From NCBI RefSeq assembly GCF_022828475.1, contig NZ_CP059557.1:4077470-4141469 (forward strand): a stretch of DNA of 64,000 nucleotides. The letters are read 5' to 3'. Each line of letters starts with the position of its first letter. Position 1 is the first letter of the stretch. This document shows, piece by piece, positions 1 to 64,000 of this stretch. Below the pieces are notes generated by a model. It was not told where the DNA came from, did no database searches, and saw only the letters and a list, made by a program, of their open reading frames with translations. This DNA is from Saccharopolyspora gloriosae (GTDB lineage: Bacteria > Actinomycetota > Actinomycetes > Mycobacteriales > Pseudonocardiaceae). The position numbers and the translations under genes are program-made.

Positions 1-2
1 GC

Positions 3-545
3 GCGCTGTGGCACTGGGAGTTCCACCCGCTGTTCCAGGACCTGGCGGCGGTGGGCGTGGCCGTGATCGCGCCGAACCACCGCGCCGAGGACGGCAAGTG
101 GGGCGGGCCGGACCTGGCCGGGGTGATCTCGCTGGGGCATCACCTGCGTTCGCAGCGGCCCGGGCTGCCCGGGCCGATCCTGCTCGGCGGCGGCCATGGC
201 GGACGGCTCGGCCTGCAAGCCGCGGGCAGCACGCCGGGCCTGTGGTCGGCGTGCGTGGCGATGGCGCCGCTGCTCACCGAGGACGACGACCTCGGGCGGA
301 TCATGGCGGCGAACACCGCACCGGTGCTGCTGATCCACGGCAGCCGCGATGAGACGGTACCGGTCGGGCGGGCACGGATGTTGCGCCGGAACCTGGCCGG
401 ACCGTCCGTCACGGGTCCGTCGATGCGGTACTTCGAGGTCGACGCCGGGCACGACGCCGTGGCCGCGGTGGACCGGGGAACGCTGCGGGAGAAGGTCGTC
501 GCGTTCTGCCGGGGCGGCCTCGCCCCCTCACCCGGAGTGCGCTGA
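3..545 (+). CDS. alpha/beta hydrolase family protein, 5' truncated by window edge
   Basis: The reading frame is open from the first bases, so only the C-terminal part (about 180 residues) is visible. It shows an alpha/beta-hydrolase layout: a strand-turn segment GGGHGG where the nucleophile elbow should be (195-197 encodes His), an acid-containing turn GSRDETVP, and a final AGHDAV segment with the usual catalytic His. The elbow therefore reads G-x-His-x-G instead of G-x-Ser-x-G, so ordinary Ser-hydrolase activity is doubtful. The stop is 25 bases before the next gene, which reads the same way, so the two may be co-transcribed. The substrate cannot be told. Confidence 0.65.
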   Translation, partial: ALWHWEFHPLFQDLAAVGVAVIAPNHRAEDGKWGGPDLAGVISLGHHLRSQRPGLPGPILLGGGHGGRLGLQAAGSTPGLWSACVAMAPLLTEDDDLGRIMAANTAPVLLIHGSRDETVPVGRARMLRRNLAGPSVTGPSMRYFEVDAGHDAVAAVDRGTLREKVVAFCRGGLAPSPGVR

Positions 546-570
546 GCACCGTCGGGCACACTGATCGGCG

Positions 571-1314
571 ATGAGCTCAACTGTTCTGGTCCTCGGCGGC
601 CGCAGCGAGATCGGTGTCGAACTGGCCGCCCGCCTGGTCGGCGACGGCGCAGGCACGGTGATCCTGGCCGCCCGGCGCAGCCACGACCTCGACGCGCAGG
701 AGTCCCTGCTGCGCGAGGCCGGCGCCGCGGAAGTGGAGCGGGTGGAGTTCGACGCGGACGACCTCACCACGCACCGCACGCTGCTCGACGAGCTCACCGC
801 ACGGCACGGCACGCTGGACGACGTGATCGTCTCCTTCGGCATTCTCGGCGATCAGGACCGCGCCGAGCACGATGCCGAGCACGCGGTGTCCATCGTGCAC
901 ACCGACTACGTCGCGCACGTCTCGGTGCTCACCCACCTCGCGACAGTGCTGCGGACGCAGGGGCACGGGCGGCTGGTGGTGTTCTCCTCAGTGGCAGGCG
1001 TGCGGGTGCGGCGGGCGAACTACGTGTACGGGTCGGCGAAGGCCGGGCTCGACGGGTTCGCGGCCGGGCTCGCGGACGCGCTCGTCGGCAGCGGGGTGAG
1101 CCTGCTGGTGGTGCGGCCGGGTTTTGTGGTCGGGCGGATGACCGAGGGCATGTTTCCGGCGCCGTTCTCCAGCACCCCTGGGCAGGTCGCCGACGCGGCC
1201 GCGCGGGCGCTGCGCCGAGGGCGCGTGGAGGTGTGGGTGCCGTTCGCCCTGCGCGTGCTGTTCGGGGTGCTGCGGTACGTGCCGCGCCCGATCTGGCGCC
1301 GGATGCCGCGGTAG
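571..1314 (+). CDS. dprE2: DprE2-like decaprenylphospho-beta-D-erythro-pentofuranosid-2-ulose 2-reductase (SDR)
   Basis: This 247-residue classical SDR has an N-terminal nucleotide-binding GGRSEIG motif, a catalytic serine in VVFSSVAG and Tyr153/Lys157 in YGSAKAG. The run RVRRANYVYGSAKAGLDGF, the C-terminal RPGFVVGRMT and the ending VLRYVPRPIWRRMPR are very close to mycobacterial DprE2, the NADH-dependent second half of the decaprenylphosphoryl-ribose to -arabinose epimerase. The product donates arabinose to cell-wall arabinan. Its partner oxidase DprE1 is not in this window. Length matches the family. The identification comes from remembered family motifs; a related lipid-sugar or keto reductase is the alternative. 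Confidence 0.8.
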   Translation: MSSTVLVLGGRSEIGVELAARLVGDGAGTVILAARRSHDLDAQESLLREAGAAEVERVEFDADDLTTHRTLLDELTARHGTLDDVIVSFGILGDQDRAEHDAEHAVSIVHTDYVAHVSVLTHLATVLRTQGHGRLVVFSSVAGVRVRRANYVYGSAKAGLDGFAAGLADALVGSGVSLLVVRPGFVVGRMTEGMFPAPFSSTPGQVADAAARALRRGRVEVWVPFALRVLFGVLRYVPRPIWRRMPR

Positions 1315-1392
1315 GAACCGGTCGGCGGTGGCGGAACGCACCACTGGACTGATGCCGCCGTTCTCGCCACACTGGGAGCTCAGGTCTCGGGG

Positions 1393-1406
1393 CCTGAGGC
1401 CTCAGG
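1393..1406. repeat. perfect 14-bp palindrome in dprE2-DUF2237 gap
   Basis: CCTGAGGCCTCAGG is a perfect palindrome about 80 bases after the dprE2 stop. It could be the stem of a terminator or a dimer-binding site. A second GC palindrome lies at 1445-1458, just upstream of the next gene. Confidence 0.4.
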
Positions 1407-1444
1407 GCGTCGAACCTCCGGCGGCGTTTCGCCCTCCGGGGAGC

Positions 1445-1458
1445 CCGGCCCGGGCCGG
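1445..1458. repeat. perfect 14-bp GC palindrome upstream of DUF2237 gene
   Basis: CCGGCCCGGGCCGG is a perfect palindrome 40-54 bases before the chosen ATG of the DUF2237 gene. Pure G/C palindromes arise easily at this base composition, so a regulatory role is only a possibility. Confidence 0.25.
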
Positions 1459-1498
1459 CCCCTACCCGGCGTCCAGGTGTTGGAGTGAAGGTGCCCTC

Positions 1499-1891
1499 AT
1501 GACGACCGATCGCAACGTTCTCGGTGGCGAACTGGAGCCTTGCGGCACCGAACCGCTCACCGGTTTCTACCGCGACGGCTGCTGCTCGACCGGACCGGAG
1601 GACGTCGGCGAGCACACGGTGTGCGCGGTGCTCTCCACCGAATTCCTCGTGCAACAACAGGAGTCGGGCAATGATCTGGTGACGCCCCGCCCGGAGTACG
1701 GCTTCGCCGGATTGCAGCCGGGTGATCGCTGGTGCGTGTGCGCCTCGCGCTGGTTGGAGGCGTATTCGGCGGGGGCGGCTCCGCCGGTGCTGCTGGCCGC
1801 GACGCACGCGAAGGCCATCGAAGTCGTTCCGCTGAGCGCGCTGCAGGAGCACGCCGTGGACGTACCCGCGGATCCGAGCACGCTGACTTGA
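1499..1891 (+). CDS. DUF2237 family protein
   Basis: The product is 130 residues. I chose the ATG at 1499 because family similarity begins right after it (NVLGGELEPCGTEPLTGFYR) and a purine-rich GGAGTGAAGG lies upstream; a longer in-frame start at 1328 adds unrelated low-complexity sequence. Conserved features are RDGCCSTGPEDVGEHTVC, YGFAGLQPGDRWCVCASRW and ATHAKAIEVVPLSAL, with five conserved-looking cysteines (two as CC, two as CVC). Proteins of this family are small, cytosolic and of unknown function. It stands alone between dprE2 and the large ART-like gene. Confidence 0.85.
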   Translation: MTTDRNVLGGELEPCGTEPLTGFYRDGCCSTGPEDVGEHTVCAVLSTEFLVQQQESGNDLVTPRPEYGFAGLQPGDRWCVCASRWLEAYSAGAAPPVLLAATHAKAIEVVPLSALQEHAVDVPADPSTLT

Positions 1892-2162
1892 GGCGCCTCC
1901 GGGCGGCGGCCCGCGTGGGCTCCGCCCGGGCCGTGCGCGTACGGATGCGATGATCTGGATCTCGCCGCCCACCCGCATTGGGCCGGTCGCCCGACGAGAC
2001 ACCGCCGGGTGAGGGAAACCCCTGTGAACATCGCCCGTGGCATCGGAACGCGTTCCGCTCTTGCCTGCGGTCGATCACACTGGGGCCGGTACGGCCGCGT
2101 CTTCGCGCGGGCACCGAAGCCCGCACCGGAGAGGCGGACTGCGCGCGGAACGAGAGCGGTTG

Positions 2163-4901
2163 ATGTCAGCACCGGACTCCAGCACGACCGGGTCCCCCGG
2201 CTCGCCGAGCCTGTACGTCCAGGCTCAGGCGGGCAAAGCAGTGATCCGCAAGGTCGGCGATCAGGACGAACGCGAACAGCGGTTCTTCGACACCGTTTCG
2301 CAACCGCCGCGTTCCGGTGTGGTGCTGGCCGCCGCATCCGCGGTCACCGATCCAGCGTTCCTCGGCTCGCTGCACGAGGCCTTCCGGGGCGCGCTCAGCG
2401 GCACGAGCCGCGGGCAGCGCCCGCCGCAGGTGTGGGTCGCGGTTTCCGGGCTGCACCAAGCGGGGCCGCAGGGCTGGTCCCCCGCGCAGCGACTGGCCGA
2501 CGAGTTCCGGGTGGACGTGCTCGCGCCGGACGGGCCGCTGGCGCTGGTGCCCGGCGGAACGATCTTCGCCGGTACCGGTGACCACGCGTGGCGGTTGTTC
2601 CGCGCCGGCACCGTCGCGCAGCCCTTCGCGCTCCGGTTGCCCACACCGCGCTGGGAATCGGCGTTGCCGCGTGCCCCCCGAACCGTTTCCGGCCTGCTGG
2701 TCGAACCGGTGCCCGCCGGACTGATGCTGCGGCCCGCTGAGGGTCGGCAGTCCGCGCCGGGCGCAGGCGTCGTCGTCCCGCAGTCGGGGCAACGTCCGCG
2801 GGTGCTGCTGGCACCGTCGATCACTCCCCCGCAGGTGGCCGCTGCCGTCGGCCCGTTGCCGCCTGCGGTGCGCAGCAGCATGGAACTGATCCCGACCTCG
2901 GCCGACACGGCCACCGCCGAGTGGATGCAGCAGCTGGCCGGGCTCCTCGGGCACGACGTGTTCGCCGCGACCGGCACGGTGCGCCGCGGTGAGGACGGCG
3001 TCGAGCGCGCCCTGGCACGCGGGGCGGACGGGGCGCAGTGGCAGCCGTTCCCGCTGCTGCTGCGGTATTCGGCGAACGGCGCGCAGGTCGTCTCGTCCGC
3101 CGCTGCTCCGATCGGCTGGGTGCCTGCGGGGCCTGCGTTGTACCGGTGGAGCGGGATGGCTCAGGCCAGTCCTAAACGGCCGGTGCCGGGCGAGCTGCAG
3201 GCGAAGGTGGTGCCCTCCGGCCTGGCCCTGGTCGAAGGAACGCAGGCGGCCGCACCCGCCCCGGCTGATCGGCTGGCTTTCGAATCGGACCGGATGACGT
3301 TGACGCTGGGCCGCCCGCACACGGGACTGTCGCAGCAGGTGCCGCAGGTGTTGCACGCGCTGCTGACGGGGTTGAACCCGCAGCAGCGGCGCAGGTTGCG
3401 ATTGCTGGTGCTGGGGTCGACCGACGAGCCGCTGCGCGCTCAGCTGCGGGCGGCCGCGGGCGAGCTCGCCGAGCGGCTGGAGTTCCCGACGATGTCCGCG
3501 GCCGGTGGCGCAGTCGTCGCCGCCCCGCCGGGGGCCGAGCACGCGGGAGGCTCCCCTGGCGAACCGGCTCCGCGTCGCGAAGCTCCAGCCGAAACGGGCG
3601 CCCCGGCGCCGGACTCCGATGCCGACACGGTCGTGCGGGAACCGGTCGCTCCGCCCGCGCTCCCCGCTAAGCGCCCGCGCACCGAGTCGGAAGGCCCGGC
3701 GCCGGACGTGCTCCTTCCCCGCCCCGGTGATCAGCGGACGGTGCGCGCCCCGCGCGAAGTCGCGCCCGCCGCACAGAACAGGCCGGGCCATGACACGACC
3801 GCGCGGATGCCGATCGTGCCTGGCTCAGCCGAGCCGGACCGAGCGGTCGCACCGGAATCCCGGCCCCCTGCTCAGCAACCCGCCGACACCACCGCGCAGG
3901 ACACGGTCATGCTGCGCATCGACGGCGACCAGGTCCGCGACCTGACACCCGACGCGGACACCGAGCAGCCGCCCGCGGAGGCCGCGCCCGAACTGGGGCT
4001 CATTCCGGCGTCGCTGCCGGACGACGCGTTGCCCGCCGATCACCAGAGCACGCCGGAGCAACGCACCCGCTTCTCCCAGTGGGCGGGCGAGGTCTTCGAC
4101 GACTCGCTGCCGTCGGTCAACACCGCGCTCGCGACCTTCCCCGCATTGCGCGAATCGGGGGCGGAGCACGAGTCCAAAGCGGATCTCGTCGCCGTGCACC
4201 TCTACATCGGGGGCGGCCCGCAGGGCGGGAACGCGCTCAACCGCGCGTTGCGCGGTTCGGACGCGGCGGCGGTCCGGGACTACGCGGCCTGCCTGACCTC
4301 CGGCCTGCGCAGGTTGCCGGTGCACCGCGGCGCCTCGTTCCGCACGGCTCGCGTGCGCGACGGGCACTCCCCGCTGTCGGGGTACGAACCGGGCACCTTG
4401 CTCGACGAGCCCGCGTTCCTGAGCGGGACCTCCGCGAGCGACGTGACGGTGGACGATCCGCACGTGGACGTGGTGATCTGGTCGTTGACCGCACGGCGCA
4501 TCGCCGCGATCGGCCAGAGCGCACCGGACGAGGTCGTGTTCACCTCGGCGACCAGGTTCAAGGTGCTCGCGGTGGATCGCCAGGACACCGAGCAGGACGG
4601 TGACGGGGCCGCCATGCCGCCCGCGGTGCTGATGCGCGAGCTGCGCCCCGGCGAGGCTTCGGCCCCCGGCGAACTCACCGAGGCCGACGAAGCGGTGCTG
4701 CCGAGGCTGCGCCGGGCGCTGCACCGCAGGCACACGAATCAGCTGCGGGTGCTCACCGACGCCGACCACATCGAGCGGTTCGGCGAACCTGTCGGCCTCG
4801 TGCTGGGCGAGCTGGGCGGTGCCCCCGCAGCGACCTCCGATGCCATCACCGCCGACCCGGATCCGGTTGCGCCGCAACCGGTTTCGGCGGCCGCCCACTG
4901 A
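2163..4901 (+). CDS. large multidomain protein with C-terminal ADP-ribosyltransferase-like fold, next to mycosin
   Basis: The ATG at 2163 gives 912 residues; GAGAGCGG precedes it. Residues 1-480 hold at least two diverged copies of a module in which QRLADEFxVDVLAP or QQLAGLLGHDVFAATG is followed by a Trp-rich stretch. Residues about 480-640 are Pro/Ala/Glu-rich and probably disordered. Residues about 640-850 resemble an R-S-E class ADP-ribosyltransferase: a helix with VHLYIGGG and NALNRALRG, Arg722 in VHRGASF, the Ser/Thr motif at 752-758 (FLSGTSA) and Glu790 in PDEVVF followed by TRFKVL. The residue two before Glu790 is Pro788, where active arginine transferases have Glu or Gln, so activity may be altered or lost. 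There is no signal peptide. The mycosin gene follows after 5 bases, suggesting a link to type VII secretion. This function is inferred. Confidence 0.6.
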   Translation: MSAPDSSTTGSPGSPSLYVQAQAGKAVIRKVGDQDEREQRFFDTVSQPPRSGVVLAAASAVTDPAFLGSLHEAFRGALSGTSRGQRPPQVWVAVSGLHQAGPQGWSPAQRLADEFRVDVLAPDGPLALVPGGTIFAGTGDHAWRLFRAGTVAQPFALRLPTPRWESALPRAPRTVSGLLVEPVPAGLMLRPAEGRQSAPGAGVVVPQSGQRPRVLLAPSITPPQVAAAVGPLPPAVRSSMELIPTSADTATAEWMQQLAGLLGHDVFAATGTVRRGEDGVERALARGADGAQWQPFPLLLRYSANGAQVVSSAAAPIGWVPAGPALYRWSGMAQASPKRPVPGELQAKVVPSGLALVEGTQAAAPAPADRLAFESDRMTLTLGRPHTGLSQQVPQVLHALLTGLNPQQRRRLRLLVLGSTDEPLRAQLRAAAGELAERLEFPTMSAAGGAVVAAPPGAEHAGGSPGEPAPRREAPAETGAPAPDSDADTVVREPVAPPALPAKRPRTESEGPAPDVLLPRPGDQRTVRAPREVAPAAQNRPGHDTTARMPIVPGSAEPDRAVAPESRPPAQQPADTTAQDTVMLRIDGDQVRDLTPDADTEQPPAEAAPELGLIPASLPDDALPADHQSTPEQRTRFSQWAGEVFDDSLPSVNTALATFPALRESGAEHESKADLVAVHLYIGGGPQGGNALNRALRGSDAAAVRDYAACLTSGLRRLPVHRGASFRTARVRDGHSPLSGYEPGTLLDEPAFLSGTSASDVTVDDPHVDVVIWSLTARRIAAIGQSAPDEVVFTSATRFKVLAVDRQDTEQDGDGAAMPPAVLMRELRPGEASAPGELTEADEAVLPRLRRALHRRHTNQLRVLTDADHIERFGEPVGLVLGELGGAPAATSDAITADPDPVAPQPVSAAAH

Positions 4902-4924
4902 TATCGATGAGGCAGAACAGGATC

Positions 4925-6160
4925 ATGCGAGCAAGCCGACCCGTCCTCGCCGCGCTGGGGGTGGCAGGGATGCTGCTGACCACGGCCGCTCCCGCCGCCG
5001 CCGTGCCCGGTGCACAACTCCCCCGCGCTCAGTCCCCCGGCGCCGATTGCCGTCCGCCGCCGGTGCGCAGCGAGGTCGCCCGGCCGTGGGCGCAGCAGCT
5101 GCTCGCACCCGAACGCGCCTGGGAGCTCACCCGCGGGCAGGGCGTGCTCGTCGGCGTCATCGACTCCGGAGTGGACGCGTCGATCCCCCAGCTCGCAGGC
5201 GGAGTGCTCGTCGGACACGACGTCCACTCGCCCGGCGGTGGACCCGCGAACACCGACTGCCTCGGGCACGGCACGTTCGTGGCCGGGATCATCGCGGCCC
5301 GCCAGCTGCCCGGGATCGGTTTCTCCGGCGTCGCTCCGGATGCCCAGGTGCTGCCGATCCGGGACACCCAGTCCACCGACGGTGGCTCCGCGCACACCAT
5401 GGCGGAGGGCATCCGCACGGCGGTGAACTCGGGCGCGAAAGTCATCAACATCTCGGAGAGCACCTACTACGACGACCAGGAACTGCGCGGCGCGATCGAG
5501 TTCGCGCAGTCGCGGGACGTGCTGGTCGTGGCCGCCGTCGCCAACGGTGCGCAAGAGGGCAACCCGATCCCGTACCCGGCGTCGTATCCGAACGTGCTGG
5601 CAGTCGGTGCGGTGGATTCCAGCGGCGCGCGGGCGAGCTTCTCGCAGACCGGTGACTTCCTCTCCCTCGTCGCTCCCGGCGTGGACGTGATGAGCCTCGG
5701 GCCGGGCGGGCCGGGGCACTGGCAGGACAGCGGCACGAGCTTCGCGACCCCGTTCGTCACGGGCACCGCGGCGCTGGTCCGCTCCTACCACCCGGAACTG
5801 GACGCCCAGCAGGTGAAGAACCGGCTGCAGGCCACCGCGACCCGCCCCGGCGTCACCGTCCCGGACCCGCAGATGGGCTGGGGGACGGTGAACCCGTATT
5901 CGGCGGTCACCGCGGTACTGCCCGAGGAGGGCGGCGCCACGGGCGGCGGCACTCCCGCCGGGCGCGCGGTGCACCCGGACATTCCGGTGGACAACCCGGT
6001 GCCGATGCGGGTGGTGACGCTGAGCATCGCCGGGGTGGTGCTGCTGGTGATCGCGGCCGCGCTCGTCACCCGGCTCGGCCCGGCGGGGCACCGGCGCCGG
6101 TGGCGCAGGAGCCGGGTGGTGAAGGTGGTCGACGGCCCGCAGGAGACCGCGTCGAACTGA
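4925..6160 (+). CDS. mycP: mycosin-type subtilisin serine protease (type VII secretion associated)
   Basis: This is an S8 peptidase with a signal peptide (RPVLAALGVAGMLLTTAAPAAA), catalytic Asp in VIDSGVD, His in GHGTFVAG, Ser in GTSFATPFVTG, and one C-terminal membrane helix (VVTLSIAGVVLLVIAAALV) followed by a basic cytoplasmic tail. That architecture is the mycosin family, the membrane-anchored protease of type VII (ESX) secretion systems. I prefer the ATG at 4925, which starts the signal peptide and has AGGCAGAACAGG upstream; an in-frame ATG at 4907 is possible. It lies directly after the ART-like gene. No EccB/C/D/E or WXG100 genes are in the window, so it may be an orphan. Confidence 0.85.
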   Translation: MRASRPVLAALGVAGMLLTTAAPAAAVPGAQLPRAQSPGADCRPPPVRSEVARPWAQQLLAPERAWELTRGQGVLVGVIDSGVDASIPQLAGGVLVGHDVHSPGGGPANTDCLGHGTFVAGIIAARQLPGIGFSGVAPDAQVLPIRDTQSTDGGSAHTMAEGIRTAVNSGAKVINISESTYYDDQELRGAIEFAQSRDVLVVAAVANGAQEGNPIPYPASYPNVLAVGAVDSSGARASFSQTGDFLSLVAPGVDVMSLGPGGPGHWQDSGTSFATPFVTGTAALVRSYHPELDAQQVKNRLQATATRPGVTVPDPQMGWGTVNPYSAVTAVLPEEGGATGGGTPAGRAVHPDIPVDNPVPMRVVTLSIAGVVLLVIAAALVTRLGPAGHRRRWRRSRVVKVVDGPQETASN

Positions 6161-6252
6161 CCGTTCACCGTGTCGCCGGGCACGGCGCCGTTGGGCTCGC
6201 CTCGCGCGATCGGCACACTGTGCTGACGTAGCGGATCGAGGGAGGGACTCCG

Positions 6253-6870
6253 ATGCGAGCCGACCAACCACCATGCGGCCCGGCTGCGTGTACCGAGCGC
6301 GCGGCGCAGGGCGAACGAGCCGACGCCGCGCGCAACCGCAGGCGGATCATGGACGCCGCCCAGGGCATGGTGCGAGCGCACGGGGTGGAGTCGTTGTCGA
6401 TGGAGGAGGTGGCCCAGTCCGCAGGCGTCGGCGTCGGCACCGTCTACCGGCGGTTCGGGGATCGGGCGGGTCTCGCCTACGCGTTGCTCGACGAGCGGGA
6501 ACGGGAGTTCCAGGAGGCGTTCCTGTGCGGGCCTCCCCCGTTAGGCCCCGGTGCCGCTCCCGGTGAACGGGTCCGGGCGTTCCTGGACGCGCTGCTCGAT
6601 CGGGTGGACGAGCAGTCGGCGCTGCTCCTGGTCGCCGAGACGAACAGTGCACACGCCCGCTACCTCAGCGGCGCCTACGGTGCGCATCGCGCGCATCTGG
6701 CGGACCTGCTGCGTTCGGCGCATCCGGAGGGTGACGCACCGGTGCTGGCGGACGCGTTGCTGGCACCGTTCGGCTCGGTGCTGATCACCTACCAGCAGGA
6801 GGTCGCGGGGATATCGCTGGAGCGGATCCGCGCGGGGCTCGACGATCTGGTCGCTTCATTCCTCGAATAG
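6253..6870 (+). CDS. TetR/AcrR family transcriptional regulator
   Basis: The 205-residue product has an N-terminal HTH: NRRRIMDAAQGMVRAHGVESLSMEEVAQSAGVGVGTVYRRFGDRAGL, the typical helix-turn-helix with Tyr before the recognition-helix end. The C-terminal ligand domain resembles the SACE_7040-type or unclassified TetR C-domain. The start at 6253 has GAGGGAGGGAC just upstream. The first 25 residues before the HTH are an unusually long polar extension containing two cysteines. The gene stands alone; no clear operator palindrome was seen in the 92 bases upstream, and the target is unknown. Confidence 0.88.
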   Translation: MRADQPPCGPAACTERAAQGERADAARNRRRIMDAAQGMVRAHGVESLSMEEVAQSAGVGVGTVYRRFGDRAGLAYALLDEREREFQEAFLCGPPPLGPGAAPGERVRAFLDALLDRVDEQSALLLVAETNSAHARYLSGAYGAHRAHLADLLRSAHPEGDAPVLADALLAPFGSVLITYQQEVAGISLERIRAGLDDLVASFLE

Positions 6871-7159
6871 GAGAATCCGGCGCAATTCCGCGGATCAAGA
6901 TAATCCATTTTGGACAATTCTTGCCGCGGACCGGCTGATTGCCGAGTTCGGCGAAACCACGCATCGACCCGCTGCGCACGGATACGCGCCGCTCGTCCGA
7001 ATCCGCACCGCCCGGATCCTTCGCAGTGATTCGCGTCCTTCGCTGGACGTCCGACACTCTAAAGTGGGCCGCTGCTCGGTGGATCGCACACCCACTGCCG
7101 TTGCGTGGCATCGACCGCCGCTCGACCGTTACGGTCGTGTCCCGAGTGGAGAGGCTCCG

Positions 7160-9247
7160 ATGATCAGCACGGTTCGGCGGACGTTCGGCGGCTTGGCCTG
7201 GCCGGCGTACCTAGTGGGCTGTGTCCTGGTGGCGCTCGTCTACTTCTCCATCCCGCAGAGCAACGCCACGGATCCGTTGCGCATCGCGCTCTACTGTGGA
7301 ATCAGCGCCTCGGCGGTGCCCGCCCTGCTCTACGGGGTGCGCATCCACCGGCCCCGCCGGGCGTTGCCGTGGCTGCTCATCGCAGGCAGCCAGGCCGTGT
7401 ACTGCCTCGCCGACACGATCTTCTACACCAGCCACTCCCTGCTCGACATCACCACGTTCCCCTTCATCGCCGACGTCTTCTACCTGGCGCACTTCCCGCT
7501 GATCGTCTGCGGCTTGCTGCTGCTGATCCGGGCGCGCTCGCCGCGCCGGGACCTGCTGAGCCTCATCGACGCGACGGTGCTGGCCGTGGCGGCGGGGCTG
7601 CTGTCCTGGCTGTACCTGATCAAACCGTTGACCCGCGGCGACGATCCCGTGCTGACCACCGCCGCGTACGTGGCCTACCCGGTGCTGGATCTGGCGTTGC
7701 TGGCGGTGGCGCTGCGGCTGTTGCTCGACCACGGACCGCGCCCGCCGTCGTTCTTCCTGCTGGCGGGCAACCTGCTGGCGTTCCTCGGCGCCGACTCGGT
7801 CTACGTGTTGCAGCGAATCGACGGCAGCTACTCCGCGGGAAACTTCCTGGACGTGCTGTGGCTCGCGGGCAACATCGCGCTCGGCACCGCCGGGCTGCAC
7901 CCCACGATGGTCGCGTTGACCCGGACCGGGCCGGGCCGCGAACTGGGCCTGAGCCCGGTGCGGGTGACCACGCTGGCGGCGGCGTCGCTCATCGCCCCCG
8001 GGATCCTCGCGTTCGAAAACGCTCGGGTCTCGACGGGATACGTGAACGCGATCGCGGTGGCCTGCGCGGTGCTGTTCCTGCTCACCTTGGCCAGGTTGGT
8101 GGTCATGGTCTCCGAACAGCGCAGGCTGGCGGTGACCGATTCGCTGACCGGGCTCTACACCCGGCGGCACTTCGAGATGGAGCTGCCGAAGGCGTTGGCG
8201 CGGGCGGCCCGCGCCCGCAACAGGCTCGCGGTGTTCATCCTGGACGTCGACTACTTCAAGTCGATCAACGACCGCTACGGGCACCCGGTGGGCGACCTCG
8301 TGCTGGTGGAGATCGCCGACCGGCTCCGTGCCGTCGTCCGCGAAGACGACGTGCTGGCCCGGCACGGCGGGGAGGAGTTCGCGGTGCTGGCCTCCGCCGT
8401 GACCGCCGAGGACGTACGGGTGGTCGCCGAGCGGCTCCGGCTGGCGGTCGCGCGGGAACCGATCACCGTCGGCGACGGGCAGTCGATCAGGGTCACCACC
8501 TCGGTCGGGGCGGCGCAGACGACCGGGCACGACGACGACCCGGTCAAGATCGTGGCCGCCGCCGACCGGGCGCTGTACTCGGCGAAGGCCGAGGGGCGCA
8601 ACCGGGTCGCCGTCGGCGACCGCCCGGTGCCCGTGGCCGCGGTGGATCATCCGTCCGCGCTCAGCTACCTGCACTCGGTGAGCGACCAGGTCGACCAGTG
8701 CCTGTCCTCGCACTCGCACGGCCGGGCCGTCGGTGACTACGCACGCGTCGTGTGCCGAGCGATGGGCGGCGATGCCGCCACCGTGCACGACACCGAGCTC
8801 GCCGGCCGGCTGCACGACGTGGGCAAGGTCGTCATCCCGGAGGCGGTGCTGAGCAAACCGGCCGCGCTCGACGACGCGGAGTGGGCGCTGGTGCGCCGGC
8901 ACCCCGATCACGGCTACTACCTGCTCCGGTCGGTGCCGGAACTGCACGACATCGCCGAGATCGTGCGCCAGCACCACGAACGCTGGGACGGCAAGGGCTA
9001 TCCGCTGGGCCTGGCAGCGGACGCGATCCGGTTCGAGGCGCGGATCATCTCCGTCTGCGACGCGTGGGCGACGATGCTCGCCGACCGGCCTTATCGGCGC
9101 CCCCTCACCATGGACGAAGCCTTGCAGGAACTGCGCGACGGCCGCGGCACCCAGTTCGACCCGGCTGTCGTGGACGCGTTCCTGCGGCTGCACGCCGAAG
9201 GCGAGATCCACCGGTTGCCGCCGCTGTTCGCCCCGGCATCGGACTGA
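7160..9247 (+). CDS. membrane protein with GGDEF and HD-GYP domains (cyclic di-GMP turnover)
   Basis: The product is 695 residues. I chose the ATG at 7160, preceded by GAGAGG. Residues 1-310 form about nine membrane helices, residues 320-495 a GGDEF domain with an intact GGEEF active site at 403-407, and residues 515-685 an HD-GYP domain with HDVGK at 552-556, HHERWDGKGYP around 606-615 and further metal-binding His residues. RxxD (REDD) lies five residues before GGEEF, which is the allosteric inhibitory I-site. Both synthase and phosphodiesterase parts therefore look competent on sequence. It would set cyclic di-GMP at the membrane in response to a signal sensed by the helices. A 289-base gap without recognised features precedes it. 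Confidence 0.92.
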   Translation: MISTVRRTFGGLAWPAYLVGCVLVALVYFSIPQSNATDPLRIALYCGISASAVPALLYGVRIHRPRRALPWLLIAGSQAVYCLADTIFYTSHSLLDITTFPFIADVFYLAHFPLIVCGLLLLIRARSPRRDLLSLIDATVLAVAAGLLSWLYLIKPLTRGDDPVLTTAAYVAYPVLDLALLAVALRLLLDHGPRPPSFFLLAGNLLAFLGADSVYVLQRIDGSYSAGNFLDVLWLAGNIALGTAGLHPTMVALTRTGPGRELGLSPVRVTTLAAASLIAPGILAFENARVSTGYVNAIAVACAVLFLLTLARLVVMVSEQRRLAVTDSLTGLYTRRHFEMELPKALARAARARNRLAVFILDVDYFKSINDRYGHPVGDLVLVEIADRLRAVVREDDVLARHGGEEFAVLASAVTAEDVRVVAERLRLAVAREPITVGDGQSIRVTTSVGAAQTTGHDDDPVKIVAAADRALYSAKAEGRNRVAVGDRPVPVAAVDHPSALSYLHSVSDQVDQCLSSHSHGRAVGDYARVVCRAMGGDAATVHDTELAGRLHDVGKVVIPEAVLSKPAALDDAEWALVRRHPDHGYYLLRSVPELHDIAEIVRQHHERWDGKGYPLGLAADAIRFEARIISVCDAWATMLADRPYRRPLTMDEALQELRDGRGTQFDPAVVDAFLRLHAEGEIHRLPPLFAPASD

Positions 9248-9271
9248 ACGGCCGCCCGCGGCGGTCGAGGC

Positions 9272-9784
9272 TCAGTCGCGTTGGCCGGGGTCGCCCAGGA
9301 CTCCGGGGGCCACGAGCGCGTCGCGGGTGTTCTTCCACGGCTTGACCCATGTCATGTCTTCGGCGCTGAGCGCCTCGCCGCAGGCACTGCACACCTGCCC
9401 CTGGGTGGTCTCGTTGCCGCACGGCCGATGGATCATCGCCATGTGCCCGCCGCCTGCGGGCGTCGGCGTGTGCCGCTCAGCCCACAGCGCGAGCTGCTGC
9501 AGGACCGGCAGCAGCTCCGCAGCCGACTCGGTCGCCGCGTATCCCTGCCGGGTGCGCCCGCCGCTGTCGTAGTCGACGCGCGTCAGCAGCCCGGCCTCGA
9601 CCATGGCGCGCAGCCGACGGCTGAGCACCGCCTCCGAGATGCCCAGGCTCCCGCGCAACGCGTCGAACCGGCCACGGCCGTGCAGCACGTCGCGGATGAT
9701 CAGCAGCACCCACGGGTCGCCGAGCACGTCGAGCGATCGGCGAATCGGACAGGGATCGTCGGACCAATCAGAACGCAGCGGCAT
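9272..9784 (-). CDS. HxlR family transcriptional regulator with C-terminal Cys cluster
   Basis: The 170-residue product has the HxlR winged helix: DPCPIRRSLDVLGDPWVLLIIRDVLHGRGRFDALRGSLGISEAVLSRRLRAMVEAGLL. Its N-terminal Cys in DPCPI is the redox-type position seen in many members. After the wing it carries about 60 extra residues with PCGN-x6-VCSACGE, three cysteines that could form a zinc knuckle or a redox switch; usual members stop near 110-130 residues. It diverges from the MFS transporter gene with a perfect palindrome between them, so it probably controls that gene and itself. Confidence 0.88.
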   Translation of the reverse strand: MPLRSDWSDDPCPIRRSLDVLGDPWVLLIIRDVLHGRGRFDALRGSLGISEAVLSRRLRAMVEAGLLTRVDYDSGGRTRQGYAATESAAELLPVLQQLALWAERHTPTPAGGGHMAMIHRPCGNETTQGQVCSACGEALSAEDMTWVKPWKNTRDALVAPGVLGDPGQRD

Positions 9785-9807
9785 CGTATTCCCATCACCT
9801 CACGCCT

Positions 9808-9822
9808 CGGGTAATTTACCCG
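9808..9822. promoter_or_regulatory. candidate HxlR operator, perfect 15-bp palindrome
   Basis: CGGGTAATTTACCCG is a perfect palindrome with a central T in the 74-base gap between the divergent HxlR (start 9784) and MFS (start 9859) genes. The GTAA-n-TTAC core resembles reported HxlR-type operators. It would be placed to control both promoters. Assignment is by position and symmetry. Confidence 0.55.
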
Positions 9823-9858
9823 CGAGCGTACGACTTCCCTCAAGAAAGTCAGGATGCG

Positions 9859-11145
9859 ATGTCGACCCGATCTCCCGTGCGCGCAAGTGCACCTCGCATC
9901 CACCCGGCGTGGTGGGTGGCGGCCGTGGCGTTCCTGGCGCTGCTGTGCGCGTCGGGCTTCACCGCCGCACCCGGCGCGTTGATGGTGCCGCTGCACCAGG
10001 AGTTCGGGTGGCCGACGAGCGTGATGTCGCTGGCCGTGAGCCTCAACCTCGTGCTCTTCGGTGTCGTCGCGCCCTTCGCGGCAGCGCTCATGGACCGCTT
10101 CGGCATGCGCCGGGTCGTCGCGTCCGCGCTGGTGCTCGTGGCACTCGGCTCCGGCGGCAGCATCACCATGACCGCGTCCTGGCAGCTGCTGATCTTCTGG
10201 GGCGTGCTGATCGGTACCGGAACCGGCGCGATGGCGCTGGTGTTCGCCGCGACCATCGCCAACCGGTGGTTCGTCGAACGCCGCGGCCTCGTCATGGGAA
10301 TGCTGACCTCCGGATCGGCCGTCGGTCAGCTGGCGATCCTGCCCATCGTCACCGCCGTGGCCGAGAACGTCGGATGGCGAGCGGCCTCCCTGACCATCGC
10401 CGCGGCGGCCCTGATCGCCGCGCCGCTGGTGTGGGCGGTCATCCGGGACCACCCCGAGGATCGCGGGGTGCTGCCCTACGGCGCCGATCCGGACGAGCAC
10501 GAGGTCGCTCCCCGTGCCACCGGCGGCGCCGTGCGGCGCGCACTCGACGGACTGGCCTTCGCCGTGCGGCGGCGAACGTTCTGGGCACTGGCGATCGCGT
10601 TCGCGATCTGCGGGGCCACGACCAACGGCCTCATCGGCATCCACTTCATCCCCTCGGCCCACGACCACGGAATGCCGAGCACGACCGCCGCGAGCCTCCT
10701 GGCCGCCGTGGGGGCGTTCAACATCCTCGGCACGGTCGGTTCCGGCTGGCTGACGGACAAGATCGACCCGCGCAAGCTGCTGGTCGTCTACTACGCCTTC
10801 CGCGGGGTCAGTCTGCTCCTGCTGCCCTGGCTGCTGTCGGACCAGGCCCATCCGAGCATGATCCTGTTCATCGTCGTCTACGGCCTCGACTGGGTCGCGA
10901 CCGTTCCGCCCACCGCCGCCCTGTGCCGCAGGCTGTTCGGTGAGCGCGGCACGATCGTCTTCGGCTGGGTCTTCGCCTGCCACCAGATCGGCGCCGCCAC
11001 GGCCGCGTTCACCGCCGGAGTCATCCGCGACGTCTTCGGCACCTACACCTACGCCTGGTGGAGCGGAGCGGCGATCTGCGCCATCGCCGCCGTGCTCTCA
11101 GTCCTGGCCAAAGCACCGAGCACGGTCCTCGCCTCGCAGCGTTGA
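9859..11145 (+). CDS. MFS transporter (monocarboxylate/oxalate-formate antiporter-like)
   Basis: This 428-residue protein has 12 predicted membrane helices in two halves, with the MFS A-motif-like loop MDRFGMRR after helix 2 and GWLTDKIDPRK between helices 8 and 9. The N-terminal pattern PGALMVPLHQEFGWPTSVMSLAVSLNLVLFG resembles the oxalate/formate antiporter and monocarboxylate porter branch. It diverges from the HxlR gene and is probably repressed by it. The substrate is not determined; a small acid or a drug are both possible. Confidence 0.88.
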   Translation: MSTRSPVRASAPRIHPAWWVAAVAFLALLCASGFTAAPGALMVPLHQEFGWPTSVMSLAVSLNLVLFGVVAPFAAALMDRFGMRRVVASALVLVALGSGGSITMTASWQLLIFWGVLIGTGTGAMALVFAATIANRWFVERRGLVMGMLTSGSAVGQLAILPIVTAVAENVGWRAASLTIAAAALIAAPLVWAVIRDHPEDRGVLPYGADPDEHEVAPRATGGAVRRALDGLAFAVRRRTFWALAIAFAICGATTNGLIGIHFIPSAHDHGMPSTTAASLLAAVGAFNILGTVGSGWLTDKIDPRKLLVVYYAFRGVSLLLLPWLLSDQAHPSMILFIVVYGLDWVATVPPTAALCRRLFGERGTIVFGWVFACHQIGAATAAFTAGVIRDVFGTYTYAWWSGAAICAIAAVLSVLAKAPSTVLASQR

Positions 11146-11182
11146 TCACGACGCTGCGGACTCCTTCGTGCATGCGGAGCTC

Positions 11183-11198
11183 GATCGGCCTACCGATC
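11183..11198. terminator. small hairpin between convergent genes
   Basis: GATCGG-CCTA-CCGATC forms a 6-bp stem with a 4-base loop and a following TT, in the 66-base gap between the convergent MFS and TenA-like genes. It is a weak candidate for a bidirectional terminator. Confidence 0.3.
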
Positions 11199-11211
11199 TT
11201 CGCGGTCCGGG

Positions 11212-11871
11212 TTACATCGTGTCGGGGAGGGTGTTCCAGAACATCAGCTCGTAGTCCTGGAAAAGGCGTGCGTACTGGCGAGCGAGGGACTCGGTGATCG
11301 TTCCCGCGTCGAGCCCGGCCTGCACCGCGGACTCGGCCTGTACGTCGGCGCCGGGCTCCGGAGCGCCGAACAGGTCGAAGAACTCGCAGTCCGAATCGGA
11401 CAGTCCGTACCGAGTGCGCAGTGCTCGGGCGACCTCGGCGCAGTAGGCGCCGAACGCGGCGAAGTTCGACACGATCGCCACCGCCGCGTCGCCGGGGTCG
11501 GCGTGCAGGGCCAGCCACGACAGGTACGCCGGGTACGCCTGGCAACCGGCCTGCGGGCGGTAGTCCGCGACGTCCTGCTCGCTCCAGCCCAGTGCCGCGG
11601 ACAGCTTGGGCAGCGCTCCCAGCGCGGTTCCCTCACCTTGGGCGAGGCCGGTGAAGAACTCGCAGGTGGGACGGTCGGCGGCGCGTGCGGCCAGGGTCAG
11701 GAAGCTGCGCCGGTCACAGGGCACGATGCGGGATTCCTCGGCGGCCAGCGCCGCCAGCACCGACGTGGGCGCTGCCCCTTCCCGCACCAGCGGGACCAGG
11801 CGGTTCTCCCCCTCCCGGGGGGCGAGTTCCTGATGAATCGACTCCAGCAGAGCAAGCGCGGTACCGGTCAT
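11212..11871 (-). CDS. TenA/PqqC-like (heme-oxygenase fold) family protein
   Basis: The 219-residue product is largely helical with a pattern like the TENA/THI-4/PqqC superfamily: an early ESIHQEL helix, ESRIVPCDRRSF, CEFFTGLAQGE, AYPAYLSWLAL, then FAAFGAYCAEVARALR and a C-terminal FFDLFG stretch. The superfamily includes thiamin-salvage hydrolases and oxygenase-like scaffolds, so no reaction can be assigned. It is the last gene of a minus-strand run after the GMC oxidoreductase and the acetoacetate decarboxylase-like gene (113-base gap), suggesting a linked role. The assignment rests on weak family resemblance. Confidence 0.5.
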   Translation of the reverse strand: MTGTALALLESIHQELAPREGENRLVPLVREGAAPTSVLAALAAEESRIVPCDRRSFLTLAARAADRPTCEFFTGLAQGEGTALGALPKLSAALGWSEQDVADYRPQAGCQAYPAYLSWLALHADPGDAAVAIVSNFAAFGAYCAEVARALRTRYGLSDSDCEFFDLFGAPEPGADVQAESAVQAGLDAGTITESLARQYARLFQDYELMFWNTLPDTM

Positions 11872-11984
11872 GACCTGGATGGTCGCACGGGAAAGACCGC
11901 GGCGGGCGCGGTCACCGGCGAGACCACAGCGCCCGATTCCGAGTCATACCAACGAAACTCGGACGTTCGGCGACGTTGTGCCGA

Positions 11985-12605
11985 CTACGACTCCGCGCCG
12001 AACCGCATCGCGAAGTCGTTCAGCGCCAGGCTGGCCACCGGCCGCCGTCCCCCTAGCCAGCCCAGCGGGCCGTCCGGTTCGAACCGCCACGCCGAGCTGC
12101 ACCACTGGACGGTCGACGAGCCGCTGACCCGCGTCTGCTGGAAACCGTTCAGGTCCTGGGCGACGCGGTAGGCGAACGGCCAGGAGCCGGGCAGCGGTGC
12201 GAGGCGGGTGAATCCGGCCGAGGCGATGCCGTCGGCGGCGAACGACGCGACGCGCGAGAAGCGCGGCTCACCGGTGGTGGAGCGCAACCGGAATTGCGCC
12301 TGCCGCTTGGGAATGCCCCACAGTTCCCGGCCGCCCTGTTCGGAGTCGGCGCTGTCCACCCAGATGTGGCTGATGTGCACGCGCGGCACCATCCGGTCGT
12401 ACACCAGCACCGCGGTGAGCAGCTCGTTGTACTCCATGACGCTGCCCGGCCCGTAGATCACCCAGGCGGTCCCGACCAGCCCGGAGCCGCCGACCAGCAC
12501 GGGCGGCGTCTCCACGGGACTGCTGGGCAGTTCCGTCTCCGGCAGCCGCCACAGCGACAGGTGCATGCTGCCGCGCAGTTCCCAGGGTTCGGGCGGGTAG
12601 GGCAT
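11985..12605 (-). CDS. acetoacetate decarboxylase-like superfamily protein
   Basis: The 206-residue protein carries the superfamily signature around GGRELWGIPKRQAQFRL, where the Lys after Ile-Pro matches the usual Gly-Phe/Ile-Pro-Lys loop, plus an N-terminal PPVLVGGSGLVGTAWVIYGPGSVMEYNELL region. Many members lack the decarboxylase Lys pair and have unknown or lactone/keto-acid functions, so decarboxylation is not assured. It follows the GMC oxidoreductase by 36 bases on the same strand and is likely in one transcript with it. The pairing suggests oxidation of an alcohol followed by keto-product processing, which is inference. Confidence 0.75.
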   Translation of the reverse strand: MPYPPEPWELRGSMHLSLWRLPETELPSSPVETPPVLVGGSGLVGTAWVIYGPGSVMEYNELLTAVLVYDRMVPRVHISHIWVDSADSEQGGRELWGIPKRQAQFRLRSTTGEPRFSRVASFAADGIASAGFTRLAPLPGSWPFAYRVAQDLNGFQQTRVSGSSTVQWCSSAWRFEPDGPLGWLGGRRPVASLALNDFAMRFGAES

Positions 12606-12641
12606 CGATTCTCCTCTTCACTGGTGTTCCGCCTGCGAACG

Positions 12642-14330
12642 TCAGACCGGGGTCACCGGCAACCGCAGGGCGCCGGGGGCCGCTTCCGGGACGACGGGAC
12701 GGGCAGGGGGGCTCGGCTCGATCGGGCTGTAGGGCTCGCCGAGCTCGGGACGGCCGTCCGGTTCGCCCTTGTTCGGCCACAGCGCCATCGCGCGCTCGGC
12801 CTGCGCGGTGATGGTCAGCGACGGGTTCACCCCGAGGTTCGCCGAGATCGTCGAACCGTCCACGACGTGCAGGCCCGGGTGGCCGTAGAGCCGGTGGTAG
12901 GCGTCGACCACCCCGTGCTCGGCGTCCGAACCGATCGCGCAGCCACCGATGAAGTGGCCCGTGATCGGCACGTTGGCCAAGTCCGCCCAACTGCCCGCGG
13001 GCACACCGTCGATCTTGTCCGCCAGCGAACGGGCCGCCGCATGCCCGCTGGGGATCCACGTCGGGTTCGGCTCCCCCGCGCCTTGCTCGCTGACGAGTTT
13101 CCGGCCGAACAGGCCGCGTTTGGTGCGCAGCGTCAAGGAATTGTCCACCGCCTGCATCACCAGCAGCACGATCGTCCGCTGCGACCAGTGGCGCGGGTTG
13201 TGCAGCGTCGGCAGGTCCCGCCAGTTCCGCAGCATCCTCCGCAACCCCAGCAACAGCCGGTTGCGGCCCGGCTTCGGGTCCACCAGCGTGGCCTCCAGCA
13301 GCGCCAACATGTTGCTGCCCTTGCCGTAGCGCACCGGTTCGATGTGCGTCGTCGAATCCGGATGCAGCGAGGACGTGATGGTCACGCCTTCGCTGAAGTC
13401 CTGTTCGCCGCCACGAGCCCGGGCGGCGAGGATCTGCTCCGAGTTGGTGCGGCTGAGCACCCCCAGCTGCGACGAGATCCCCGGCAGCACCGCCTCGTCG
13501 CGCATCTTGTGCAGCAGTTTCTGGGTCCCCAGCGCGGATGCGGAGAACACCACTTCGGCGGCGGTGAACGTGCGGCGCTGCTTGCGGATCCGCCGGCCGG
13601 TGCGCACCGTGTCCACCGCGTAACCGCCGTCGGGCAGCGGGCGCACCGCGGTCACCGTGGTCAGCGGATGCACCGTCGCGCCCGCGCTTTCCGCCAGGTG
13701 CAGGTAGTTCTTCGCCACCGTGTTCTTCGCGTTGTGCCTGCAGCCGGTCATGCACTCGCCGCAATGCAGGCAGCCCGTGCGGTCCGGGCCTGCGCCGCCG
13801 AAGAACGGGTCGGACACCGTCTTGCCCGGCTCACCGAAGTACACCCCGACCTGGGAGCGGTGGTAGGTCCCGGCGATGCCCATGTCCTCGGCGACCTCGC
13901 GCATCGCGCGGTCCGATGGTGTGTCGCGAGGGTTCTCGGTGACGCCCAGCATCCGCTTGGCCTGGTCGTAGTAGGGCGCGAGTTCGTGCTTCCAGTCGGT
14001 GATCCCGGCCCACTGCGGGTGCGCGTAGAACTCCGCGGGGGGTTCGTAGAGCGTGTTCGCGTAGACCAGCGATCCGCCGCCGACGCCCGCTCCGCTGAGG
14101 ATCAGCACGTCCTTGAGCAGGTTGAGCCGGAAGATGCCGTAGCAGCCCAAAGCGGGGATGTAGAGGTAATCCCGCACCCGCCACGATGTCTTCGGGAAAT
14201 CCGCGTCGGTGAACCGCTTGCCCGCTTCGAGCACGCCGACCCGGTACCCCTTCTCCGTGAGCCGAAGCGCGGAGACTCCGCCGCCGAAACCGGAGCCGAT
14301 GACGAGCACGTCGTAGTCATGGCCGGGCAT
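12642..14330 (-). CDS. GMC family oxidoreductase, cholesterol-oxidase (ChoD)-like
   Basis: The product is about 562 residues. It has the FAD-binding DVLVIGSGFGGGVSALRL near the N-terminus, GAGVGGGSLVYANTL, a Cys-rich loop GCLHCGECMTGCRHNAKNT, and the C-terminal HFIGGCAIGSDAEHGVVDAYHRLYG with GVNPSLTITAQAERA. These match the cholesterol oxidase/steroid Delta-isomerase type of GMC flavoproteins, including the mycobacterial ChoD branch whose true substrate is debated. I chose the ATG at 14330 (GAGG upstream); a GTG at 14336 is in frame. It heads a likely operon with the acetoacetate decarboxylase-like and TenA-like genes. A hydroxylated sterol or terpenoid alcohol is the probable substrate. Confidence 0.85.
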   Translation of the reverse strand: MPGHDYDVLVIGSGFGGGVSALRLTEKGYRVGVLEAGKRFTDADFPKTSWRVRDYLYIPALGCYGIFRLNLLKDVLILSGAGVGGGSLVYANTLYEPPAEFYAHPQWAGITDWKHELAPYYDQAKRMLGVTENPRDTPSDRAMREVAEDMGIAGTYHRSQVGVYFGEPGKTVSDPFFGGAGPDRTGCLHCGECMTGCRHNAKNTVAKNYLHLAESAGATVHPLTTVTAVRPLPDGGYAVDTVRTGRRIRKQRRTFTAAEVVFSASALGTQKLLHKMRDEAVLPGISSQLGVLSRTNSEQILAARARGGEQDFSEGVTITSSLHPDSTTHIEPVRYGKGSNMLALLEATLVDPKPGRNRLLLGLRRMLRNWRDLPTLHNPRHWSQRTIVLLVMQAVDNSLTLRTKRGLFGRKLVSEQGAGEPNPTWIPSGHAAARSLADKIDGVPAGSWADLANVPITGHFIGGCAIGSDAEHGVVDAYHRLYGHPGLHVVDGSTISANLGVNPSLTITAQAERAMALWPNKGEPDGRPELGEPYSPIEPSPPARPVVPEAAPGALRLPVTPV

Positions 14331-14434
14331 GCACACCTCGCAGAGGATTCGGGCCGTCGTTGGCCCGATCAGAACAGTGGACTCGCGACTTCACGGGAAT
14401 TCGGGAACCGAGGCCCCGCCGGAACCGATGTCGA

Positions 14435-15907
14435 TCAGGACGTGGATGGTGCCAGAACGTCGTAATCGGCAAGATCCAGGCCTCGGGTGCGACGACGGTA
14501 TTCGGTCATCGAGCCCGGCCAGTTGGTGCTGATCCGCCCGCTCTCGTCGCGGTACCAGCTCTGGCAGGAAGTGAACACGCTTTCGCGCAGCCGCTGCTGG
14601 ATCTCGTCGTCGAAACGCTCCGCGGCCTCCGGGCGCACCTCCAGCGCCGCGCCGGGGCGGCGGGCCAGCCTCCGCACGAGGCGCGCCACGTACTTGGCTT
14701 GGCTTTCCAGCATGTGCACGACGGAACCGGAACCGAGATTGGTGTTCGGGCCGTACATCACGAACATGTTCGGGAACCCGGGCACCGCCATGCCGAGGTA
14801 GGCGCGGGCGCCCTTCTCCCACGCCTCGTCCAGCCGGGCGCCACCGACACCGCGAACCGCGATCGAGGACAGGAAGTTGCTCGCGTCGAACCCGGTCCCG
14901 AAGATCACGACGTCGGCGGGGTGCTCGGTGCCGTCCTCGGTGCGCAGCCCGTTCGGCGTGACCCGCTCGATGCGGCTGGTCTCCGCCCGGACGCCGGGCC
15001 GGTTGAACGCCGGGTAGTACTCGCTGGAGAACAGCACCCGCTTGCAGCCGATCGGATGGTCCGGCGCGAGGTCCTCGCTCACCTTCTCCGTGCGCACCTG
15101 CGTGCAACGGTGCCACTTCGCCGCGAGCGAGAACGCTTTGCCGAGGGGCTGGGCGGTCGTGAGGCCGCGACCGGCCGCTTCGAAGAACGCCCACACGCCG
15201 AACCGCATCAGCGACTGCGCGCCGGGGACGTTGCGGAACACGAACCGGTGCCAGGGCCGGTAGGCGCGGTCCGGGCGCGGCACCACGTGCGGCGCGGACC
15301 GCTGGAACACCGTGAGCCCTCGGACCCGGCCGGCGATGGCGGGCACGAACTGCACCGCACTCGCCCCGGTGCCGATCACCGCGACCCGCTTATCGCGCAG
15401 GTCGAGCTGGTGGTCCCAGCGGGCCGAGTGGAACATCGGACCGGTGAAATCCCCCATACCCGGCAGGTTCGGGATGAACGGCTCGCTGAGCTGCCCCACC
15501 GCGGGCACCAGCACATCGGCCTCGATGACCTCACCCGCGTCGGTGCGCAGCCGCCACCGGCGGGATTTCTCGTCGTAGTCGGCCGCCTCGATGGTCGTGT
15601 TCAGCCGCAGGTTCCGGGTCAGCCGGTGCTGCTCGACGCATCGCCGCAGGTAGCGCAGGATCTCCGGCTGCTCGGCGAACCGGCGCCGCCAGGTGGGTTC
15701 CGGCACGAACGAGTAGGAGTACAGGTGCGAGGGAACGTCGCAGGCCGCGCCCGGGTAGGTGTTGTCCCGCCACACCCCGCCGACACCGCCGGCGCGCTCG
15801 AAGATCGTGAACGAGGTGTGCCCGGCGCGTTTGAGCTGAGCGGCCACCGCGATGCCCGCGAACCCGCTGCCGATGATGGCGACATGGGGTTGGCGGATCG
15901 GCGACAT
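14435..15907 (-). CDS. flavin-containing (Baeyer-Villiger-like) monooxygenase 1
   Basis: The 490-residue protein has an N-terminal FAD motif IIGSGFAGIAVA, the GVWRDNTYPGAACDVPSHLYSYSF segment, a second nucleotide motif VAVIGTGASAVQ, and the fingerprint FTGPMFHSARWDH, which is the Baeyer-Villiger pattern F-x-G-x3-H-x3-W with Asp where Pro is common. Such enzymes insert one oxygen atom into ketones using NADPH and FAD. A paralogue lies at 57223-58659. A 13-bp AT-rich motif at 15946-15958 sits 39 bases upstream and recurs upstream of the tandem TetR gene. The acyl-CoA synthetase gene lies 119 bases upstream on the same strand. Confidence 0.9.
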   Translation of the reverse strand: MSPIRQPHVAIIGSGFAGIAVAAQLKRAGHTSFTIFERAGGVGGVWRDNTYPGAACDVPSHLYSYSFVPEPTWRRRFAEQPEILRYLRRCVEQHRLTRNLRLNTTIEAADYDEKSRRWRLRTDAGEVIEADVLVPAVGQLSEPFIPNLPGMGDFTGPMFHSARWDHQLDLRDKRVAVIGTGASAVQFVPAIAGRVRGLTVFQRSAPHVVPRPDRAYRPWHRFVFRNVPGAQSLMRFGVWAFFEAAGRGLTTAQPLGKAFSLAAKWHRCTQVRTEKVSEDLAPDHPIGCKRVLFSSEYYPAFNRPGVRAETSRIERVTPNGLRTEDGTEHPADVVIFGTGFDASNFLSSIAVRGVGGARLDEAWEKGARAYLGMAVPGFPNMFVMYGPNTNLGSGSVVHMLESQAKYVARLVRRLARRPGAALEVRPEAAERFDDEIQQRLRESVFTSCQSWYRDESGRISTNWPGSMTEYRRRTRGLDLADYDVLAPSTS

Positions 15908-15945
15908 GGAGGCTCCTCGTGGTCGTGCACTGCGGACACGATCAC

Positions 15946-15958
15946 GTTAATCGCGGTT
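15946..15958 (+). promoter_or_regulatory. candidate operator, copy 1 of shared 13-bp motif
   Basis: GTTAATCGCGGTT lies 39-51 bases upstream of flavin monooxygenase 1. Ten of its 13 positions are identical in copies at 40519-40531 and, reversed, 39047-39059. The AT-rich half-palindrome is unusual in this GC-rich DNA. It is a candidate binding site for the tandem TetR protein encoded at 39173. Confidence 0.5.
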
Positions 15959-16026
15959 CGCCCCTGCGGTCTGACGCCGACGGTCAGATCATTGACAGTT
16001 TCGGACATCGCGCCGCCGGAGCCCGT

Positions 16027-17676
16027 TCACCGCGGGGCGGCCAGGGCGCGGCGCAGGATCTTGCCGGTCGGATTGCGCGGGACCGACCGGACCAGTTCGA
16101 CCTCGCGCGGGACCTTGTGCCGGGCCAGCCGGGCGCGGACGAACTCGATGATCTCCTGCGGTCGCAGCTCCGCGCCGGGAATGGGCACCACGTACGCGTG
16201 CAGCCGCTGCCCGAACTCCGGGTCGGCGCCGCCGAACACCGCCACGTCCTTGATCGCGTGGTGGGTCGCGATGACGTGTTCCACTTCGGCCGGGAACACG
16301 TTCTCCCCACCGGAGATGATCATGTCGTCGGCTCGACCGTCCACAAAGAGCAGTCCGGCGGCGTCGAGGTGGCCGAGATCCCCGGTGTCGACGAGCCCGC
16401 CGATCCGCGGTCGTCCGGCGCTGGTGGTGTAGCCGCTGAACATCAGCGGCCCACCCGCGAAGATCCGCCCCACCTCTCCGGCCCGGGTGATGGGCCGGTT
16501 GTGCGCGTCGTAGAGCCGCACCTCGCACCCGCGCGGGCTACGCCCCACTGTTCCCGGTGCCCGGCGCAGATCCCGCGGCGTCGCCACCGCGGCCACCGCC
16601 GCCTCGGTGGAGCCGTACAGGTTGTAGAGCACCTCACCGAGCCGCTGCGCGGCGTCCTCGACCAGTTCCGGCGCCAGCACCGAACCCGACACCACGATCA
16701 CCCGCAGCGTCGATGTGGTCGAGCGCAGGAAATCCGCGTCCAGTTCGAGCAGCCGTCGCAGCACCGTCGGCACCAGCACCAACGCGGTGCACCCGTGCTC
16801 GTGCACCGCGCGGGCGACCTGCTCGGCGTCGAACCTGCGCCGCACCACGACGGTGCTGCCGAGCCCGAACGCCAAGGTCAGCTGCGAGTAGCCGATGGCG
16901 TGGAACAGCGGGGAGGCGATGAAGGTGGCTTCGCCGGAGCGCAGCGGAATCCGGTCGAGGAATTCGGCGGCGCTCAACGCCGAACGCACCTCGCGGCGGG
17001 CGCCTTTGGGGCGTCCGGTGGTACCGCTGGTCAGCAGCACGACGCCGCCCGGGCGCCGCGGCTGCGGCACCACCGGATCGGGTTCCGGTGCGCGCTCGGC
17101 CTCGTCGAGCAGGTCCTCCAGAGTCGTGCCGCGCCGCACTCCGGCGGCGGGCCAGGCTTGGAAGCACGGCAGGCGCAGCCGCGCCTCCTCCACCAGCGGC
17201 TGGAATTCGGCGTCGACGACCAGCGCGGCGGCCTGCTCGTGACCGAGCACCTCGGTCAGTTCCGGCGCGGCGAACCCGGTGTTGACCAGCACCACGTTCG
17301 CCCCGAGCTTGCCGCAGGCCAGCAGGGTCAGCACCAACCAGCGGTGATCCCGGCACAGCACCGCGATCGTGTGGTCTGCCTCGAATCCCCTGTCGCGCAG
17401 CGCGATCGCCATGGCCTCGGAAGCCCGGTCCAGCTCGGCATAGGTCATGCCACCGCGTTCATCGATGAGCCCGACGGCGTCCGGCCTGCTGCGCGAGACG
17501 TGCCGCAACGCCCCCACGAGCGGTCCCCAAGCACGTACGTCGGCGAAGCCGCGCAACACGCTGCCGGGCGAAGTGGGCGAGCCCATCCCGGCTCGGGCGA
17601 GCACCCGCAGCCCGCGGACTCCGTGGACGGTCCTGCGCACCGCTCCCGCGCTGTCGGTTCGGTCTTGCCGTGCCAT
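16027..17676 (-). CDS. fatty-acyl-CoA synthetase / AMP-binding ligase (FadD-like)
   Basis: The product is 549 residues from the ATG at 17676, which has GAAGGGG upstream; the frame continues further but without a better start. It has the AMP-binding P-loop LTSGTTGRPKGARR, the NLYGSTEA motif, the VDTGDLG motif with FVDGRADDMIISGGENVFPAEVE, and the catalytic Lys in NPTGKILRR near the end. The N-terminal 60 residues resemble mycobacterial FadD2/FadD12-like ligases. It activates a carboxylic acid as acyl-AMP and then acyl-CoA. It lies upstream of monooxygenase 1; the 119-base gap with its own candidate operator suggests separate control. Confidence 0.92.
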   Translation of the reverse strand: MARQDRTDSAGAVRRTVHGVRGLRVLARAGMGSPTSPGSVLRGFADVRAWGPLVGALRHVSRSRPDAVGLIDERGGMTYAELDRASEAMAIALRDRGFEADHTIAVLCRDHRWLVLTLLACGKLGANVVLVNTGFAAPELTEVLGHEQAAALVVDAEFQPLVEEARLRLPCFQAWPAAGVRRGTTLEDLLDEAERAPEPDPVVPQPRRPGGVVLLTSGTTGRPKGARREVRSALSAAEFLDRIPLRSGEATFIASPLFHAIGYSQLTLAFGLGSTVVVRRRFDAEQVARAVHEHGCTALVLVPTVLRRLLELDADFLRSTTSTLRVIVVSGSVLAPELVEDAAQRLGEVLYNLYGSTEAAVAAVATPRDLRRAPGTVGRSPRGCEVRLYDAHNRPITRAGEVGRIFAGGPLMFSGYTTSAGRPRIGGLVDTGDLGHLDAAGLLFVDGRADDMIISGGENVFPAEVEHVIATHHAIKDVAVFGGADPEFGQRLHAYVVPIPGAELRPQEIIEFVRARLARHKVPREVELVRSVPRNPTGKILRRALAAPR

Positions 17677-18234
17677 GAACGCCCCTTCGCCGGTCGATCC
17701 GCCGGATATGACCGGCACCACTTTTCGACCTCCCCCGGAGCGCGTCAAGCAAGCCGGTTCGCGGGCGGAATTTTTTGTCACCCGAGTGATAAAGAACCGA
17801 CAGCCGATTCCGCCAAGCGGCGCAGTGGCCCACTCCATTGCGCCGCACTCGAACAGTCCATTTCGGACCAATCGGAGTGATCGACCCACTCCTGTGCAGG
17901 TCAGCGCCGCAGAGGCGGGATCTTTCACGCATCCACCCCTTCGCCATCTACCGTCCACATCGAATGCACAGTGGATTCACCGACTTGGAAGATCGACTTC
18001 ACGACGATCCGCCGCCGGAGATCACGTCGAGGCCCGCACGACGATGCGCCGGGAGGCACGCGGGACCAGCCCGCCGATGAGCCCGCGAAACCGACGCTGA
18101 GCTGGGCTTATCGAGACGACTTGTCGAGGTACCCGACGTTCGCGTTTCCCCCGCTCGTCCGGATTGCCTAACGTCGTGGGCATCCGGGCGAGCCTGCGGG
18201 CGTCGCCGGTCGACCGATCAACAGGAGGGCGAGG
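17677..18234. other. 558-base divergent intergenic region
   Basis: This gap separates the leftward acyl-CoA synthetase from the rightward SDR and must hold both promoters. I see no credible gene: frames through it lack ribosome binding sites and family similarity. The imperfect inverted repeat TCAC-CCGA-GTGA at 17778-17789, after a run of T, lies about 100 bases upstream of the acyl-CoA synthetase and is a possible operator. Local base composition is more AT-rich here than in the flanking genes. Confidence 0.6.
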
Positions 18235-18990
18235 ATGACAGCGCACACACTCGACGGCAAGGTCGCGGTGGTCGCGGGAGGCGGCAAGAACCTCGGCGGC
18301 CTGATCAGCACCAAGCTCGCTGAGGCGGGCGCCAAGGTCGTGATCCACCACCACTCCGAATCCTCGAAGGCGGATGCGGAGCGGACGGCCGAGGCCGTCC
18401 GGGCGGCCGGTTCCGCCGCGGTCACGGTCGCGGGCGACCTCACCCAGGTCGACGACGTGCGCCGGCTGTTCGACGTGGCCGTCGACGAGTTCGGCGGCGT
18501 CGACGTCGCGGTGAACACGACCGGCATGGTGCTGCGCAAGCCGATCGTGGAGACCTCCGAGGACGAGTACGACCGGATGTTCGGCATCAACGCGAAGGCC
18601 GCGTACTTCTTCCTGCAGGAAGCCGGTCGCCGGATCAACGACAACGGCAAGATCATCAGCCTGGTGACCTCACTGCTCGCGGCGTTCACCGACGGCTACT
18701 CCACCTACGCGGGCGGCAAGGCTCCGCTGGAGCACTTCACCCGCGCGGCCGCCAAGGAGTTCGCCGACCGCGGCATCTCGGTGAACAACATCGCGCCGGG
18801 ACCGATGGACACCCCGTTCTTCTACCCGCAGGAGACGCCGGAACGGGTCGAGTTCCACAAGTCCCAGGCCCTCGGCAACCAGCTCACCAAGATCGAGGAC
18901 ATCGAGCCGCTGGTGCGCTTCCTCGCGACCGAGGGCTGGTGGATCACCGGACAGACGATCTTCGCGAACGGCGGGTACACCACCCGCTGA
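18235..18990 (+). CDS. SDR family oxidoreductase
   Basis: The 251-residue product has an N-terminal VAVVAGGGKNLGGLIS nucleotide motif, an NTTG motif instead of the usual NNAG, a catalytic Ser in LVTSLL, and Tyr/Lys in YSTYAGGKAPLEHF. The end FLATEGWWITGQTIFANGGYTTR is the classical SDR C-terminus. The GGGKNLGG and NTTG variants place it near the 3-ketoacyl reductase-like SDRs acting on small substrates, but the substrate is unknown. GAGGGCGAGG precedes the start. A strong terminator follows 31 bases after the stop, so it is a single-gene unit. Confidence 0.9.
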   Translation: MTAHTLDGKVAVVAGGGKNLGGLISTKLAEAGAKVVIHHHSESSKADAERTAEAVRAAGSAAVTVAGDLTQVDDVRRLFDVAVDEFGGVDVAVNTTGMVLRKPIVETSEDEYDRMFGINAKAAYFFLQEAGRRINDNGKIISLVTSLLAAFTDGYSTYAGGKAPLEHFTRAAAKEFADRGISVNNIAPGPMDTPFFYPQETPERVEFHKSQALGNQLTKIEDIEPLVRFLATEGWWITGQTIFANGGYTTR

Positions 18991-19020
18991 ACGGACCGCC
19001 CGGAAGGGTGTCGCAGGATC

Positions 19021-19055
19021 GTGGGGCGGCCGGAGCGGGGGGCCGGCCGCCCCAC
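19021..19055 (+). terminator. strong GC hairpin terminator after SDR gene
   Basis: GTGGGGCGGCCGG and CCGGCCGCCCCAC form a perfect 13-bp stem with a 9-base G-rich loop, 31 bases after the SDR stop and 51 bases before the LtrA gene. No T-run follows, as is common for actinomycete terminators. Confidence 0.75.
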
Positions 19056-19105
19056 GGGCACGGGGGCGCCGTGCGCAGGAAACCAGCTCCGGTGGAAGAA
19101 GGAAC

Positions 19106-20293
19106 GTGGCTGAACGAGGAATCACCGACCGGCATCGGGTCATGCGAGCACGCGACCCGCGCGAGGCGCACCGTGCCTCGACACCGCTGGAGCTGCTGTT
19201 CGACCTGTGCTTCGTGGTGGCCGTGTCGCAGGTCGCCACCCAATGGCATCACGCCCTCACCGAGGGGCACACGGGTGTGGGGCTGCTCGGCTACGTGATG
19301 GTGTTCTTCGCGATCTGGTGGGCGTGGATGAACTTCACCTGGTTCGCCTCGGCCTACGACACCGACGACGTCCCGTACCGGCTGCTGACCCTGCTGCAGA
19401 TGGCCGGAGTGCTCGTGCTCGCCGCGGGCGTCCCGGCCGCGTTCACCGACTTCGACTTCACCGTGATCACGCTCGGCTACGTCGTGATGCGAGTGGCGAT
19501 GATCGGGCAGTGGCTGCGCGCCGCGGCCGAACACCCTGAGGGACGCCGGACCGCGCTGCGCTACGCCGCGGGCATCGCCGTGGTCCAGCTCGGCTGGCTC
19601 GCCCGGCTCGCGCTCCCGCAGCCCTGGGGCCTCGTCGGCTTCCTGGCGCTGGCCGCCGCGGAGATGCTCGTTCCCATCTGGGCGGAGTACCGCGGCGAAG
19701 CCACGAGCTGGCATCCCGAGCACATCTCCGAGCGGTACGGCCTGCTCACCATCATCGTGCTCGGTGAGGTCATCCTCGCCACACTGGCCGGTGTGCAGGA
19801 CGCGATCTCCGAACACGGCCTCTCCCCGTCCGTGGCGCTGGTGATCGTCGGCGGCCTGATCCTCGTGTTCGCCCTGTGGTGGATCTACTTCACCGGGGCC
19901 GAAGCCCGCCTCGGGTCGTTGCGCACCGCGCTGATCTGGGGATACGGCCACTACCTGATCTTCGCTGCGGTCGCCGCCGTGGGCGCGGGGCTGCACACGG
20001 CCCTCGACGTCGCCGAGCACGCCGCGCACACCTCCGCCCGCACCGGCGGGTTCGCGGTCGCCGTGCCCGTCGCGATGTTCCTGCTGGTGCTGCTGTTCCT
20101 GCACCGACTGACCGCCACGGGCGCCGCGGACCGGCCGATCATCATCGCGGGTGGCGCCGTGCTGGTCCTCGCACTGGCCGCGGCAGGCAACGCCATGGGC
20201 ATCGGTGCCACGGTGGCCGCCATCGGACTGGCCACCGCCGCCACCCTCGCCGCGGAACTGGCGAGCGCCGCTCGCGCCGCCCAGAGGACATGA
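19106..20293 (+). CDS. low temperature requirement protein A (LtrA) family membrane protein
   Basis: The 395-residue polytopic protein starts at a GTG with GAAGGAAC upstream. It carries the family pattern: a short basic N-terminus, then STPLELLFDLCFVVAVSQVA, WAWMNFTWFASAYDTDD, HPEHISERYGLLTIIVLGEVILA and GYGHYLIFAAVAAVGAG, with about ten to twelve membrane helices. The Glu and His residues in HISERYGL and GEVIL are the conserved core of the family. LtrA was named for low-temperature growth in Listeria, and its biochemical role is unknown. The LysR-family gene starts one base after its stop, so the two are co-transcribed. Confidence 0.9.
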   Translation: MAERGITDRHRVMRARDPREAHRASTPLELLFDLCFVVAVSQVATQWHHALTEGHTGVGLLGYVMVFFAIWWAWMNFTWFASAYDTDDVPYRLLTLLQMAGVLVLAAGVPAAFTDFDFTVITLGYVVMRVAMIGQWLRAAAEHPEGRRTALRYAAGIAVVQLGWLARLALPQPWGLVGFLALAAAEMLVPIWAEYRGEATSWHPEHISERYGLLTIIVLGEVILATLAGVQDAISEHGLSPSVALVIVGGLILVFALWWIYFTGAEARLGSLRTALIWGYGHYLIFAAVAAVGAGLHTALDVAEHAAHTSARTGGFAVAVPVAMFLLVLLFLHRLTATGAADRPIIIAGGAVLVLALAAAGNAMGIGATVAAIGLATAATLAAELASAARAAQRT

Positions 20294-20294
20294 C

Positions 20295-21170
20295 GTGGGC
20301 CTGGACCTGCGCAAGCTGGAGCACCTGGTCGCCGTCGCCGAAGAGGGCGGTTTCACCCGCGCGGCGACCAGGCTGCACCTGTCCCAGCAGGCGCTGAGCA
20401 CCTCCGTGCGCAGCCTCGAACGCGAGGTCGGCGTCCCGCTGCTGCGCCGCGACGCCGCCGGCGTCACCCCGCTACCCGCCGGGCAGGCGCTCATCGACGA
20501 CGCCCGCATCCTCAACGGCATCGCCCGCTCGGCGCTGCACCGGGCACGCCGCATCGGCCGAGGCGGCTCCGAGACGCTGCGCATCGGGCACACCCCGGCG
20601 GTGACCAGCGACGAGGTCACCGCACTCGTGCACACCGCGCTGGCGGAGCTGCCCGGTCTGCACACCGACGTGCACCAGCACTACCCGCCGCGGCTGACCG
20701 ATGACCTGCTCAGCGGCGAGATCGACCTCGGCCTCTGCCGCGGCATCCGACCCGAGCACGGGCTGACCCGCAGCACCCTCACCCAGGACCGGCTGGCCGT
20801 CGCCGTCGCCGTGGACCACCACCTCGCCGGGCGGGAACACGTGCAGCTGACCGAGCTGGCCCGCGAACGCCTCGTGGTCTGGGGAGATCCCGGCCGGTCC
20901 GGCTACACCGACCTGTTGCTCGACCACTGCCGCCAAGCCGGGTTCGAACCGGACTACCTGCGCAATCCGATCCAGGGCACTCCACCGGTCACGGCCGTGA
21001 TCGGGACCGACTGCGTCGCACTGGTGACCGCACCTCCAGGGCCGGCCGCGGGCGGGAGAACCCAGGTCGTCGAGCTGCGCCCGACGCTGCTCGCCCCGCT
21101 GCACGCGCTGTGGCCCGCGCACATCAACCACGCCACCCGCGACGCCTTCCTCCGCGCCACCGGCGGCTGA
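20295..21170 (+). CDS. LysR family transcriptional regulator
   Basis: I chose the GTG at 20295 (AGAGGA upstream), giving 291 residues; longer in-frame starts lie inside the LtrA gene. The N-terminal HTH is LRKLEHLVAVAEEGGFTRAATRLHLSQQALSTSVRSLEREVGVPLLRRD, followed by a periplasmic-binding-like effector domain beginning SETLRIGHTPAV. It begins one base after the LtrA stop, so translation is probably coupled. LysR proteins usually act on divergent or adjacent genes, but here the partner is upstream in the same operon, which suggests autoregulation of the pair. Confidence 0.93.
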   Translation: MGLDLRKLEHLVAVAEEGGFTRAATRLHLSQQALSTSVRSLEREVGVPLLRRDAAGVTPLPAGQALIDDARILNGIARSALHRARRIGRGGSETLRIGHTPAVTSDEVTALVHTALAELPGLHTDVHQHYPPRLTDDLLSGEIDLGLCRGIRPEHGLTRSTLTQDRLAVAVAVDHHLAGREHVQLTELARERLVVWGDPGRSGYTDLLLDHCRQAGFEPDYLRNPIQGTPPVTAVIGTDCVALVTAPPGPAAGGRTQVVELRPTLLAPLHALWPAHINHATRDAFLRATGG

Positions 21171-21270
21171 CTCCCGGGCGAGCTCACCAGGCGGCTCCGT
21201 TCACCAGGCCGGGCCACGGCCGCGCGGTTAGCCTCCGAAACCACGAGCCGTCTCGGAAGGAGCTCGCCTC

Positions 21271-23661
21271 GTGACTCAGCCGCCACGCCGCCTGTTGCTG
21301 GTCAGCGCCACCATCGGCGAAGGGCACAACGCCACCGCACGAGCAGTCGAAGAAGCGGCCCGCGCCCGTTGGCCGGAGTGCACGGTGACGTGGGCGGACG
21401 CGTTGGAGCTGATGGGCTCCTGGGTGCCCCGGACGTTCCAGCGCATCTACGTGACCAACGTCGAGTCGACGCCGTGGCTCTACGACTTCTTCTACGCGGC
21501 GCTGTGGCGGCAGCGCTGGTTCGCCGACGGCTGCCGCCGCTTCGTGGGCTCCTGGTGCGGGCGGCGGCTGCGCCCGCTGCTGGCGGCGCGGCGCCCGGAC
21601 CTGATCGTCTCGACATATCCGCTGGGCACCGCAGGATTGGACTGGCTGCGCCGACGAGGTGAGCTGGACGCGCCGATCGCGGCGGTGATCTCCGACTTCG
21701 CCCCGCACCCGTTCTGGGTGTACTCCGAGATCGACCTGCACTACGTGATGAGCGAGAACGGGCTGCGTGCCGCACATCGCGCGCAACCCCGCTCGGTGCA
21801 CGCCGTGAGCGCCCCACCCGTGGAGACCCGGTTCCGCCCGCGCGAGAAGTCCGCCGCACGCCGGGACTGCGGGCTGCCCACCGAGGGCCGGATCCTGCTG
21901 ATCTCCTGCGGCTCACTGGGTTTCGGTTCCGTCGAACGCGCCGCCGACGCCGCGCTGCGCACCGGGATCGACCACGTGGTCGTGCTGTGCGGCCACAATG
22001 AGCCGCTGCTGCGCCGGCTGCGGGACCGCGCGGAGCAGGACGCGCGCCTGATCCCGCTGAGCTGGGTGCGGGACGTGCCCGCCTACACGGCGGCGGCCGA
22101 CGTGGTGGTGACCAACGCGGGCGGTGCGACCGCGCTGGAAGCACTCGCCTGCGGACGCCCGGTCCTGATGGTGGAGCCCATCGCCGGGCACGGCCGCGCC
22201 AACGCCCGACTGATGGCCGAGGCGGGGCTGGCCGAGCTGTGCGAAGACGGGGACGCGCTGACCCGGACGCTGCACCTGCTGATCACCGAACCGGCGGCAC
22301 TGCGCGACGCCGAGCAGCGCGTGCTCGACCACCTCGCCGCCACCGGCCGGTTCGCGGACCAGGTCGCCGAACTCGCGCACCTGCGAGTGCCGTCGAAACC
22401 TCGGCGGCTACGCGGTCAGGACGCGTTCTTCGTGCACGCCGACACCCCGGTCGTTCCCCAGCAGACCGGCGCCGTCCTGTCGCTGAGCACCACGGACCGG
22501 GCAATGACGACCGCCGACTGGATCGACCACCTCGGCCGCCTGATCAGCACCAGGGCACCGGACCTGCCGATGCTGCGTCACCGCCTGAGCACGCCGCCCG
22601 GCCACCGGCCGTACTGGGTCCCGGTCCGGGAGTTCACCGTCTCCGAGCACCTGAGCCACCACGAACTGCGCACTGCCGACCCCGCCGAACGGGAGAAGGT
22701 CGAACGCGAGTTCTTCACGGCTCCGTTGCGCCGCGACCGCCCGCCCTGGTCGATGAAACTGGTCCGCCGTCCGGGCGCCGAGCTGGTGACGATCCTGGTC
22801 AAAATGCATCACGCGCTGGGCGACGGGCTGGTCATGACGTCCTCGCTGCTGCGGCTCCTCGCCGACTCACCACCGCAGGCCCCCGCTCCCGTCGTCCCGG
22901 TGCCGTCACATCCGCGCCGCGCCGCGGCGGTGCTGCGCGGCCTGCTCAGCCTCGCCGCGACGAGCACCGCGCCCACCGCGACGCGGGGAAGCAGTACCTC
23001 CGCCCGCCGATTCGCGTGGCTGGAGCTGCCCGCCGAGGAGGTACGAGCATGCGCCGCCGCGCATCGGGTCAGTCGCAGCGCGCTGCTGCTGGCGACACTG
23101 GCCGAAGCGCTGCACCGGCTCGATGAGAACAACACGACGCAGCATTCGATCCGCGCGATGGTGCCGCGCAGCACCGGCGAGGGCAACGACGAGTTCGGCA
23201 ATCACACGGCCGGAGTGCCGGTCGACCTCCCGCTGGGGCAGATGGTTCCCAGGCGCCGTCTCAACGAGGTCGCGGCCCGGCTCGCCCACTCCCAGGGGCA
23301 CGGGCGCCCCGCCGCGGCCGCGGCCGTGCTCCGGGCGCTCGCCGCGCTGCCCGCTCCGCTGCACGCCGAAGCGGTGCGCGCGACGTACCGCGCGCGCTTC
23401 TTCCGGACCATCGTCTCGATCATGCCCGGCGGCTTCGACACGACGCTGGTCGCCGGGGCACCGTTGCACACGGTGCATCCCGTGCTGCCGTTGGCCGACG
23501 GAGTGGGGCTGGCCGTCGGCATGTTCCATTGGAACGAGCGCACCGGCATCGGCGTCACCACCGACCCCGGGTTGTTCGCGGACGTGGACGAGCTCGCCGA
23601 CCAACTCCGGCACGCGTTCACCGCGCTGCGCGACGCCGAGCCGGCGGACGTGGGCTCGTGA
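21271..23661 (+). CDS. fusion of MGDG-synthase/UgtP-type glycosyltransferase and WS/DGAT-type acyltransferase
   Basis: This 796-residue protein joins two enzymes. Residues 1-375 are a GT28/GT-B glycosyltransferase of the diacylglycerol-glycosyltransferase type: SATIGEGHNATARAV at 11-25, DFAPHPFW, and the nucleotide-sugar motif TNAGGATALEALACGRPVLM near 281-300. Residues about 385-790 are a wax ester synthase/diacylglycerol acyltransferase domain with DAFFVHAD at its start, the catalytic HHALGDG at 513-519, and later PRSTGEGNDEFGNHTAG. A single polypeptide could glycosylate a lipid and then acylate it. The stop overlaps the start of the DMT-type membrane gene (GTGA), followed by an SDR, forming a probable lipid-assembly operon. 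Both domains are full length with no internal start needed. The substrate is unknown. Confidence 0.85.
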   Translation: MTQPPRRLLLVSATIGEGHNATARAVEEAARARWPECTVTWADALELMGSWVPRTFQRIYVTNVESTPWLYDFFYAALWRQRWFADGCRRFVGSWCGRRLRPLLAARRPDLIVSTYPLGTAGLDWLRRRGELDAPIAAVISDFAPHPFWVYSEIDLHYVMSENGLRAAHRAQPRSVHAVSAPPVETRFRPREKSAARRDCGLPTEGRILLISCGSLGFGSVERAADAALRTGIDHVVVLCGHNEPLLRRLRDRAEQDARLIPLSWVRDVPAYTAAADVVVTNAGGATALEALACGRPVLMVEPIAGHGRANARLMAEAGLAELCEDGDALTRTLHLLITEPAALRDAEQRVLDHLAATGRFADQVAELAHLRVPSKPRRLRGQDAFFVHADTPVVPQQTGAVLSLSTTDRAMTTADWIDHLGRLISTRAPDLPMLRHRLSTPPGHRPYWVPVREFTVSEHLSHHELRTADPAEREKVEREFFTAPLRRDRPPWSMKLVRRPGAELVTILVKMHHALGDGLVMTSSLLRLLADSPPQAPAPVVPVPSHPRRAAAVLRGLLSLAATSTAPTATRGSSTSARRFAWLELPAEEVRACAAAHRVSRSALLLATLAEALHRLDENNTTQHSIRAMVPRSTGEGNDEFGNHTAGVPVDLPLGQMVPRRRLNEVAARLAHSQGHGRPAAAAAVLRALAALPAPLHAEAVRATYRARFFRTIVSIMPGGFDTTLVAGAPLHTVHPVLPLADGVGLAVGMFHWNERTGIGVTTDPGLFADVDELADQLRHAFTALRDAEPADVGS

Positions 23662-24557
23662 GCTCGACGGGCACGATGCTGGGCGTGGCGGTGCCCGCCG
23701 CCGTGCTCGGCGCGGCCGGGTTCGGCCTGGCCAGCGCCGTGCAGCAGCGGGCGACCAAGCAGGTGCCCACCAGCCGCACGCTGGATCCCCGGCTGCTGTG
23801 GGATCTGGTGCGCAAGCCGATCTGGGTGCTCAGCATCGGGACCGTCCTGGCGGGCCTCGCGCTGCAGATGGTGGCGCTCGCGTTCGGGCCGCTGGTCCTG
23901 GTGCAGCCGCTGCTGGTGACCTCGGTGCTGTTCGGGGCGGTGTTCGCGGCGGGCATGGCGCACCGCAAGCTCGACCGGGTCCTGGTGCTCGGCGCGCTGG
24001 CCGTGATGGCGGGACTGGCCGTGTTCCTGCTGCTGGCCCGCCCCGCGGGTGAGGGCACCGGGTTCACGGCATCGGCCGACGTCCGGCCGCTGGCGGTGCT
24101 GCTGGCAGTGGTCGTGGTGGGGTGCGTGCTGGCCGCGAACCGGTTCCCCGGCGAGGTGCGGGTGCTGTCGCTCGCCCTGGCCACCGGCGTCCTCTACGGC
24201 GTCACCGCGGGCCTGATCAAGGTCGTCGCCGAACAACTCCGCCACGGCGGCATCGCCGAACCGTTCACTCAGCCGAGCCTCTACGTCGTGTGCGCGCTGG
24301 GGCCGGTGGGGTTCCTGCTGAGCCAGAACACCTTCCAGCAGGGCAAGTTCATCTCCCCCGCGCTGGCGGTCATCACCGCGGTCGATCCGCTGGTGGGCAT
24401 GGCGATCGGAGTGAGCTGGCTCGGCGAGCGCATCGAGACCTCACCACCCGCGCTGGTGGGGCAGGCCTTCGCCGCGATGGCGTTGCTGGTGGGGATCTGG
24501 GTGCTGACCCATCGCGGCGAGCACCTGAGACGGGTCGCGGAGATGCGCGCCGGATGA
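23658..24557 (+). CDS. DMT-superfamily (EamA-like) integral membrane protein
   Basis: The GTG at 23658 overlaps the stop of the fusion gene by 4 bases and gives 299 residues; frames extending upstream run inside that gene. The protein has nine to ten hydrophobic helices in a DMT layout, with AVLGAAGFGLASAVQQRATKQ at the start and FLLSQNTFQQGKFISPALAVITAVDPLVGMAIG in the second half, resembling NIPA/EamA-type permeases. Members of this superfamily transport metabolites or flip lipid-linked sugars. Tight coupling to a glycolipid-type enzyme makes a lipid flippase role attractive but unproven. Confidence 0.8.
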   Translation: MSSTGTMLGVAVPAAVLGAAGFGLASAVQQRATKQVPTSRTLDPRLLWDLVRKPIWVLSIGTVLAGLALQMVALAFGPLVLVQPLLVTSVLFGAVFAAGMAHRKLDRVLVLGALAVMAGLAVFLLLARPAGEGTGFTASADVRPLAVLLAVVVVGCVLAANRFPGEVRVLSLALATGVLYGVTAGLIKVVAEQLRHGGIAEPFTQPSLYVVCALGPVGFLLSQNTFQQGKFISPALAVITAVDPLVGMAIGVSWLGERIETSPPALVGQAFAAMALLVGIWVLTHRGEHLRRVAEMRAG

Positions 24558-24567
24558 GGTGGCCCGA

Positions 24568-25281
24568 ATGACGTGGCACAGCGCCCTGGTGACCGGCGGT
24601 TCCTCCGGCATCGGCGCCGCGCTCGCGTTGGAGCTGGGCTCGATGGGGTGCGAGCCGGTGCTGGTCGGCCGCGACGCCGAGCGGCTCGCCACCGTCGCCC
24701 GCCGCAGCGGTGGCCGCCCGCTGGTGGCGGATCTGACCGATCCCGCCGGGCTGGACCGGGCGGCCACGGCCGCCGCCGACACCGACCTCGTGATCAACAA
24801 CGCCGGATTCGGCTGCGCGGCACCGCTATCGGCGATGTCGGGCCGGCTCGTGGACGAGCTGATCGCGCTGAACCTCACCGCCCCGCTGCAGCTGACCCGC
24901 GCGGCGCTGCCCGATCTGGCGCGGCGCGGCGGTCAGGTCGGATTCGTCTCGTCCATCGCCGTGGTGGGCGTGCGGGAGGAGGCGGTGTACGCGGCGACGA
25001 AAGCGGGGCTGCGCGCCTTCGCCGCCAGCGTGGCCCACGAAGGTGTACCGGTGACGACCGTGTTCCCCGGCGTGGTGAACACCCGCTTCTTCGATCGGCG
25101 CGGCCCCTGCACTCGCCGCCGTCCCCGTCCCGTGCCGCCGGAGCGGGTGGCGCACGTGTTGCTGCGAGCGCTGGCGGAGGGGACCTCCGAGGTGTTCGTA
25201 CCGAGTTGGCTGGGTCTCGCCGCCCGCGCGCACGGCGCGCTGCCGGGAACGTTCCACCGGTTGGCTCGACGCTTCGGCTGA
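24568..25281 (+). CDS. SDR family oxidoreductase, last gene of the fusion-gene cassette
   Basis: I chose the ATG at 24568, which has GAGG eight bases upstream; a GTG at 24559 is also in frame. The 237-residue product has VTGGSSGIGAALALEL, the NNAGFG motif, Ser in FVSSIAVVG and Tyr/Lys in YAATKAGLRAF. It resembles SDRs acting on long-chain or acyl substrates, with a short hydrophobic C-terminus (GTFHRLARRFG). It begins 10 bases after the DMT-type gene and is probably translated from the same mRNA. Confidence 0.9.
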   Translation: MTWHSALVTGGSSGIGAALALELGSMGCEPVLVGRDAERLATVARRSGGRPLVADLTDPAGLDRAATAAADTDLVINNAGFGCAAPLSAMSGRLVDELIALNLTAPLQLTRAALPDLARRGGQVGFVSSIAVVGVREEAVYAATKAGLRAFAASVAHEGVPVTTVFPGVVNTRFFDRRGPCTRRRPRPVPPERVAHVLLRALAEGTSEVFVPSWLGLAARAHGALPGTFHRLARRFG

Positions 25282-25297
25282 CCGGGCGGCGACGGCC

Positions 25298-25954
25298 TCA
25301 GGCCGGTGCCCGGCGGGCGAAGCGCAGCGTGATGCCCTCGCCGTGCAGTTCCCTGCGCAGCCACCAGATGGAGCCGACGGCGGCGACCGCGACCAGGCTG
25401 AACGAACCGGCGGTGCTGGCCAGCAGGAAGTGCCCGATGGTCGCCTGCGCCAGCGCCCACAGCGTGGTGAACCCGTTGATCGTGAACACCAGCGCCCACA
25501 GCAGCGAGACCCGGCGGAAGAACCGCTGGACCCTGGCGTGACCGATCAGCGATGGCGGCAGGATGCAGAAGTCGTCGGCGAGCTTCGCGATCAACGTCCG
25601 CTCGAACAGCAGCGAGCCGAGGAACAGCAGTGCGACGAGGAAGTTCTGCAGGCTGGGTTCCAAGAAGTACAGGAAAGAGCTGTTCGTCACGAAGCCCACG
25701 ATCGTGCGCACCACCAGCACCCCGGTGGTCAACATCAGCACCAAGGGCACCTGCACCCGCAGCGCGAGCCGGACCGCGACGGCCCCCAGGCCCCAGACGA
25801 GCGCGGCGATCAGACCGCCGGTCAGTCCGGTGAAGGTGAACAGGACGTAGAAGAGCACCAGCGGTGCGATGACCGTCTCGCCCAGGTGCTTGGCGGCGTG
25901 CCACAGGTGCGATGGGAGCGCGTCGAGGTGCACGACCTGCGATGGCTTCTGCAT
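25298..25954 (-). CDS. integral membrane protein (VC0807-like), downstream of hpnH
   Basis: I chose the ATG at 25954, giving 218 residues. Six to seven hydrophobic segments are visible, with TNSSFLYFLEPSLQNFLVALLFLGSLLFERTLIAKLADDFCILP in the middle, loosely like VC0807/YciB-type membrane proteins. No enzymatic motif is seen. It lies 83 bases downstream of hpnH on the same strand and converges on the SDR gene with a 16-base gap, so it may belong to the end of the hopanoid transcript. The function is unknown. Confidence 0.6.
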   Translation of the reverse strand: MQKPSQVVHLDALPSHLWHAAKHLGETVIAPLVLFYVLFTFTGLTGGLIAALVWGLGAVAVRLALRVQVPLVLMLTTGVLVVRTIVGFVTNSSFLYFLEPSLQNFLVALLFLGSLLFERTLIAKLADDFCILPPSLIGHARVQRFFRRVSLLWALVFTINGFTTLWALAQATIGHFLLASTAGSFSLVAVAAVGSIWWLRRELHGEGITLRFARRAPA

Positions 25955-26037
25955 TCGTATCGGCGTCCGTCGTTGGGGGGCGGGAGCCCAATCGTAACCG
26001 TTCCGTTGCCGAACACCAGGGGGATGGGCTAATGCTC

Positions 26038-27039
26038 TCACCCGTTCAGGGCACGTATCGACTCACGCAGTGAACCCATCGTGGCCAGTACCGCGGTGGG
26101 CTCGTAACCGCAATGCGCCATGCAGTTGGCGCACCGCGGATCCCGGCCGCGCCCGTAGGAGTCCCAGTCGGTGTCCTCGAGCAGCTCCCGGTACGTCTCC
26201 GCATACCCGTCGCCCATCAGATAGCACGGGCGCTGCCAGCCGTAGAGCGAGTACGACGGGATCGCCCACGCCGTGCAGCCGAAGTCGACCTTGCCCTCGA
26301 GGAAGTCCAGGAACCTCGGTGAGTGGTTGAAGCGCCACTTCTTGCGCCTGCCGTCGGCGAACACCTTCGCGAACAGCTCCCGCGTCTCGGCGACCCCCAG
26401 GAAGTGCTCTTGATCCGGCGCCTTGTCGTAGGCGTAGGCGGGCGAGAGCATCATCTGGTCCACCTCGAGTTCGTCGTTGAGGTAGTCCAGCACCTCGATC
26501 ACCGAGGCCGGGGTGTCGGTGCTGAAGAAAGTGCTGTTCGTGGTGATCCGGAACCCGCGGCGCTGCGCGTCCTTCACGTTGTCCACGGCCTGCTCGAACA
26601 CGCCCTGCTTGCACACCGACGCGTCGTGGCGCTCCTGGAGCCCGTCGATGTGCACCGCCCACGAGAAGTAGGGCGACGGGCTGAACTTGTCGATCTTGCG
26701 CGGCATCAGCAGCGCGTTCGTGCACAGGTACACGAACTTCTTGCGGCGCACGAGCTCGGCGACGAGCACGTCGATCTCAGGGTGCATCAGCGGTTCTCCC
26801 CCGGCGATGGAGACGACCGGCGCGCCGCATTCCTCGACGGCGGCCAGCGCGCGCTCCACCGGCATCCGCTGCTTCAGCACACCGGCGGGGTGTTGGATCT
26901 TGCCGCAGCCCGCGCAGGCCAGGTTGCAGGCGAACAGCGGCTCCAACTCCAGGGTCAGCGCGAACTTCTCCCGCCGCGCGATCTTCTGCCGCACCAGATA
27001 GGAGCCGACGCGAATGGCCTGCCGCATCGGAATGCCCAT
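26038..27039 (-). CDS. hpnH: HpnH, adenosyl-hopene transferase (radical SAM)
   Basis: The 333-residue protein carries the radical-SAM cluster motif CNLACAGC (Cys38, Cys42, Cys45), the GGEPL motif after it, and extra Cys in RCANCMAHCGYEP near the C-terminus. The N-terminus MGIPMRQAIRVGSYLVRQKI is typical of HpnH. The enzyme joins the 5'-deoxyadenosyl group of SAM to diploptene, giving adenosylhopane, the first step to extended hopanoids. It is the last core gene of the hopanoid operon, 80 bases after hpnG. Confidence 0.95.
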   Translation of the reverse strand: MGIPMRQAIRVGSYLVRQKIARREKFALTLELEPLFACNLACAGCGKIQHPAGVLKQRMPVERALAAVEECGAPVVSIAGGEPLMHPEIDVLVAELVRRKKFVYLCTNALLMPRKIDKFSPSPYFSWAVHIDGLQERHDASVCKQGVFEQAVDNVKDAQRRGFRITTNSTFFSTDTPASVIEVLDYLNDELEVDQMMLSPAYAYDKAPDQEHFLGVAETRELFAKVFADGRRKKWRFNHSPRFLDFLEGKVDFGCTAWAIPSYSLYGWQRPCYLMGDGYAETYRELLEDTDWDSYGRGRDPRCANCMAHCGYEPTAVLATMGSLRESIRALNG

Positions 27040-27119
27040 GGCCGTACCTCCAGAACGGATCGGTGGAATGAAAGTCTTCGAACGCCCGCCGTCGGCCGAG
27101 CCGATGCGGGCGACGCCGC

Positions 27120-27776
27120 TCACCGCGACGAGTCGCGTGGCCCCGGACGACATCGACGCCGGGCGGAGCCGTTTTCGGCCGCCCACTCGACGATCACCGG
27201 GGCGAGCCGCCGCAGGCGCAGCAACGCCCGAACCGAGCGGTCGGGGGTGCGGACGTGCGCCAGCGGAGCCACCGCCGTGTCGACCACGACCCGCACCACC
27301 GCACACAGCCGCTCCCCTGCGATGCGCGCGAGCGCGGCGGATTCCATGTCGACGGCCACCACGCCCGTGGTGGCCAGTGCTGCGCGTTCCGCCCCGCCCA
27401 CCACGTGATCAGCGCTGCTGATCGGGCCGACGAGGACCCCGAAACCGGCGGTGCGCAGCCGATCGGCCAACGCTAGGGCACCTGGTATCCGCACCGTGTC
27501 CGTCCCGTCGCGCACCTCGTCGGCGACCACGACCGCTCCGGTGGCGGTGGCGCCGACCCCTCCGGCCAGGCCGGCGACGGCCAGCGAGTCGTGCTCACCG
27601 ACACCTGCCGAGCCGAGTTCGCGGGCGCTGCGCCGCGGCCCGAGCCCGGTTCGCAGCACCGCGGCCCGCGAAGCGCCGCCGAGCGCGAACGCCTCGCACC
27701 GCAGCGGTGCGCACAGCAGCACCCCGGCGCCGGTGACCTCACCGCCGCTGGGCGCCACCGAATCGGGCCGGGCCAT
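27120..27776 (-). CDS. hpnG: HpnG-like adenosylhopane nucleosidase/phosphorylase
   Basis: The 218-residue product belongs to the purine-nucleosidase/phosphorylase superfamily: LCAPLRCEAFALG at the start, TGLGPRRSA, and VAVDMESAALARIA, the Met-Glu-Ser nucleoside-binding motif. In hopanoid clusters this protein removes adenine from adenosylhopane to give ribosylhopane. I prefer the ATG at 27776; a GTG at 27785 is also in frame and neither has a strong ribosome site. It follows shc by 16 bases. The C-terminal 25 residues are basic and Arg-rich, which is unusual. Confidence 0.88.
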   Translation of the reverse strand: MARPDSVAPSGGEVTGAGVLLCAPLRCEAFALGGASRAAVLRTGLGPRRSARELGSAGVGEHDSLAVAGLAGGVGATATGAVVVADEVRDGTDTVRIPGALALADRLRTAGFGVLVGPISSADHVVGGAERAALATTGVVAVDMESAALARIAGERLCAVVRVVVDTAVAPLAHVRTPDRSVRALLRLRRLAPVIVEWAAENGSARRRCRPGPRDSSR

Positions 27777-27792
27777 CGCGCTCACCGCCGCG

Positions 27793-29727
27793 TCACTGCC
27801 CCACCGCGCGCTCGTACCGTCCGAGCGCGGTGAGCGGGAAGATCAGCCGGTACAGGTGGTAGTTGATCAGGAAGTCGCCGGGGAATCCGGTGCCGGTGTA
27901 CTGCGGCTCGTCCCAGGTCCCGTCCGAGCGCTGCGTGGTGGCCAGGAACTCCACCCCGTTGCGCACCGCCTCCCCGGTGTGCCCGCCCAAGGCCAGCAAC
28001 GCCATCAGCGCCCACCCGGTCTGCGAGGCCGTGGAGGTGCCGACGCCGATCCAGCGCGCATCGGTGTAGGAGCGCATGTCCTCGCCCCATCCGCCGTCGG
28101 AGTTCTGGTGCTGCTCGAGCCACCGCGCGGCGCGGCGCAGCGCCGGATGGTTCACGGGCACCCCGGCTTCGACCAGTGCGGGAACCGCGGCACCCGTTCC
28201 GTACACGTGGTTCGCGCCCCAGCGCCCGAACCACGAGCCATCGGCCTCCTGGTTCTCCAGCAGCCATCGCACGCCGGCGCGGACCACCGGATCGTCCCGG
28301 TGTCCCACCGCGGACAGCGCCTCCACGACGTGCGCGGTGACGTCGGCCGACGGCGGGTCGATGACCTCGCCGAAGTCGCAGAACGGCAGCCGCGTGACGA
28401 GCTTGCCGGTGTTGTCGGCGTCGAACGCGCCCCAGCCGCCGTCGCGGGACTGCATGCCACGAAGCCAGTGCACGCCGCGGTCGAGGGCGCGGCGCACCGC
28501 ATCGGGTTTGGTGTGCTCGACCCGGTTCAACGCCAGCAGCGCGACGGCGGTGTCGTCGGTGTCGGGGTAGCCGTCGTTCTCGAACTCGAAGGCCCACCCG
28601 CCGGGCGCCAGGTTCGGCCTTCGCACCGACCAGTCCCCGGTGACCCGGACTTCCTCGTCGAGCAGGTAGTCCGCCGCGCAGCGCAGCGCGGGATGATCGG
28701 CGGGCAGCCCCGCGTCCCGCAACGCCTGCACGCTCAGCACCGTGTCCCACACCGGTGACTGGCACGCCTCCATCCGGCGCACCGGCCCGTCCGATGTCAG
28801 TTCGTTGATGAGGAATCCGTCGAGCCCCGCGAGCCCTTCGCGCAGCACCGGATGTTCCAGCGGGTAGCCGAGCAGGTGCAGCGCCAGCAGGGAGTACACC
28901 CACGGCGGCTGGATGCCGCCCCACGAACCGTCGGCCTCCTGCCGGGCCACGATCCACTCGGCGGCGCGGCGCATCGACAGTTCCCGCAAAGCGCGCACCG
29001 GCCGTCGCTGGTAGCGGTGCAGCACGGCGTCGAGCGCGTGGAAAGCCCGGTCCCAGCCGCCCGACGACCGACGCGGGCTGCGCCCGGTGCGCAGTTCCGA
29101 AACGCTCACGCCCAGCTCCCGGCGGGGCCGCAGGGTGCAGACCACGGTCAGCGGAACCACGGTCTGCCGCGCCCAGCACGCCCAGTCGGCCAGGTTCAGC
29201 GGCATGGATTTGCCCAGCAGCACCACTTCCGGCGGCATCGCGGGCAGTTCGTCCCAGGACCACTCGCCGAACAGGGCCAGCCAGATCCGGGTGAACACCC
29301 GGGTTCCTTCGATGCCGCCGTTGGCGAGGATCCACGCCCGAGCAGTGATCATGTGCTCGGAGTCCGAGGGGTCCCCGGCGAGCTTGAGCGCCGTGTACGC
29401 CTCAACGGTGGTCGAGAGGTCGCCGGGGCCGCCGTGGAAGGTCGCCCAGGTTCCGTCCTCCCGCTGCTGAGACCGGATCCAGCGCGCGGCCCGCGTGGTC
29501 TCTTCGGGGGTCCGGATGCCGAGGAACTGCCGCATCAGCAGGTCTTCGACGTCCATCGTGACGTTGGTCTGCAACTCCCCCTTCCACCAGCCGGCGTCGT
29601 CCTGCAGCGACAGCAGGTGCTCGCGGGCCGCCAGCAGCGCCGCGTGCGCGCGGACACCGCTTCCCACGGGCAGGTCTGGAAGGGTCTGCTGCTCGACCCC
29701 GGATCGGGTCAGTTGTTCGGTCACCAT
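27793..29727 (-). CDS. shc: squalene-hopene cyclase
   Basis: The 644-residue protein starts at the ATG at 29727, overlapping the prenyl synthase stop by 7 bases; longer open frames upstream are antisense to real genes. It has the catalytic DTDD motif at residues 389-392 (DxDD), several QW repeats such as QEADGSWFGRWG and QNSDGGWGED, and FPGDFLINYHLYRLIFPL near the C-terminus. It cyclises squalene to hopene and hopanol in the membrane. It is the centre of the operon, after the squalene-synthesis genes hpnC-E and before the side-chain genes hpnG and hpnH. Confidence 0.96.
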   Translation of the reverse strand: MVTEQLTRSGVEQQTLPDLPVGSGVRAHAALLAAREHLLSLQDDAGWWKGELQTNVTMDVEDLLMRQFLGIRTPEETTRAARWIRSQQREDGTWATFHGGPGDLSTTVEAYTALKLAGDPSDSEHMITARAWILANGGIEGTRVFTRIWLALFGEWSWDELPAMPPEVVLLGKSMPLNLADWACWARQTVVPLTVVCTLRPRRELGVSVSELRTGRSPRRSSGGWDRAFHALDAVLHRYQRRPVRALRELSMRRAAEWIVARQEADGSWGGIQPPWVYSLLALHLLGYPLEHPVLREGLAGLDGFLINELTSDGPVRRMEACQSPVWDTVLSVQALRDAGLPADHPALRCAADYLLDEEVRVTGDWSVRRPNLAPGGWAFEFENDGYPDTDDTAVALLALNRVEHTKPDAVRRALDRGVHWLRGMQSRDGGWGAFDADNTGKLVTRLPFCDFGEVIDPPSADVTAHVVEALSAVGHRDDPVVRAGVRWLLENQEADGSWFGRWGANHVYGTGAAVPALVEAGVPVNHPALRRAARWLEQHQNSDGGWGEDMRSYTDARWIGVGTSTASQTGWALMALLALGGHTGEAVRNGVEFLATTQRSDGTWDEPQYTGTGFPGDFLINYHLYRLIFPLTALGRYERAVGQ

Positions 29728-30734
29728 TGCCTCCGCACGATGAATTCCGCGAGTTCGGTCAGGGCGTCCACCGCGGGACCTGTTCGGCCGCCGGTGTGCA
29801 GGTGCGCGAACGCGGCGGTGAGCCTGCGTTCGCATTCGGTCTCGGCCCAGTCCCGCGCGCCCGTCTGCCGCACCAGGTCGGCGGCCAGCTCGGCGCGGTC
29901 CCCGAGCAGCTGCCCGGGTTCCTGGTAGAGCCGGTGCAGTCGCTCGCCCGCCGAGGTGCCGGAGGTGAGTGCACGCACGATCGGCGCTGTCTTCTTCCGC
30001 GCCCGCAGGTCGGACAGGACCGGTTTTCCGGTGGTCGCGGGATCTCCCCACAGGCCGAGGAGGTCGTCGACGAGCTGGAAGGCCATCCCCAGCTCCATTC
30101 CGAAGGCGTGCAGCCGGGACACCGTCGCCGCATCGCCTCCGGCGGACAGCGCGCCGAGCGCACACGCACCGCCGAGCAGCGCGGCGGTCTTTCCTTCGAC
30201 CATCCGCAGGCATTCGGCGAGGCCGACGTCGTGGCGTCGTTCGAATGCGAGGTCGGCGGCCTGCCCGACGATGAGGCCGCCGGTCGCCGAGGCCAGCATC
30301 CGCACCGACTCGGCGGCGTGCGGAATCGGCGTTTCCACCAGCACGTTCGTGCCGAGCGACAGCAGCGCGTCCCCCGCCAGCAGCGCCGCGGGCCTGCCGA
30401 ACACGGTCCACGCGGTCGGCCGGTGCCGTCGGGAGGCGTCGTCGTCCATCAGGTCGTCGTGCAGCAGCGAGAAGTTGTGCACGAGCTCGACCGCGGCCGC
30501 CGCCCGCACGGGGGCGGGCGCCTCTTCGCTCACCGCGCGCGCGGTGAGGAAGACCAGCGCCGGGCGCAGTGCTTTGCCGGTGCGGCCGTCCGGAGTGCCA
30601 TCGGCGTGCACCCAACCGAAGTGGTATTCGCAGACGCGCCGGGTGTGCTCGTCGAGCGCACCGACGGCGGCGCGCAGCGCGGGCTCCACCTGCTTGCGGG
30701 ATGTGGTCAGCACGTTGGGCACGGCAAGGGTCAT
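29721..30734 (-). CDS. polyprenyl (farnesyl) diphosphate synthase of the hopanoid operon
   Basis: The 337-residue all-helical prenyl synthase has the first Asp-rich motif in LLHDDLMDDDASRR and a second region FQLVDDLLGLWGDP, where the usual DDxxD reads DDLLG, a form common in actinomycete trans-prenyl synthases. GKALRPALVFL is the substrate-binding part. It supplies farnesyl diphosphate for squalene synthesis by HpnC/D/E. The start ATG at 30734 overlaps the hpnE stop by 4 bases, and its own stop overlaps shc. Product chain length (C15 versus longer) is inferred from the operon. Confidence 0.92.
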   Translation of the reverse strand: MTLAVPNVLTTSRKQVEPALRAAVGALDEHTRRVCEYHFGWVHADGTPDGRTGKALRPALVFLTARAVSEEAPAPVRAAAAVELVHNFSLLHDDLMDDDASRRHRPTAWTVFGRPAALLAGDALLSLGTNVLVETPIPHAAESVRMLASATGGLIVGQAADLAFERRHDVGLAECLRMVEGKTAALLGGACALGALSAGGDAATVSRLHAFGMELGMAFQLVDDLLGLWGDPATTGKPVLSDLRARKKTAPIVRALTSGTSAGERLHRLYQEPGQLLGDRAELAADLVRQTGARDWAETECERRLTAAFAHLHTGGRTGPAVDALTELAEFIVRRQW

Positions 30735-32095
30735 CGGGGTACCTCCACGCCAGCTCGCGAGGCGTCTCCGGCAGCCGTCCGCAGCACGCGCACGGCCTGC
30801 TCTCCGCTGCGCACAGCGCCTTCGAGGGTGTCGGGCCAGCCGGTCGCGGTCCACGCTCCCGCCAACGCGAGACCGGTCGGTCCGATGTCGGCCGCGGGAC
30901 GCAGCGCGCCGGTTCCGGGGGTCTGGTCGAACGTCGCTCGCGGTTCCCGGGTGACGAAGAAGTCCTCGACCCGCGCGTGCCTCGCCGCGGGCAGCACGTC
31001 CCGCAGCGCGGGAAGGAACACCTCCCGGACCTCGTCGGCTCGCCGGTCCAGATATTCGTGGGCGGCCGACAGCGAGATCGCCAGGTACTGGCCGTGCGGC
31101 GCCCCGGCGATCGAGGTCCGGTCGAACAGCCACTGAACCGGAGAGTCGAGCACCGCGGCCATCGGCTCGCCGAGCACCGGCCGGTCGTAGCGCACGTGCA
31201 CGTTGACGATCGGCGCCGCCGACAATCCGGCCCACCGCCGAGCCTGCGGCAGCGGCAGTCCCGCCAGCAGCGCGGTGGCGTGCGAGTGCGGCACCGCGAG
31301 CACCACGGAATCGGCGTTGAGCACGTCGTCCCCACCGCGACCGCGGACCGGGACGCGCCAGCCCGGTTCGTCCCGGCGCACCGCCGCCGCCTTGGTGCGC
31401 AGCAGCACTCGAACTCCGGCCGTGTCCAGGGCGCGATGTGCGACCGTGCCGTGCAGCTCCCCCAGCGGGCGAGACGGAATCCCGATGTCCGCGGCGTCCG
31501 GAGCGTCGAGCACGCCGGTGCGGAACACCTTCACCGCCAGCGCCAGCGAAGCCCGCTCCGGCTGCGCGTTGAGCGCCGCCACCGACAGCAGCCCCCACAG
31601 GGCGTCCACGGCCCGTCCCGACTCGCCACGCGAGCGCAGCCAGGCACCGAAGCTGATCTCGTCGAGCGCGGGGTCCGCCGGATCCAGCGCGCGCAGCGCC
31701 ATCGCGGTGCGGGCCGCGCCGAGGCGGTCGCCGAGGCCGAGCTCGCCGTATCCGAGCAGCGCGGGCGCGAAGTGCGCCGGAGCAGGCAGCCGCCGCCGCA
31801 GCAGCACGCTCGGCCGTCCGGTCGGGCTGAGCACCGGAATCCGCAACCGTGGCTGCAGCCGGATTTCGTCGGCGGCGCCGATCCTGCGCAGCAGCGCGCG
31901 ATAGGCGGTGTAGCAGCGCAGGATCACGTGCTGCCCGGTGTCGACGGCCAGTTCGCCTCGCTGGAACGAACCCGCCGCGCCGCCGAGGCGGGCGCGGGAT
32001 TCCAGCAGCGTCACGCGAAATCCCTCGTCGGCGCAGCGCAACGCGGCGGTGACACCGGCGAGGCCACCACCGACGACGAGGACCTCGCTGCTCAC
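30731..32095 (-). CDS. hpnE: HpnE, hydroxysqualene oxidoreductase (FAD amine-oxidase fold)
   Basis: The GTG at 32095 overlaps the hpnD stop by 4 bases and gives 454 residues. It starts with the FAD motif VLVVGGGLAGVTAALRCADEGFRVTLLESRARLGGAAGSF, then VDTGQHVILRCYTAYR, typical of squalene-associated FAD desaturase-like enzymes, and ends with GLALAGAWTATGWPDTLEGAVRSGEQAVRVL. It reduces hydroxysqualene to squalene after HpnC and HpnD. The following prenyl synthase start overlaps its stop. Confidence 0.94.
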   Translation of the reverse strand: MSSEVLVVGGGLAGVTAALRCADEGFRVTLLESRARLGGAAGSFQRGELAVDTGQHVILRCYTAYRALLRRIGAADEIRLQPRLRIPVLSPTGRPSVLLRRRLPAPAHFAPALLGYGELGLGDRLGAARTAMALRALDPADPALDEISFGAWLRSRGESGRAVDALWGLLSVAALNAQPERASLALAVKVFRTGVLDAPDAADIGIPSRPLGELHGTVAHRALDTAGVRVLLRTKAAAVRRDEPGWRVPVRGRGGDDVLNADSVVLAVPHSHATALLAGLPLPQARRWAGLSAAPIVNVHVRYDRPVLGEPMAAVLDSPVQWLFDRTSIAGAPHGQYLAISLSAAHEYLDRRADEVREVFLPALRDVLPAARHARVEDFFVTREPRATFDQTPGTGALRPAADIGPTGLALAGAWTATGWPDTLEGAVRSGEQAVRVLRTAAGDASRAGVEVPR

Positions 32096-32955
32096 GGCGC
32101 CATCCCCGCCATCGACCGCGCCGCGACGCCCGCCTTGCGCCAAGGCGACAACGAGGTGCGGGAGCGCATGGCGCGAGCGGGTGCGACGGCGATGGCGTGC
32201 AGCATCTCGTGGTAGATCCCGGACATCGACGCGCAGCAGGCGCGGCTGCGCCGGTCCAGCATCGGCAGCAGCGCGAACCCTTCCCGATACCACTGTTCGG
32301 CCCGGTGCACTTCGAACCGCACGAGCCGCGCCAGCCCGTCCGCTTCGCGCGCCGTCGGGCCGGGTTCGCCCGGAACGAGGTGCACCCCGAACCGGCGCAG
32401 GTCCTCAGCCGGCAGGTAGACGCGTCCGTTGTCGTGATCCTCGCGGACGTCGCGCAGGATGTTGGTCAGTTGCAGCGCCACCCCGAGCGAGTCGGCGCGA
32501 CGGTCCGCGAGCGCCCGGTCGCCGGTCCCGAACACGCCGAGCGAAAGCCTGCCGATGGAACCGGCCACGCAGCGGCAGTAGTGCAGCAGCTCGGCGAAGG
32601 TCGCGTATTCGGCACCGCGCACGTCCGCCTCGCAGCCGTCGATCAGGTCGTCGAACGCGGACATCGGCAGCGCGAGCCGCGACTCCGCGTCGGCCACGGC
32701 CACCAGCACGGGATCCGCCGACCGCGGGCTCGCCTCGTGCAGTGCGGCCCGGGCTTGCGCGAGCAGCCGCAGCTTCTCCGGAGCGGGCAGTTCCCCGTCA
32801 CCGATGTCGTCGACGCGGCGGGCGAACGCGTAGACCGCGGAGAGCGCTCGGCGTTTCGGTCCCGGCAACAAGCGGATCCCGTAGTAGAAGTTGCGGGCGC
32901 GGGCGCGGGTGATGCGCTCGCATTCCCGGTAGGCCTCCTGCACTGAGGTGTTCAC
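32092..32955 (-). CDS. hpnD: HpnD, presqualene diphosphate synthase
   Basis: The 287-residue squalene/phytoene synthase-family protein starts at a GTG that overlaps the hpnC stop by 4 bases. Asp-rich motifs are AFARRVDDIGDGE and NILRDVREDHDNGRVYLP, both intact. NFYYGIRLLPGPKRRALSAVYAFAR is the family N-terminus. It condenses two farnesyl diphosphates to presqualene diphosphate. Its Arg-rich C-terminus is normal for the group. It is translationally coupled both upstream and downstream. Confidence 0.93.
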   Translation of the reverse strand: MNTSVQEAYRECERITRARARNFYYGIRLLPGPKRRALSAVYAFARRVDDIGDGELPAPEKLRLLAQARAALHEASPRSADPVLVAVADAESRLALPMSAFDDLIDGCEADVRGAEYATFAELLHYCRCVAGSIGRLSLGVFGTGDRALADRRADSLGVALQLTNILRDVREDHDNGRVYLPAEDLRRFGVHLVPGEPGPTAREADGLARLVRFEVHRAEQWYREGFALLPMLDRRSRACCASMSGIYHEMLHAIAVAPARAMRSRTSLSPWRKAGVAARSMAGMAP

Positions 32956-33857
32956 CAGGAGCCTCCTGAGAGCAGCAGCCGTGCCCATTCGACGGCGATG
33001 CGCGTGCGGGCGGGTGTCGCGTCGACGCTGACCGGGTCGAACCGGGCGGCGGCCAACGCGCGTGCGGTGGCTCGGCCTCCCGCGACGTATCCGGCCACCG
33101 CGAGCCGCGCGGGCAACGGCAGCAGCCCCACCAGCGGCGCACCGGAGTCGAGCAGCCGCCTGGCGCGCACGACCTGGAACCGCAACATCGCCCGCCAGTG
33201 CCCGGGTGCGCTGCCGGATTCGAGTTCGTCGAGCCGGCACCCGTAGTGGTGCAGATCCGCTTCGGGAAGGTAGACGCGGCCTTGGCGGTGGTCTTCGAGC
33301 ACGTCCTGGCAGTGCTCCAGGATCTGCAGCGCGGTGCAGATCCGGTCGGAGAGCGCGACGAGTTCGGGGCTCGCGCAGCCGAAAATGTGCAGCACCGACT
33401 CGCCGACGGGATTGGCCGACAGCGCGCAGTAGTCGACGAGTTCGGCGAACGTGCAGTAGCGGTGCACGTGCTGGTCCCGCCGGTTGGCGTCGATCAGCCG
33501 CGTCAGCACGTCCTTGGGCAGGCCGCACTCGTGGACGGTGATGGCGAGGGCTCGCAGCAGCGGGATGCGCGGAGTGCCCCGGTACACGTGGCCGAGGTCG
33601 GCTTCGAGGTGGTCCAGGAGGATGTCGCGGTTGCCCGGAGCTTCGTCGCCCGCGTAGTCGACCAGCCGGAAGTATCCGTACAGCGCCATCAGGTGGGTGC
33701 GCGGGCCGCTGGGCAGGACGCGTGCCGCCACGGGAAAGTTCTCGTTTCCCGCTCGTGCGAGCACGGCAGCGGTGTCGGGAAGCTGCGCGGTGAAGTCCGT
33801 CGCCCGCTCGGTCGTGCGCTCGTCGGCCAGCCGCCCACGAGCCCGAGAAATGTCCAC
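32952..33857 (-). CDS. hpnC: HpnC, hydroxysqualene synthase, first gene of hopanoid operon
   Basis: The 301-residue squalene/phytoene synthase-family protein starts at a GTG with GAGAGGG upstream. It has NENFPVAARVLP, the first Asp motif in YFRLVDYAGDE and the second in DVLEDHRQGRVYLP, which fit HpnC rather than HpnD. It converts presqualene diphosphate to hydroxysqualene. The operon promoter should lie in the 466-base gap upstream. The operon runs hpnC-hpnD-hpnE-prenyl synthase-shc-hpnG-hpnH. Confidence 0.93.
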   Translation of the reverse strand: MDISRARGRLADERTTERATDFTAQLPDTAAVLARAGNENFPVAARVLPSGPRTHLMALYGYFRLVDYAGDEAPGNRDILLDHLEADLGHVYRGTPRIPLLRALAITVHECGLPKDVLTRLIDANRRDQHVHRYCTFAELVDYCALSANPVGESVLHIFGCASPELVALSDRICTALQILEHCQDVLEDHRQGRVYLPEADLHHYGCRLDELESGSAPGHWRAMLRFQVVRARRLLDSGAPLVGLLPLPARLAVAGYVAGGRATARALAAARFDPVSVDATPARTRIAVEWARLLLSGGSW

Positions 33858-34323
33858 TGTGGCCCTCTCCCGCCTACGACCAGGGGTGTCCGGTCAGAGT
33901 AGGACCGCTCCTGAGCCGGATGCAGGCCGAACCCACACCTTCGTGTGGTGAGCGGATTTCACGTTTCCGCCCAACTGTCCATTGTGGATTTCACTGGATC
34001 CGTTGCAATCGGGTTCGCCAGGGCCTCCCTCCGCGGAAGCCGACCCCGAGGCGAACGGATCAGAGGGCGCTCGAACACGCCCGCGAAGCGCGGCGATGAG
34101 CGAGTCACCCGGAGTCGGCTCGGGCCTCGCGGCGCGAACGGATTCACCGCTTTCGGGGACGTTCGCGACGGCGTTCGTCACCACGGGCATCCAAGACCGC
34201 ATCGGGAGGCTGAACTCGAGAAACCGCCAGGACCGCGCACTGTCCACGGGAACAAACGAGCGCGGGCTGATCGTTGTTCAATGGGACCGTGACCGGTCCG
34301 CAGCGCCGACAGGAGGAACAACA
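33858..34323. other. 466-base divergent intergenic region, hopanoid operon / aldo-keto reductase
   Basis: This gap separates hpnC (leftward) from the aldo-keto reductase (rightward) and should carry both promoters. The inverted repeat CCACAC-CTTC-GTGTGG at 33933-33948 is about 80 bases upstream of hpnC, where a regulator could bind. The segment at 33950-34010 is relatively AT-rich. I see no supported gene: open frames cross it without ribosome binding sites or family similarity. Confidence 0.6.
33933..33948. promoter_or_regulatory. inverted repeat upstream of hpnC
   Basis: CCACAC and GTGTGG form a perfect 6-bp inverted repeat around CTTC, 76 bases upstream of the hpnC start. It is either an operator or a small hairpin in a leader; nothing in the sequence decides between these. 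Confidence 0.3.
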
Positions 34324-35364
34324 GTGGAGTACCGCCAGCTGGGACGATCCGGACTGCGTGTCTCGACGCTGACCCTGGGAACGATGACCTTCGGCGGCGA
34401 AGGGAGATTCGGCGACCTGGGCAACACCGACGTCGACGGCGCCACGCGGCAGATCGATATGTGTTTGGACGCCGGTGTGAACCTGATCGACACGGCGAAC
34501 ATGTACTCGAACGGACTGTCCGAGCAAATCGTCGGCAAGGCGATCGCGAACAAGCGCGACAACGTGCTGCTGTCCACGAAGGTGCGATTCCCGATGGGCG
34601 ACGGTCCCAACGACGCGGGGCTCTCGCGCCACCACATCATCACCCAGGCCGAGGCGAGCCTGCGTCGGCTCGACACCGACCACATCGACCTCTACCACGT
34701 CCACGAGTGGGACGGGCAGACCCCGCTGGAGGAGACCCTCGAAGCGCTGGACGCGCTGGTGCGCTCCGGCAAGGTCCGCTACCTCGGGGTGTCCAACTAC
34801 GCCGGGTGGCAGCTGCTCAAGGCGCTCGGGGTGGCCGATCGGCTCGGCTACCAGCGGTTCGTGGCCAACCAGATCTACTACTCGCTGGAGAGCCGCGACG
34901 CCGAGTACGAACTGATCCCCGCCTCGATCGACCAGGGCCTGGGCGTGCTGGTGTGGAGTCCGCTGGCGGGCGGGCTGCTGTCCGGCAAGTACCGCCGCGG
35001 GCAGCAGGCCACCGAGGGCAGGCACCTCGCCCAGGAGTGGAACGAGCCGCCGATCCGCGACGAGGAGAAGCTCTACGACACCATCGAGGCCGTGGTGGAC
35101 ATCGCCGCGTCGCACAACGTCTCGGCTGCGCAGATCTCGCTGGCGTACCTGCTGCACAAGCCGGGTGTGACCTCGCTGGTGGTGGGTGCGCGCAAGGACG
35201 AGCAGCTGCGGGACAACCTCGGGGCCGCCGAGGTGAGCCTCACCGATGAGGAGGTCCAGCGGCTCGACAAGGTCAGCGCGCCCTGGCTGATCTACCCGCA
35301 CTGGCACCAGTCCGCGGCCGCCCGGGACCGGTTCAGCGCCGCCGACCGCGCACTGCACGGCTGA
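34324..35364 (+). CDS. aldo/keto reductase
   Basis: I chose the GTG at 34324, which has a perfect AGGAGG seven bases upstream, giving 346 residues. The catalytic tetrad is visible: Asp and Tyr in IDTANMYSNG, Lys in LLSTKVRF and His in LYHVHEWDG. The C-terminal WSPLAGGLLSGKYRRGQ and SLVVGARKDEQLRDNLGA segments match the AKR11/12-like group that reduces aldehydes and ketones with NADPH. It stands alone with a terminator 7 bases after its stop. The substrate is unknown. Confidence 0.93.
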   Translation: MEYRQLGRSGLRVSTLTLGTMTFGGEGRFGDLGNTDVDGATRQIDMCLDAGVNLIDTANMYSNGLSEQIVGKAIANKRDNVLLSTKVRFPMGDGPNDAGLSRHHIITQAEASLRRLDTDHIDLYHVHEWDGQTPLEETLEALDALVRSGKVRYLGVSNYAGWQLLKALGVADRLGYQRFVANQIYYSLESRDAEYELIPASIDQGLGVLVWSPLAGGLLSGKYRRGQQATEGRHLAQEWNEPPIRDEEKLYDTIEAVVDIAASHNVSAAQISLAYLLHKPGVTSLVVGARKDEQLRDNLGAAEVSLTDEEVQRLDKVSAPWLIYPHWHQSAAARDRFSAADRALHG

Positions 35365-35370
35365 TCGCCC

Positions 35371-35406
35371 GCCCCGTCGACCGGTGAGCGCGCCGGTCGG
35401 CGGGGC
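35371..35406 (+). terminator. hairpin terminator after aldo/keto reductase
   Basis: GCCCCGTCGACCGG and CCGGTCGGCGGGGC pair at 13 of 14 positions around an 8-base loop, starting 7 bases after the stop. No T-run follows. It also lies downstream of the leftward LacI remnant, so it may act in both directions. Confidence 0.65.
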
Positions 35407-35442
35407 GACCGGCGCAGCCGGAAACCGCTCTGGACGACGTCC

Positions 35443-35673
35443 TCAGTCGGCTGCCGGGATCTCCGCCGGCGGGGCCGTGGTCGAGCGAACCACCGGCCTC
35501 GGCGGTACCACCAGGGAACGCGGTTCCTCGCGGCCGCCGTCGAGTCGTTCGACCGCCGCCGCGACGGCGTGGGAAGCCTGCGCGGCCGCTTCCTGGCTCA
35601 CGCTCGTCAGGTCCACGTGGGACAGCCGGGCGAGCGCGCTGTCGTCGTAGCCGATGACCGACACCCGCCCCAC
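35443..35673 (-). pseudogene. LacI-family regulator remnant, C-terminal 76 residues only
   Basis: The minus-strand frame reads RVSVIGYDDSALARLSHVDLTSVSQEAAAQASHAVAAAVERLDGG, which is the last part of the LacI/GalR effector domain (the GYDD segment after the last core strand and the final helix). Everything before it, including the HTH, is missing. Its upstream edge meets a sugar-isomerase remnant on the other strand at about 35673. A normal LacI protein has about 340 residues, so it cannot work. The simplest origin is a deletion that removed the start of this gene and of its divergent neighbour. Confidence 0.75.
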
Positions 35674-36084
35674 CCGAGCCACCTGTTCTGGCAGGGCATC
35701 GACCCGGTGGCGGCTGTGGAGCACCTCGGGCCGCTCGTGCGCCACGCCGCCGCCAAGGACACCCGCCTCAACGAAGCCAACCGGCGGGTGCACGGTGTGC
35801 TCGACGACCGGTTCCACCGGGTTCCCGCCGAACAGGCCACCTCGCTCGGCGGGCCACACACGCTCAACCGGTGGCCGGAGGACCCGAGCTGGGAGTTCGT
35901 GGCCGTCGGCCGGGGCCACGGCGAGGAATTCTGGACCCGGTTCCTGCGGGCGCTGGGGAAGGTGGACCCGTCGATCGCGGTGAACATCGAGCACGAGGAC
36001 CTGGAACTGGGCCAACTCGAAGGCCTCCAAGTCGCGGCCGAACAGCTGAATTCGGCCGCGGCACTCTCGGGGTGGCCTGCATAG
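35674..36084 (+). pseudogene. sugar isomerase/epimerase (xylose isomerase-like TIM barrel) remnant, C-terminal part
   Basis: From about 35674 the plus frame reads PSHLFWQGIDPVAAVEHLG, then HAAAKDTRLN, EFVAVGRGHGEEFW and AVNIEHEDLELGQLEGLQVAAE, the C-terminal half of AP-endonuclease-2/xylose-isomerase-like sugar isomerases. The N-terminal half is missing; upstream DNA belongs to the LacI remnant on the opposite strand. About 136 of an expected 300 or more residues remain, and there is no start codon with a ribosome site. The stop at 36082-36084 lies within the left edge of a dispersed repeat. Confidence 0.75.
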
Positions 36085-36096
36085 GTGTCCGGTAGC

Positions 36097-37203
36097 TGTT
36101 GTGTCTCGGGAGGTTGTGAACGGGGGACACGGGGCGGATGATCTTGGAATGAGTGAGGACCTCCGGGTTCGGTGTGGATCACGACATCTGCACCGAATAC
36201 CTGGAGGTCCTCGTGTGTCACCGTAACGCTCCGTTGACTGAGACGGGCAGGCTGCGTCTGGCTCGGTGTGTCGTGGACGATCGCTGGCCGTTGCGGCGTG
36301 CGGCTGAGCGTTTCCAAGTCTCGCCCAGCACCGCGCAACGGTGGGCGGATCGGTATCGCACCGAGGGCGAGGCGGGGATGGCAGACCGGTCCTCGCGTCC
36401 GCATCACAGTCCGCGGCGCACTCCGTCGCGCACCGAGCGGCGGATCATCAAGGTCCGGGTGATCCGCCGGTGGGGGCCGGCACGGATCGCGTTTTTGCTG
36501 GGCTTGAACCCGGCTACCGTGCACCGAGTCTTGGGCCGCTACAGGCTGGCCCGGCTCGCACACCTGGACCGGGCCACCGGGCGGGTGATCCGCCGCTACG
36601 AGTACCCGCAGCCCGGCGGCCTCGTCCACGTCGACATCAAGAAAGTCGGCAACGTCCCCGACGGCGGCGGCAGCAAAGTCCTCGGCCGCCAGGCCGGCAG
36701 CCACAACAGCCAGGCCACCGTCACCGACCGCCGCCGCGCCGGCGGGAAGAAACCCGCCATCGGCTACAGCTACCTGCACAACGCCGTCGATGACCACTCG
36801 CGGCTTGCCTACACCGAAATCCTTCCCGACGAGACACGCGAAACCGCCGCCGCGTTCTGGCAACGAGCACACACATTCTTCACCGATGCCGGGATCACCG
36901 TGCTCCGAGTACTGACCGACAACGGCTCCTGCTACCGCTCCCACCTCTGGACCGCCACACTCACCGCCGCCGGCATCACACACCTCCGCACCCGCCCCTA
37001 CCGACCCCAAACCAACGGCAAAGTCGAACGCTACAACCGCACCCTGCTCGACGAATGGGCCTACGCCCAGCTCTACCTCTCCGACACCGAACGCCGAAAC
37101 GCCCTCCCACACTGGCTCCACACCTACAATCACCACCGCGGCCACACCGCACTCGGCGGCCACCCACCCGCCAGCCGCGTCCCCAACCTCACAAGACACA
37201 ACA
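36097..37203 (+). mobile_element. IS481-family insertion sequence, 1107 bp
   Basis: The ends are imperfect inverted repeats: 36097-36116 (TGTTGTGTCTCGGGAGGTTG) against 37184-37203 reversed, which match at 18 of 20 positions. A 6-bp direct repeat GGTAGC flanks it exactly (36091-36096 and 37204-37209), the signature of transposition. It holds one intact transposase gene. It sits inside copy A of the dispersed palindromic element, so that element was present first. The intact ends and frame suggest a recent, possibly active copy. Confidence 0.88.
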
Positions 37204-37208
37204 GGTAG
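36213..37208 (+). CDS. IS481-family transposase (DDE, rve integrase core)
   Basis: I chose the GTG at 36213, with CTGGAGG upstream, because the family N-terminus (CHRNAPLTETGRLRLARCVVDD) follows directly. The 331-residue product has an N-terminal HTH pair (WPLRRAAERFQVSPSTAQRWADRYR) and the DDE core: Asp in GGLVHVDIKKVG, Asp in RVLTDNGSCY and Glu in TNGKVERYNRTLLDEWAY. The reading frame ends 5 bases beyond the IS end, using the target repeat for its stop. No frameshift is seen, so the enzyme looks functional. Confidence 0.93.
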   Translation: MCHRNAPLTETGRLRLARCVVDDRWPLRRAAERFQVSPSTAQRWADRYRTEGEAGMADRSSRPHHSPRRTPSRTERRIIKVRVIRRWGPARIAFLLGLNPATVHRVLGRYRLARLAHLDRATGRVIRRYEYPQPGGLVHVDIKKVGNVPDGGGSKVLGRQAGSHNSQATVTDRRRAGGKKPAIGYSYLHNAVDDHSRLAYTEILPDETRETAAAFWQRAHTFFTDAGITVLRVLTDNGSCYRSHLWTATLTAAGITHLRTRPYRPQTNGKVERYNRTLLDEWAYAQLYLSDTERRNALPHWLHTYNHHRGHTALGGHPPASRVPNLTRHNR

Positions 37209-37390
37209 CGGAACCTCAGTTGCTTCCTCGCTGCGGGATCATTTCCCCGAGTGGCTGCGCCAGGAGGGAAAATGGTGTCCTCGCGAGGAAGCAACTGAGC
37301 ACCCGCCGGTGGTCCTTTTACTTCGGTGGTCACTGCTCATCGGCTTCGCCGCTGAGCAGACGAAGATCATTCCGTGCTGCCGCCCGTACC

Positions 37391-37987
37391 TCAGCCTGGC
37401 GTGTGTTCCCAGGAGTCTTGTTCGAGCAGCGTGCCGAGCCTGCGGACCGCGCGGTACTGGAGTGCGCGCACCGCGGCGCCGTCGCGCCCCATCCGTGCCG
37501 CCGTCTGTTCCACCGTCAGGCCGTGTGCGAAGCGAAGAACGAGGCAACGGTGCTGCGCTTCGCTGAGGTCGCCGGCCCGCGACCACAGCCGGTCGGCCAT
37601 CAGGCGATCCAGCACCCGGTCCTCCAGCGTGTCCGTGCCGCAGCGGTTCGGATCGAAGTCGCCGGTGACGATCTCGCGACGGTGCCGTGCCGACTTCACG
37701 TGGTCCAGCAGCAGGTGCCGGGCGATGGTGACGAACCAGGCGCCCGGGTCGTTGCTGCCGCGGCGCACGGTTCCGATGCTGTGCAGCGCGCGGGCGAACG
37801 TCTCGTGCACCAGGTCCTCGACGGTGGAGAAGTCGGTGATCCGCGCGTAGAGGAAGTTCCCGACCAGGTGCCGGTACCGCTCGTAGAGCCTGCCGAACGC
37901 GACGGTGTCGCCGCGCTGGGCGTCTTCGATCAGTCGCCACGCCGCGTCTCCGGACAACGCGTCCGGTTCGCGCATCGTGGCGGTCAT
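37391..37987 (-). CDS. ECF-type RNA polymerase sigma factor
   Basis: The 198-residue product shows sigma region 2 (AFGRLYERYRHLVGNFLYARITDFSTVEDLVHETFARALHSI, with the VEDLVHETF core) and region 4 (LSEAQHRCLVLRFAHGLTVEQTAARMGRDGAAVRALQYRAVRRL). The ATG at 37987 overlaps the stop of the upstream DUF2236 gene by 4 bases and has GGGAGG upstream. Its end lies about 20 bases from repeat copy A. No anti-sigma factor gene is adjacent; the coupled DUF2236 gene takes that position, which is unusual. Confidence 0.92.
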   Translation of the reverse strand: MTATMREPDALSGDAAWRLIEDAQRGDTVAFGRLYERYRHLVGNFLYARITDFSTVEDLVHETFARALHSIGTVRRGSNDPGAWFVTIARHLLLDHVKSARHRREIVTGDFDPNRCGTDTLEDRVLDRLMADRLWSRAGDLSEAQHRCLVLRFAHGLTVEQTAARMGRDGAAVRALQYRAVRRLGTLLEQDSWEHTPG

Positions 37988-38952
37988 GTCGTCCTCCCGG
38001 TGAGCTGATCGGTCGCCGCGGACCGATCGACCGGTTCTGCCGCCGGAGCCGCCGCGCGGTTCGCCTCCGAGGCGGCGGGAAATCCGGCCGGTGCCGGTAA
38101 CAAGCGCGCCCCGGTGCGCCACCGGTCGCCGACGATGGCGACCACCGCGAACGGCGTGTACTGGAGCGGCCACGGCAGCACCCGCACCGTGCGGCCCACG
38201 ACGCGCCCCAGCCGGCGAAGCCTGCGCTGGTCGGCCTCGGTCCAGCCGATGCCCAACCGTTCCCGGAGTTCCGGCGGCAGACCGCCGACGGTGGTCAGCC
38301 ACATGATCTTCCCGGCCGGTCGCGCGAACAGGTTCCACAGCGGGGGCGGGATCCACTTCGACGGCGGCGCCGGATGGGTCAGTTCCGCCAGCACGTCCCT
38401 GGTCGATTCCGTCGCCTCCAGCCGATCGCGGACGATCCGGTGGAACCAGTCCTGCGCGGCGGCCCAATCAGCGGGCAGGTGGTGGTCCTTGATGTGCAGC
38501 GCGCGGCCGACTTCGCGGAACTCCTGCCACATCCGCTCGGTCTCCTCGGCGGTCATCGGGTCACCGAACACCCGGGCCGTGTCGACCATGAACTGGGCGA
38601 GCGTGAAGTGCACCCACGCGTAAGCCTCGGGGTTGAGCGCGTGGTAGCGGCGGCCTGCGCCGTCGACGCCCTTGATGTCCTTGTGCAGCTCGCGCAGCCG
38701 GTCGCCCTCGTACGCGGCACCGGGTCGCATGCCGTAGATGAACCGCATGGTCGACAGGTGGGTGCGCACCGCACGCCGCCAAGGCGCTGACTTGAACTCG
38801 GAGTGCTCCAGCACGCCCGCGCCCACCACGGGGTGCGCGACTTGCAGCAGAAGTCCCGTGCCCGCCAGGAACAGGCCGGGTAGGTGGCCGAATCTGCGCC
38901 ACGTCACCGAGTCCGCTCCGAGGGGCCGCCTGTTCTCGACGGTGTCCTTCAT
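37984..38952 (-). CDS. DUF2236 / oxygenase MpaB-like family protein
   Basis: The 322-residue protein carries the family pattern: GLFLAGTGLLLQVAHPVVGAGVLEHS at the N-terminus with the conserved HP, TMRFIYG, DGAGRRYHALNPEAYAWVHFTLAQFM with the conserved His-Asn and WVH, and GDPMTAEETERMWQEFR. The family is related to latex-clearing protein and MpaB, which bind heme b and oxygenate rubber or long-chain substrates, but most members are uncharacterised. The stop overlaps the sigma factor start (ATGA). The divergent gap to the tandem TetR gene holds a candidate operator at 39047-39059. Confidence 0.88.
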   Translation of the reverse strand: MKDTVENRRPLGADSVTWRRFGHLPGLFLAGTGLLLQVAHPVVGAGVLEHSEFKSAPWRRAVRTHLSTMRFIYGMRPGAAYEGDRLRELHKDIKGVDGAGRRYHALNPEAYAWVHFTLAQFMVDTARVFGDPMTAEETERMWQEFREVGRALHIKDHHLPADWAAAQDWFHRIVRDRLEATESTRDVLAELTHPAPPSKWIPPPLWNLFARPAGKIMWLTTVGGLPPELRERLGIGWTEADQRRLRRLGRVVGRTVRVLPWPLQYTPFAVVAIVGDRWRTGARLLPAPAGFPAASEANRAAAPAAEPVDRSAATDQLTGRTT

Positions 38953-39046
38953 TGCGCGCCTCCACGATCGACGGTGATCCGGGGAAGGGTCGGCGCACCG
39001 AGCACCCGAGCAATCCGACGTGCCCTCATCCGCCCGATGCGATGCG

Positions 39047-39059
39047 AATTACGATTAAC
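39047..39059 (-). promoter_or_regulatory. candidate operator, copy 2 of shared 13-bp motif
   Basis: On the minus strand this reads GTTAATCGTAATT, identical to the other two copies at 10 of 13 positions. It lies between the divergent DUF2236 and tandem TetR genes, 95 bases from the first and 114 from the second, so it suits control of both. Confidence 0.5.
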
Positions 39060-39172
39060 ATAAGCACCCCCGGCGAAGACCGTCAAGAACGCCTGCGCTC
39101 GCCCCTGGCGGGCAAAGCGTGCAAGTGTAAGGTCGGCACCCGACCGCGCTTCGAGCAACGGAGGTATCACTC

Positions 39173-40375
39173 ATGGCATCTCCGGGCACTCGGAGCACCA
39201 AGGCCGGGGCCGCCTCGTCCCGGCTGCGCACCGACGACCGCAAGGCGCAGATCTCGGCCATCGCCGCCGAACTGTTCAGCGAACGCGGTTACCACGGCGT
39301 CGGGCTCGGCGAGATCGCCTCGGCCGCCGGGATCACCGGCCCGGCGATCTACCGGCACTTCCCCAACAAACAAGGAATCCTGGCGCACGCCGCCCGCGAG
39401 TTCGCCGCCGCGCTCAGCTCCTGCGCGCAGGAGGCCGACGCCGCACCCGGCAGCGACGAGGAGAAGCTCCGCGCCGTGGTACGAGCGGTCACCGCACTCG
39501 TGGTGCGCCGCCGCGGCAGCATCCGGCTCTACCAGTGGGAAGCCCGCCACCTCGCCGACGGTGATCGCGCCGAGGTGGCGCGCTCGCTGCGAACGCTGAT
39601 CTCCGTGGTCGCTCATCGACTCGGCGCCGTGCGCCCGGAACTGCCGGAGACCACTGCCCGGCTGCAGGCTTCGGCCGCGCTCAGCGCCGTCGCCAGCTGG
39701 TCCACGCACCGGGTGGCGCTCAGCGACCGGGCCGCCGAGGAAACGTTGCGCTCGGCGGCCTCCGTCGTGCTGGCGGCCGATCCGCCCGCGGCGCCGCGCA
39801 CTCCGGTCGCACCCGTCGGCCCCGCCGTTTCCACGCTGGCGGCTCGCCGCGAGAAGCTGCTCGCCGCCGCCGTGCCCCTGTTCCGCAAGCAGGGTTTCCA
39901 CACGGTGAGCATGGAAGAGATCGGCACCGCCGCAGGCATCAACGCCTCCAGCGTCTACCGCCACTTCAGCGGCAAGGCCGATCTGCTCGCCGCCGTGTAC
40001 TACCGCGCCGCCGACCGGCTCGCGGTGGCCACCGGACAGGCCTTGGACGACGCGGGCGACGCCGCGACCGCGCTGCGCGGGCTCGTCGGCGCCTACATCG
40101 ATTTCGCCTTCGGCAACCGGGATCTGCTCGCGATTTACCTGTCGGAGTACCGGAATCTGCCCACCGACGACCGGCACGCCCTGCGACGTGCCCAGCGCGA
40201 CCACATCCGGCAGTGGGTGACGCTGACCGGGCAGGTGCGGCCCGGCGCACGCCACCCGCAGGTCACGGTGCAAGCGGCGCTGAACGTGATCAACGATCTG
40301 GCGATGCCGACCACACCGCTGGCCGCCCCCGAACAGGCCGCCCACCTCGCCTTGGACGTCCTGCATTCCGCCTGA
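39173..40375 (+). CDS. tandem TetR regulator (two TetR units in one chain)
   Basis: The 400-residue product has two complete TetR units. HTH 1 is at residues about 22-68 (RKAQISAIAAELFSERGYHGVGLGEIASAAGITGPAIYRHFPNKQGIL) and HTH 2 at about 222-268 (RREKLLAAAVPLFRKQGFHTVSMEEIGTAAGINASSVYRHFSGKADLL), each followed by a helical ligand domain. A Pro/Ala linker (DPPAAPRTPVAPVGPAV) joins them. The start has GGAGG upstream. Such double-TetR proteins occur in actinobacteria near acyl-CoA metabolism genes. One chain could act as a built-in dimer. It faces the acyl-CoA dehydrogenase operon, and shared motifs suggest that operon is its target. Confidence 0.9.
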   Translation: MASPGTRSTKAGAASSRLRTDDRKAQISAIAAELFSERGYHGVGLGEIASAAGITGPAIYRHFPNKQGILAHAAREFAAALSSCAQEADAAPGSDEEKLRAVVRAVTALVVRRRGSIRLYQWEARHLADGDRAEVARSLRTLISVVAHRLGAVRPELPETTARLQASAALSAVASWSTHRVALSDRAAEETLRSAASVVLAADPPAAPRTPVAPVGPAVSTLAARREKLLAAAVPLFRKQGFHTVSMEEIGTAAGINASSVYRHFSGKADLLAAVYYRAADRLAVATGQALDDAGDAATALRGLVGAYIDFAFGNRDLLAIYLSEYRNLPTDDRHALRRAQRDHIRQWVTLTGQVRPGARHPQVTVQAALNVINDLAMPTTPLAAPEQAAHLALDVLHSA

Positions 40376-40518
40376 CCCGATCGCCCTTGGTCGCGGCCAC
40401 GAATCCGACTCGGTGAGTTGTGAAGCAGCACTCGCACCTCAATGCCGCGCGTTCCGGCAGCAGATCCTCCCCAATTCCGCTTGTTTCACCTGGTTGCCGG
40501 ATCGTTTCTTGCCACTAA

Positions 40519-40531
40519 GTTAATCGCGATT
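40519..40531 (+). promoter_or_regulatory. candidate operator, copy 3 of shared 13-bp motif
   Basis: GTTAATCGCGATT lies 105-117 bases upstream of the acyl-CoA dehydrogenase start. The wider 14 bases 40520-40533 are a near-perfect palindrome (TTAATCGCGATTTA, one mismatched pair). It is the most symmetric of the three copies. Confidence 0.5.
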
Positions 40532-40635
40532 TACAGTGCTCGCAGCGGCGGCCACCCGGCGGGCGGCCGCCGCCGTCCACTCCCCCAGGGACTACGTCCG
40601 GCCCCGCGCAGACCATCCCGGAAGGAACGACACCC

Positions 40636-41778
40636 ATGCCTCGAGTCCTCAGCGACGAGCGACGCGACTTCGTCCAGGCGATCGCCGAATTCTGCCGTCG
40701 CGAGTGCGGCACCAAGCAGCAGCGCGACGAACTCACCGGAAACGGCGAGCACCCGCACAACCAGGACCTCTACGGCAAGATGGCCGAGCTGGACTGGCTG
40801 GGCGTGTACATCCCGGAGGAGTACGGCGGCGCCGGACTCGGCATGACCGAGCTGTGCCTGTTCCTGGAGGAGACCGCGTACGGCCGCGCCCCGATCGGCG
40901 GTTTCGCGACCACCATCATCTCCGCAGCGGCCTACGCGAAATTCGGCTCGGAGAAGCAGAAGCGCACCGTCCTCGAAGGTGTCGTCGCGGGCCGCCTCGA
41001 AGCGGTCTCCATGTCCGAACCGGGCGCCGGATCCGATGTGGGCGCGCTCAGCTGCAAGGCCGAGCGGCGCGACGGCGGCTGGGTGATCAACGGGCAGAAG
41101 ACGTGGTGCTCCAACGCGCACATCTCCGATCACATCCTGCTCACCGTCCGCACCACGCCCGGAGGCACCAAGCACGAAGGCCTCACCCAGTTCATGGTGC
41201 CCACCGACGCGCCCGGCCTGGAGATCCACGGCATCGACACGATGGGCGGGCGCGAGGTCAACGACCTGTACTTCACCGACTGCTTCCTGCCCGACGACGC
41301 GGTGGTCGGAACCGTGGACCAGGGCTGGAAGCAGCTCATGGCGGGGCTGAACCTGGAACGGATGATCCTGGCGGCGCTGATGCTGGGCACCGCGCGCCGC
41401 GCGTTCGACGACACCGTCGCCTACGTGAAGGAACGCGAGCAGTTCGGCAGGCCCATCGGCACCTTCCAAGCGCTGCGGCACCGGATCGCCGACATGGCAA
41501 CGGAATTGGAGTGCGCCCGCCTGCTGCTCGACGACGTGGCCCGGCAGATCGACGCGGAACCGGACAAGACCTTCCCCCGCGAGGCGTCGATGGCGAAGCT
41601 CAAGTGCACCGAGCTCGCCAAGCACGTGTCGCTGGAGGGCATGCAGATGCTCGGCGGATACGGCTACGCCACCGAATACGGCATGGAGGCGCTGCTGCGC
41701 TCCACCGTTGTGTCCACAGTGTACGGAGGGACCAGCGAGATCCAGCGCGACATCATCGGCAAGACCTACGGGCTGTGA
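40636..41778 (+). CDS. acyl-CoA dehydrogenase, isovaleryl-CoA-dehydrogenase-like catalytic layout
   Basis: The 380-residue flavoprotein has the FAD/substrate motif SMSEPGAGSDVGAL and the C-terminal QMLGGYGYATEYGMEALLR. The usual catalytic Glu of YEGT is Gly364 here (VYGGTSEIQ), but helix G carries Glu241 in LNLERMIL, the base position used by isovaleryl-CoA dehydrogenase. Activity is thus likely, perhaps on branched acyl-CoA. GAAGGAACGACACCC precedes the start. The aldehyde dehydrogenase gene follows after 7 bases, forming an operon under a candidate TetR site. Confidence 0.92.
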   Translation: MPRVLSDERRDFVQAIAEFCRRECGTKQQRDELTGNGEHPHNQDLYGKMAELDWLGVYIPEEYGGAGLGMTELCLFLEETAYGRAPIGGFATTIISAAAYAKFGSEKQKRTVLEGVVAGRLEAVSMSEPGAGSDVGALSCKAERRDGGWVINGQKTWCSNAHISDHILLTVRTTPGGTKHEGLTQFMVPTDAPGLEIHGIDTMGGREVNDLYFTDCFLPDDAVVGTVDQGWKQLMAGLNLERMILAALMLGTARRAFDDTVAYVKEREQFGRPIGTFQALRHRIADMATELECARLLLDDVARQIDAEPDKTFPREASMAKLKCTELAKHVSLEGMQMLGGYGYATEYGMEALLRSTVVSTVYGGTSEIQRDIIGKTYGL

Positions 41779-41785
41779 GGGACCA

Positions 41786-43285
41786 ATGACCGAGACGACG
41801 ACGTCCGCCACCGGCATCACCACCGATCGGCTGCGCTCCACCAATCCCGCCGACGGCACGCTGGTGGCCGAGTTCGACGTCGATGGCCCGCAGCAGGTCG
41901 CCGCCGCCGTCGGCCGGGCACGCGAGGCCGCCGTCTGGTGGAGCGGGCTGAGCTTCCGGGACCGCGAGCGGCACCTGCTCCGGTGGGCCGCGCACCTGAC
42001 CCGGCACGCCGAGGAACTCGCCGAACTCACCCGGTCCGAGAACGGCAAGCCGCACGACGACGCCTACCTGGAGCTCACGCTCACCTTGGAGCACATCCGG
42101 TGGGCGGCCAAGCACGCCCGGTCCGTGCTCCGGACGCGGTCGGTGTCGCCGGGATTGCTGATGGCCAACCACGCGGCGTCGGTCGAGCAACGCCCGTTGG
42201 GCGTGGTCGGCGTGATCGGGCCGTGGAACTACCCGCTGTTCACGCCGAACGGCTCGATCGCGTACGCGCTGGCAGCGGGCAACGCGGTGGTGTTCAAGCC
42301 CAGTGAGCACACCCCTGCCGTGGGGAGGTTCTACGCCGAGGCGTTCGCCGCGGCGAACCCCGAGGCGCCGGCCGGAGTCCTCGAGGTGATCCAGGGCGAC
42401 GGCGCGACCGGTGCGGCGCTGTGCCGGGCCGGGGTGGACAAGCTCGCGTTCACCGGCTCGACCGCCACCGGGAAGAAGATCATGGCCTCGTGCGCGGAGT
42501 CGCTTACTCCGGTGCTGGTGGAGTGCGGCGGCAAGGACGCGTTGATCGTCGCCGCGGACGCCGACGTGCGCGCCGCCGCCGACGCCGCGGTGTGGGGAGC
42601 CGTGTCCAACAGCGGCCAGACCTGCGTCGGAGTGGAGCGGATCTACGTGGTCCGCTCGGTGCGCGAACCGTTCCTCGCGGAGGTGGAGCGTCGGCTGCGC
42701 CAGGTGCGGGCGGGCACCGACTACGGGCCGATGACGGTGCCGTCGCAAGTGGACATCGTGCGCGGGCACATCGACGACGCGCTGGCCAACGGGGCCACGG
42801 CCGTCGTCGGCGGCGCGGACTCGGTGCGAGCGCCGTACGTGGACCCGGTGCTGCTGGTCGACGCCGACGAGGACTCCGCCGCGGTGCGGGAGGAAACGTT
42901 CGGGCCGACGGTCACGGTGCGCACCGTGGAGTCCGTCGACGAAGCGGTGCGGCTGACCAACGCCACCGAGTACGGCCTGGCGGCCACGGTGTTCTCCCGC
43001 AAGCACGGCCTGGACATCGCGCGGCGCATCCGGGCCGGGGCGACCTCGGTCAACGCGGTGCTCGGGTTCGCCGGCGTGTCGTCGTTGCCGTTCGGCGGGG
43101 TCGGCGATTCCGGCTTCGGGCGCATCCACGGTGCGGAGGGATTGTTGGAGTTCAGCCGCTCGCACTCGCTGACGCGGCAGCGGTTCGCGCTGCCCGGCAT
43201 GGCGCTGATGAGCTTCGACCGCACCGCGTCGACGATGCGCACGATCAAGCGCATCGTCGCCTTCCGCCACGGCCGCGCCAAGTGA
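41786..43285 (+). CDS. aldehyde dehydrogenase family protein
   Basis: I chose the ATG at 41786 (GTGAGGGA upstream), giving 499 residues. It has GVIGPWNYPLFTPNGSIAYALAAGNAVVFKPSE, the cofactor motif FTGSTATGKKIM, the catalytic Glu in LVECGGKDALIV and the catalytic Cys in NSGQTCVGVERIY. The C-terminal tail with ALPGMALMSF may reach the membrane, like long-chain fatty-aldehyde dehydrogenases. It is co-transcribed with the acyl-CoA dehydrogenase and likely oxidises the corresponding aldehyde. Two long hairpins follow the stop. Confidence 0.94.
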   Translation: MTETTTSATGITTDRLRSTNPADGTLVAEFDVDGPQQVAAAVGRAREAAVWWSGLSFRDRERHLLRWAAHLTRHAEELAELTRSENGKPHDDAYLELTLTLEHIRWAAKHARSVLRTRSVSPGLLMANHAASVEQRPLGVVGVIGPWNYPLFTPNGSIAYALAAGNAVVFKPSEHTPAVGRFYAEAFAAANPEAPAGVLEVIQGDGATGAALCRAGVDKLAFTGSTATGKKIMASCAESLTPVLVECGGKDALIVAADADVRAAADAAVWGAVSNSGQTCVGVERIYVVRSVREPFLAEVERRLRQVRAGTDYGPMTVPSQVDIVRGHIDDALANGATAVVGGADSVRAPYVDPVLLVDADEDSAAVREETFGPTVTVRTVESVDEAVRLTNATEYGLAATVFSRKHGLDIARRIRAGATSVNAVLGFAGVSSLPFGGVGDSGFGRIHGAEGLLEFSRSHSLTRQRFALPGMALMSFDRTASTMRTIKRIVAFRHGRAK

Positions 43286-43341
43286 CGCCGCGCGACGCGG
43301 GCGTAGTGCGCGCCTAGCGACTTCGCGGGCGGGCGCTTTTT

Positions 43342-43396
43342 CGGAGTGAACGGACCGTTCGTCCAATCCGATGAGGCGAACGGTCCGTTCACTCCG
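43342..43396. terminator. 20-bp perfect hairpin, GTGAACGG type, first of pair
   Basis: The arms at 43342-43361 and 43377-43396 are perfect reverse complements over 20 bp with a 15-base loop; each arm contains GTGAACGGACCGTTC or its complement. It lies between convergent aldehyde dehydrogenase and formate dehydrogenase genes, so it suits a bidirectional terminator. Confidence 0.75.
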
Positions 43397-43450
43397 AACC
43401 GAACCGCACGATCGCGGCCGCCGCGTCGGCCTCGGCGGCACCGGATCCGG

Positions 43451-43501
43451 GAGTGAACGGACCGTTCGTCCAACTGGATTGGACGAACGGTCCGTTCACT
43501 C
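43451..43501. terminator. 23-bp perfect hairpin, GTGAACGG type, second of pair
   Basis: The arms at 43451-43473 and 43479-43501 are perfect reverse complements over 23 bp with a 5-base loop, 30 bases before the formate dehydrogenase stop. It repeats the arm sequence of the hairpin at 43342, so the two could also pair with each other. Confidence 0.78.
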
Positions 43502-43531
43502 ATCAAGGAGCGTTTCGCCGCGCTGGAGGGA

Positions 43532-44554
43532 TCAGCTGGGCTGAGCCACCACGTAGTCCTCCTGGATCGGCTCGCCGTCGAGGAAGCGGCGCACCGAATC
43601 CTGGATTCCCGCCGCGTAGCGCTGTTGGGCTTCCAGGGTGGTTCCGGAGACATGCGGTGTCATCGCGTGACCGGGCATGGTGCGCCACGGGTGGTCCGCC
43701 GGGGCGGGCTGCGGGTACCAGACGTCGCCGGCGTAACCGCCGAGGTGCCCGCTTTCGAGCACGTCCACCAGCGCGTCGGTGTCCACGATTTGGCCGCGCG
43801 CGATGTTCACCAGCCACGATCCGGGCCGCATGGACCGCAACCGCTGCTCGTCGAACAGCCCCTTCGTCTCCGCGGTCAGCGGGCAGGACAGCACGATCGC
43901 GTCGGACTGCGCCACCAGATCGTCGAGGTGCTTGAACCGCGCGCCGAACACCGCTTCCTGGGTGGTGCTGCGGCGGTGCTTGGTGTTGTAGAGGACCTTC
44001 ACGTCGAATCCCTTGAGCCGCAGCGCGATCCGCTGCCCGATCTGGCCCATGCCGATGATGCCGACGGTCTTGTCCTCGATGTCGTGGGAGCCGGCCGCGA
44101 TGTCGGCGATGTCCCACCTGCCGTCCACCACCTGCTGGTAGGCGGGGATGTAGTTGCGCACCAGGGTGAGCAGTTGCATCACCGCGTGCTCGGCGACGCT
44201 GACCACGTTGCTGCCGGTGACCTCGGCGACGGTGATGCCGAGCTCGACGGCGGTATCGGTGTCGACGTGGTCGGAGCCGACCCCGGCGGTCAGGACGAGC
44301 CTGAGGCGCCGCGCACCGCGCAGGTCGTCCGCGGACAGGTACGTCGGCCAGAACGGGGTCGTGATGAACGCGTCGGCGTCCACGAGGTGCTCCCGCGCGC
44401 GGTCCCGGTCGCTGAGAACGACGAGCTCGTGCCCTTCGGCCTCCAGCATCTTCGCCAAGCCCAAGGCTCCCTCGGTGCTGCCGAGCAGTTCCAGACCGGA
44501 GTGGTCGACGTGCCGTTCGGTGGGGCCGGGGTAGAGCACAGCAACGAATTTCAC
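43532..44554 (-). CDS. fdh: NAD-dependent formate dehydrogenase (D-2-hydroxyacid dehydrogenase superfamily)
   Basis: The GTG at 44554, with GAAGGAG upstream, gives 340 residues. The NAD motif is GIIGMGQIGQRIALRL. Signs of formate dehydrogenase rather than another hydroxyacid enzyme are TTPFWPTYL near residue 70, GSNVVSVAEHAVMQL with the formate-binding Asn, the NIARGQ Arg, and the diagnostic stretch GYAGDVWYPQPAPADHPWRTMP followed by HVSGTT with the catalytic His. It would oxidise formate to CO2 with NAD and needs no molybdenum. It lies 284 bases downstream of the AGE-family gene on the same strand. Confidence 0.88.
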   Translation of the reverse strand: MKFVAVLYPGPTERHVDHSGLELLGSTEGALGLAKMLEAEGHELVVLSDRDRAREHLVDADAFITTPFWPTYLSADDLRGARRLRLVLTAGVGSDHVDTDTAVELGITVAEVTGSNVVSVAEHAVMQLLTLVRNYIPAYQQVVDGRWDIADIAAGSHDIEDKTVGIIGMGQIGQRIALRLKGFDVKVLYNTKHRRSTTQEAVFGARFKHLDDLVAQSDAIVLSCPLTAETKGLFDEQRLRSMRPGSWLVNIARGQIVDTDALVDVLESGHLGGYAGDVWYPQPAPADHPWRTMPGHAMTPHVSGTTLEAQQRYAAGIQDSVRRFLDGEPIQEDYVVAQPS

Positions 44555-44838
44555 GGCCGTCTCCTTCAGCGTCGGTGTCCTCGACGCCCACCGGTTACCC
44601 GCACCTCGCCGATCAACACCGGCCCGCGGACGGTCGAGCGCCGATCGGTCCGATCCCGCCGGTCCGGAGCACAACGGCCGGCGCTCGCCGCGCCTCTCCT
44701 CCGCTGCGGTGTTGCCTCGGCCCCGGGATTGATTTCACTGGACACTGAAGCCATTTGAGCGACAGAGATGTTGCGCCGACCGCCGTTCACCCCCGTCCGC
44801 GGACTCGACGCCGGTCGAGCCCGCGGGCCGAAGCGAGG

Positions 44839-46050
44839 TCAGGCGGTGACGGCTCCGATGAAGGAGGCCGCGGGCGGGAGCTGCGGGAGCAGGGTGGCCT
44901 GGTACGCGTGGTACAGGTCGGGCTTGCCCTCCCAGACCGTGGCGGCGGGCTGGTTGTGCTCGTCGAGTTCGTGGTGCCAGGAGCCGAGTTCGCGGTCCAC
45001 GAAGTGGTGCTCGGCGTGCTCGGCCCAGGTGGCGAACCAGCGGGCGTACTCCTCGTCGCCGGTCGCCTGGTGCAGTGCCCAGGCGGTCGCCAAGGACTCG
45101 GCGATCACCCAGTGCAGCCGGTTGCGCACGACCGGGGCGCCGTCGAAGTCCGTGGTGTAGACGAAGCCCTCGGCGCCGTCCACGTTCCAACCGTCGCGGA
45201 CCGCGGTCGCGAACAACGCCCGAGCGTCGTCGAGCAGCCAGGCGGGGGCCTCCGCGCCCAGCGCGTGCCGGACGTGCAGCGCGAGGCGGGACCACTCCAG
45301 CAGGTGCCCGATGGTCACTCCGTACGGGCGGAACTGGTCGGCGGGCTTGTCCCGGTTGTAGTCGAGCCGCACGTTCCAGTTCGGGTCGAAGTGCTCGGGC
45401 AGCCGCCAGTCGTTCGCGCGGGCGAAGCCGTGGACGACGTTCTCCACGATGCGCGCGGCGCGGTCGGACCAGCGGCGATCACCGGTCACGTCGGCGGCCG
45501 CCAGCAGCGCCTCCACGGTGTGCATGTTGGCGTTGACGCCCCGATAGGGTTCCAGCTCGCTCCAGGTGCGGTCCCAGGAGTCGGCGACGAGGCCGAACTC
45601 TTCTTGCCAGAAGCGGGAATCGAACACTTCGAGCGCCTCGTCGAGCAGTTCGCGTCCGCCTTCGGCGCCGATCGCGGCGGCGCTGGCGGCGGCCAGCAGG
45701 ACGAAGGCGTGCTCGTAGGCGCCCTTGTGGTCGGCGACCGGTCCGGCCGCGGTCGCGGAGGCGAACCAGCCGCCGTTCTCGTCGTCGTGCAGCAGTCCGC
45801 GCAGCGCGGCGACGCCGTGCTCGACGCGCGGCCGCGCACCGTCCCGGCCTCGTGCGACGGCGAGCGCGAGCACGTGCGTGGTGCGGCAGGTGATCCACGT
45901 TTCCACCGGCCGCTCCGGCACCGGCGCACCGGCGGAGTCCAGCCAAGCGAAACCACCGTCCGGGTGGGCCGCGTCCCCGGCGAACGCGAGTACCCGTTCC
46001 GGCTCGGCACGCACCCATTCCGGCACGAACGCCTGCGATTGCTCAGTCAC
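44839..46050 (-). CDS. AGE-family (N-acylglucosamine 2-epimerase-like) sugar isomerase
   Basis: The GTG at 46050 has GGAAGG upstream and gives 403 residues. The all-helical barrel shows the family His and Arg/Glu features: WITCRTTHVLALA, GAYEHAFVLLAAASA, YRGVNANMHTVEALLAA and HFVDRELGSWHHELDEHN. HKGAYEHAF and NANMHTVEA resemble the sulfoquinovose isomerase (YihS)/mannose isomerase side of the family more than renin-binding-protein epimerases. The sugar substrate is not fixed. An IS30 element lies about 180 bases upstream and may have altered its promoter. Confidence 0.87.
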   Translation of the reverse strand: MTEQSQAFVPEWVRAEPERVLAFAGDAAHPDGGFAWLDSAGAPVPERPVETWITCRTTHVLALAVARGRDGARPRVEHGVAALRGLLHDDENGGWFASATAAGPVADHKGAYEHAFVLLAAASAAAIGAEGGRELLDEALEVFDSRFWQEEFGLVADSWDRTWSELEPYRGVNANMHTVEALLAAADVTGDRRWSDRAARIVENVVHGFARANDWRLPEHFDPNWNVRLDYNRDKPADQFRPYGVTIGHLLEWSRLALHVRHALGAEAPAWLLDDARALFATAVRDGWNVDGAEGFVYTTDFDGAPVVRNRLHWVIAESLATAWALHQATGDEEYARWFATWAEHAEHHFVDRELGSWHHELDEHNQPAATVWEGKPDLYHAYQATLLPQLPPAASFIGAVTA

Positions 46051-46227
46051 GACGGCTACCTTCCGACGATTCGGGCGCGCTGCCCACCTTCGATCCGGCC
46101 GGTCCCGCGCGGGACGGCCAGTGGTTCGGACGACCAGCCTTGCACAGCGAATCACCCGGACACCACGCGCCCGCCGGGCCTGCGGACACCTGAGGTGAAT
46201 GCCTCATTCGCCCGGGTTCTAGCGGTC

Positions 46228-47648
46228 CTTGCAACGCCTTGGATTTGAGGGGTTGTGGGGGTCGTGGTTGTTGCGGGGTTGAAGGCGTGGTTTTTCGAGG
46301 TGTTGGAGGGTGAAGGGGGCTGTATTGCGGGTGCTGCTCGGGTGGCCGGGGTGGCTCCTGCGACGGCGTTCGGGTGGGCGAAGAGGGCGGGTGTTCGTGG
46401 TCGTGGGAAACCGGGCAGGCGTGGGCATCCCGGCCGGGCGGTCTACGACGAGTTGCGTGGGTCCGGGGTGTCGAGGCGGGATGCTGCGGCACGGGTCGGG
46501 GTGCATGTGCGCACTGCCGCTGATTGGGATCGGGGGATCCGCAAGATCGGTGATGCCCGGGTGCACCCGGACGGGCACAGGATCGACTACAACACCGCTG
46601 TGACTAGTGGATCAGTGTTGTCGTTGGCGGTGGTCGAAGCTGAGCTGCACCCCCGGTTTTTGACGGTGACGGAACGGGAAACGATCGCTGACTTGTGGCG
46701 GCAGGGCGAGTCGTTGCGGGCGATCGGGCGTGTTTTGGGCCGGTCGCCCTCCACGGTCAAACGCGAGATCGACAACCGCAGCGTCGCCGGCGAATATCAG
46801 CCGCACCGGGCGCAGCGGGCATGGGCCGCCAGCCGCGCACGCCCGAAGGCCTCCAAACTCGCCCAACACGGCCCGTTACGCGACTACGTCACCGCCGGCC
46901 TGCAGCAACGATGGTCACCAGAGCAAATCTGTCACGCTCTGGTCACCGAGTTCCCCGACGACGAAGGCATGCGGGTGAGTCCCGAAACGATCTACCAAGC
47001 CATCTACATCCAGGCACGAGGCGGGTTACGGCGCGAACTCGCCGACGCGCTGCGCACCGGACGCACCCGCCGCGCACTACACCGCAGCCCCGAACAGCGC
47101 ACGCCCCGATTCGACGACATGGTGATGATCTCCGAACGCCCACCACAGATCGAAGACCGGGCCGTGCCCGGCCACTGGGAAGGCGACCTGATCGTCGGCA
47201 CCCGCAACGAAAGCGCGATCGTGACCCTGGTCGAACGCTCCACCCGCTACGTCCTGCTCGGACACCTGCCCGGCAGACACACCGCCGAAGCCGTCCGCGA
47301 CGTCCTGATCCCCCTGATCAAAACCCTGCCCGAACACCTCCGCGGCTCCCTGACCTGGGACCAAGGCTGCGAAATGGCCGCACACAAACAGTTCACCATC
47401 ACCACCGGAGTCCCGGTCTACTTCTGCGACCCCCACTCACCCTGGCAACGCGGAACGAACGAGAACACCAACGGACTCCTGCGCCAATACTTCCCCAAAG
47501 GCACCGACCTCCGCATCCACAGCCCCGAAGACCTCGAACACGTCGCCCAACAACTCAACAACCGACCACGCAAAACACTCGGCTGGCACACCCCAGCCCA
47601 ACGCCTCCGTGATCTACTCACCACCACATAAACCATCAGGCGTTGCGA
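46228..47648 (+). mobile_element. IS30-family insertion sequence, about 1.4 kb
   Basis: A single intact transposase gene is bounded by the inverted sequence GCAACGCCT at 46231-46239 and its complement at 47638-47646, the only clear part of the terminal repeats. Exact ends and the 2-3 bp target repeat cannot be fixed by eye. It sits between the leftward AGE-family gene and the leftward SDR. Loose ends but an intact frame suggest it is fairly young. Confidence 0.75.
46255..47631 (+). CDS. IS30-family transposase
   Basis: The 458-residue product (GTG start) has an N-terminal HTH region, a second HTH in FLTVTERETIADLWRQGESLRAIGRVLGRSPSTVKREIDNR, the DDE core with Asp in GHWEGDLIVG, Asp in LTWDQGCEMA and Glu in GTNENTNGLLRQYFPKGTD, and the family ending LNNRPRKTLGWHTPAQRL. 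The frame is open throughout. The first 90 residues are more variable than the core, so the true start could be slightly further in. Confidence 0.92.
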   Translation: MGVVVVAGLKAWFFEVLEGEGGCIAGAARVAGVAPATAFGWAKRAGVRGRGKPGRRGHPGRAVYDELRGSGVSRRDAAARVGVHVRTAADWDRGIRKIGDARVHPDGHRIDYNTAVTSGSVLSLAVVEAELHPRFLTVTERETIADLWRQGESLRAIGRVLGRSPSTVKREIDNRSVAGEYQPHRAQRAWAASRARPKASKLAQHGPLRDYVTAGLQQRWSPEQICHALVTEFPDDEGMRVSPETIYQAIYIQARGGLRRELADALRTGRTRRALHRSPEQRTPRFDDMVMISERPPQIEDRAVPGHWEGDLIVGTRNESAIVTLVERSTRYVLLGHLPGRHTAEAVRDVLIPLIKTLPEHLRGSLTWDQGCEMAAHKQFTITTGVPVYFCDPHSPWQRGTNENTNGLLRQYFPKGTDLRIHSPEDLEHVAQQLNNRPRKTLGWHTPAQRLRDLLTTT

Positions 47649-47675
47649 CCACCACAAGAATCCGCCCACCCCTAT

Positions 47676-47732
47676 CGGTCGAAGGGACCTTTCACGCCAG
47701 TGGCGATACGGAGTGAAAGGTCCCTTCGACCG
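47676..47732. terminator. 20-bp perfect hairpin, GTGAAAGG type
   Basis: The arms at 47676-47695 and 47713-47732 are perfect reverse complements over 20 bp with a 17-base loop; the right arm begins GTGAAAGGTCCCTTCGACCG. It lies between the IS30 end and the stop of the leftward SDR, where it would terminate that gene. It shares the pattern GTGAAnGGnCCnTTC with the hairpins near 43.4 kb. Confidence 0.75.
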
Positions 47733-47772
47733 GTGGGGCCGGGTGGCGGGCGCCGCCCCGGAGCGTGCCGGG

Positions 47773-48546
47773 TCAGAAGGCCGAGTAGCCGCCGTCGAGC
47801 GTGATCGTGTCGGCGGTGTGGAAGGCGCTGGCAGGGCTTGCCAGGTAGACCGCGAGCGCGCCGAAGTCGTCCGGGGAGCCCCACCGACCGACGGGCATGC
47901 GCGGCAGCACGCGCCGCTGGAACGGCTCCGAGTTCAGCGCAGGGTCGGCCATCGGCGTGCTCACCCAGCCGGGCAGCACCGCGTTGGCGCGGATCCGGTG
48001 CCGGGACAGCTCGATCGCGATGGACTTGATCATCGCGATCAGGGCGCCCTTGCTCGCCGAGTACGCCTGCCCGCGCGGCTGACCCTGCACCGCGGCGAGG
48101 CTCGCCGTGCCGACGAGGCTGCCGCCTTCGCCCTGCTCCACCATCCGAGCGGCGGCGGCGCGCAAGGTGAGGAACGCACCGTCCAGGTTGACGCTGGTGA
48201 CGCGGTGGAACTCGGCCAGATCCGTCTCCAGGAACCGGGTTCCCGCGCCGCCCACCCCGGCGTTGGCGAAGCACGAGTCGAGCCGCCCGAAGTGGTCGAC
48301 GAGCCGCGCCATGGCGTGCCCGACCTGGTCCTCATCGGAGACGTCGCAGCGCACGGCCAGCACGTCGGTGCCGTGACGGCCGAGTCGTTCGGCGGCGTCG
48401 GCGTTGCGCTGCTCGTTGGTTCCCCACAGGCACACACCCGCGCCGGCGGCGGCGAGCGCGTCGCCCATGGCCAGCCCGATTCCGGAGTTGCCGCCGGTGA
48501 TCAGCGCGACGTGGCCGCCGAGGTCGAACGGTGCGGACTCAGGCAT
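47773..48546 (-). CDS. SDR family oxidoreductase (glucose/ribitol or 3-hydroxyacyl type)
   Basis: The 257-residue protein has ALITGGNSGIGLAMGDAL, the NAG motif in CFANAGVGG, Ser in VGTASLAAV, Tyr/Lys in QAYSASKGALIAM and the standard SDR C-terminus PASAFHTADTITLDGGYSAF. Its ATG overlaps the end of the upstream enoyl-CoA hydratase gene by 8 bases, so the pair is one operon; a 3-hydroxyacyl-CoA or beta-keto substrate would fit. A perfect hairpin follows its stop. Confidence 0.92.
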   Translation of the reverse strand: MPESAPFDLGGHVALITGGNSGIGLAMGDALAAAGAGVCLWGTNEQRNADAAERLGRHGTDVLAVRCDVSDEDQVGHAMARLVDHFGRLDSCFANAGVGGAGTRFLETDLAEFHRVTSVNLDGAFLTLRAAAARMVEQGEGGSLVGTASLAAVQGQPRGQAYSASKGALIAMIKSIAIELSRHRIRANAVLPGWVSTPMADPALNSEPFQRRVLPRMPVGRWGSPDDFGALAVYLASPASAFHTADTITLDGGYSAF

Positions 48547-49368
48547 CGTCTTTCCCGTCCGGGTCGGTGAATTCGGGGGTTCGCTCGCCGAAGGCGGCTT
48601 GCACGGCTTCGACCTGGTTGGGAGTGCCGAGCAGCGCGGCCAGCGCCCGCTGTTCGGCGGCGAGGCCCTCTTCGAGATCGACCCGACCGGCGGCGTCGAG
48701 CAGGTGCTTCGCGTGCCGCACGGCGTGCGGGTTCTTGCTCGCGATCTCCGCCGCGAGTTCGCGGGCCGCCGCTGCCGGGTCGTCGGCGAGTTTCGTTGCC
48801 AGGCCCAGCGACACGGCTTCCGCTCCCCGACGATGCGGCCGGTGAAGGTCAGCTCCTTCGCCACGTCGCGGCCGACGAGTTCGGGCAGCACTTGGGTGCC
48901 GGTCATGTCCGGGACGAGCCCCCATTTGATCTCCAGCACGGACAGCCGGGATTCGGGGCCGACGATTCTGATGTCCGCCCCCAACGCCACCTGCAGTCCG
49001 CCGCCGTAGGCCACGCCGTGGACGGCGGCGATCACCGGAACCCGCAGGTGACGCCACACGTGCACGGCCTGCTGACCGAGTGCCTTCGCAGGCCCGATCG
49101 GCGGATGCGGGGTGTGGCCACCGAGGCCGTCGCCGCCCGCCATGGCGCGGAAAGATTCGAAGTCCAGGCCCGCGCAGAACGATCGCCCCTCGCCGCTGAG
49201 CACCACGGCCCGCACCCGCGGCTCCGCGTGCAGTCGCATGCCGGTCTCGGCCAGTGCGCTGAACATCTCCGGGTCGAGCGCGTTGAGCTTGTCCGGCCGG
49301 TTCAACCGCACCTGCGCCACCCCGTCGGCGATGGTGCAGGACACGCGCTGCTGCGCAGGATCGGTCAA
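48539..49368 (-). pseudogene. enoyl-CoA hydratase/isomerase, single-base frameshift
   Basis: The gene is read in two frames. From the TTG at 49368, with an excellent GAGGAGG before it, comes VRLNRPDKLNALDPEMF, FCAGLDFES and AYGGGLQVALGADIRI; after GRIVGE the frame is lost, and the rest (AEAVSLGLATKLADDPAAAARELAAEI) continues in the next frame to 48539. Adding one base near 48822-48825 (GAG-CGG becoming GAG-GCG) restores 277 codons exactly. This is either a real mutation or a sequencing slip in a G/C run. If intact, the enzyme hydrates enoyl-CoA in beta-oxidation. It diverges from the acyl-CoA dehydrogenase at 49638. Confidence 0.85.
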
Positions 49369-49637
49369 GGCTCCTCCTCGCATGCGGGGCCGTGCAACAC
49401 GGCCACCACCTGCGGCTGCGCACGGGTTCTCGTCACCGTAATCCCAGCCCACACGGGCAGTCAAGACTGACTGCTACGGCATCCGAAGTCCACAAGGGAC
49501 ACTCGCGAGATCGTCCTTGTCGGCGGCGGGCGGTAGTCGTATCGTCGGATCCCGTTCGCTCCAGGGACGGTCTCGCCACCGTCCTCCGATCCGCGGTCCC
49601 GGACGGCCGCCTGCTTGCACGAGCACCGAGGAGAGCG

Positions 49638-50888
49638 ATGGACTTCACCCTGCCGGACGAGCTGGTGCGATTGCTCGGCGAACTCGACACCTTCGTCGAC
49701 TCCGAGATCCGGCCGCTGCAAGAACAGGACGACAACGCGCGCTTCTTCGACCACCGCCGGGAATTCGCCCGCACCGACGTCGAAGCGGGCGGCACTCCGC
49801 ACCCCGAGTGGGAGGCGTTGCTGGCGGAGATGTTCCGCCGAGCGGACGCGGCCGGATGGCTGCGCTACGGCCTGCCGGAGTCCGTCGGCGGCAGCGGCGG
49901 CAACAACCTCGACATGGCCGTGATCCGCGAGCACCTCGCCGCGAAAGGACTCGGGCTGCACAACGATCTGCAGAACGAGTCCTCAGTGGTCGGCAACTTC
50001 CCGTTCGTGCACATGTTCCTGGAATTCGGCACCGAAGCGCAGCGCCACGAGTTCATCGAAGGAATGATCACGCATCGCAAGCGGGTCGCGTTCGGGCTCA
50101 CCGAACCCGACCACGGCAGCGACGCGACCTGGCTGGAGACCACGGCCGTCCGCGACGGTGACGACTGGATCATCAACGGCGGCAAGCGGTTCAACTCCGG
50201 ACTGCACTCCGCGACCCACGACGTGATCTTCGCCCGCACCTCCGGCGACGGCGCGCGGGGCATCACCGCGTTCATCGTGCCCACCGACGCGCCCGGCTTC
50301 TCCGTCGACTTCCACTGGTGGACGTTGAACATGCCCACCGATCACGCCGAGGTGACGCTGCGGGACGTGCGAGTCCCCGGCTCGGCGGTGTTCGGCGAGG
50401 TGGGCGCCGGGCTCGCGCTGGCCCAGCACTTCGTGCACGAGAACCGGATCCGGCAGGCCGCTTCCGGAGTGGGGGCCGCGCAGTTCTGCATCGACCGCAG
50501 CGTCGCCTACGCCCGCGACCGGATCACCTTCGGGCAGCCGCTCGCGCAACGCCAAGCCGTGCAGTGGCCGCTGGTGGAGCTGCACACCGAGGCGGCGCTG
50601 GTGCGCACGCTCGTGCAGCGCACCGCGTGGGAGCTCGACCGCACCCCGCATTACCAGATCAGCGACCGGGTCTCGATGTGCAACTACCGCGCGAATCGGC
50701 TGGTCTGCGACGCGGCCGACCGTGCGATGCAGGTGCACGGCGGGCTCGGCTACACCCGGCACGAACCGTTCGAGCACATCTACCGCCACCACCGGCGCTA
50801 TCGGATCACCGAGGGCGCCGAGGAGATCCAGCTGCGCAAGATCGCCGGGTACCTGTTCGGCTATGCCGGTCCGAGGCGGACGGGCTGA
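49638..50888 (+). CDS. acyl-CoA dehydrogenase (ACAD10/11-like FadE)
   Basis: The ATG at 49638 has GAGGAGAG upstream; 416 residues. It shows FGLTEPDHGSDATWLE, the FAD-binding RITFGQPLAQRQAVQWPLVEL, QVHGGLGYTRHEPFEHIYRHHRRYR and the catalytic Glu392 in ITEGAEEIQLRKIAG. The pattern matches the ACAD10/ACAD11 and FadE36-like group, which in animals is fused to an aminoglycoside-phosphotransferase-like domain. Here such a phosphotransferase is the next gene, 12 bases downstream, which supports the pairing. These partners act on 4-hydroxy fatty acyl substrates in animals; that role here is inferred. Confidence 0.92.
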   Translation: MDFTLPDELVRLLGELDTFVDSEIRPLQEQDDNARFFDHRREFARTDVEAGGTPHPEWEALLAEMFRRADAAGWLRYGLPESVGGSGGNNLDMAVIREHLAAKGLGLHNDLQNESSVVGNFPFVHMFLEFGTEAQRHEFIEGMITHRKRVAFGLTEPDHGSDATWLETTAVRDGDDWIINGGKRFNSGLHSATHDVIFARTSGDGARGITAFIVPTDAPGFSVDFHWWTLNMPTDHAEVTLRDVRVPGSAVFGEVGAGLALAQHFVHENRIRQAASGVGAAQFCIDRSVAYARDRITFGQPLAQRQAVQWPLVELHTEAALVRTLVQRTAWELDRTPHYQISDRVSMCNYRANRLVCDAADRAMQVHGGLGYTRHEPFEHIYRHHRRYRITEGAEEIQLRKIAGYLFGYAGPRRTG

Positions 50889-50900
50889 GGCGGGTGCGAC

Positions 50901-52250
50901 ATGTCCACAGCGAGCGAACAACTCCGCATCAGCCTCACCGCCAGGCTCACCGAAGTGCTCGGTACGGCGGTAGAGGTGTCCGCCCCGGAACGGCTCACCG
51001 GCGGCGCGAGCCGGGAGACCTGGACGTTCCGCGCTACGACCGCCACCGCCGGCTACCCGCTGATCCTGCGTCGTGATCCGCCGGGCTACGACCGGCCGGA
51101 GTCGATGGGCGTGGAGGCCGCTGTGATCGCCGCCGCGGCCCGCTGCGGCGTGCCCGTGCCCGCGTTGCTCGACCACGACTCCGATCCGGCGGTGCTCGGG
51201 GCGCCGTACCTGATCAGCGAGAACGTCCCGGGCGAAACGATTCCGCGGCGGCTGCTGCGGGAACCGGAGTTCGATCAGGTGCGCCCGACGCTGGCCGCCG
51301 AGCTCGGCCGGGTGCTCGCCCGCGTCCACCGCATCCCGCCCGAACAGGTTCCCGGTCTGACCGGGCCGGACCCGCTGGCCGCGTTGGAGGCCGACCACGC
51401 GCGGCACGCCGAACCGCTGCCCGCGCTGGAGCTCGGCCTCCGGTGGCTGCGGGAGAACCGGCCGCCTCCGGCCGGAGATGTCGTGGTGCACGGGGATTTC
51501 CGCAACGGCAACCTCATCGTCGGTGCTGACGGCTTGCGCGCGGTGCTCGATTGGGAGCTGGTGCACCGGGGCGACCCGCTGGAGGACCTGGGGTGGCTGT
51601 GCGTCAAGGCCTGGCGGTTCGCCTCCGCCGCGCCGGTCGGCGGGTTCGGGGAACGCGCGGATCTGCTCGCCGGATACGCCGAGGAAGCGGGCTGGGCACC
51701 GGACCCGGCGGCGGTGCACTGGTGGGAGGTGTACGGGACGGCGAAGTGGGCCGTCGGCTGCCGCGACATGGCCCGGCGGCACCTGACCGGCACCGATGGC
51801 TCGGTGGAACTCGCCGCGATTGGCAGGCGAGTGTGCGAGCAGGAGCACGATTTGCTGCTGGCACTGGGAATTCCGGCGGCCCCGGCCGACGCCGAGCCAC
51901 CGGATGTGCCGGAGCCCGCACTGCACGGGCGCCCCACGGCGACTGAACTGGTCGCGGCGGTGGCCGAGTTCCTGCGCACCGATGCGCGGCCCGCGCTGGA
52001 CGGACGCAGCCGGTTCCACGCGCTGGTCGCCGAGAACGTGCTGGGCACGGTCGAACGCGAACTGCGGCTCGGGCCTGAGCAGCAGCGGCGGCGGCAGGAC
52101 CGGCTGGCCGCGCTCGGCTACCGCGACGAGGCCGAGCTCGCCGCCGCGATCCGGGCCGGAGCCGACGGCGCCGAGATCCTCGCCGCCTTGCGCGAAGGCG
52201 TCACCGACCGCTTGCTGGTAGCCAATCCTCGCTATCTCGAGAACCCATGA
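50901..52250 (+). CDS. APH-family phosphotransferase with C-terminal DUF6285-like domain
   Basis: The 449-residue product has a kinase-like domain: ERLTGGASRETWTF (nucleotide loop), VVVHGDFRNGNLIV (catalytic loop with Asp and Asn) and VLDWELVHRGDPLEDLGWL (metal-binding Asp). From about residue 345, ELVAAVAEFLRTDARPALDGRSRFHALVAENVLGTVERELRLG resembles DUF6285, often a separate gene beside this kinase and acyl-CoA dehydrogenase. Fusion of the two is notable. It likely phosphorylates a hydroxyacyl-CoA, by analogy with ACAD10/11, rather than an antibiotic. It follows the dehydrogenase by 12 bases. Confidence 0.88.
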   Translation: MSTASEQLRISLTARLTEVLGTAVEVSAPERLTGGASRETWTFRATTATAGYPLILRRDPPGYDRPESMGVEAAVIAAAARCGVPVPALLDHDSDPAVLGAPYLISENVPGETIPRRLLREPEFDQVRPTLAAELGRVLARVHRIPPEQVPGLTGPDPLAALEADHARHAEPLPALELGLRWLRENRPPPAGDVVVHGDFRNGNLIVGADGLRAVLDWELVHRGDPLEDLGWLCVKAWRFASAAPVGGFGERADLLAGYAEEAGWAPDPAAVHWWEVYGTAKWAVGCRDMARRHLTGTDGSVELAAIGRRVCEQEHDLLLALGIPAAPADAEPPDVPEPALHGRPTATELVAAVAEFLRTDARPALDGRSRFHALVAENVLGTVERELRLGPEQQRRRQDRLAALGYRDEAELAAAIRAGADGAEILAALREGVTDRLLVANPRYLENP

Positions 52251-52259
52251 GGAGCCCGT

Positions 52260-52435
52260 CCAACGTGGCCGTTGGCCTCGTCCCGGCAGCGGCTGAACCG
52301 CTGAGGAACCAGGCGGCCACCAGCGGGTCCCGGGTGTTTCCTCGCGAGGACGGCGATCTCGCTCGTGGCGGGGCCGCTCGCCACATCGACCCCGCCGCGA
52401 GGGAACACCCTGGGTTGCGCCGAATCGACCCCGAA
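52260..52435 (-). repeat. dispersed palindromic element copy D, reverse orientation, diverged
   Basis: Stem arms GGGTGTTTCCTCGCG at 52332-52346 and CGCGAGGGAACACCC at 52396-52410 pair at 14 of 15 positions. Read on the minus strand, GCG-AACCCAGGGTGTTCCCTCGC aligns with the left box of copies A-C, and CGTCCTCGCGAGGAAACACC aligns with their right arm; the far end matches GACGAGG of the right box. It fills the gap between the APH-family gene and the SMP-30 gene. Outer limits are approximate. Confidence 0.6.
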
Positions 52436-52469
52436 GCAGAAGACCGCCCCGTGAAAGGAGTTCTCACCC

Positions 52470-53393
52470 ATGCCCGAACTCACCGCCGTCGCCGACGGGC
52501 TGCGATTCCCCGAAGGCCCCGTCGCGCTCGACGATGGCTCCGTGCTGGTCGTGGAGATCCGGCGCGGCACGCTGTCCCGGGTCGCCACGGACGGGTCGGT
52601 CTCGGTGCTCGCGGACTGCGGTGGCGGGCCGAACGGCGCGGCCATCGGCCCGGACGGCGCAGTGTACGTGTGCAACAACGGTGGATTCGTCTGGCACGAC
52701 CGGGAAGAAATCACCCTCCCCGGTGGTCAGCCCGACGACTACATCGGTGGCCGCATCCAGCGCGTCACCTTCGACGGCACCGTCACCGACCTCTACACCG
52801 AAGTGGACGGCCATCCCTTGCGCGGGCCGAACGACCTCGTCTTCGACGCCCACGGCGGGTTCTACTTCACCGACCTCGGCAAGACCCGCGACCGGGACAT
52901 GGACCTGGGCGGCCTGTACTACGCGCTGCCCGACGGTTCCGGCGTGGAGGAGATCGTCCACCCGCTCCAACAACCCAACGGAGTCGGCCTGTCCCCGGAC
53001 GGTGACCGCGTGTACGTCGCCGAAACGGGGCCGGGACGCGTGTGGTGCTGGGACGTCACCGGACCCGGCCGAGTGCGCGGACCGGCGGGCGGCGCCGGTG
53101 CGCGGCACGCGAAGCTGCTGCACGGCTTCGCCGGGGCGCAGATGCTCGACTCGCTGGCGGTGGACTCGGCGGGCAACGTGTGCGTGGCGACGCTGAACAC
53201 CGGCGCGATCACGGTGCTCAGCCCGGACGGGGAGATCGTCGACGTAGTGCCGGTCCCGGTGCCGGATCCGATGGTCACCAACATCTGCTTCGGCGGACCC
53301 GACCTGCGCACGGCTTACATCACTTCCTCCGGCCGCGGAGTCCTCTACCGCACAGAATGGCCCCGCCCCGGCCTTGGGCGGTTCGTTGGTTGA
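52470..53393 (+). CDS. SMP-30/gluconolactonase-like beta-propeller protein
   Basis: The 307-residue product starts at an ATG with AAAGGAG upstream. It has the family metal-ligand pattern: Glu in GLRFPEGPVAL, Asn in RGPNDLVFDAHGGFYFTD, Asn in LQQPNGVGLSPDG and Asp in MLDSLAVDSAGNVCVAT, giving a six-bladed propeller lactonase. It would open a lactone ring, which fits the Baeyer-Villiger-type enzymes nearby that make lactones or esters, although the pairing is inference. A dispersed repeat copy lies on each side of the gene. Confidence 0.9.
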   Translation: MPELTAVADGLRFPEGPVALDDGSVLVVEIRRGTLSRVATDGSVSVLADCGGGPNGAAIGPDGAVYVCNNGGFVWHDREEITLPGGQPDDYIGGRIQRVTFDGTVTDLYTEVDGHPLRGPNDLVFDAHGGFYFTDLGKTRDRDMDLGGLYYALPDGSGVEEIVHPLQQPNGVGLSPDGDRVYVAETGPGRVWCWDVTGPGRVRGPAGGAGARHAKLLHGFAGAQMLDSLAVDSAGNVCVATLNTGAITVLSPDGEIVDVVPVPVPDPMVTNICFGGPDLRTAYITSSGRGVLYRTEWPRPGLGRFVG

Positions 53394-53700
53394 GGGGTGG
53401 TGGCCTGCGTAGGTGTCCGGGTAGCGGAACCTCAGGTGCTTGCTCGCTGCGAGATCTTTCCCAAGTGGGTCCGCCACGAGGGAAAGGGCCGTCCACGCGA
53501 GGAAACACCTGAGAACCCGCGCAGTGCTGGTTGCTCCGGCCGGTCGCTGCTCATCGGCTTCGCCGCCGACAGGACGAGGATCAAAGATCACTCCGCCCCG
53601 GCATGACCGCCGCGGGCACGCCGGCCTTCGCCGAATGGTCGTGGCCGCGAACTCCGTCCCGGCCTAGCGTGGGACCTGACTACTAGTGAGGTGTTCGGCA
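53394..53700. other. 307-base intergenic region with repeat copy B and AtuA promoter
   Basis: Copy B of the dispersed element fills 53398-53590. The remaining 110 bases precede the AtuA-family gene and should hold its promoter. No other gene is supported. Confidence 0.6.
53398..53590 (+). repeat. dispersed palindromic element copy B
   Basis: Starting 5 bases after the SMP-30 stop, it has the full left box (AGGTGTCCGGGTAGCGGAAC), stem arms CTCAGGTGCTTGCTCGC at 53431-53447 and GCGAGGAAACACCTGAG at 53497-53513 (15 of 17 pairs), then GAACCCGC and the right box CTGCTCATCGGCTTCGCCGC ending in GACGAGGATCA. The stem differs from copy A at the inner positions, with matching changes on both arms. Confidence 0.82.
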
Positions 53701-55494
53701 GTGCGTGAACGCGCCATCCGCATCGGCGATTTCTCCGGGTACCTGGGCGACCGATTCACCGCCGTGGACGAGGCACTGGCCGGTGATCCGGTGGACGTGC
53801 TGATCGGCGACTACCTCGCGGAGATCACCCTCGCGGCGCTGTCGGTGCGCTACCGGCGGGATCCGGCGCGCGGCTACGTGGAGTACTTCGTCGACCAGCT
53901 GCGCCCGCACCTGCCGACGCTCGCCGAACGCGGCGTCAAGGTCGTCACCAACGCGGGCGGATTCCACCCCGCCGCCCTGGCCACCGCGTTGCGCGAACTC
54001 ATCGCCGCCGAAGGCGTCGCGTTGCGCGTCGCGCACGTCGAGGGCGACAACGTGCTCGACCGGCTGCCCGGATACGAGGCCGCCGGACACCGCCTGGAGA
54101 ACCTCGACTCCGGTGCCGCGCTGGACGAGTGGGCCGCCCGGCCGATGGCCGCGAACGCCTACCTCGGCGGCTGGGGCATCGCCGAAGCGCTCACCGGCGG
54201 AGCCGACATCGTGGTGTGCGGTCGCGTCACCGACGCCTCGCTGACCACCGGCCCCGCCGCGTGGTGGCACGGCTGGGGACGCGAGGACTGGGACGCGCTG
54301 GCCGGGGCGGTGCTGGCCGGGCACATCATCGAGTGCGGCCCGCACGCCACCGGCGGCAACTTCTCGGGGTTCACCCGGGTGCCGGGCATGCTGGTACCGG
54401 GCTTCCCCATCGCCGAGATCGACGCGGCGGGCCACAGCGTCATCACCAAGCACACCCACGACGGCGGCACCGTCACCACCGACACGGTCACCGCACAGAT
54501 CGTCTACGAGATCCAAGGCCCGACCTACCTGAACCCCGACGTCACCGTGCACCTCGACGAGGTCGCGCTGGAGCTCGTGGGGCCGGACCGGGTGCGAGTC
54601 TCCGGGACCACCGGCTCTCCGCCGTCGCCGACGACGAAGGTCGCGGTGTTCGGCCAGCTCGGGCATCAGGTGGTCAACACGGTGTTCGTGACCGGTTTGG
54701 ACGTCGACGCGAAGGTCGACCTGCTGCGCGCCCAGATCGGCCGCGCCCTCCCGGACGGCATCACCGACCTGGACGTCACCCGGATCGGCACCGCCGCGAC
54801 CGATCCGGCCACGCAGTGGGACGCGACGGTCGGCCTGCGGGTGATGGCGACGGCCGTGGACAAGGAGCCGCTGGAGCGGTTCGACGCGGCGGCGCGGCTC
54901 GGATCTCTTTACCTGCAGAGCATTCCCGGCTATTTCCACGACGGCGGTGCCGGGCTCACCTCCACCCCGCGACCGCGCATCGACTACTGGCCTGCGCTGC
55001 TGCCGATGTCCGAAGTGCCGCACCGGGTCGTGCTCCCGGACGATTCCATCGTGGACGTCAAGCCGCCCGCGCTCACCGAGCGAGCCGGTCCGCAGCCCGC
55101 GCATCCGGAACCCGCGGTGTCGAGCACCGGCGAGACCAGGTCGGCGCCGTTGGGGTTGCTGGCGCACGCGCGCAGCGGCGACAAGGGCGGCAACAGCAAC
55201 GTCGGCATCTGGGTCGGTGACGACCGGGCCTGGCCCTGGCTGCGGGAAACCCTGTCCACCGCCGCGCTGCGCGAACTGATGCCGGAGTGCGCAGGCCTGG
55301 ACGTCGTGCGCCACGAGTTCCCGAACCTGCGCGCGGTGCACTTCGTGCTGCGCGGCCTGCTCGGCACCGGCGGATCCTCGAACCTGCGCGTCGACCAGGT
55401 CGGCAAGGCCGTCGGCGAGTACCTGCGCGCGAAACACGTGACCATCCCGGTGAAACTGCTGCCGGGCGAAGGAGGCAATCATGTCGCTGACTGA
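53701..55494 (+). CDS. AtuA-family (acyclic terpene utilisation, DUF1446) protein
   Basis: The GTG at 53701 has GAGGTG upstream; 597 residues. The N-terminal IRIGDFSGYLGDRF, VLIGDYLAEITLAAL, VTNAGGFHPAALA and VCGRVTDASLTTGPAAWWHGW and the C-terminal ARSGDKGGNSNVGIW with LRVDQVGKAVGEYLR match the two-part AtuA family. AtuA was defined in the acyclic terpene (citronellol/geranyl-CoA) pathway, but its reaction is not established. The CoA transferase gene overlaps its end by 14 bases. No other atu genes (AtuB-AtuH) are visible, so a different acid may be processed. Confidence 0.88.
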   Translation: MRERAIRIGDFSGYLGDRFTAVDEALAGDPVDVLIGDYLAEITLAALSVRYRRDPARGYVEYFVDQLRPHLPTLAERGVKVVTNAGGFHPAALATALRELIAAEGVALRVAHVEGDNVLDRLPGYEAAGHRLENLDSGAALDEWAARPMAANAYLGGWGIAEALTGGADIVVCGRVTDASLTTGPAAWWHGWGREDWDALAGAVLAGHIIECGPHATGGNFSGFTRVPGMLVPGFPIAEIDAAGHSVITKHTHDGGTVTTDTVTAQIVYEIQGPTYLNPDVTVHLDEVALELVGPDRVRVSGTTGSPPSPTTKVAVFGQLGHQVVNTVFVTGLDVDAKVDLLRAQIGRALPDGITDLDVTRIGTAATDPATQWDATVGLRVMATAVDKEPLERFDAAARLGSLYLQSIPGYFHDGGAGLTSTPRPRIDYWPALLPMSEVPHRVVLPDDSIVDVKPPALTERAGPQPAHPEPAVSSTGETRSAPLGLLAHARSGDKGGNSNVGIWVGDDRAWPWLRETLSTAALRELMPECAGLDVVRHEFPNLRAVHFVLRGLLGTGGSSNLRVDQVGKAVGEYLRAKHVTIPVKLLPGEGGNHVAD

Positions 55495-56968
55495 CCGCGT
55501 CGCGAAGGCCGTGAACGAGCCGGCCACCTCGGACGCGTTCGACCCGCACGCCGAACTCGAGGAAGTGCTCGGCGGAGTGGGGATGAGCGCGGGCGACTCC
55601 GGCGGTTCCATCACGTTCCACGGCGCCGACCCGGTGGTGCCCAGCACGCTGCGCCTCGGGGGCGGTTCGGCGATCGCGCTGGCCGCGAAGTCGGCGGCGG
55701 TGGCGAAGTTGTGGCGGCTGCGGGGCGGCGACGGCCAGGACATCGAGGTGGACCTGCGGTCCGCACCGCACCGGCTGTGCCCGTTCTACGACCGCAAGTG
55801 GGAGCTGCTCAACGGGTATCCGGCGGCCTCGGCGGCGAACCCGTCGAACGCGCTCGGTTTCGCCTTCTACCGCACCGCCGACGACCGGTGGATGATGCCG
55901 CTCAACCCCTACCCGAAGATCAAGATCGCGGCGCAGAAGCTGCTCGGCGTCCCCGACGACGCCGAGGCCGTCGCGAACGCCATCTCCCGCTGGAACGGCC
56001 TCGACCTGGAGAACGCCGCCGTGGAAGCCGGCACCGTGCTGCCCATGCTGCGCAGCACCGAGGAACTCCTCGCCGAGCGGCACTACCAAGAGGCGCTCGC
56101 GGACATGCCGCTGGTCGAGATCACCAAGATCGGCGAGAGCGAACCGGAACCGCTCACCGGCGGCGACTCCCCGCTGGACGGAATCCGCGCGCTCGGCATG
56201 GGCCACGTGATCGCCGGAGCGGGCGTCGGGCGTTCGCTCGCACTGCACGGCGCGGACGTGCTGAACCTGTGGCGCCCCAACGAACTGGAGCACGACACCA
56301 CCTACGTCACCGCGAACGTCGGCGCCCGTTCTTCCGTCATCGACCCGTACGAACCCGAAGGCGCACAACGGATTCGCGGGCTGCTCGCCGACGCGGACGT
56401 GTTCTTCGCGAACCGCCGCCCCGGCTACCTCGGCTCCATCGGCCTGTCCCCCGAGCAGGCCGCCGAGACCCGCCCCGGCATCATCCACGCCACCACCACG
56501 CTCAACGGCGAGCGCGGCCCGTGGGCCGGACGGGTCGGATTCGATCAGACCGCGGGCAGCCTCACCGGCATGATGAACCTCGAAGGCGACGGCGAAATCC
56601 CTGGCCTGCCACCGATTCTGGTGGTCAACGACTACATCGTGTCCTGGCTGCTGGCCACCGGAGTCACCGAAGCGCTGGCTCGCCGCGCCACCGAGGGCGG
56701 CAGCTACCGGGTGCACGTTTCGCTCACCCGCGCCGCGCTGTGGATCCTCAGCATGGGCGTGTTCGACAAGCAGTACGCGCAGGCCACCGCGGGCAGCGAG
56801 GCACGGCACGCGTACCTCGATCCGGAGACCTTCACCGCCGAGACTCCGCTGGGGCACTACCAGGGCGTCACCGACCAGGTCCGGATGTCGGCGACGCCCG
56901 GGCACTACCGCACGGTGCTCGTGCCACGTGGTTCTTCCCGGCCGGAGTGGCCGGCGCGCTCGGAATGA
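55481..56968 (+). CDS. CaiB/BaiF family CoA transferase (family III)
   Basis: The 495-residue product starts with GAAGGAGG upstream and overlaps the AtuA stop by 14 bases. The family III fold is seen in ALGMGHVIAGAGVGRSLALHGADVLNLWRPNELEH, FANRRPGYLGSIGLSPEQAAETRPGIIHATTTLNGERGPWAGRVGFDQTAGSLTGMM and VNDYIVSWLLATGVTEAL. The expected catalytic Asp lies in the DLRSAP or NPYPKIKI region and cannot be fixed by eye. It would transfer CoA to the acid metabolised with AtuA. Repeat copy C begins 8 bases after the stop. Confidence 0.88.
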   Translation: MSLTDRVAKAVNEPATSDAFDPHAELEEVLGGVGMSAGDSGGSITFHGADPVVPSTLRLGGGSAIALAAKSAAVAKLWRLRGGDGQDIEVDLRSAPHRLCPFYDRKWELLNGYPAASAANPSNALGFAFYRTADDRWMMPLNPYPKIKIAAQKLLGVPDDAEAVANAISRWNGLDLENAAVEAGTVLPMLRSTEELLAERHYQEALADMPLVEITKIGESEPEPLTGGDSPLDGIRALGMGHVIAGAGVGRSLALHGADVLNLWRPNELEHDTTYVTANVGARSSVIDPYEPEGAQRIRGLLADADVFFANRRPGYLGSIGLSPEQAAETRPGIIHATTTLNGERGPWAGRVGFDQTAGSLTGMMNLEGDGEIPGLPPILVVNDYIVSWLLATGVTEALARRATEGGSYRVHVSLTRAALWILSMGVFDKQYAQATAGSEARHAYLDPETFTAETPLGHYQGVTDQVRMSATPGHYRTVLVPRGSSRPEWPARSE

Positions 56969-56975
56969 GCTCCGC

Positions 56976-57168
56976 AGGTGTCCGGGTAGCGGAATCTCAG
57001 CGGCTTCCTCGCCTGCCGGGTGTGGCCGCGATTTCTCGTGTATGTCCGTACACGGCGACATCGCCGTCCTCGCGAGGAAGTCGCTGAGAAGCCGCCGGTG
57101 GTCATCTTGCCTGGGTGGTCACTGCCCATCGGCTTCGCCGCTACCAAGACGATGATCAAAAGATCCTT
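56976..57168 (+). repeat. dispersed palindromic element copy C
   Basis: It begins 8 bases after the CoA transferase stop with AGGTGTCCGGGTAGCGGAAT, then stem arms CTCAGCGGCTTCCTCGC at 56996-57012 and GCGAGGAAGTCGCTGAG at 57072-57088 (16 of 17 pairs), then GAAGCCGCCGGTGGTC and the right box CACTGCCCATCGGCTTCGCC through 57168. The loop is 59 bases. It ends about 55 bases before monooxygenase 2. Confidence 0.82.
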
Positions 57169-57222
57169 CTGAAGGACTCATGAAGCCCCGTCCGGACCAG
57201 GCGCTCACGACCTGGAGGGTTG

Positions 57223-58659
57223 ATGCGTCATCCGTCAGTCGCCGTGATCGGCACCGGATTCGGCGGTCTCGCCGCGGCGATCGAGCTCAAGCGGTCCGGC
57301 ATCAACGACCTGGTGATCTTCGAGCGCGGCCCGGACGTCGGGGGCGTGTGGCGGGAGAACACCTACCCCGGCGCGGCCTGCGACGTCCCGTCGCCCTACT
57401 ACTCGTTCTCGTTCGAGCCGAATCGGAACTGGCCTCGACGGTTCTCCCGCCAACCGGCGATCCTCGACTACCTGCGGGACGTCGCGACCAAATACGACCT
57501 GCACCGGCACATCCGGTTCAGGACCGAGGTCACGGCCGCGCACTACGACGACGCCACCCGCACATGGCGGATCCGAACCGGCGACGGGGTCGTGGAGGTC
57601 GACGCCCTGGTGTCGGCGGTCGGGCAGCTGTCCCGCCCGGCGTGGCCGGACATCCCGGGGCGGGAGGCGTTCCGAGGCGCCGCCTTCCACTCCGCGCGGT
57701 GGGATCACGACGTCGAGCTCGCCGGCAAGCGCGTGGCGGTCATCGGCACCGGGGCCAGCGCCGTCCAGTTCGTCCCGGAGATCCAGCCCGAGGTCGCGCA
57801 CCTCACGCTCTTCCAGCGCAGCCCCGCCTACCTCGTGCCGCGCTCGGACACCGAGTTCGGACACCGGGCATTCCGCAGGGTGCGCGCCGCGCAGTTGATC
57901 GAACGCGCCGTGTGGTGGGGATTCAGCGAGGCGGTCACCCTGTCGTTCCTCTACTCCGAGGTGTTGTCGCGCGCCCTCACCGCGTACAGCCGCAGGCACA
58001 TGGAGCGGCAAGTTCCCGACCCTGACCTGTTCAAGAAGGTGTGGCCGCAGTACCCCATCGGCTGTAAACGGATGCTGTTCTCCGGTGACTACCTGCCCGC
58101 ACTAACTCGGTCCAATGTGGACTTAGTCGATACCGGCATCAAGTCGATCCACCCCGGCGGTGTCACGGACGCCGCAGGCGCCTTCCACGAGGTCGACGTC
58201 ATCATCTACGGCACGGGCTTCACCGCCTCCGACTTCCTCGCCCCGCTGAACGTCACCGGCATCGGCGGGCGCGACCTGCGTGAACAGTGGTCCCGGAACG
58301 GGGCGCACGCCTACCTCGGCATCTCGGTTCCGCACTTCCCGAACCTCTACCTGATGTACGGACCGAACACCAACGTCGGCGCGGGCTCCATCGTCTTCAT
58401 GCTGGAACAGCAGGCCGAACACCTCACGCAGGCGATCCGCCACAGTGCCCGCGCGGGAAACCCGATCGCCGTCCGCCCCGAGGTCGCGGAGTCCTTCGAC
58501 GCGGAGATCCAGCGCAGACTCGCCGACAGCGTCTGGACGAAGTGCACTAGCTGGTACCGCGACGCCACCGGCCGCATCAGCACCAACTGGCCCGGAACCA
58601 GCCTCGAATACCGCAGGCGCACGACATTCCGGCCGTCGGACTACGAACCGATCGCCTGA
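57223..58659 (+). CDS. flavin-containing (Baeyer-Villiger-like) monooxygenase 2
   Basis: The ATG at 57223 has CTGGAGGG upstream; 478 residues. It has AVIGTGFGGLAAAIEL, GVWRENTYPGAACDVPSPYYSFSFE, VAVIGTGASAVQFVPEI and the fingerprint FRGAAFHSARWDHD, the same W-D variant as monooxygenase 1, to which it is clearly paralogous (about 490 residues, same C-terminus EYRRRT). It probably oxygenates a ketone to an ester or lactone with NADPH. The AtuA/CoA transferase pair lies upstream, with repeat copy C between. Confidence 0.9.
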   Translation: MRHPSVAVIGTGFGGLAAAIELKRSGINDLVIFERGPDVGGVWRENTYPGAACDVPSPYYSFSFEPNRNWPRRFSRQPAILDYLRDVATKYDLHRHIRFRTEVTAAHYDDATRTWRIRTGDGVVEVDALVSAVGQLSRPAWPDIPGREAFRGAAFHSARWDHDVELAGKRVAVIGTGASAVQFVPEIQPEVAHLTLFQRSPAYLVPRSDTEFGHRAFRRVRAAQLIERAVWWGFSEAVTLSFLYSEVLSRALTAYSRRHMERQVPDPDLFKKVWPQYPIGCKRMLFSGDYLPALTRSNVDLVDTGIKSIHPGGVTDAAGAFHEVDVIIYGTGFTASDFLAPLNVTGIGGRDLREQWSRNGAHAYLGISVPHFPNLYLMYGPNTNVGAGSIVFMLEQQAEHLTQAIRHSARAGNPIAVRPEVAESFDAEIQRRLADSVWTKCTSWYRDATGRISTNWPGTSLEYRRRTTFRPSDYEPIA

Positions 58660-58725
58660 TTCGAGGGCCGCGCCGGTCCGTTCGGACAGCGCGGAGCCGC
58701 GGACGCGATGGAGGGGACCGATGCA

Positions 58726-59008
58726 ATGGGCGGCATCAGGATCCAGCTCAACCCCGGCGACGACTCGCCGGACGACGACGGCGTGCTGCAGGTGAACACC
58801 GCCGTGCTCAAGGCGACGCTCCGGGGCGCGGCTGGAGCAGATCCCCGCCGACGCGGACCGGACGTTCATCGCGGCGACCGCCGCCGGAGAACGATGGCGA
58901 TCCGGCGGTGGAAGTCAGCGGCTCCCTCGCCGCGAGGACGACTTCGCGAGCGGCTCGGCCGCGAACGACATCGCACTCCGCACGAGGAAACCGCTGAGAA
59001 CCCGGTAG
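58726..59008 (+). pseudogene. possible frameshifted small gene of unknown function
   Basis: From the ATG at 58726 the frame reads GGIRIQLNPGDDSPDDDGVLQVNTAVLKATLR, and a one-base shift at about 58823-58826 continues as ARLEQIPADADRTFIAATAAGERW to a stop at 59006-59008. Together they look like one coherent acidic protein of about 94 residues with a ribosome site (GGAGGGG). I do not recognise the family. The tail runs into repeat copy E. This could be chance. Confidence 0.25.
58900..59003 (+). repeat. dispersed palindromic element copy E, 3' truncated
   Basis: GGTGGAAGTCAGCGGCTCCCTCGC at 58907-58930 aligns with the left box and arm of copy C; the other arm, CACGAGGAAACCGCTGA at 58981-58997, pairs with it, perfectly over the outer 7 bp and with mismatches inside. 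GAGAACCCGG follows, but the right box is missing: the stop of the leftward asnB lies at 59016. The loop is 50 bases. Confidence 0.6.
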
Positions 59009-59015
59009 CAACCCG

Positions 59016-60845
59016 TCAGCCGAGTTTGATCGTCGGGTTGCGCTGGTCGAGCCAGGTGGCGATGTCGAGGACTCGTTCGATGGCGTTGCGCTGTTCGTTC
59101 GCGATCGTCTTGCCGTCGGCGAGGGTCGCGGCCTTGAGCTGGTCCTTGTCGTAGAAGTCCAGCACCCGGTGGTTCGACGAGATCAGGTCGGCGGCCTGGG
59201 ATTGGATGGCGATCAGGTAGTTCGGGTCGAAGCTGCCCGGGTAACCGCTCTTCTTCCGGTCCGCCACCGAATCCGGCAGCGTGTCTCGGGTGGCGCCGCG
59301 CAGGATGCTCTTCTCCCTGCCGTCGTAGGTCTTGAGCGACCACGGCGTGTTGAACACGTACTGCACCAGCCGGTGATCGCAGAACGGCACCCGGACTTCG
59401 AGCCCGACCGCCATGCTCATCCGGTCCTTGCGGTCGAGCAGGGTCTGCACCATGCGGGTCAGGTGCATGTAGTTGACCTGGCGCATCCGCTTCTCCACCC
59501 CGGTTTCGCCGTCCTTGAGCGGGGTCGAGTTCAGCGCGGCCACGTAGTTGTCGCCGATGTAGGCGCTCAGATCGAGCTGCTCGGTCAGCCCGGTGTCGAG
59601 CAGCCCGCCGGGGTTCAGCGGGGAGTCGACGAGCCAGGGGAAGGTGTCGGCCGTGCGCTGCCGCTCGTTGTGGAACCACGGGTAGCCGCCGAAGATCTCG
59701 TCGGCGGACTCACCGGACAGCGCGACCGTGGACTGTTCGCGGATGGCTTTGAACAGCAGGTACAACGAGTTGTCCCGGTCTCCGAGACCGACCGGGAGGT
59801 CGCGAGCGCCCACAGCGGCGCCGCGCACCGCCGGGTCGGACAACGCGGCTCCGTCGAGCATGATGTCCTCGTGGTCGCTCTTGACGTGCTCCGCGACGGC
59901 CTTCACGAACGGTGCGTCCTGAGTCGGAGCGACGTCGATGGCGCGGAAGTTCTCGGCCTGGTTCGGGAAGTCCACGGCGAAGCTGCGCACGTTCTCGCCC
60001 TGCTCCCGCAGCTGCATCGCCGCGATCGCCGTCATGGCGGAGGAATCGAGCCCGCCGGAGAGCAGGGTGCAGCGCGGCACGTCCGCGACCAGCTGGCGAG
60101 CGATGATGTCGTCGAGCAGCTCCCGGACGTGCGCGACGGTGGCCGCGCGGTCGTCGGTGTGCTCGCCGACCTCCAGCCGCCAGTAGCAGCGTTCGCGCAG
60201 CCCGTTGCGGTCCACAATGGCCAGATGCCCGGGCTGGAGTTCCCGCATTCCCTCCCACGCTGCGAAACCCGGCGTCTTGGCGAACGAGAAGACCTCGCGC
60301 AGACCGTCCAGGCCGATCACCGGATCGACGCCGGGGTTCGCCAGGATCGCCTTCGGCTCCGAGCCGAACAGCACACCGTCGCCGGTTTCGTAGTAGTAGA
60401 ACGGCTTGATGCCCATGCGGTCGCGGATCATGACGAGCTTCTCGGTGCGCTCGTCCCAGATCGCGAAGGCGTACATGCCGTTGAGCTCCTCGGCGAGCCG
60501 CTCGCCCCACTCCAGGTAGCCGCGCAGCACCACCTCGGTGTCGGAGTCCGTGTCGAACCGGTGTCCGCGGCGGCGCAGCTCGTCGCGCAGTTCGGTGAAG
60601 TTGTACGCCTCGCCCGAGTACACCATCGCGACCGCGCCGTCGGGGGTGTCGACCTTCATCGGCTGAGCCCCGCCGGGCAGGTCGATGACGGCGAGCCGCC
60701 GGTGTCCCAGCGCGGCGTGCGGAGCGATCCAGGTACCGGCGGCGTCCGGGCCGCGGCAGGCCATCGTCTCCGTCATCTCCCGCAGCACGCCGTCCTGCGT
60801 GCCGAGATCACGCCCGTAGGAGACCCAACCGGTGATGCCACACAT
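59016..60845 (-). CDS. asnB: asparagine synthetase (glutamine-hydrolysing)
   Basis: The 609-residue class-II enzyme begins MCGITGW, so Cys2 is the glutaminase nucleophile once Met is removed. The glutaminase domain has CRGPDAAGTW, GHRRLAVIDL and YSGEAYNFTELR; the synthase domain has the PP-loop LLSGGLDSSAMTAIA and SGESADEIFGGYPWF. GAGGTGG lies upstream of the start. It amidates aspartate in the cytosol using ATP and glutamine. A divergent gap with AT-rich sequence lies upstream. Relatives in this genus also act in cell-wall or natural-product amidation, but primary asparagine synthesis is the likely role. Confidence 0.95.
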   Translation of the reverse strand: MCGITGWVSYGRDLGTQDGVLREMTETMACRGPDAAGTWIAPHAALGHRRLAVIDLPGGAQPMKVDTPDGAVAMVYSGEAYNFTELRDELRRRGHRFDTDSDTEVVLRGYLEWGERLAEELNGMYAFAIWDERTEKLVMIRDRMGIKPFYYYETGDGVLFGSEPKAILANPGVDPVIGLDGLREVFSFAKTPGFAAWEGMRELQPGHLAIVDRNGLRERCYWRLEVGEHTDDRAATVAHVRELLDDIIARQLVADVPRCTLLSGGLDSSAMTAIAAMQLREQGENVRSFAVDFPNQAENFRAIDVAPTQDAPFVKAVAEHVKSDHEDIMLDGAALSDPAVRGAAVGARDLPVGLGDRDNSLYLLFKAIREQSTVALSGESADEIFGGYPWFHNERQRTADTFPWLVDSPLNPGGLLDTGLTEQLDLSAYIGDNYVAALNSTPLKDGETGVEKRMRQVNYMHLTRMVQTLLDRKDRMSMAVGLEVRVPFCDHRLVQYVFNTPWSLKTYDGREKSILRGATRDTLPDSVADRKKSGYPGSFDPNYLIAIQSQAADLISSNHRVLDFYDKDQLKAATLADGKTIANEQRNAIERVLDIATWLDQRNPTIKLG

Positions 60846-61111
60846 ACGACCACCTCAACCCATATAGATAGCTACCCAAACTAACTAGGCACCAGCACGC
60901 TATTCCTCGGGTTCTTGATCAACGATAGGACGATCGCGTGACCGAATGTGACGTCACACACAGATTTCCGATATGGCCGGAAAGTTACAAACCTCCATGA
61001 CCAGGCGAAATCGCACGATTTTCACCGGCCGGCTCCGGCCAGCCACGATCACCAGCCACGCTCCGCACCCATTCCAGGCAACTGCCGTGGCACCGGTCTC
61101 TTCGGACGGGG
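60846..61111. other. 266-base gap upstream of asnB with inverted repeat
   Basis: This stretch is clearly more AT-rich than its surroundings (60850-61010) and holds the leftward asnB promoter. TTTCCG-ATATGGC-CGGAAA at 60965-60983 is a perfect 6-bp inverted repeat that could be an operator. It reaches the end of the leftward patatin gene. Confidence 0.5.
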
Positions 61112-61950
61112 CTACGTCCACACGGCGCGCACCTGTTCCGCGATCTCGGGTGCCTGAGCTCGGCCGGCTCGTGCGGCGGCCTTCCGTCGAGCGGGGTCGA
61201 GCGGGTTGCGGCCCATGGCCTTCTTCGCAGCCGAGCCGGGGCTCACGATCACCGAGCGGACTTCCCCGCCGAGCGCCGCCGCCTGTGCCGCGGGACGGTC
61301 GGCACGCCGTGCGGCCGCCGTCGTGGGGCGATGACCACGAGCCGCTCGCAGTTCGCGGCAAGATCCACATTGGTCGCCGAACGCACACCGCCGTCGACGT
61401 AGCGGCGTCCGTTGATGGTCACCGGTGGCCACACCAGCGGCACCGCGCAGCTGGCCGCGACGGCGTCGACCAGCGGTACGCCGCCGTCGTTGTCGAAGAC
61501 GCTGACGGCTCCCGTTTCGGCGTCGACGGCAGGGATGAACAACCGCTGCCGGGGCCAGTCGTGGCTCGGTAGCCGCTGTTCGATGACCGCGCGGCGTTCC
61601 GCTTCGGGCACCGTCTCGGCTCGCAAGGCCGCTCGGCCGAGCCAGGACCGGGCGCGCTGCCGATCACCGGGCCACGCGGCTGCGGCCAGGAAGCGCAGCA
61701 GCGCCGCCGGGCTCATCCGGGCGGCGATCTCGCCGGACGCGTCGCGCAGCTGGGCTTCGAACAGTTCGTCGAGGCCGGCACCGCTGGTGATCTGCGCTGC
61801 GACGGTGGAACCCGCCGAGGTTCCGACGATGAGGTCGGCCGCCGACAGGTCCAAGCCGGTCTCGGCGAGCCCCCACAGCAGACCCGTCTCCCATGCGACG
61901 CCCGTGACCCCGCCACCGCCGAGGACCAAACCTCGCCTACCGATGTCCAT
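61112..61950 (-). pseudogene. patatin-like phospholipase, single-base frameshift
   Basis: The first frame reads RRGLVLGGGGVTGVAWETG (oxyanion loop), VGTSAGSTVA with the catalytic Ser45, and YVDGGVRSATNVDLA with the catalytic Asp186. At VVIAP the frame changes; the C-terminus (TTAAARRADRPAAQAAALGGEVRSVIVSPGSAAKKAMGRNPLDPARR) continues in the next frame to 61112. One extra C in the G4/C4 run at 61325-61328 restores exactly 280 codons. Catalytic residues are all before the break. It is either a sequencing slip or a young pseudogene. The enzyme would hydrolyse lipid esters. Confidence 0.85.
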
Positions 61951-62019
61951 CCTGCGAATGTAACCGCCTCGGACCGCGCTCGGCGATCAACGGCCGAGCA
62001 GCACGTCGCAGGCCGCCGG

Positions 62020-62664
62020 TCAGCTGGTCGCGCCCGCTCGACGCGCTGCGATGGAGTAGTCCAGCGCCTTGCGCAGCCGGGGAAGGGCGACGTCGACGCG
62101 ATCGGCCACGGCCCGGACCACCTCGCGGTGCGCGCGACGTTCCCGGGGGCTGAACACGGTGCGCACGTCGCCTTGCAGGGCGAACGTGGCCAGCGCCGCG
62201 TCCTCGATCGCGATCCCGGCCGGGTCGTGCCCGCCGAGCACCGCGCCGCGCACCCGCTCCCGCAGGACACGGCCCCGCTCCGGATCGGGAAGGACGATGT
62301 CGTGGACCGGGAACAGGCCCAGTGCTCGGCGGCGGTCGGCGGTGATGACTCCGGTCGAGTCGAGCAGGTCGCGGACGGTCGCCTCCGCCGTGTGCCAGTT
62401 GTGGTCCACGACGTTGAACCAGCGGCGCGGCCGATCCGGGGACAGGTAGTTCAGCACCTCGGCCAGGAACGGATCGTCCGGAGCCTTGGTGGTGGTCCGC
62501 TCGGCTTTGCCGTCCCGGTCCCGGAGCCACCCGCTGAGCGCCAGGTCGGCCACCGCGGCGGCGCGCATGAGCTGACCGCGCACCAGGGCACTGCTGGACT
62601 CGATCTTGCCCTTCTCCGTGTCGTAGCAGAGCAGGTACATCTGGTGCGGCAGCGGCTGGTTCAT
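62020..62664 (-). CDS. GPP34 (Golgi phosphoprotein 3-like) family protein
   Basis: The 214-residue protein has LPHQMYLLCYDTEKGKIESSSALVRGQLMRAAAVADLALSGWLRDRDGKAE, then LFPVHDIVLPDPERGRVLRERVRGAVLGG and ALDYSIAARRAG, the pattern of actinobacterial GPP34-domain proteins. In eukaryotes the fold binds phosphatidylinositol-4-phosphate at the Golgi; the bacterial role is unknown and may involve a membrane lipid. It lies 70 bases upstream of the patatin gene on the same strand, which could form a lipid-related pair. Confidence 0.88.
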   Translation of the reverse strand: MNQPLPHQMYLLCYDTEKGKIESSSALVRGQLMRAAAVADLALSGWLRDRDGKAERTTTKAPDDPFLAEVLNYLSPDRPRRWFNVVDHNWHTAEATVRDLLDSTGVITADRRRALGLFPVHDIVLPDPERGRVLRERVRGAVLGGHDPAGIAIEDAALATFALQGDVRTVFSPRERRAHREVVRAVADRVDVALPRLRKALDYSIAARRAGATS

Positions 62665-62778
62665 GTCATTTCCTCACGACTCGGCCGGGAACGGTTCCCT
62701 GACGTGGACGAAGATCAGTGAAAACCGTGCCGCCGCGGCATGGTCAACCACGGCAGAAGCCCGGGACCAGGCCGCGCA

Positions 62779-63999
62779 CTAGCGATAGCAGTAGGAGTCG
62801 GACGACGCGTCGCCACCTTGGAGTCGGACCTGGTGGGCTCGGAGTCCGCGGAACTCGTCGCCGTGCGGGAAGAAACCCGGATCGACGGTGAGACCGCCCG
62901 CCGGATCGGCGTCGAGCTTGGCCATCCACGCGCCCACTCCGTCCGGGTAGAACTGGTCGTCCCAGGCGCCGTAGAGGGAGTTCGTCACGTAGACGCGGCG
63001 TCCATCGCGGCTGACCTCCACCATCTGCGGTCCGCCGGAGAGCGGTTCGCCGGGCGCCGCCGGGTGCTCGTGGCGGGCGGTAATGCCGCCGAGCCGGATC
63101 GAACCGGTTTCGCGAGGTGACGCGGGATCGGTCACGTCGAACTGCTTGAGCTCCCCCGTCCCCCAGCAGGACACGTACAGGAACCGGTCGTCGACGGACA
63201 GGTCGATGTCGGTGATCAGCGGCGGGACCGCGCCGAACGGTTTCAGCGCCGGAGGCAGCGAATCCGGGTCGGCGGGCGCGGCGGGCACCGTGATCACCTT
63301 GTCCGCCCGCCACTGCTCGCCGTCGAGGTGCCAGCGCCACACCGATGCCGAGAGGTCCTCGGTGGAGATCACCACCCCGGCGAAACCCCAGGTCGCCTCC
63401 GGGTCGTGGGCGGGGCGCAGTTCCAGCACCATCTGGTGCTGCTCGCCCAGCTCGACCCGCTGGCGGTGCGCACCGGCCGCGAGGTCCCAGAAGTGCAAGG
63501 CGTGGCCGTACTCGTGGGCCAGCAGCTTCTCCGGGACCAGTCCGTCCTCGATCAACGAGGGTGCGCCCCACTCGCTGCTGATCAGGGTGTTGCGGTTGAG
63601 GTGCCACCAGGCGTCGTAGGCGAGCCGCTGCGGGCCGCGGTCGGTCTCCCACGCGCGCAGCACGTCGAACGTGGTGTGGTCGAGCAGCGCGATCCCTCCC
63701 GGGCCGTCGGCGCCGTCGCGGCCGCCCAGGCAGGTGAGGAACACCCCGTCCGGTCCGCAGTGCAGCGTGTGCGGGCGGGAGTACCCGGCGTTCGCGGCCA
63801 GTTCCCCGGCGGTGATCGTTTTGATCAGGCTCGGGGCGCGCGGATCCGGGACGGTGTCGAGCACGTGCAGCTGCGAGGAACGCAGCCCCGGTACCAGCAG
63901 GAAGCGGCGGGCCAGACCGTCCATGTCGTGGCCCTCGTGCTTGAGCGCGCTGCTGCACGCGTTCCACCCGAAGTGGTGCAGCTCGTCACCACGGCCGGG
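62779..63999 (-). CDS. selenium-binding protein 56 family (methanethiol oxidase-like), 5' truncated
   Basis: The frame is open through the window end, so the first part is missing. It includes GDELHHFGWNACSSALKHEGHD, matching the SBP56 motif with the conserved Cys after Trp-Asn, then FLLVPGLRSSQLHVLDT, YSRPHTLHCGPDGVFLTCLG, FDAWWHLNRNTLISSEWGAPS-type residues, EYGHALHFWDLAA, HDPEATWGFAGVV and VSRDGRRVYVTNSLYGAWDDQFYPDG. Human SELENBP1 and bacterial MtoX oxidise methanethiol to H2S, formaldehyde and H2O2 with a metal cofactor. The C-terminal SSDSYCYR ending is complete. The exact substrate here is not known. Confidence 0.9.
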   Translation of the reverse strand, partial: PGRGDELHHFGWNACSSALKHEGHDMDGLARRFLLVPGLRSSQLHVLDTVPDPRAPSLIKTITAGELAANAGYSRPHTLHCGPDGVFLTCLGGRDGADGPGGIALLDHTTFDVLRAWETDRGPQRLAYDAWWHLNRNTLISSEWGAPSLIEDGLVPEKLLAHEYGHALHFWDLAAGAHRQRVELGEQHQMVLELRPAHDPEATWGFAGVVISTEDLSASVWRWHLDGEQWRADKVITVPAAPADPDSLPPALKPFGAVPPLITDIDLSVDDRFLYVSCWGTGELKQFDVTDPASPRETGSIRLGGITARHEHPAAPGEPLSGGPQMVEVSRDGRRVYVTNSLYGAWDDQFYPDGVGAWMAKLDADPAGGLTVDPGFFPHGDEFRGLRAHQVRLQGGDASSDSYCYR

Positions 64000-64000
64000 C

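Follow-up and report, generated by a model that had tools for sequence, protein, structure and literature searches.

A glycosyltransferase–acyltransferase fusion and its operon partners as a proposed hopanoid-tailoring module of actinobacteria

A single protein that combines a lipid glycosyltransferase (GT) with a WS/DGAT-type acyltransferase (AT) is encoded in one operon with a DMT-family membrane protein and an SDR, next to a hopanoid biosynthesis cluster. Hopanoids are sterol-like lipids of many bacteria, from which the hopane biomarkers found in rocks derive. The data presented below suggest that the fusion, DMT and SDR proteins probably form a hopanoid-tailoring module, which would make acylated hopanoid glycosides.

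Results

The fusion gene is located at 21271..23661 on the plus strand of the window, which is the whole 64,000-nt stretch of Saccharopolyspora gloriosae DNA that was analyzed. It encodes a single chain of 796 aa, consisting of an MGDG-synthase/GT28-type GT (residues ∼1–375) and a WS/DGAT-type AT (residues ∼376–796). A Pfam search found four models above their cut-offs in this chain. Both Pfam domains of the MGDG_synth/GT28 type were present in the right order in the GT half (69.9 vs. 25 and 37.3 vs. 22 bits), and the AT half was assigned to the WS/DGAT enzymes by its matches to WS_DGAT_cat (62.6 vs. 23.6 bits) and WS_DGAT_C (56.5 vs. 20.7 bits). The HHxxxDG motif of the AT half was conserved in an alignment of relatives, with H514, D518, and G519 unchanged in all 40 sequences and H513 present in at least 90%. 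Structure comparison showed that the AlphaFold2 fold resembles the crystal structures of MGD1 and of WS/DGAT enzymes, and this comparison together with a PDB profile search identified a processive diacylglycerol beta-glucosyltransferase (9wde) and MGD1 as the closest GT relatives with known structure. Hence, the proposal of the initial annotation that a lipid GT and a WS/DGAT AT reside in one chain was confirmed. The fusion scored below the cut-offs of two more specific NCBIfam models, which were diglucosyl-diacylglycerol synthase NF010135, its top GT match (7.2e-35; 120.6 vs. 500 bits), and the acyl_WS_DGAT subfamily TIGR02946 (188.2 vs. 309.95 bits). Among the matches listed from the open-licence PMC literature, a fusion of this GT–AT kind was unreported.

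The GTG start codon of the DMT gene (23658..24557, plus strand) overlaps the stop codon of the fusion gene in the sequence GTGA, and the gene encoding the 237-aa SDR (24568..25281, plus strand) follows after a gap of 10 bases; both junctions are seen in the sequence, as originally described. The membrane protein belongs to the DMT transporters according to NF038012 (107.7 vs. 50 bits), although its Pfam EamA score was only 19.2 vs. 28.2 bits. When counted from a shorter ATG start, with the N-termini of relatives compared, it has seven hydrophobic segments, and we propose that it could be a lipid flippase. The DMT gene was not called within three genes of the fusion in three of the 75 complete-fusion loci found among the best 80 of 301 relatives. 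The idea that the DMT protein is coupled solely to the GT was not upheld, because DMT is also present in the GT-less gene sets of loci L182 and L195. The presence of the TGxxxGIG and YxxxK motifs and an adh_short score above the cut-off define the third protein as a classical SDR, the predicted model of which had a pLDDT of 92.3. The next gene, on the minus strand, encodes a VC0807-family membrane protein (25298..25954; NF041646, 95.8 vs. 65 bits), which is recurrent in the module (25 of 41 loci).

The plus-strand operon faces a hopanoid cluster on the minus strand. The gene nearest to the module encodes the radical SAM adenosylhopane synthase HpnH (26038..27027; TIGR03470, 518 vs. 225 bits, scored on a longer frame containing HpnH), and it is followed by an HpnG-like nucleosidase/phosphorylase (27120..27776), which is located between HpnH and the squalene-hopene cyclase SHC (27793..29727; TIGR01507, 749.6 vs. 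431.1 bits). The HpnG-like protein matched PNP_UDP_1 marginally (25.2 vs. 25.1 bits), and it had no match in an NCBIfam search at 1e-20. Further along are a polyprenyl diphosphate synthase (29721..30734; polyprenyl_synt, 1.1e-56), the hydroxysqualene dehydroxylase HpnE (30731..32095; TIGR03467, 409.9 vs. 283 bits), the presqualene diphosphate synthase HpnD (32092..32955; TIGR03465, 283 vs. 278.6 bits), and the squalene synthase HpnC (32952..33857; TIGR03464, 256.5 vs. 250.45 bits). The fact that SHC, HpnH, HpnC, HpnD, and HpnE all scored above curated cut-offs identifies a hopanoid cluster beside the module.

To analyze the linkage in other genomes, the loci of the best 80 of 301 relatives were compared, a set that leans to close relatives; a fusion was regarded as complete when each of its halves covered >250 profile positions. 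The data showed that 65 of the 75 complete fusions in this set had two or more types of hopanoid gene within ∼10 kb, two had one type, and eight had none, with HpnH encoded elsewhere in seven of the genomes with unlinked loci. The linked loci were found in four orders, which were Pseudonocardiales, Micromonosporales (Micromonospora), Micrococcales (Intrasporangium), and Propionibacteriales (Actinopolymorpha rutila and two MAGs), and also in MAGs titled Nanopelagicales and Frankiales, the latter with one hopanoid gene type. The linkage persisted across differently ordered hopanoid clusters. Thus, the fusion and its gene order are conserved in many relatives, and the possibility that the fusion is an isolated accident was rejected. 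The genes of the relatives were called by a codon-usage script, which leaves starts and small genes uncertain; the script missed the fusion of L132, of which tblastn recovers residues 6–783, and the SDR of L195, which was recovered by the SDR survey (G342:C17:144250-144981).

The presence of the fusion was also compared with that of HpnH in 297 genomes of the family. HpnH was found in 86 of 87 fusion genomes and in 30 of 210 without the fusion, in raw counts that ignore kinship and in which the fusion numbers are lower bounds, because only the best two to five candidates were scored per genome. The status of the 87 genomes was read by hand from the match table, and it includes cases in which the fusion appeared as two fragments sharing a frame or was matched in part within a long frame. 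The single fusion genome without an HpnH match (G087) is apparently the same as L156, a Kutzneria MAG. The agreement extended to individual genera: the five fusion genomes of genus g43 were exactly the five with HpnH among 15 with any match, and the four of genus g16 were exactly the four with HpnH among nine. In a class-level survey the query matched in 55 of 92 genomes with HpnH, and GT matches were found in 11 of 302 without it (lower bounds; the HpnH status was taken from the HpnH survey as the same draw of 394 genomes). These latter matches indicate that the wider GT family is not restricted to hopanoids.

The SDR followed HpnH as well. An SDR scoring at least 226 bits was present in 70 of 76 genomes with HpnH and in one (G366) of the 80–84 without it, in raw counts ignoring kinship and with the 226-bit line set after a score gap was seen. 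Across all loci, the module SDR profile separated 128 SDR genes at 204.7–387.7 bits from 30 others at or below 140.4 bits, so the protein is not just any SDR but belongs to its own subfamily. As many as 125 of the 128 lay within four genes of HpnH, of the GT, AT, or fusion, or of another hopanoid gene, and the other three (L209, L210, and L212) are from loci fetched for holding the SDR. The same was true of 11 of the 30 low-scoring SDRs, one of which is a 90-aa piece at a contig end. Five of the six SDR-less genomes with HpnH carry an HpnO-like aminotransferase, which we take to be HpnO from its position in a hopanoid cluster rather than from a named model. Together, the SDR, this aminotransferase, or both were present in 75 of the 76 genomes, with neither in G394; a strict alternation of the two was rejected, as 11 genomes have both.

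The co-occurrence and linkage with HpnH suggest that the SDR is a candidate for the reductase converting ribosylhopane to bacteriohopanetetrol (BHT). Hence, the operon place given to it in the initial annotation stands, while a role in building the hopanoid side chain explains it better than one in glycolipid synthesis. A paper from November 2025 states that the enzyme forming BHT is not established (PMC12583986), and no SDR was assigned to BHT formation among the matches listed from the open-licence PMC literature.

The two halves of the fusion also occur apart. The AT and SDR without a whole GT were found beside hopanoid genes in L171–L174, with a GT remnant detected by profile in L171 and L173, while the GT alone was near hopanoid genes in L198, L203, and L187. 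In genus g25, the AT and SDR are kept, most of the GT is lost, and no DMT gene was called nearby, which suggests that acylation without glycosylation is possible there. In genus g27, the GT and DMT genes are together, apart from hopanoid genes, and in genus g71 a GT | SDR-DMT trio was present in all three SDR-bearing genomes among eight. Proteins joining PAP2 to an AT were observed near hopanoid genes in L190, L195, L182, and L088. In the GT tree, 30 fusion GTs formed one clade (99/96) with four AT-less rows nested inside, and in the AT tree four GT-less ATs were nested among the fusion ATs, while the PAP2-AT halves were on a branch apart. The trees fit a single origin of the fusion with later loss of either half.

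Discussion

We propose the following order of events. Judging from their families, HpnH and the HpnG-like protein would produce ribosylhopane, which the SDR would reduce to BHT. The GT half could then link a sugar to the hydroxyl at the end of the hopanoid side chain, and the AT half could place a fatty acyl ester on that sugar or on the remaining polyol; the location of both activities in one chain might allow the amphiphilic intermediate to be handed on. The DMT protein would move the product to the outer leaflet. The end product, an acylated hopanoid glycoside, would be a hopanoid counterpart of acyl steryl glycosides. Those are made from sterols by separate enzymes in plants and Helicobacter, and they also combine a polycyclic triterpenoid, a sugar, and an acyl group. 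That such a product class exists is indicated by the N-acylglucosaminyl-BHT of Alicyclobacillus, cited in PMC8537080.

The HpnI/HpnK/HpnJ pathway leads to BHT glucosamine and cyclitol ether (PMC12583986), and it glycosylates the side chain after HpnH and HpnG, as is proposed here. However, the GT of the module is MGDG-synthase-like and fused to an AT, and HpnI (TIGR03472) exceeded its cut-off in none of 40 actinomycetes with HpnH; the window genome had no match at 1e-20, and two other genomes had weak ones (79.8 and 74.8 vs. 310 bits). Similarly, the DMT protein would share the transport role of HpnN but is of an unrelated type, and HpnN (TIGR03480) was above its cut-off in none of the 40, with one weak match (74.9 vs. 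751.85 bits). We raise, only tentatively, the broader idea of an actinobacterial head-group pathway, in which an SDR reductase, a glycosyl-acyl transferase, and a DMT exporter replace HpnI-K and HpnN.

The initial annotation envisaged a unit in which a lipid receives a sugar and an acyl group and is flipped, and this idea survives. The context points away from diacylglycerol, which had been taken from domain similarity, because the fusion gene tracks hopanoid biosynthesis genes both in position and in presence or absence. It appears improbable that the fusion attaches a sugar to diacylglycerol and then acylates that sugar to give an acylated glycoglycerolipid, with the hopanoid neighbors merely sharing membrane physiology. 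The GT half has the fold of MGD1 and of bacterial GT28-type diacylglycerol glucosyltransferases, its nearest known structures, and NF010135 is its best NCBIfam match; however, it falls far below the NF010135 cut-off and is fused to an AT, and neither the occurrence of HpnH in nearly all fusion genomes nor the linkage among the best 80 of 301 relatives is expected for a general glycoglycerolipid enzyme. The failed equivalog cut-offs and the hopanoid linkage led us to set this reading aside. Even less plausible is the modification of another lipid, such as a wax ester, triacylglycerol, or carotenoid, with the linkage reflecting inherited genome order. WS/DGAT enzymes are mainly known as producers of wax esters and triacylglycerol, and the AT half shares with them both Pfam domains, the HHxxxDG motif, and the fold, while differing in its score below the TIGR02946 cut-off and its fusion to a GT. 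A large part of the sample is also one family. On the other hand, the linkage holds in differently ordered clusters and other orders, the presence and absence within genera agree with the hopanoid tie, and the window genome carries another WS_DGAT_cat gene, which fits the model much better than the fusion (256.8 vs. 63.7 bits) and could serve ordinary ester synthesis.

Another explanation retains hopanoids as substrates but separates the reactions, so that the AT esterifies BHT, the GT makes a separate glycoside, and the fusion merely co-regulates or co-localizes them. The retention of AT and SDR in genus g25, the GT and DMT pair of genus g27, and the GT-less PAP2-AT proteins adjoining hopanoid genes in other families and in g27 are consistent with this arrangement, which we nevertheless regard as unlikely. 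The fusion is kept in four orders, a shared substrate would explain a single chain more simply, and the PAP2-AT proteins, although they also join a WS/DGAT domain to another lipid enzyme and lie close to hopanoid genes, have a PAP2 phosphatase as the partner and branch apart from the fusion ATs. Hence, the sequential formation of an acylated hopanoid glycoside is the reading that we favor.

Little was found on actinobacterial hopanoid decoration and export among the matches listed from the open-licence PMC literature. The data presented here name a single candidate gene for the BHT-forming step, with strong presence/absence support, and they predict a lipid class, the acylated hopanoid glycosides, in identifiable, culturable genera. 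These results suggest that hopanoids carrying both a sugar and a fatty acid are products of many actinobacteria.

Genomic context of the GT–AT fusion

The 796-amino-acid protein encoded at 21271–23661 (plus strand) joins an MGDG-synthase/GT28-type glycosyltransferase (GT) half to a WS/DGAT-type acyltransferase (AT) half, and is followed by genes of a DMT membrane protein (23658–24557) and an SDR (24568–25281). From 25298 onward, genes on the minus strand face this operon; they encode a VC0807-family membrane protein (25298–25954), HpnH (adenosylhopane synthase), an HpnG-like protein, squalene-hopene cyclase (SHC), polyprenyl synthase (29721–30734), HpnE, HpnD and HpnC. HpnH, SHC, HpnE, HpnD and HpnC exceeded their NCBIfam cut-offs, and the HpnG-like protein was assigned chiefly by gene position, with marginal Pfam support (25.2 bits versus a cut-off of 25.1). 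The VC0807-family protein is a recurrent module member (25 of 41 loci), and its gene was also seen near DMT and PAP2-AT genes in fusion-less loci L182 and L195. With a model built for polyprenyl transferases that are family 2 encapsulin cargo, the polyprenyl synthase scored 422.9 bits, under the cut-off of 450. In many lineages (L074–L083, L088, L110 and others) a protein of roughly 500 amino acids occupies the HpnG-like position, its second half being a LytB/IspH domain (Pfam LYTB, 284.9 bits in L080), whereas the HpnG-like gene of the window stands alone. Two HpnH genes were present in G334 and many other genomes of family f20, and those of G334 lie one inside the hopanoid cluster and one elsewhere (L193, L192).

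An alignment-based scan of genome contigs was used to compare fusion loci, and the best 80 of 301 relatives included Saccharopolyspora, Halosaccharopolyspora, Actinopolyspora, Kutzneria, Prauserella, Qaidamihabitans, Sciscionella, Gandjariella, Amycolatopsis, Pseudonocardia, Micromonospora, Arthrobacter terrae, Intrasporangium, Actinopolymorpha, and MAGs whose titles name several orders. By our own gene calls, 75 of these 80 loci had complete fusions (more than 250 profile positions in each half) and four had only a GT; in A. terrae (L132), the fusion was seen by tblastn only, at a locus with five hopanoid gene types. At least two hopanoid gene types were located within about 10 kb of 65 of the 75 complete fusions, one type in 2 and none in 8, with some contigs stopping before the full distance; HpnH was found elsewhere in the genome in seven of these eight. 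The linked loci include representatives of Pseudonocardiales, Micromonosporales, Micrococcales and Propionibacteriales, and because the order of the hopanoid cluster varies between lineages, the linkage does not merely reflect one frozen gene order. For the same 75 fusions, the DMT gene followed directly in 59 and was at most three genes away in 72, and the SDR gene was at most three genes away in 67. A second, divergent GT gene directly adjoins the fusion in Pseudonocardia and genus g43 (L074–L083, L145, L149, L151, L154, L155, L159, L168, L169), and its product may add a second sugar.

Co-occurrence of the fusion with HpnH

A match table read by hand placed the fusion in 87 of 297 genomes of the window's family, and a search of the same genomes for HpnH found it in 116, with HpnH present in 86 of the 87 fusion genomes. 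These are raw genome counts, uncorrected for relatedness, and Fisher values calculated from them are not to be taken as probabilities. G087 was the sole exception; it is seemingly the Kutzneria MAG of L156, and a second, separate search of that MAG found no HpnH either. The 30 HpnH-containing genomes lacking the fusion comprised 19 of genus g27, 10 of genus g25, and one fragmented genome of genus g3. Fusion and HpnH agreed genome by genome in two genera with both states, being together in 5 and both absent in 10 genomes of g43, and together in 4 and both absent in 5 of g16 (genomes with any query match). The GT–AT enzyme proposed in the initial annotation is real and well conserved, in this family and in several orders. 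This co-occurrence and the cluster linkage do not favor diacylglycerol, the lipid implied there by the domain call.

The SDR as a candidate for bacteriohopanetetrol formation

When SDRs of the fetched loci were scored with a module profile, 128 genes scored 204.7–387.7 bits, and no score fell between these and the remaining 30, which reached 140.4 at most; 125 of the 128 were at most four genes from HpnH, GT, AT, the fusion, or another hopanoid gene. With a line at 226 bits, set after the score gap had been seen, the best genome-wide match reached it in 67 of 68 HpnH-containing genomes outside genus g71, in 3 of 8 g71 genomes, and in 0 of 4 and 1 of 80 genomes without HpnH, the remaining SDRs scoring at most 192.1 bits among the matches listed. 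The lone HpnH-negative genome with the SDR, G366, is 91% complete, has the gene at a contig end, and belongs to a family (f16) with HpnH-containing members. An HpnO-like aminotransferase was found in 16 of 80 genomes, among them all eight of g71, where we take the hopanoid-cluster aminotransferase to be HpnO from its position. The SDR, the aminotransferase or both were present in 75 of 76 HpnH-containing genomes (both in 11, neither in G394), as expected if each side-chain maker needs at least one ribosylhopane-processing route, which would be reduction to bacteriohopanetetrol (BHT) or amination to aminobacteriohopanetriol.

The SDR carries the usual TGxxxGIG and YxxxK motifs. Its second strand is followed by an invariant arginine (R35), which fits NADPH use, and its AlphaFold2 model is confident (pLDDT 92.3). 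The closest solved sequences are varied SDRs, so that sequence similarity does not point to a particular substrate. According to the introduction of PMC12583986, it has not been established which enzyme turns ribosylhopane into BHT, and among the matches listed in open-licence PMC literature no report of an SDR for BHT formation was found. The SDR is a strong candidate for this missing step.

Origin of the fusion and its separate parts

A maximum-likelihood tree built from 53 GT domains gathered all 30 fusion GTs in a single group of 34 (support 99/96). Its four non-fused members were three Amycolatopsis-type GT-only genes, which branched next to Amycolatopsis fusions, and the second GT of L122. 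In the tree of the AT half (39 domains), four GT-less ATs of g25 nested among the fusion ATs, as did, with midpoint rooting, a branch (100/99) uniting four PAP2-AT proteins with the second WS/DGAT of the window genome; rooting on this branch would place the fusions and g25 in one clade. Because of this rooting of the AT tree, a single fusion event with later loss of either half is what we infer, as the simplest reading.

Module parts were also found separately near hopanoid genes in g25, g27, and 20 fusion-less HpnH neighborhoods, which came from 19 genomes belonging to other families in the class. The g25 loci (L171–L174) keep the AT half and SDR near hopanoid genes and lack nearly all of the GT half, a remnant of which was detected by profile in L171 and L173; no DMT gene was called nearby. 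These loci amount to a naturally occurring deletion with which the order of steps could be tested. PAP2-WS/DGAT fusions (Pfam; L190, L195, L182, L088) and stand-alone GTs (L198, L203, L187) also lie near hopanoid genes. In all three SDR-bearing genomes of g71, taken to be Streptomyces, the SDR gene is divergent from a GT gene and directly before a DMT gene, and gene calling in the 20 kb fetched there gave no hopanoid gene; in g27, presumed Amycolatopsis, a GT and DMT pair lies apart from the hopanoid genes (L085–L087, L090). Relatives of the GT half also occur in proteins of 597–643 amino acids (L036, L037, L044, L045), possibly other GT fusions; in the two tested, L036 and L044, the last ~250 residues had no Pfam match at 0.001.

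Proposed hopanoid-tailoring pathway

In the proposed pathway, HpnH and the HpnG-like protein would form ribosylhopane, the SDR would reduce it, the GT half would add a sugar and the AT half a fatty acyl group, and the DMT protein would flip the product. Because the AT and SDR catalytic motifs are conserved, as are GT motifs with glycine and histidine, the three are expected to be active enzymes. Neither HpnI, which is known to glycosylate BHT, nor HpnN, known as a hopanoid transporter, reached its cut-off in any of 40 HpnH-containing actinomycete genomes, of which 20 had the fusion and 20 lacked it; weak matches far below the cut-off were seen in two and one, respectively. It is therefore reasonable that the hopanoid-linked GT and membrane transporter could replace them. 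Acyl steryl glycosides offer a comparison for the proposed product, and the N-acylglucosaminyl-BHT of Alicyclobacillus, cited in PMC8537080, would be chemically similar to it. Among the matches listed in open-licence PMC literature no report of a GT–AT fusion was found, and a prior description is possible. A hopanoid-tailoring module is the better-supported assignment for the fusion and its partners, its chemistry being entirely putative; hopanoid side-chain tailoring is already known, and what would be new here is the enzyme architecture.
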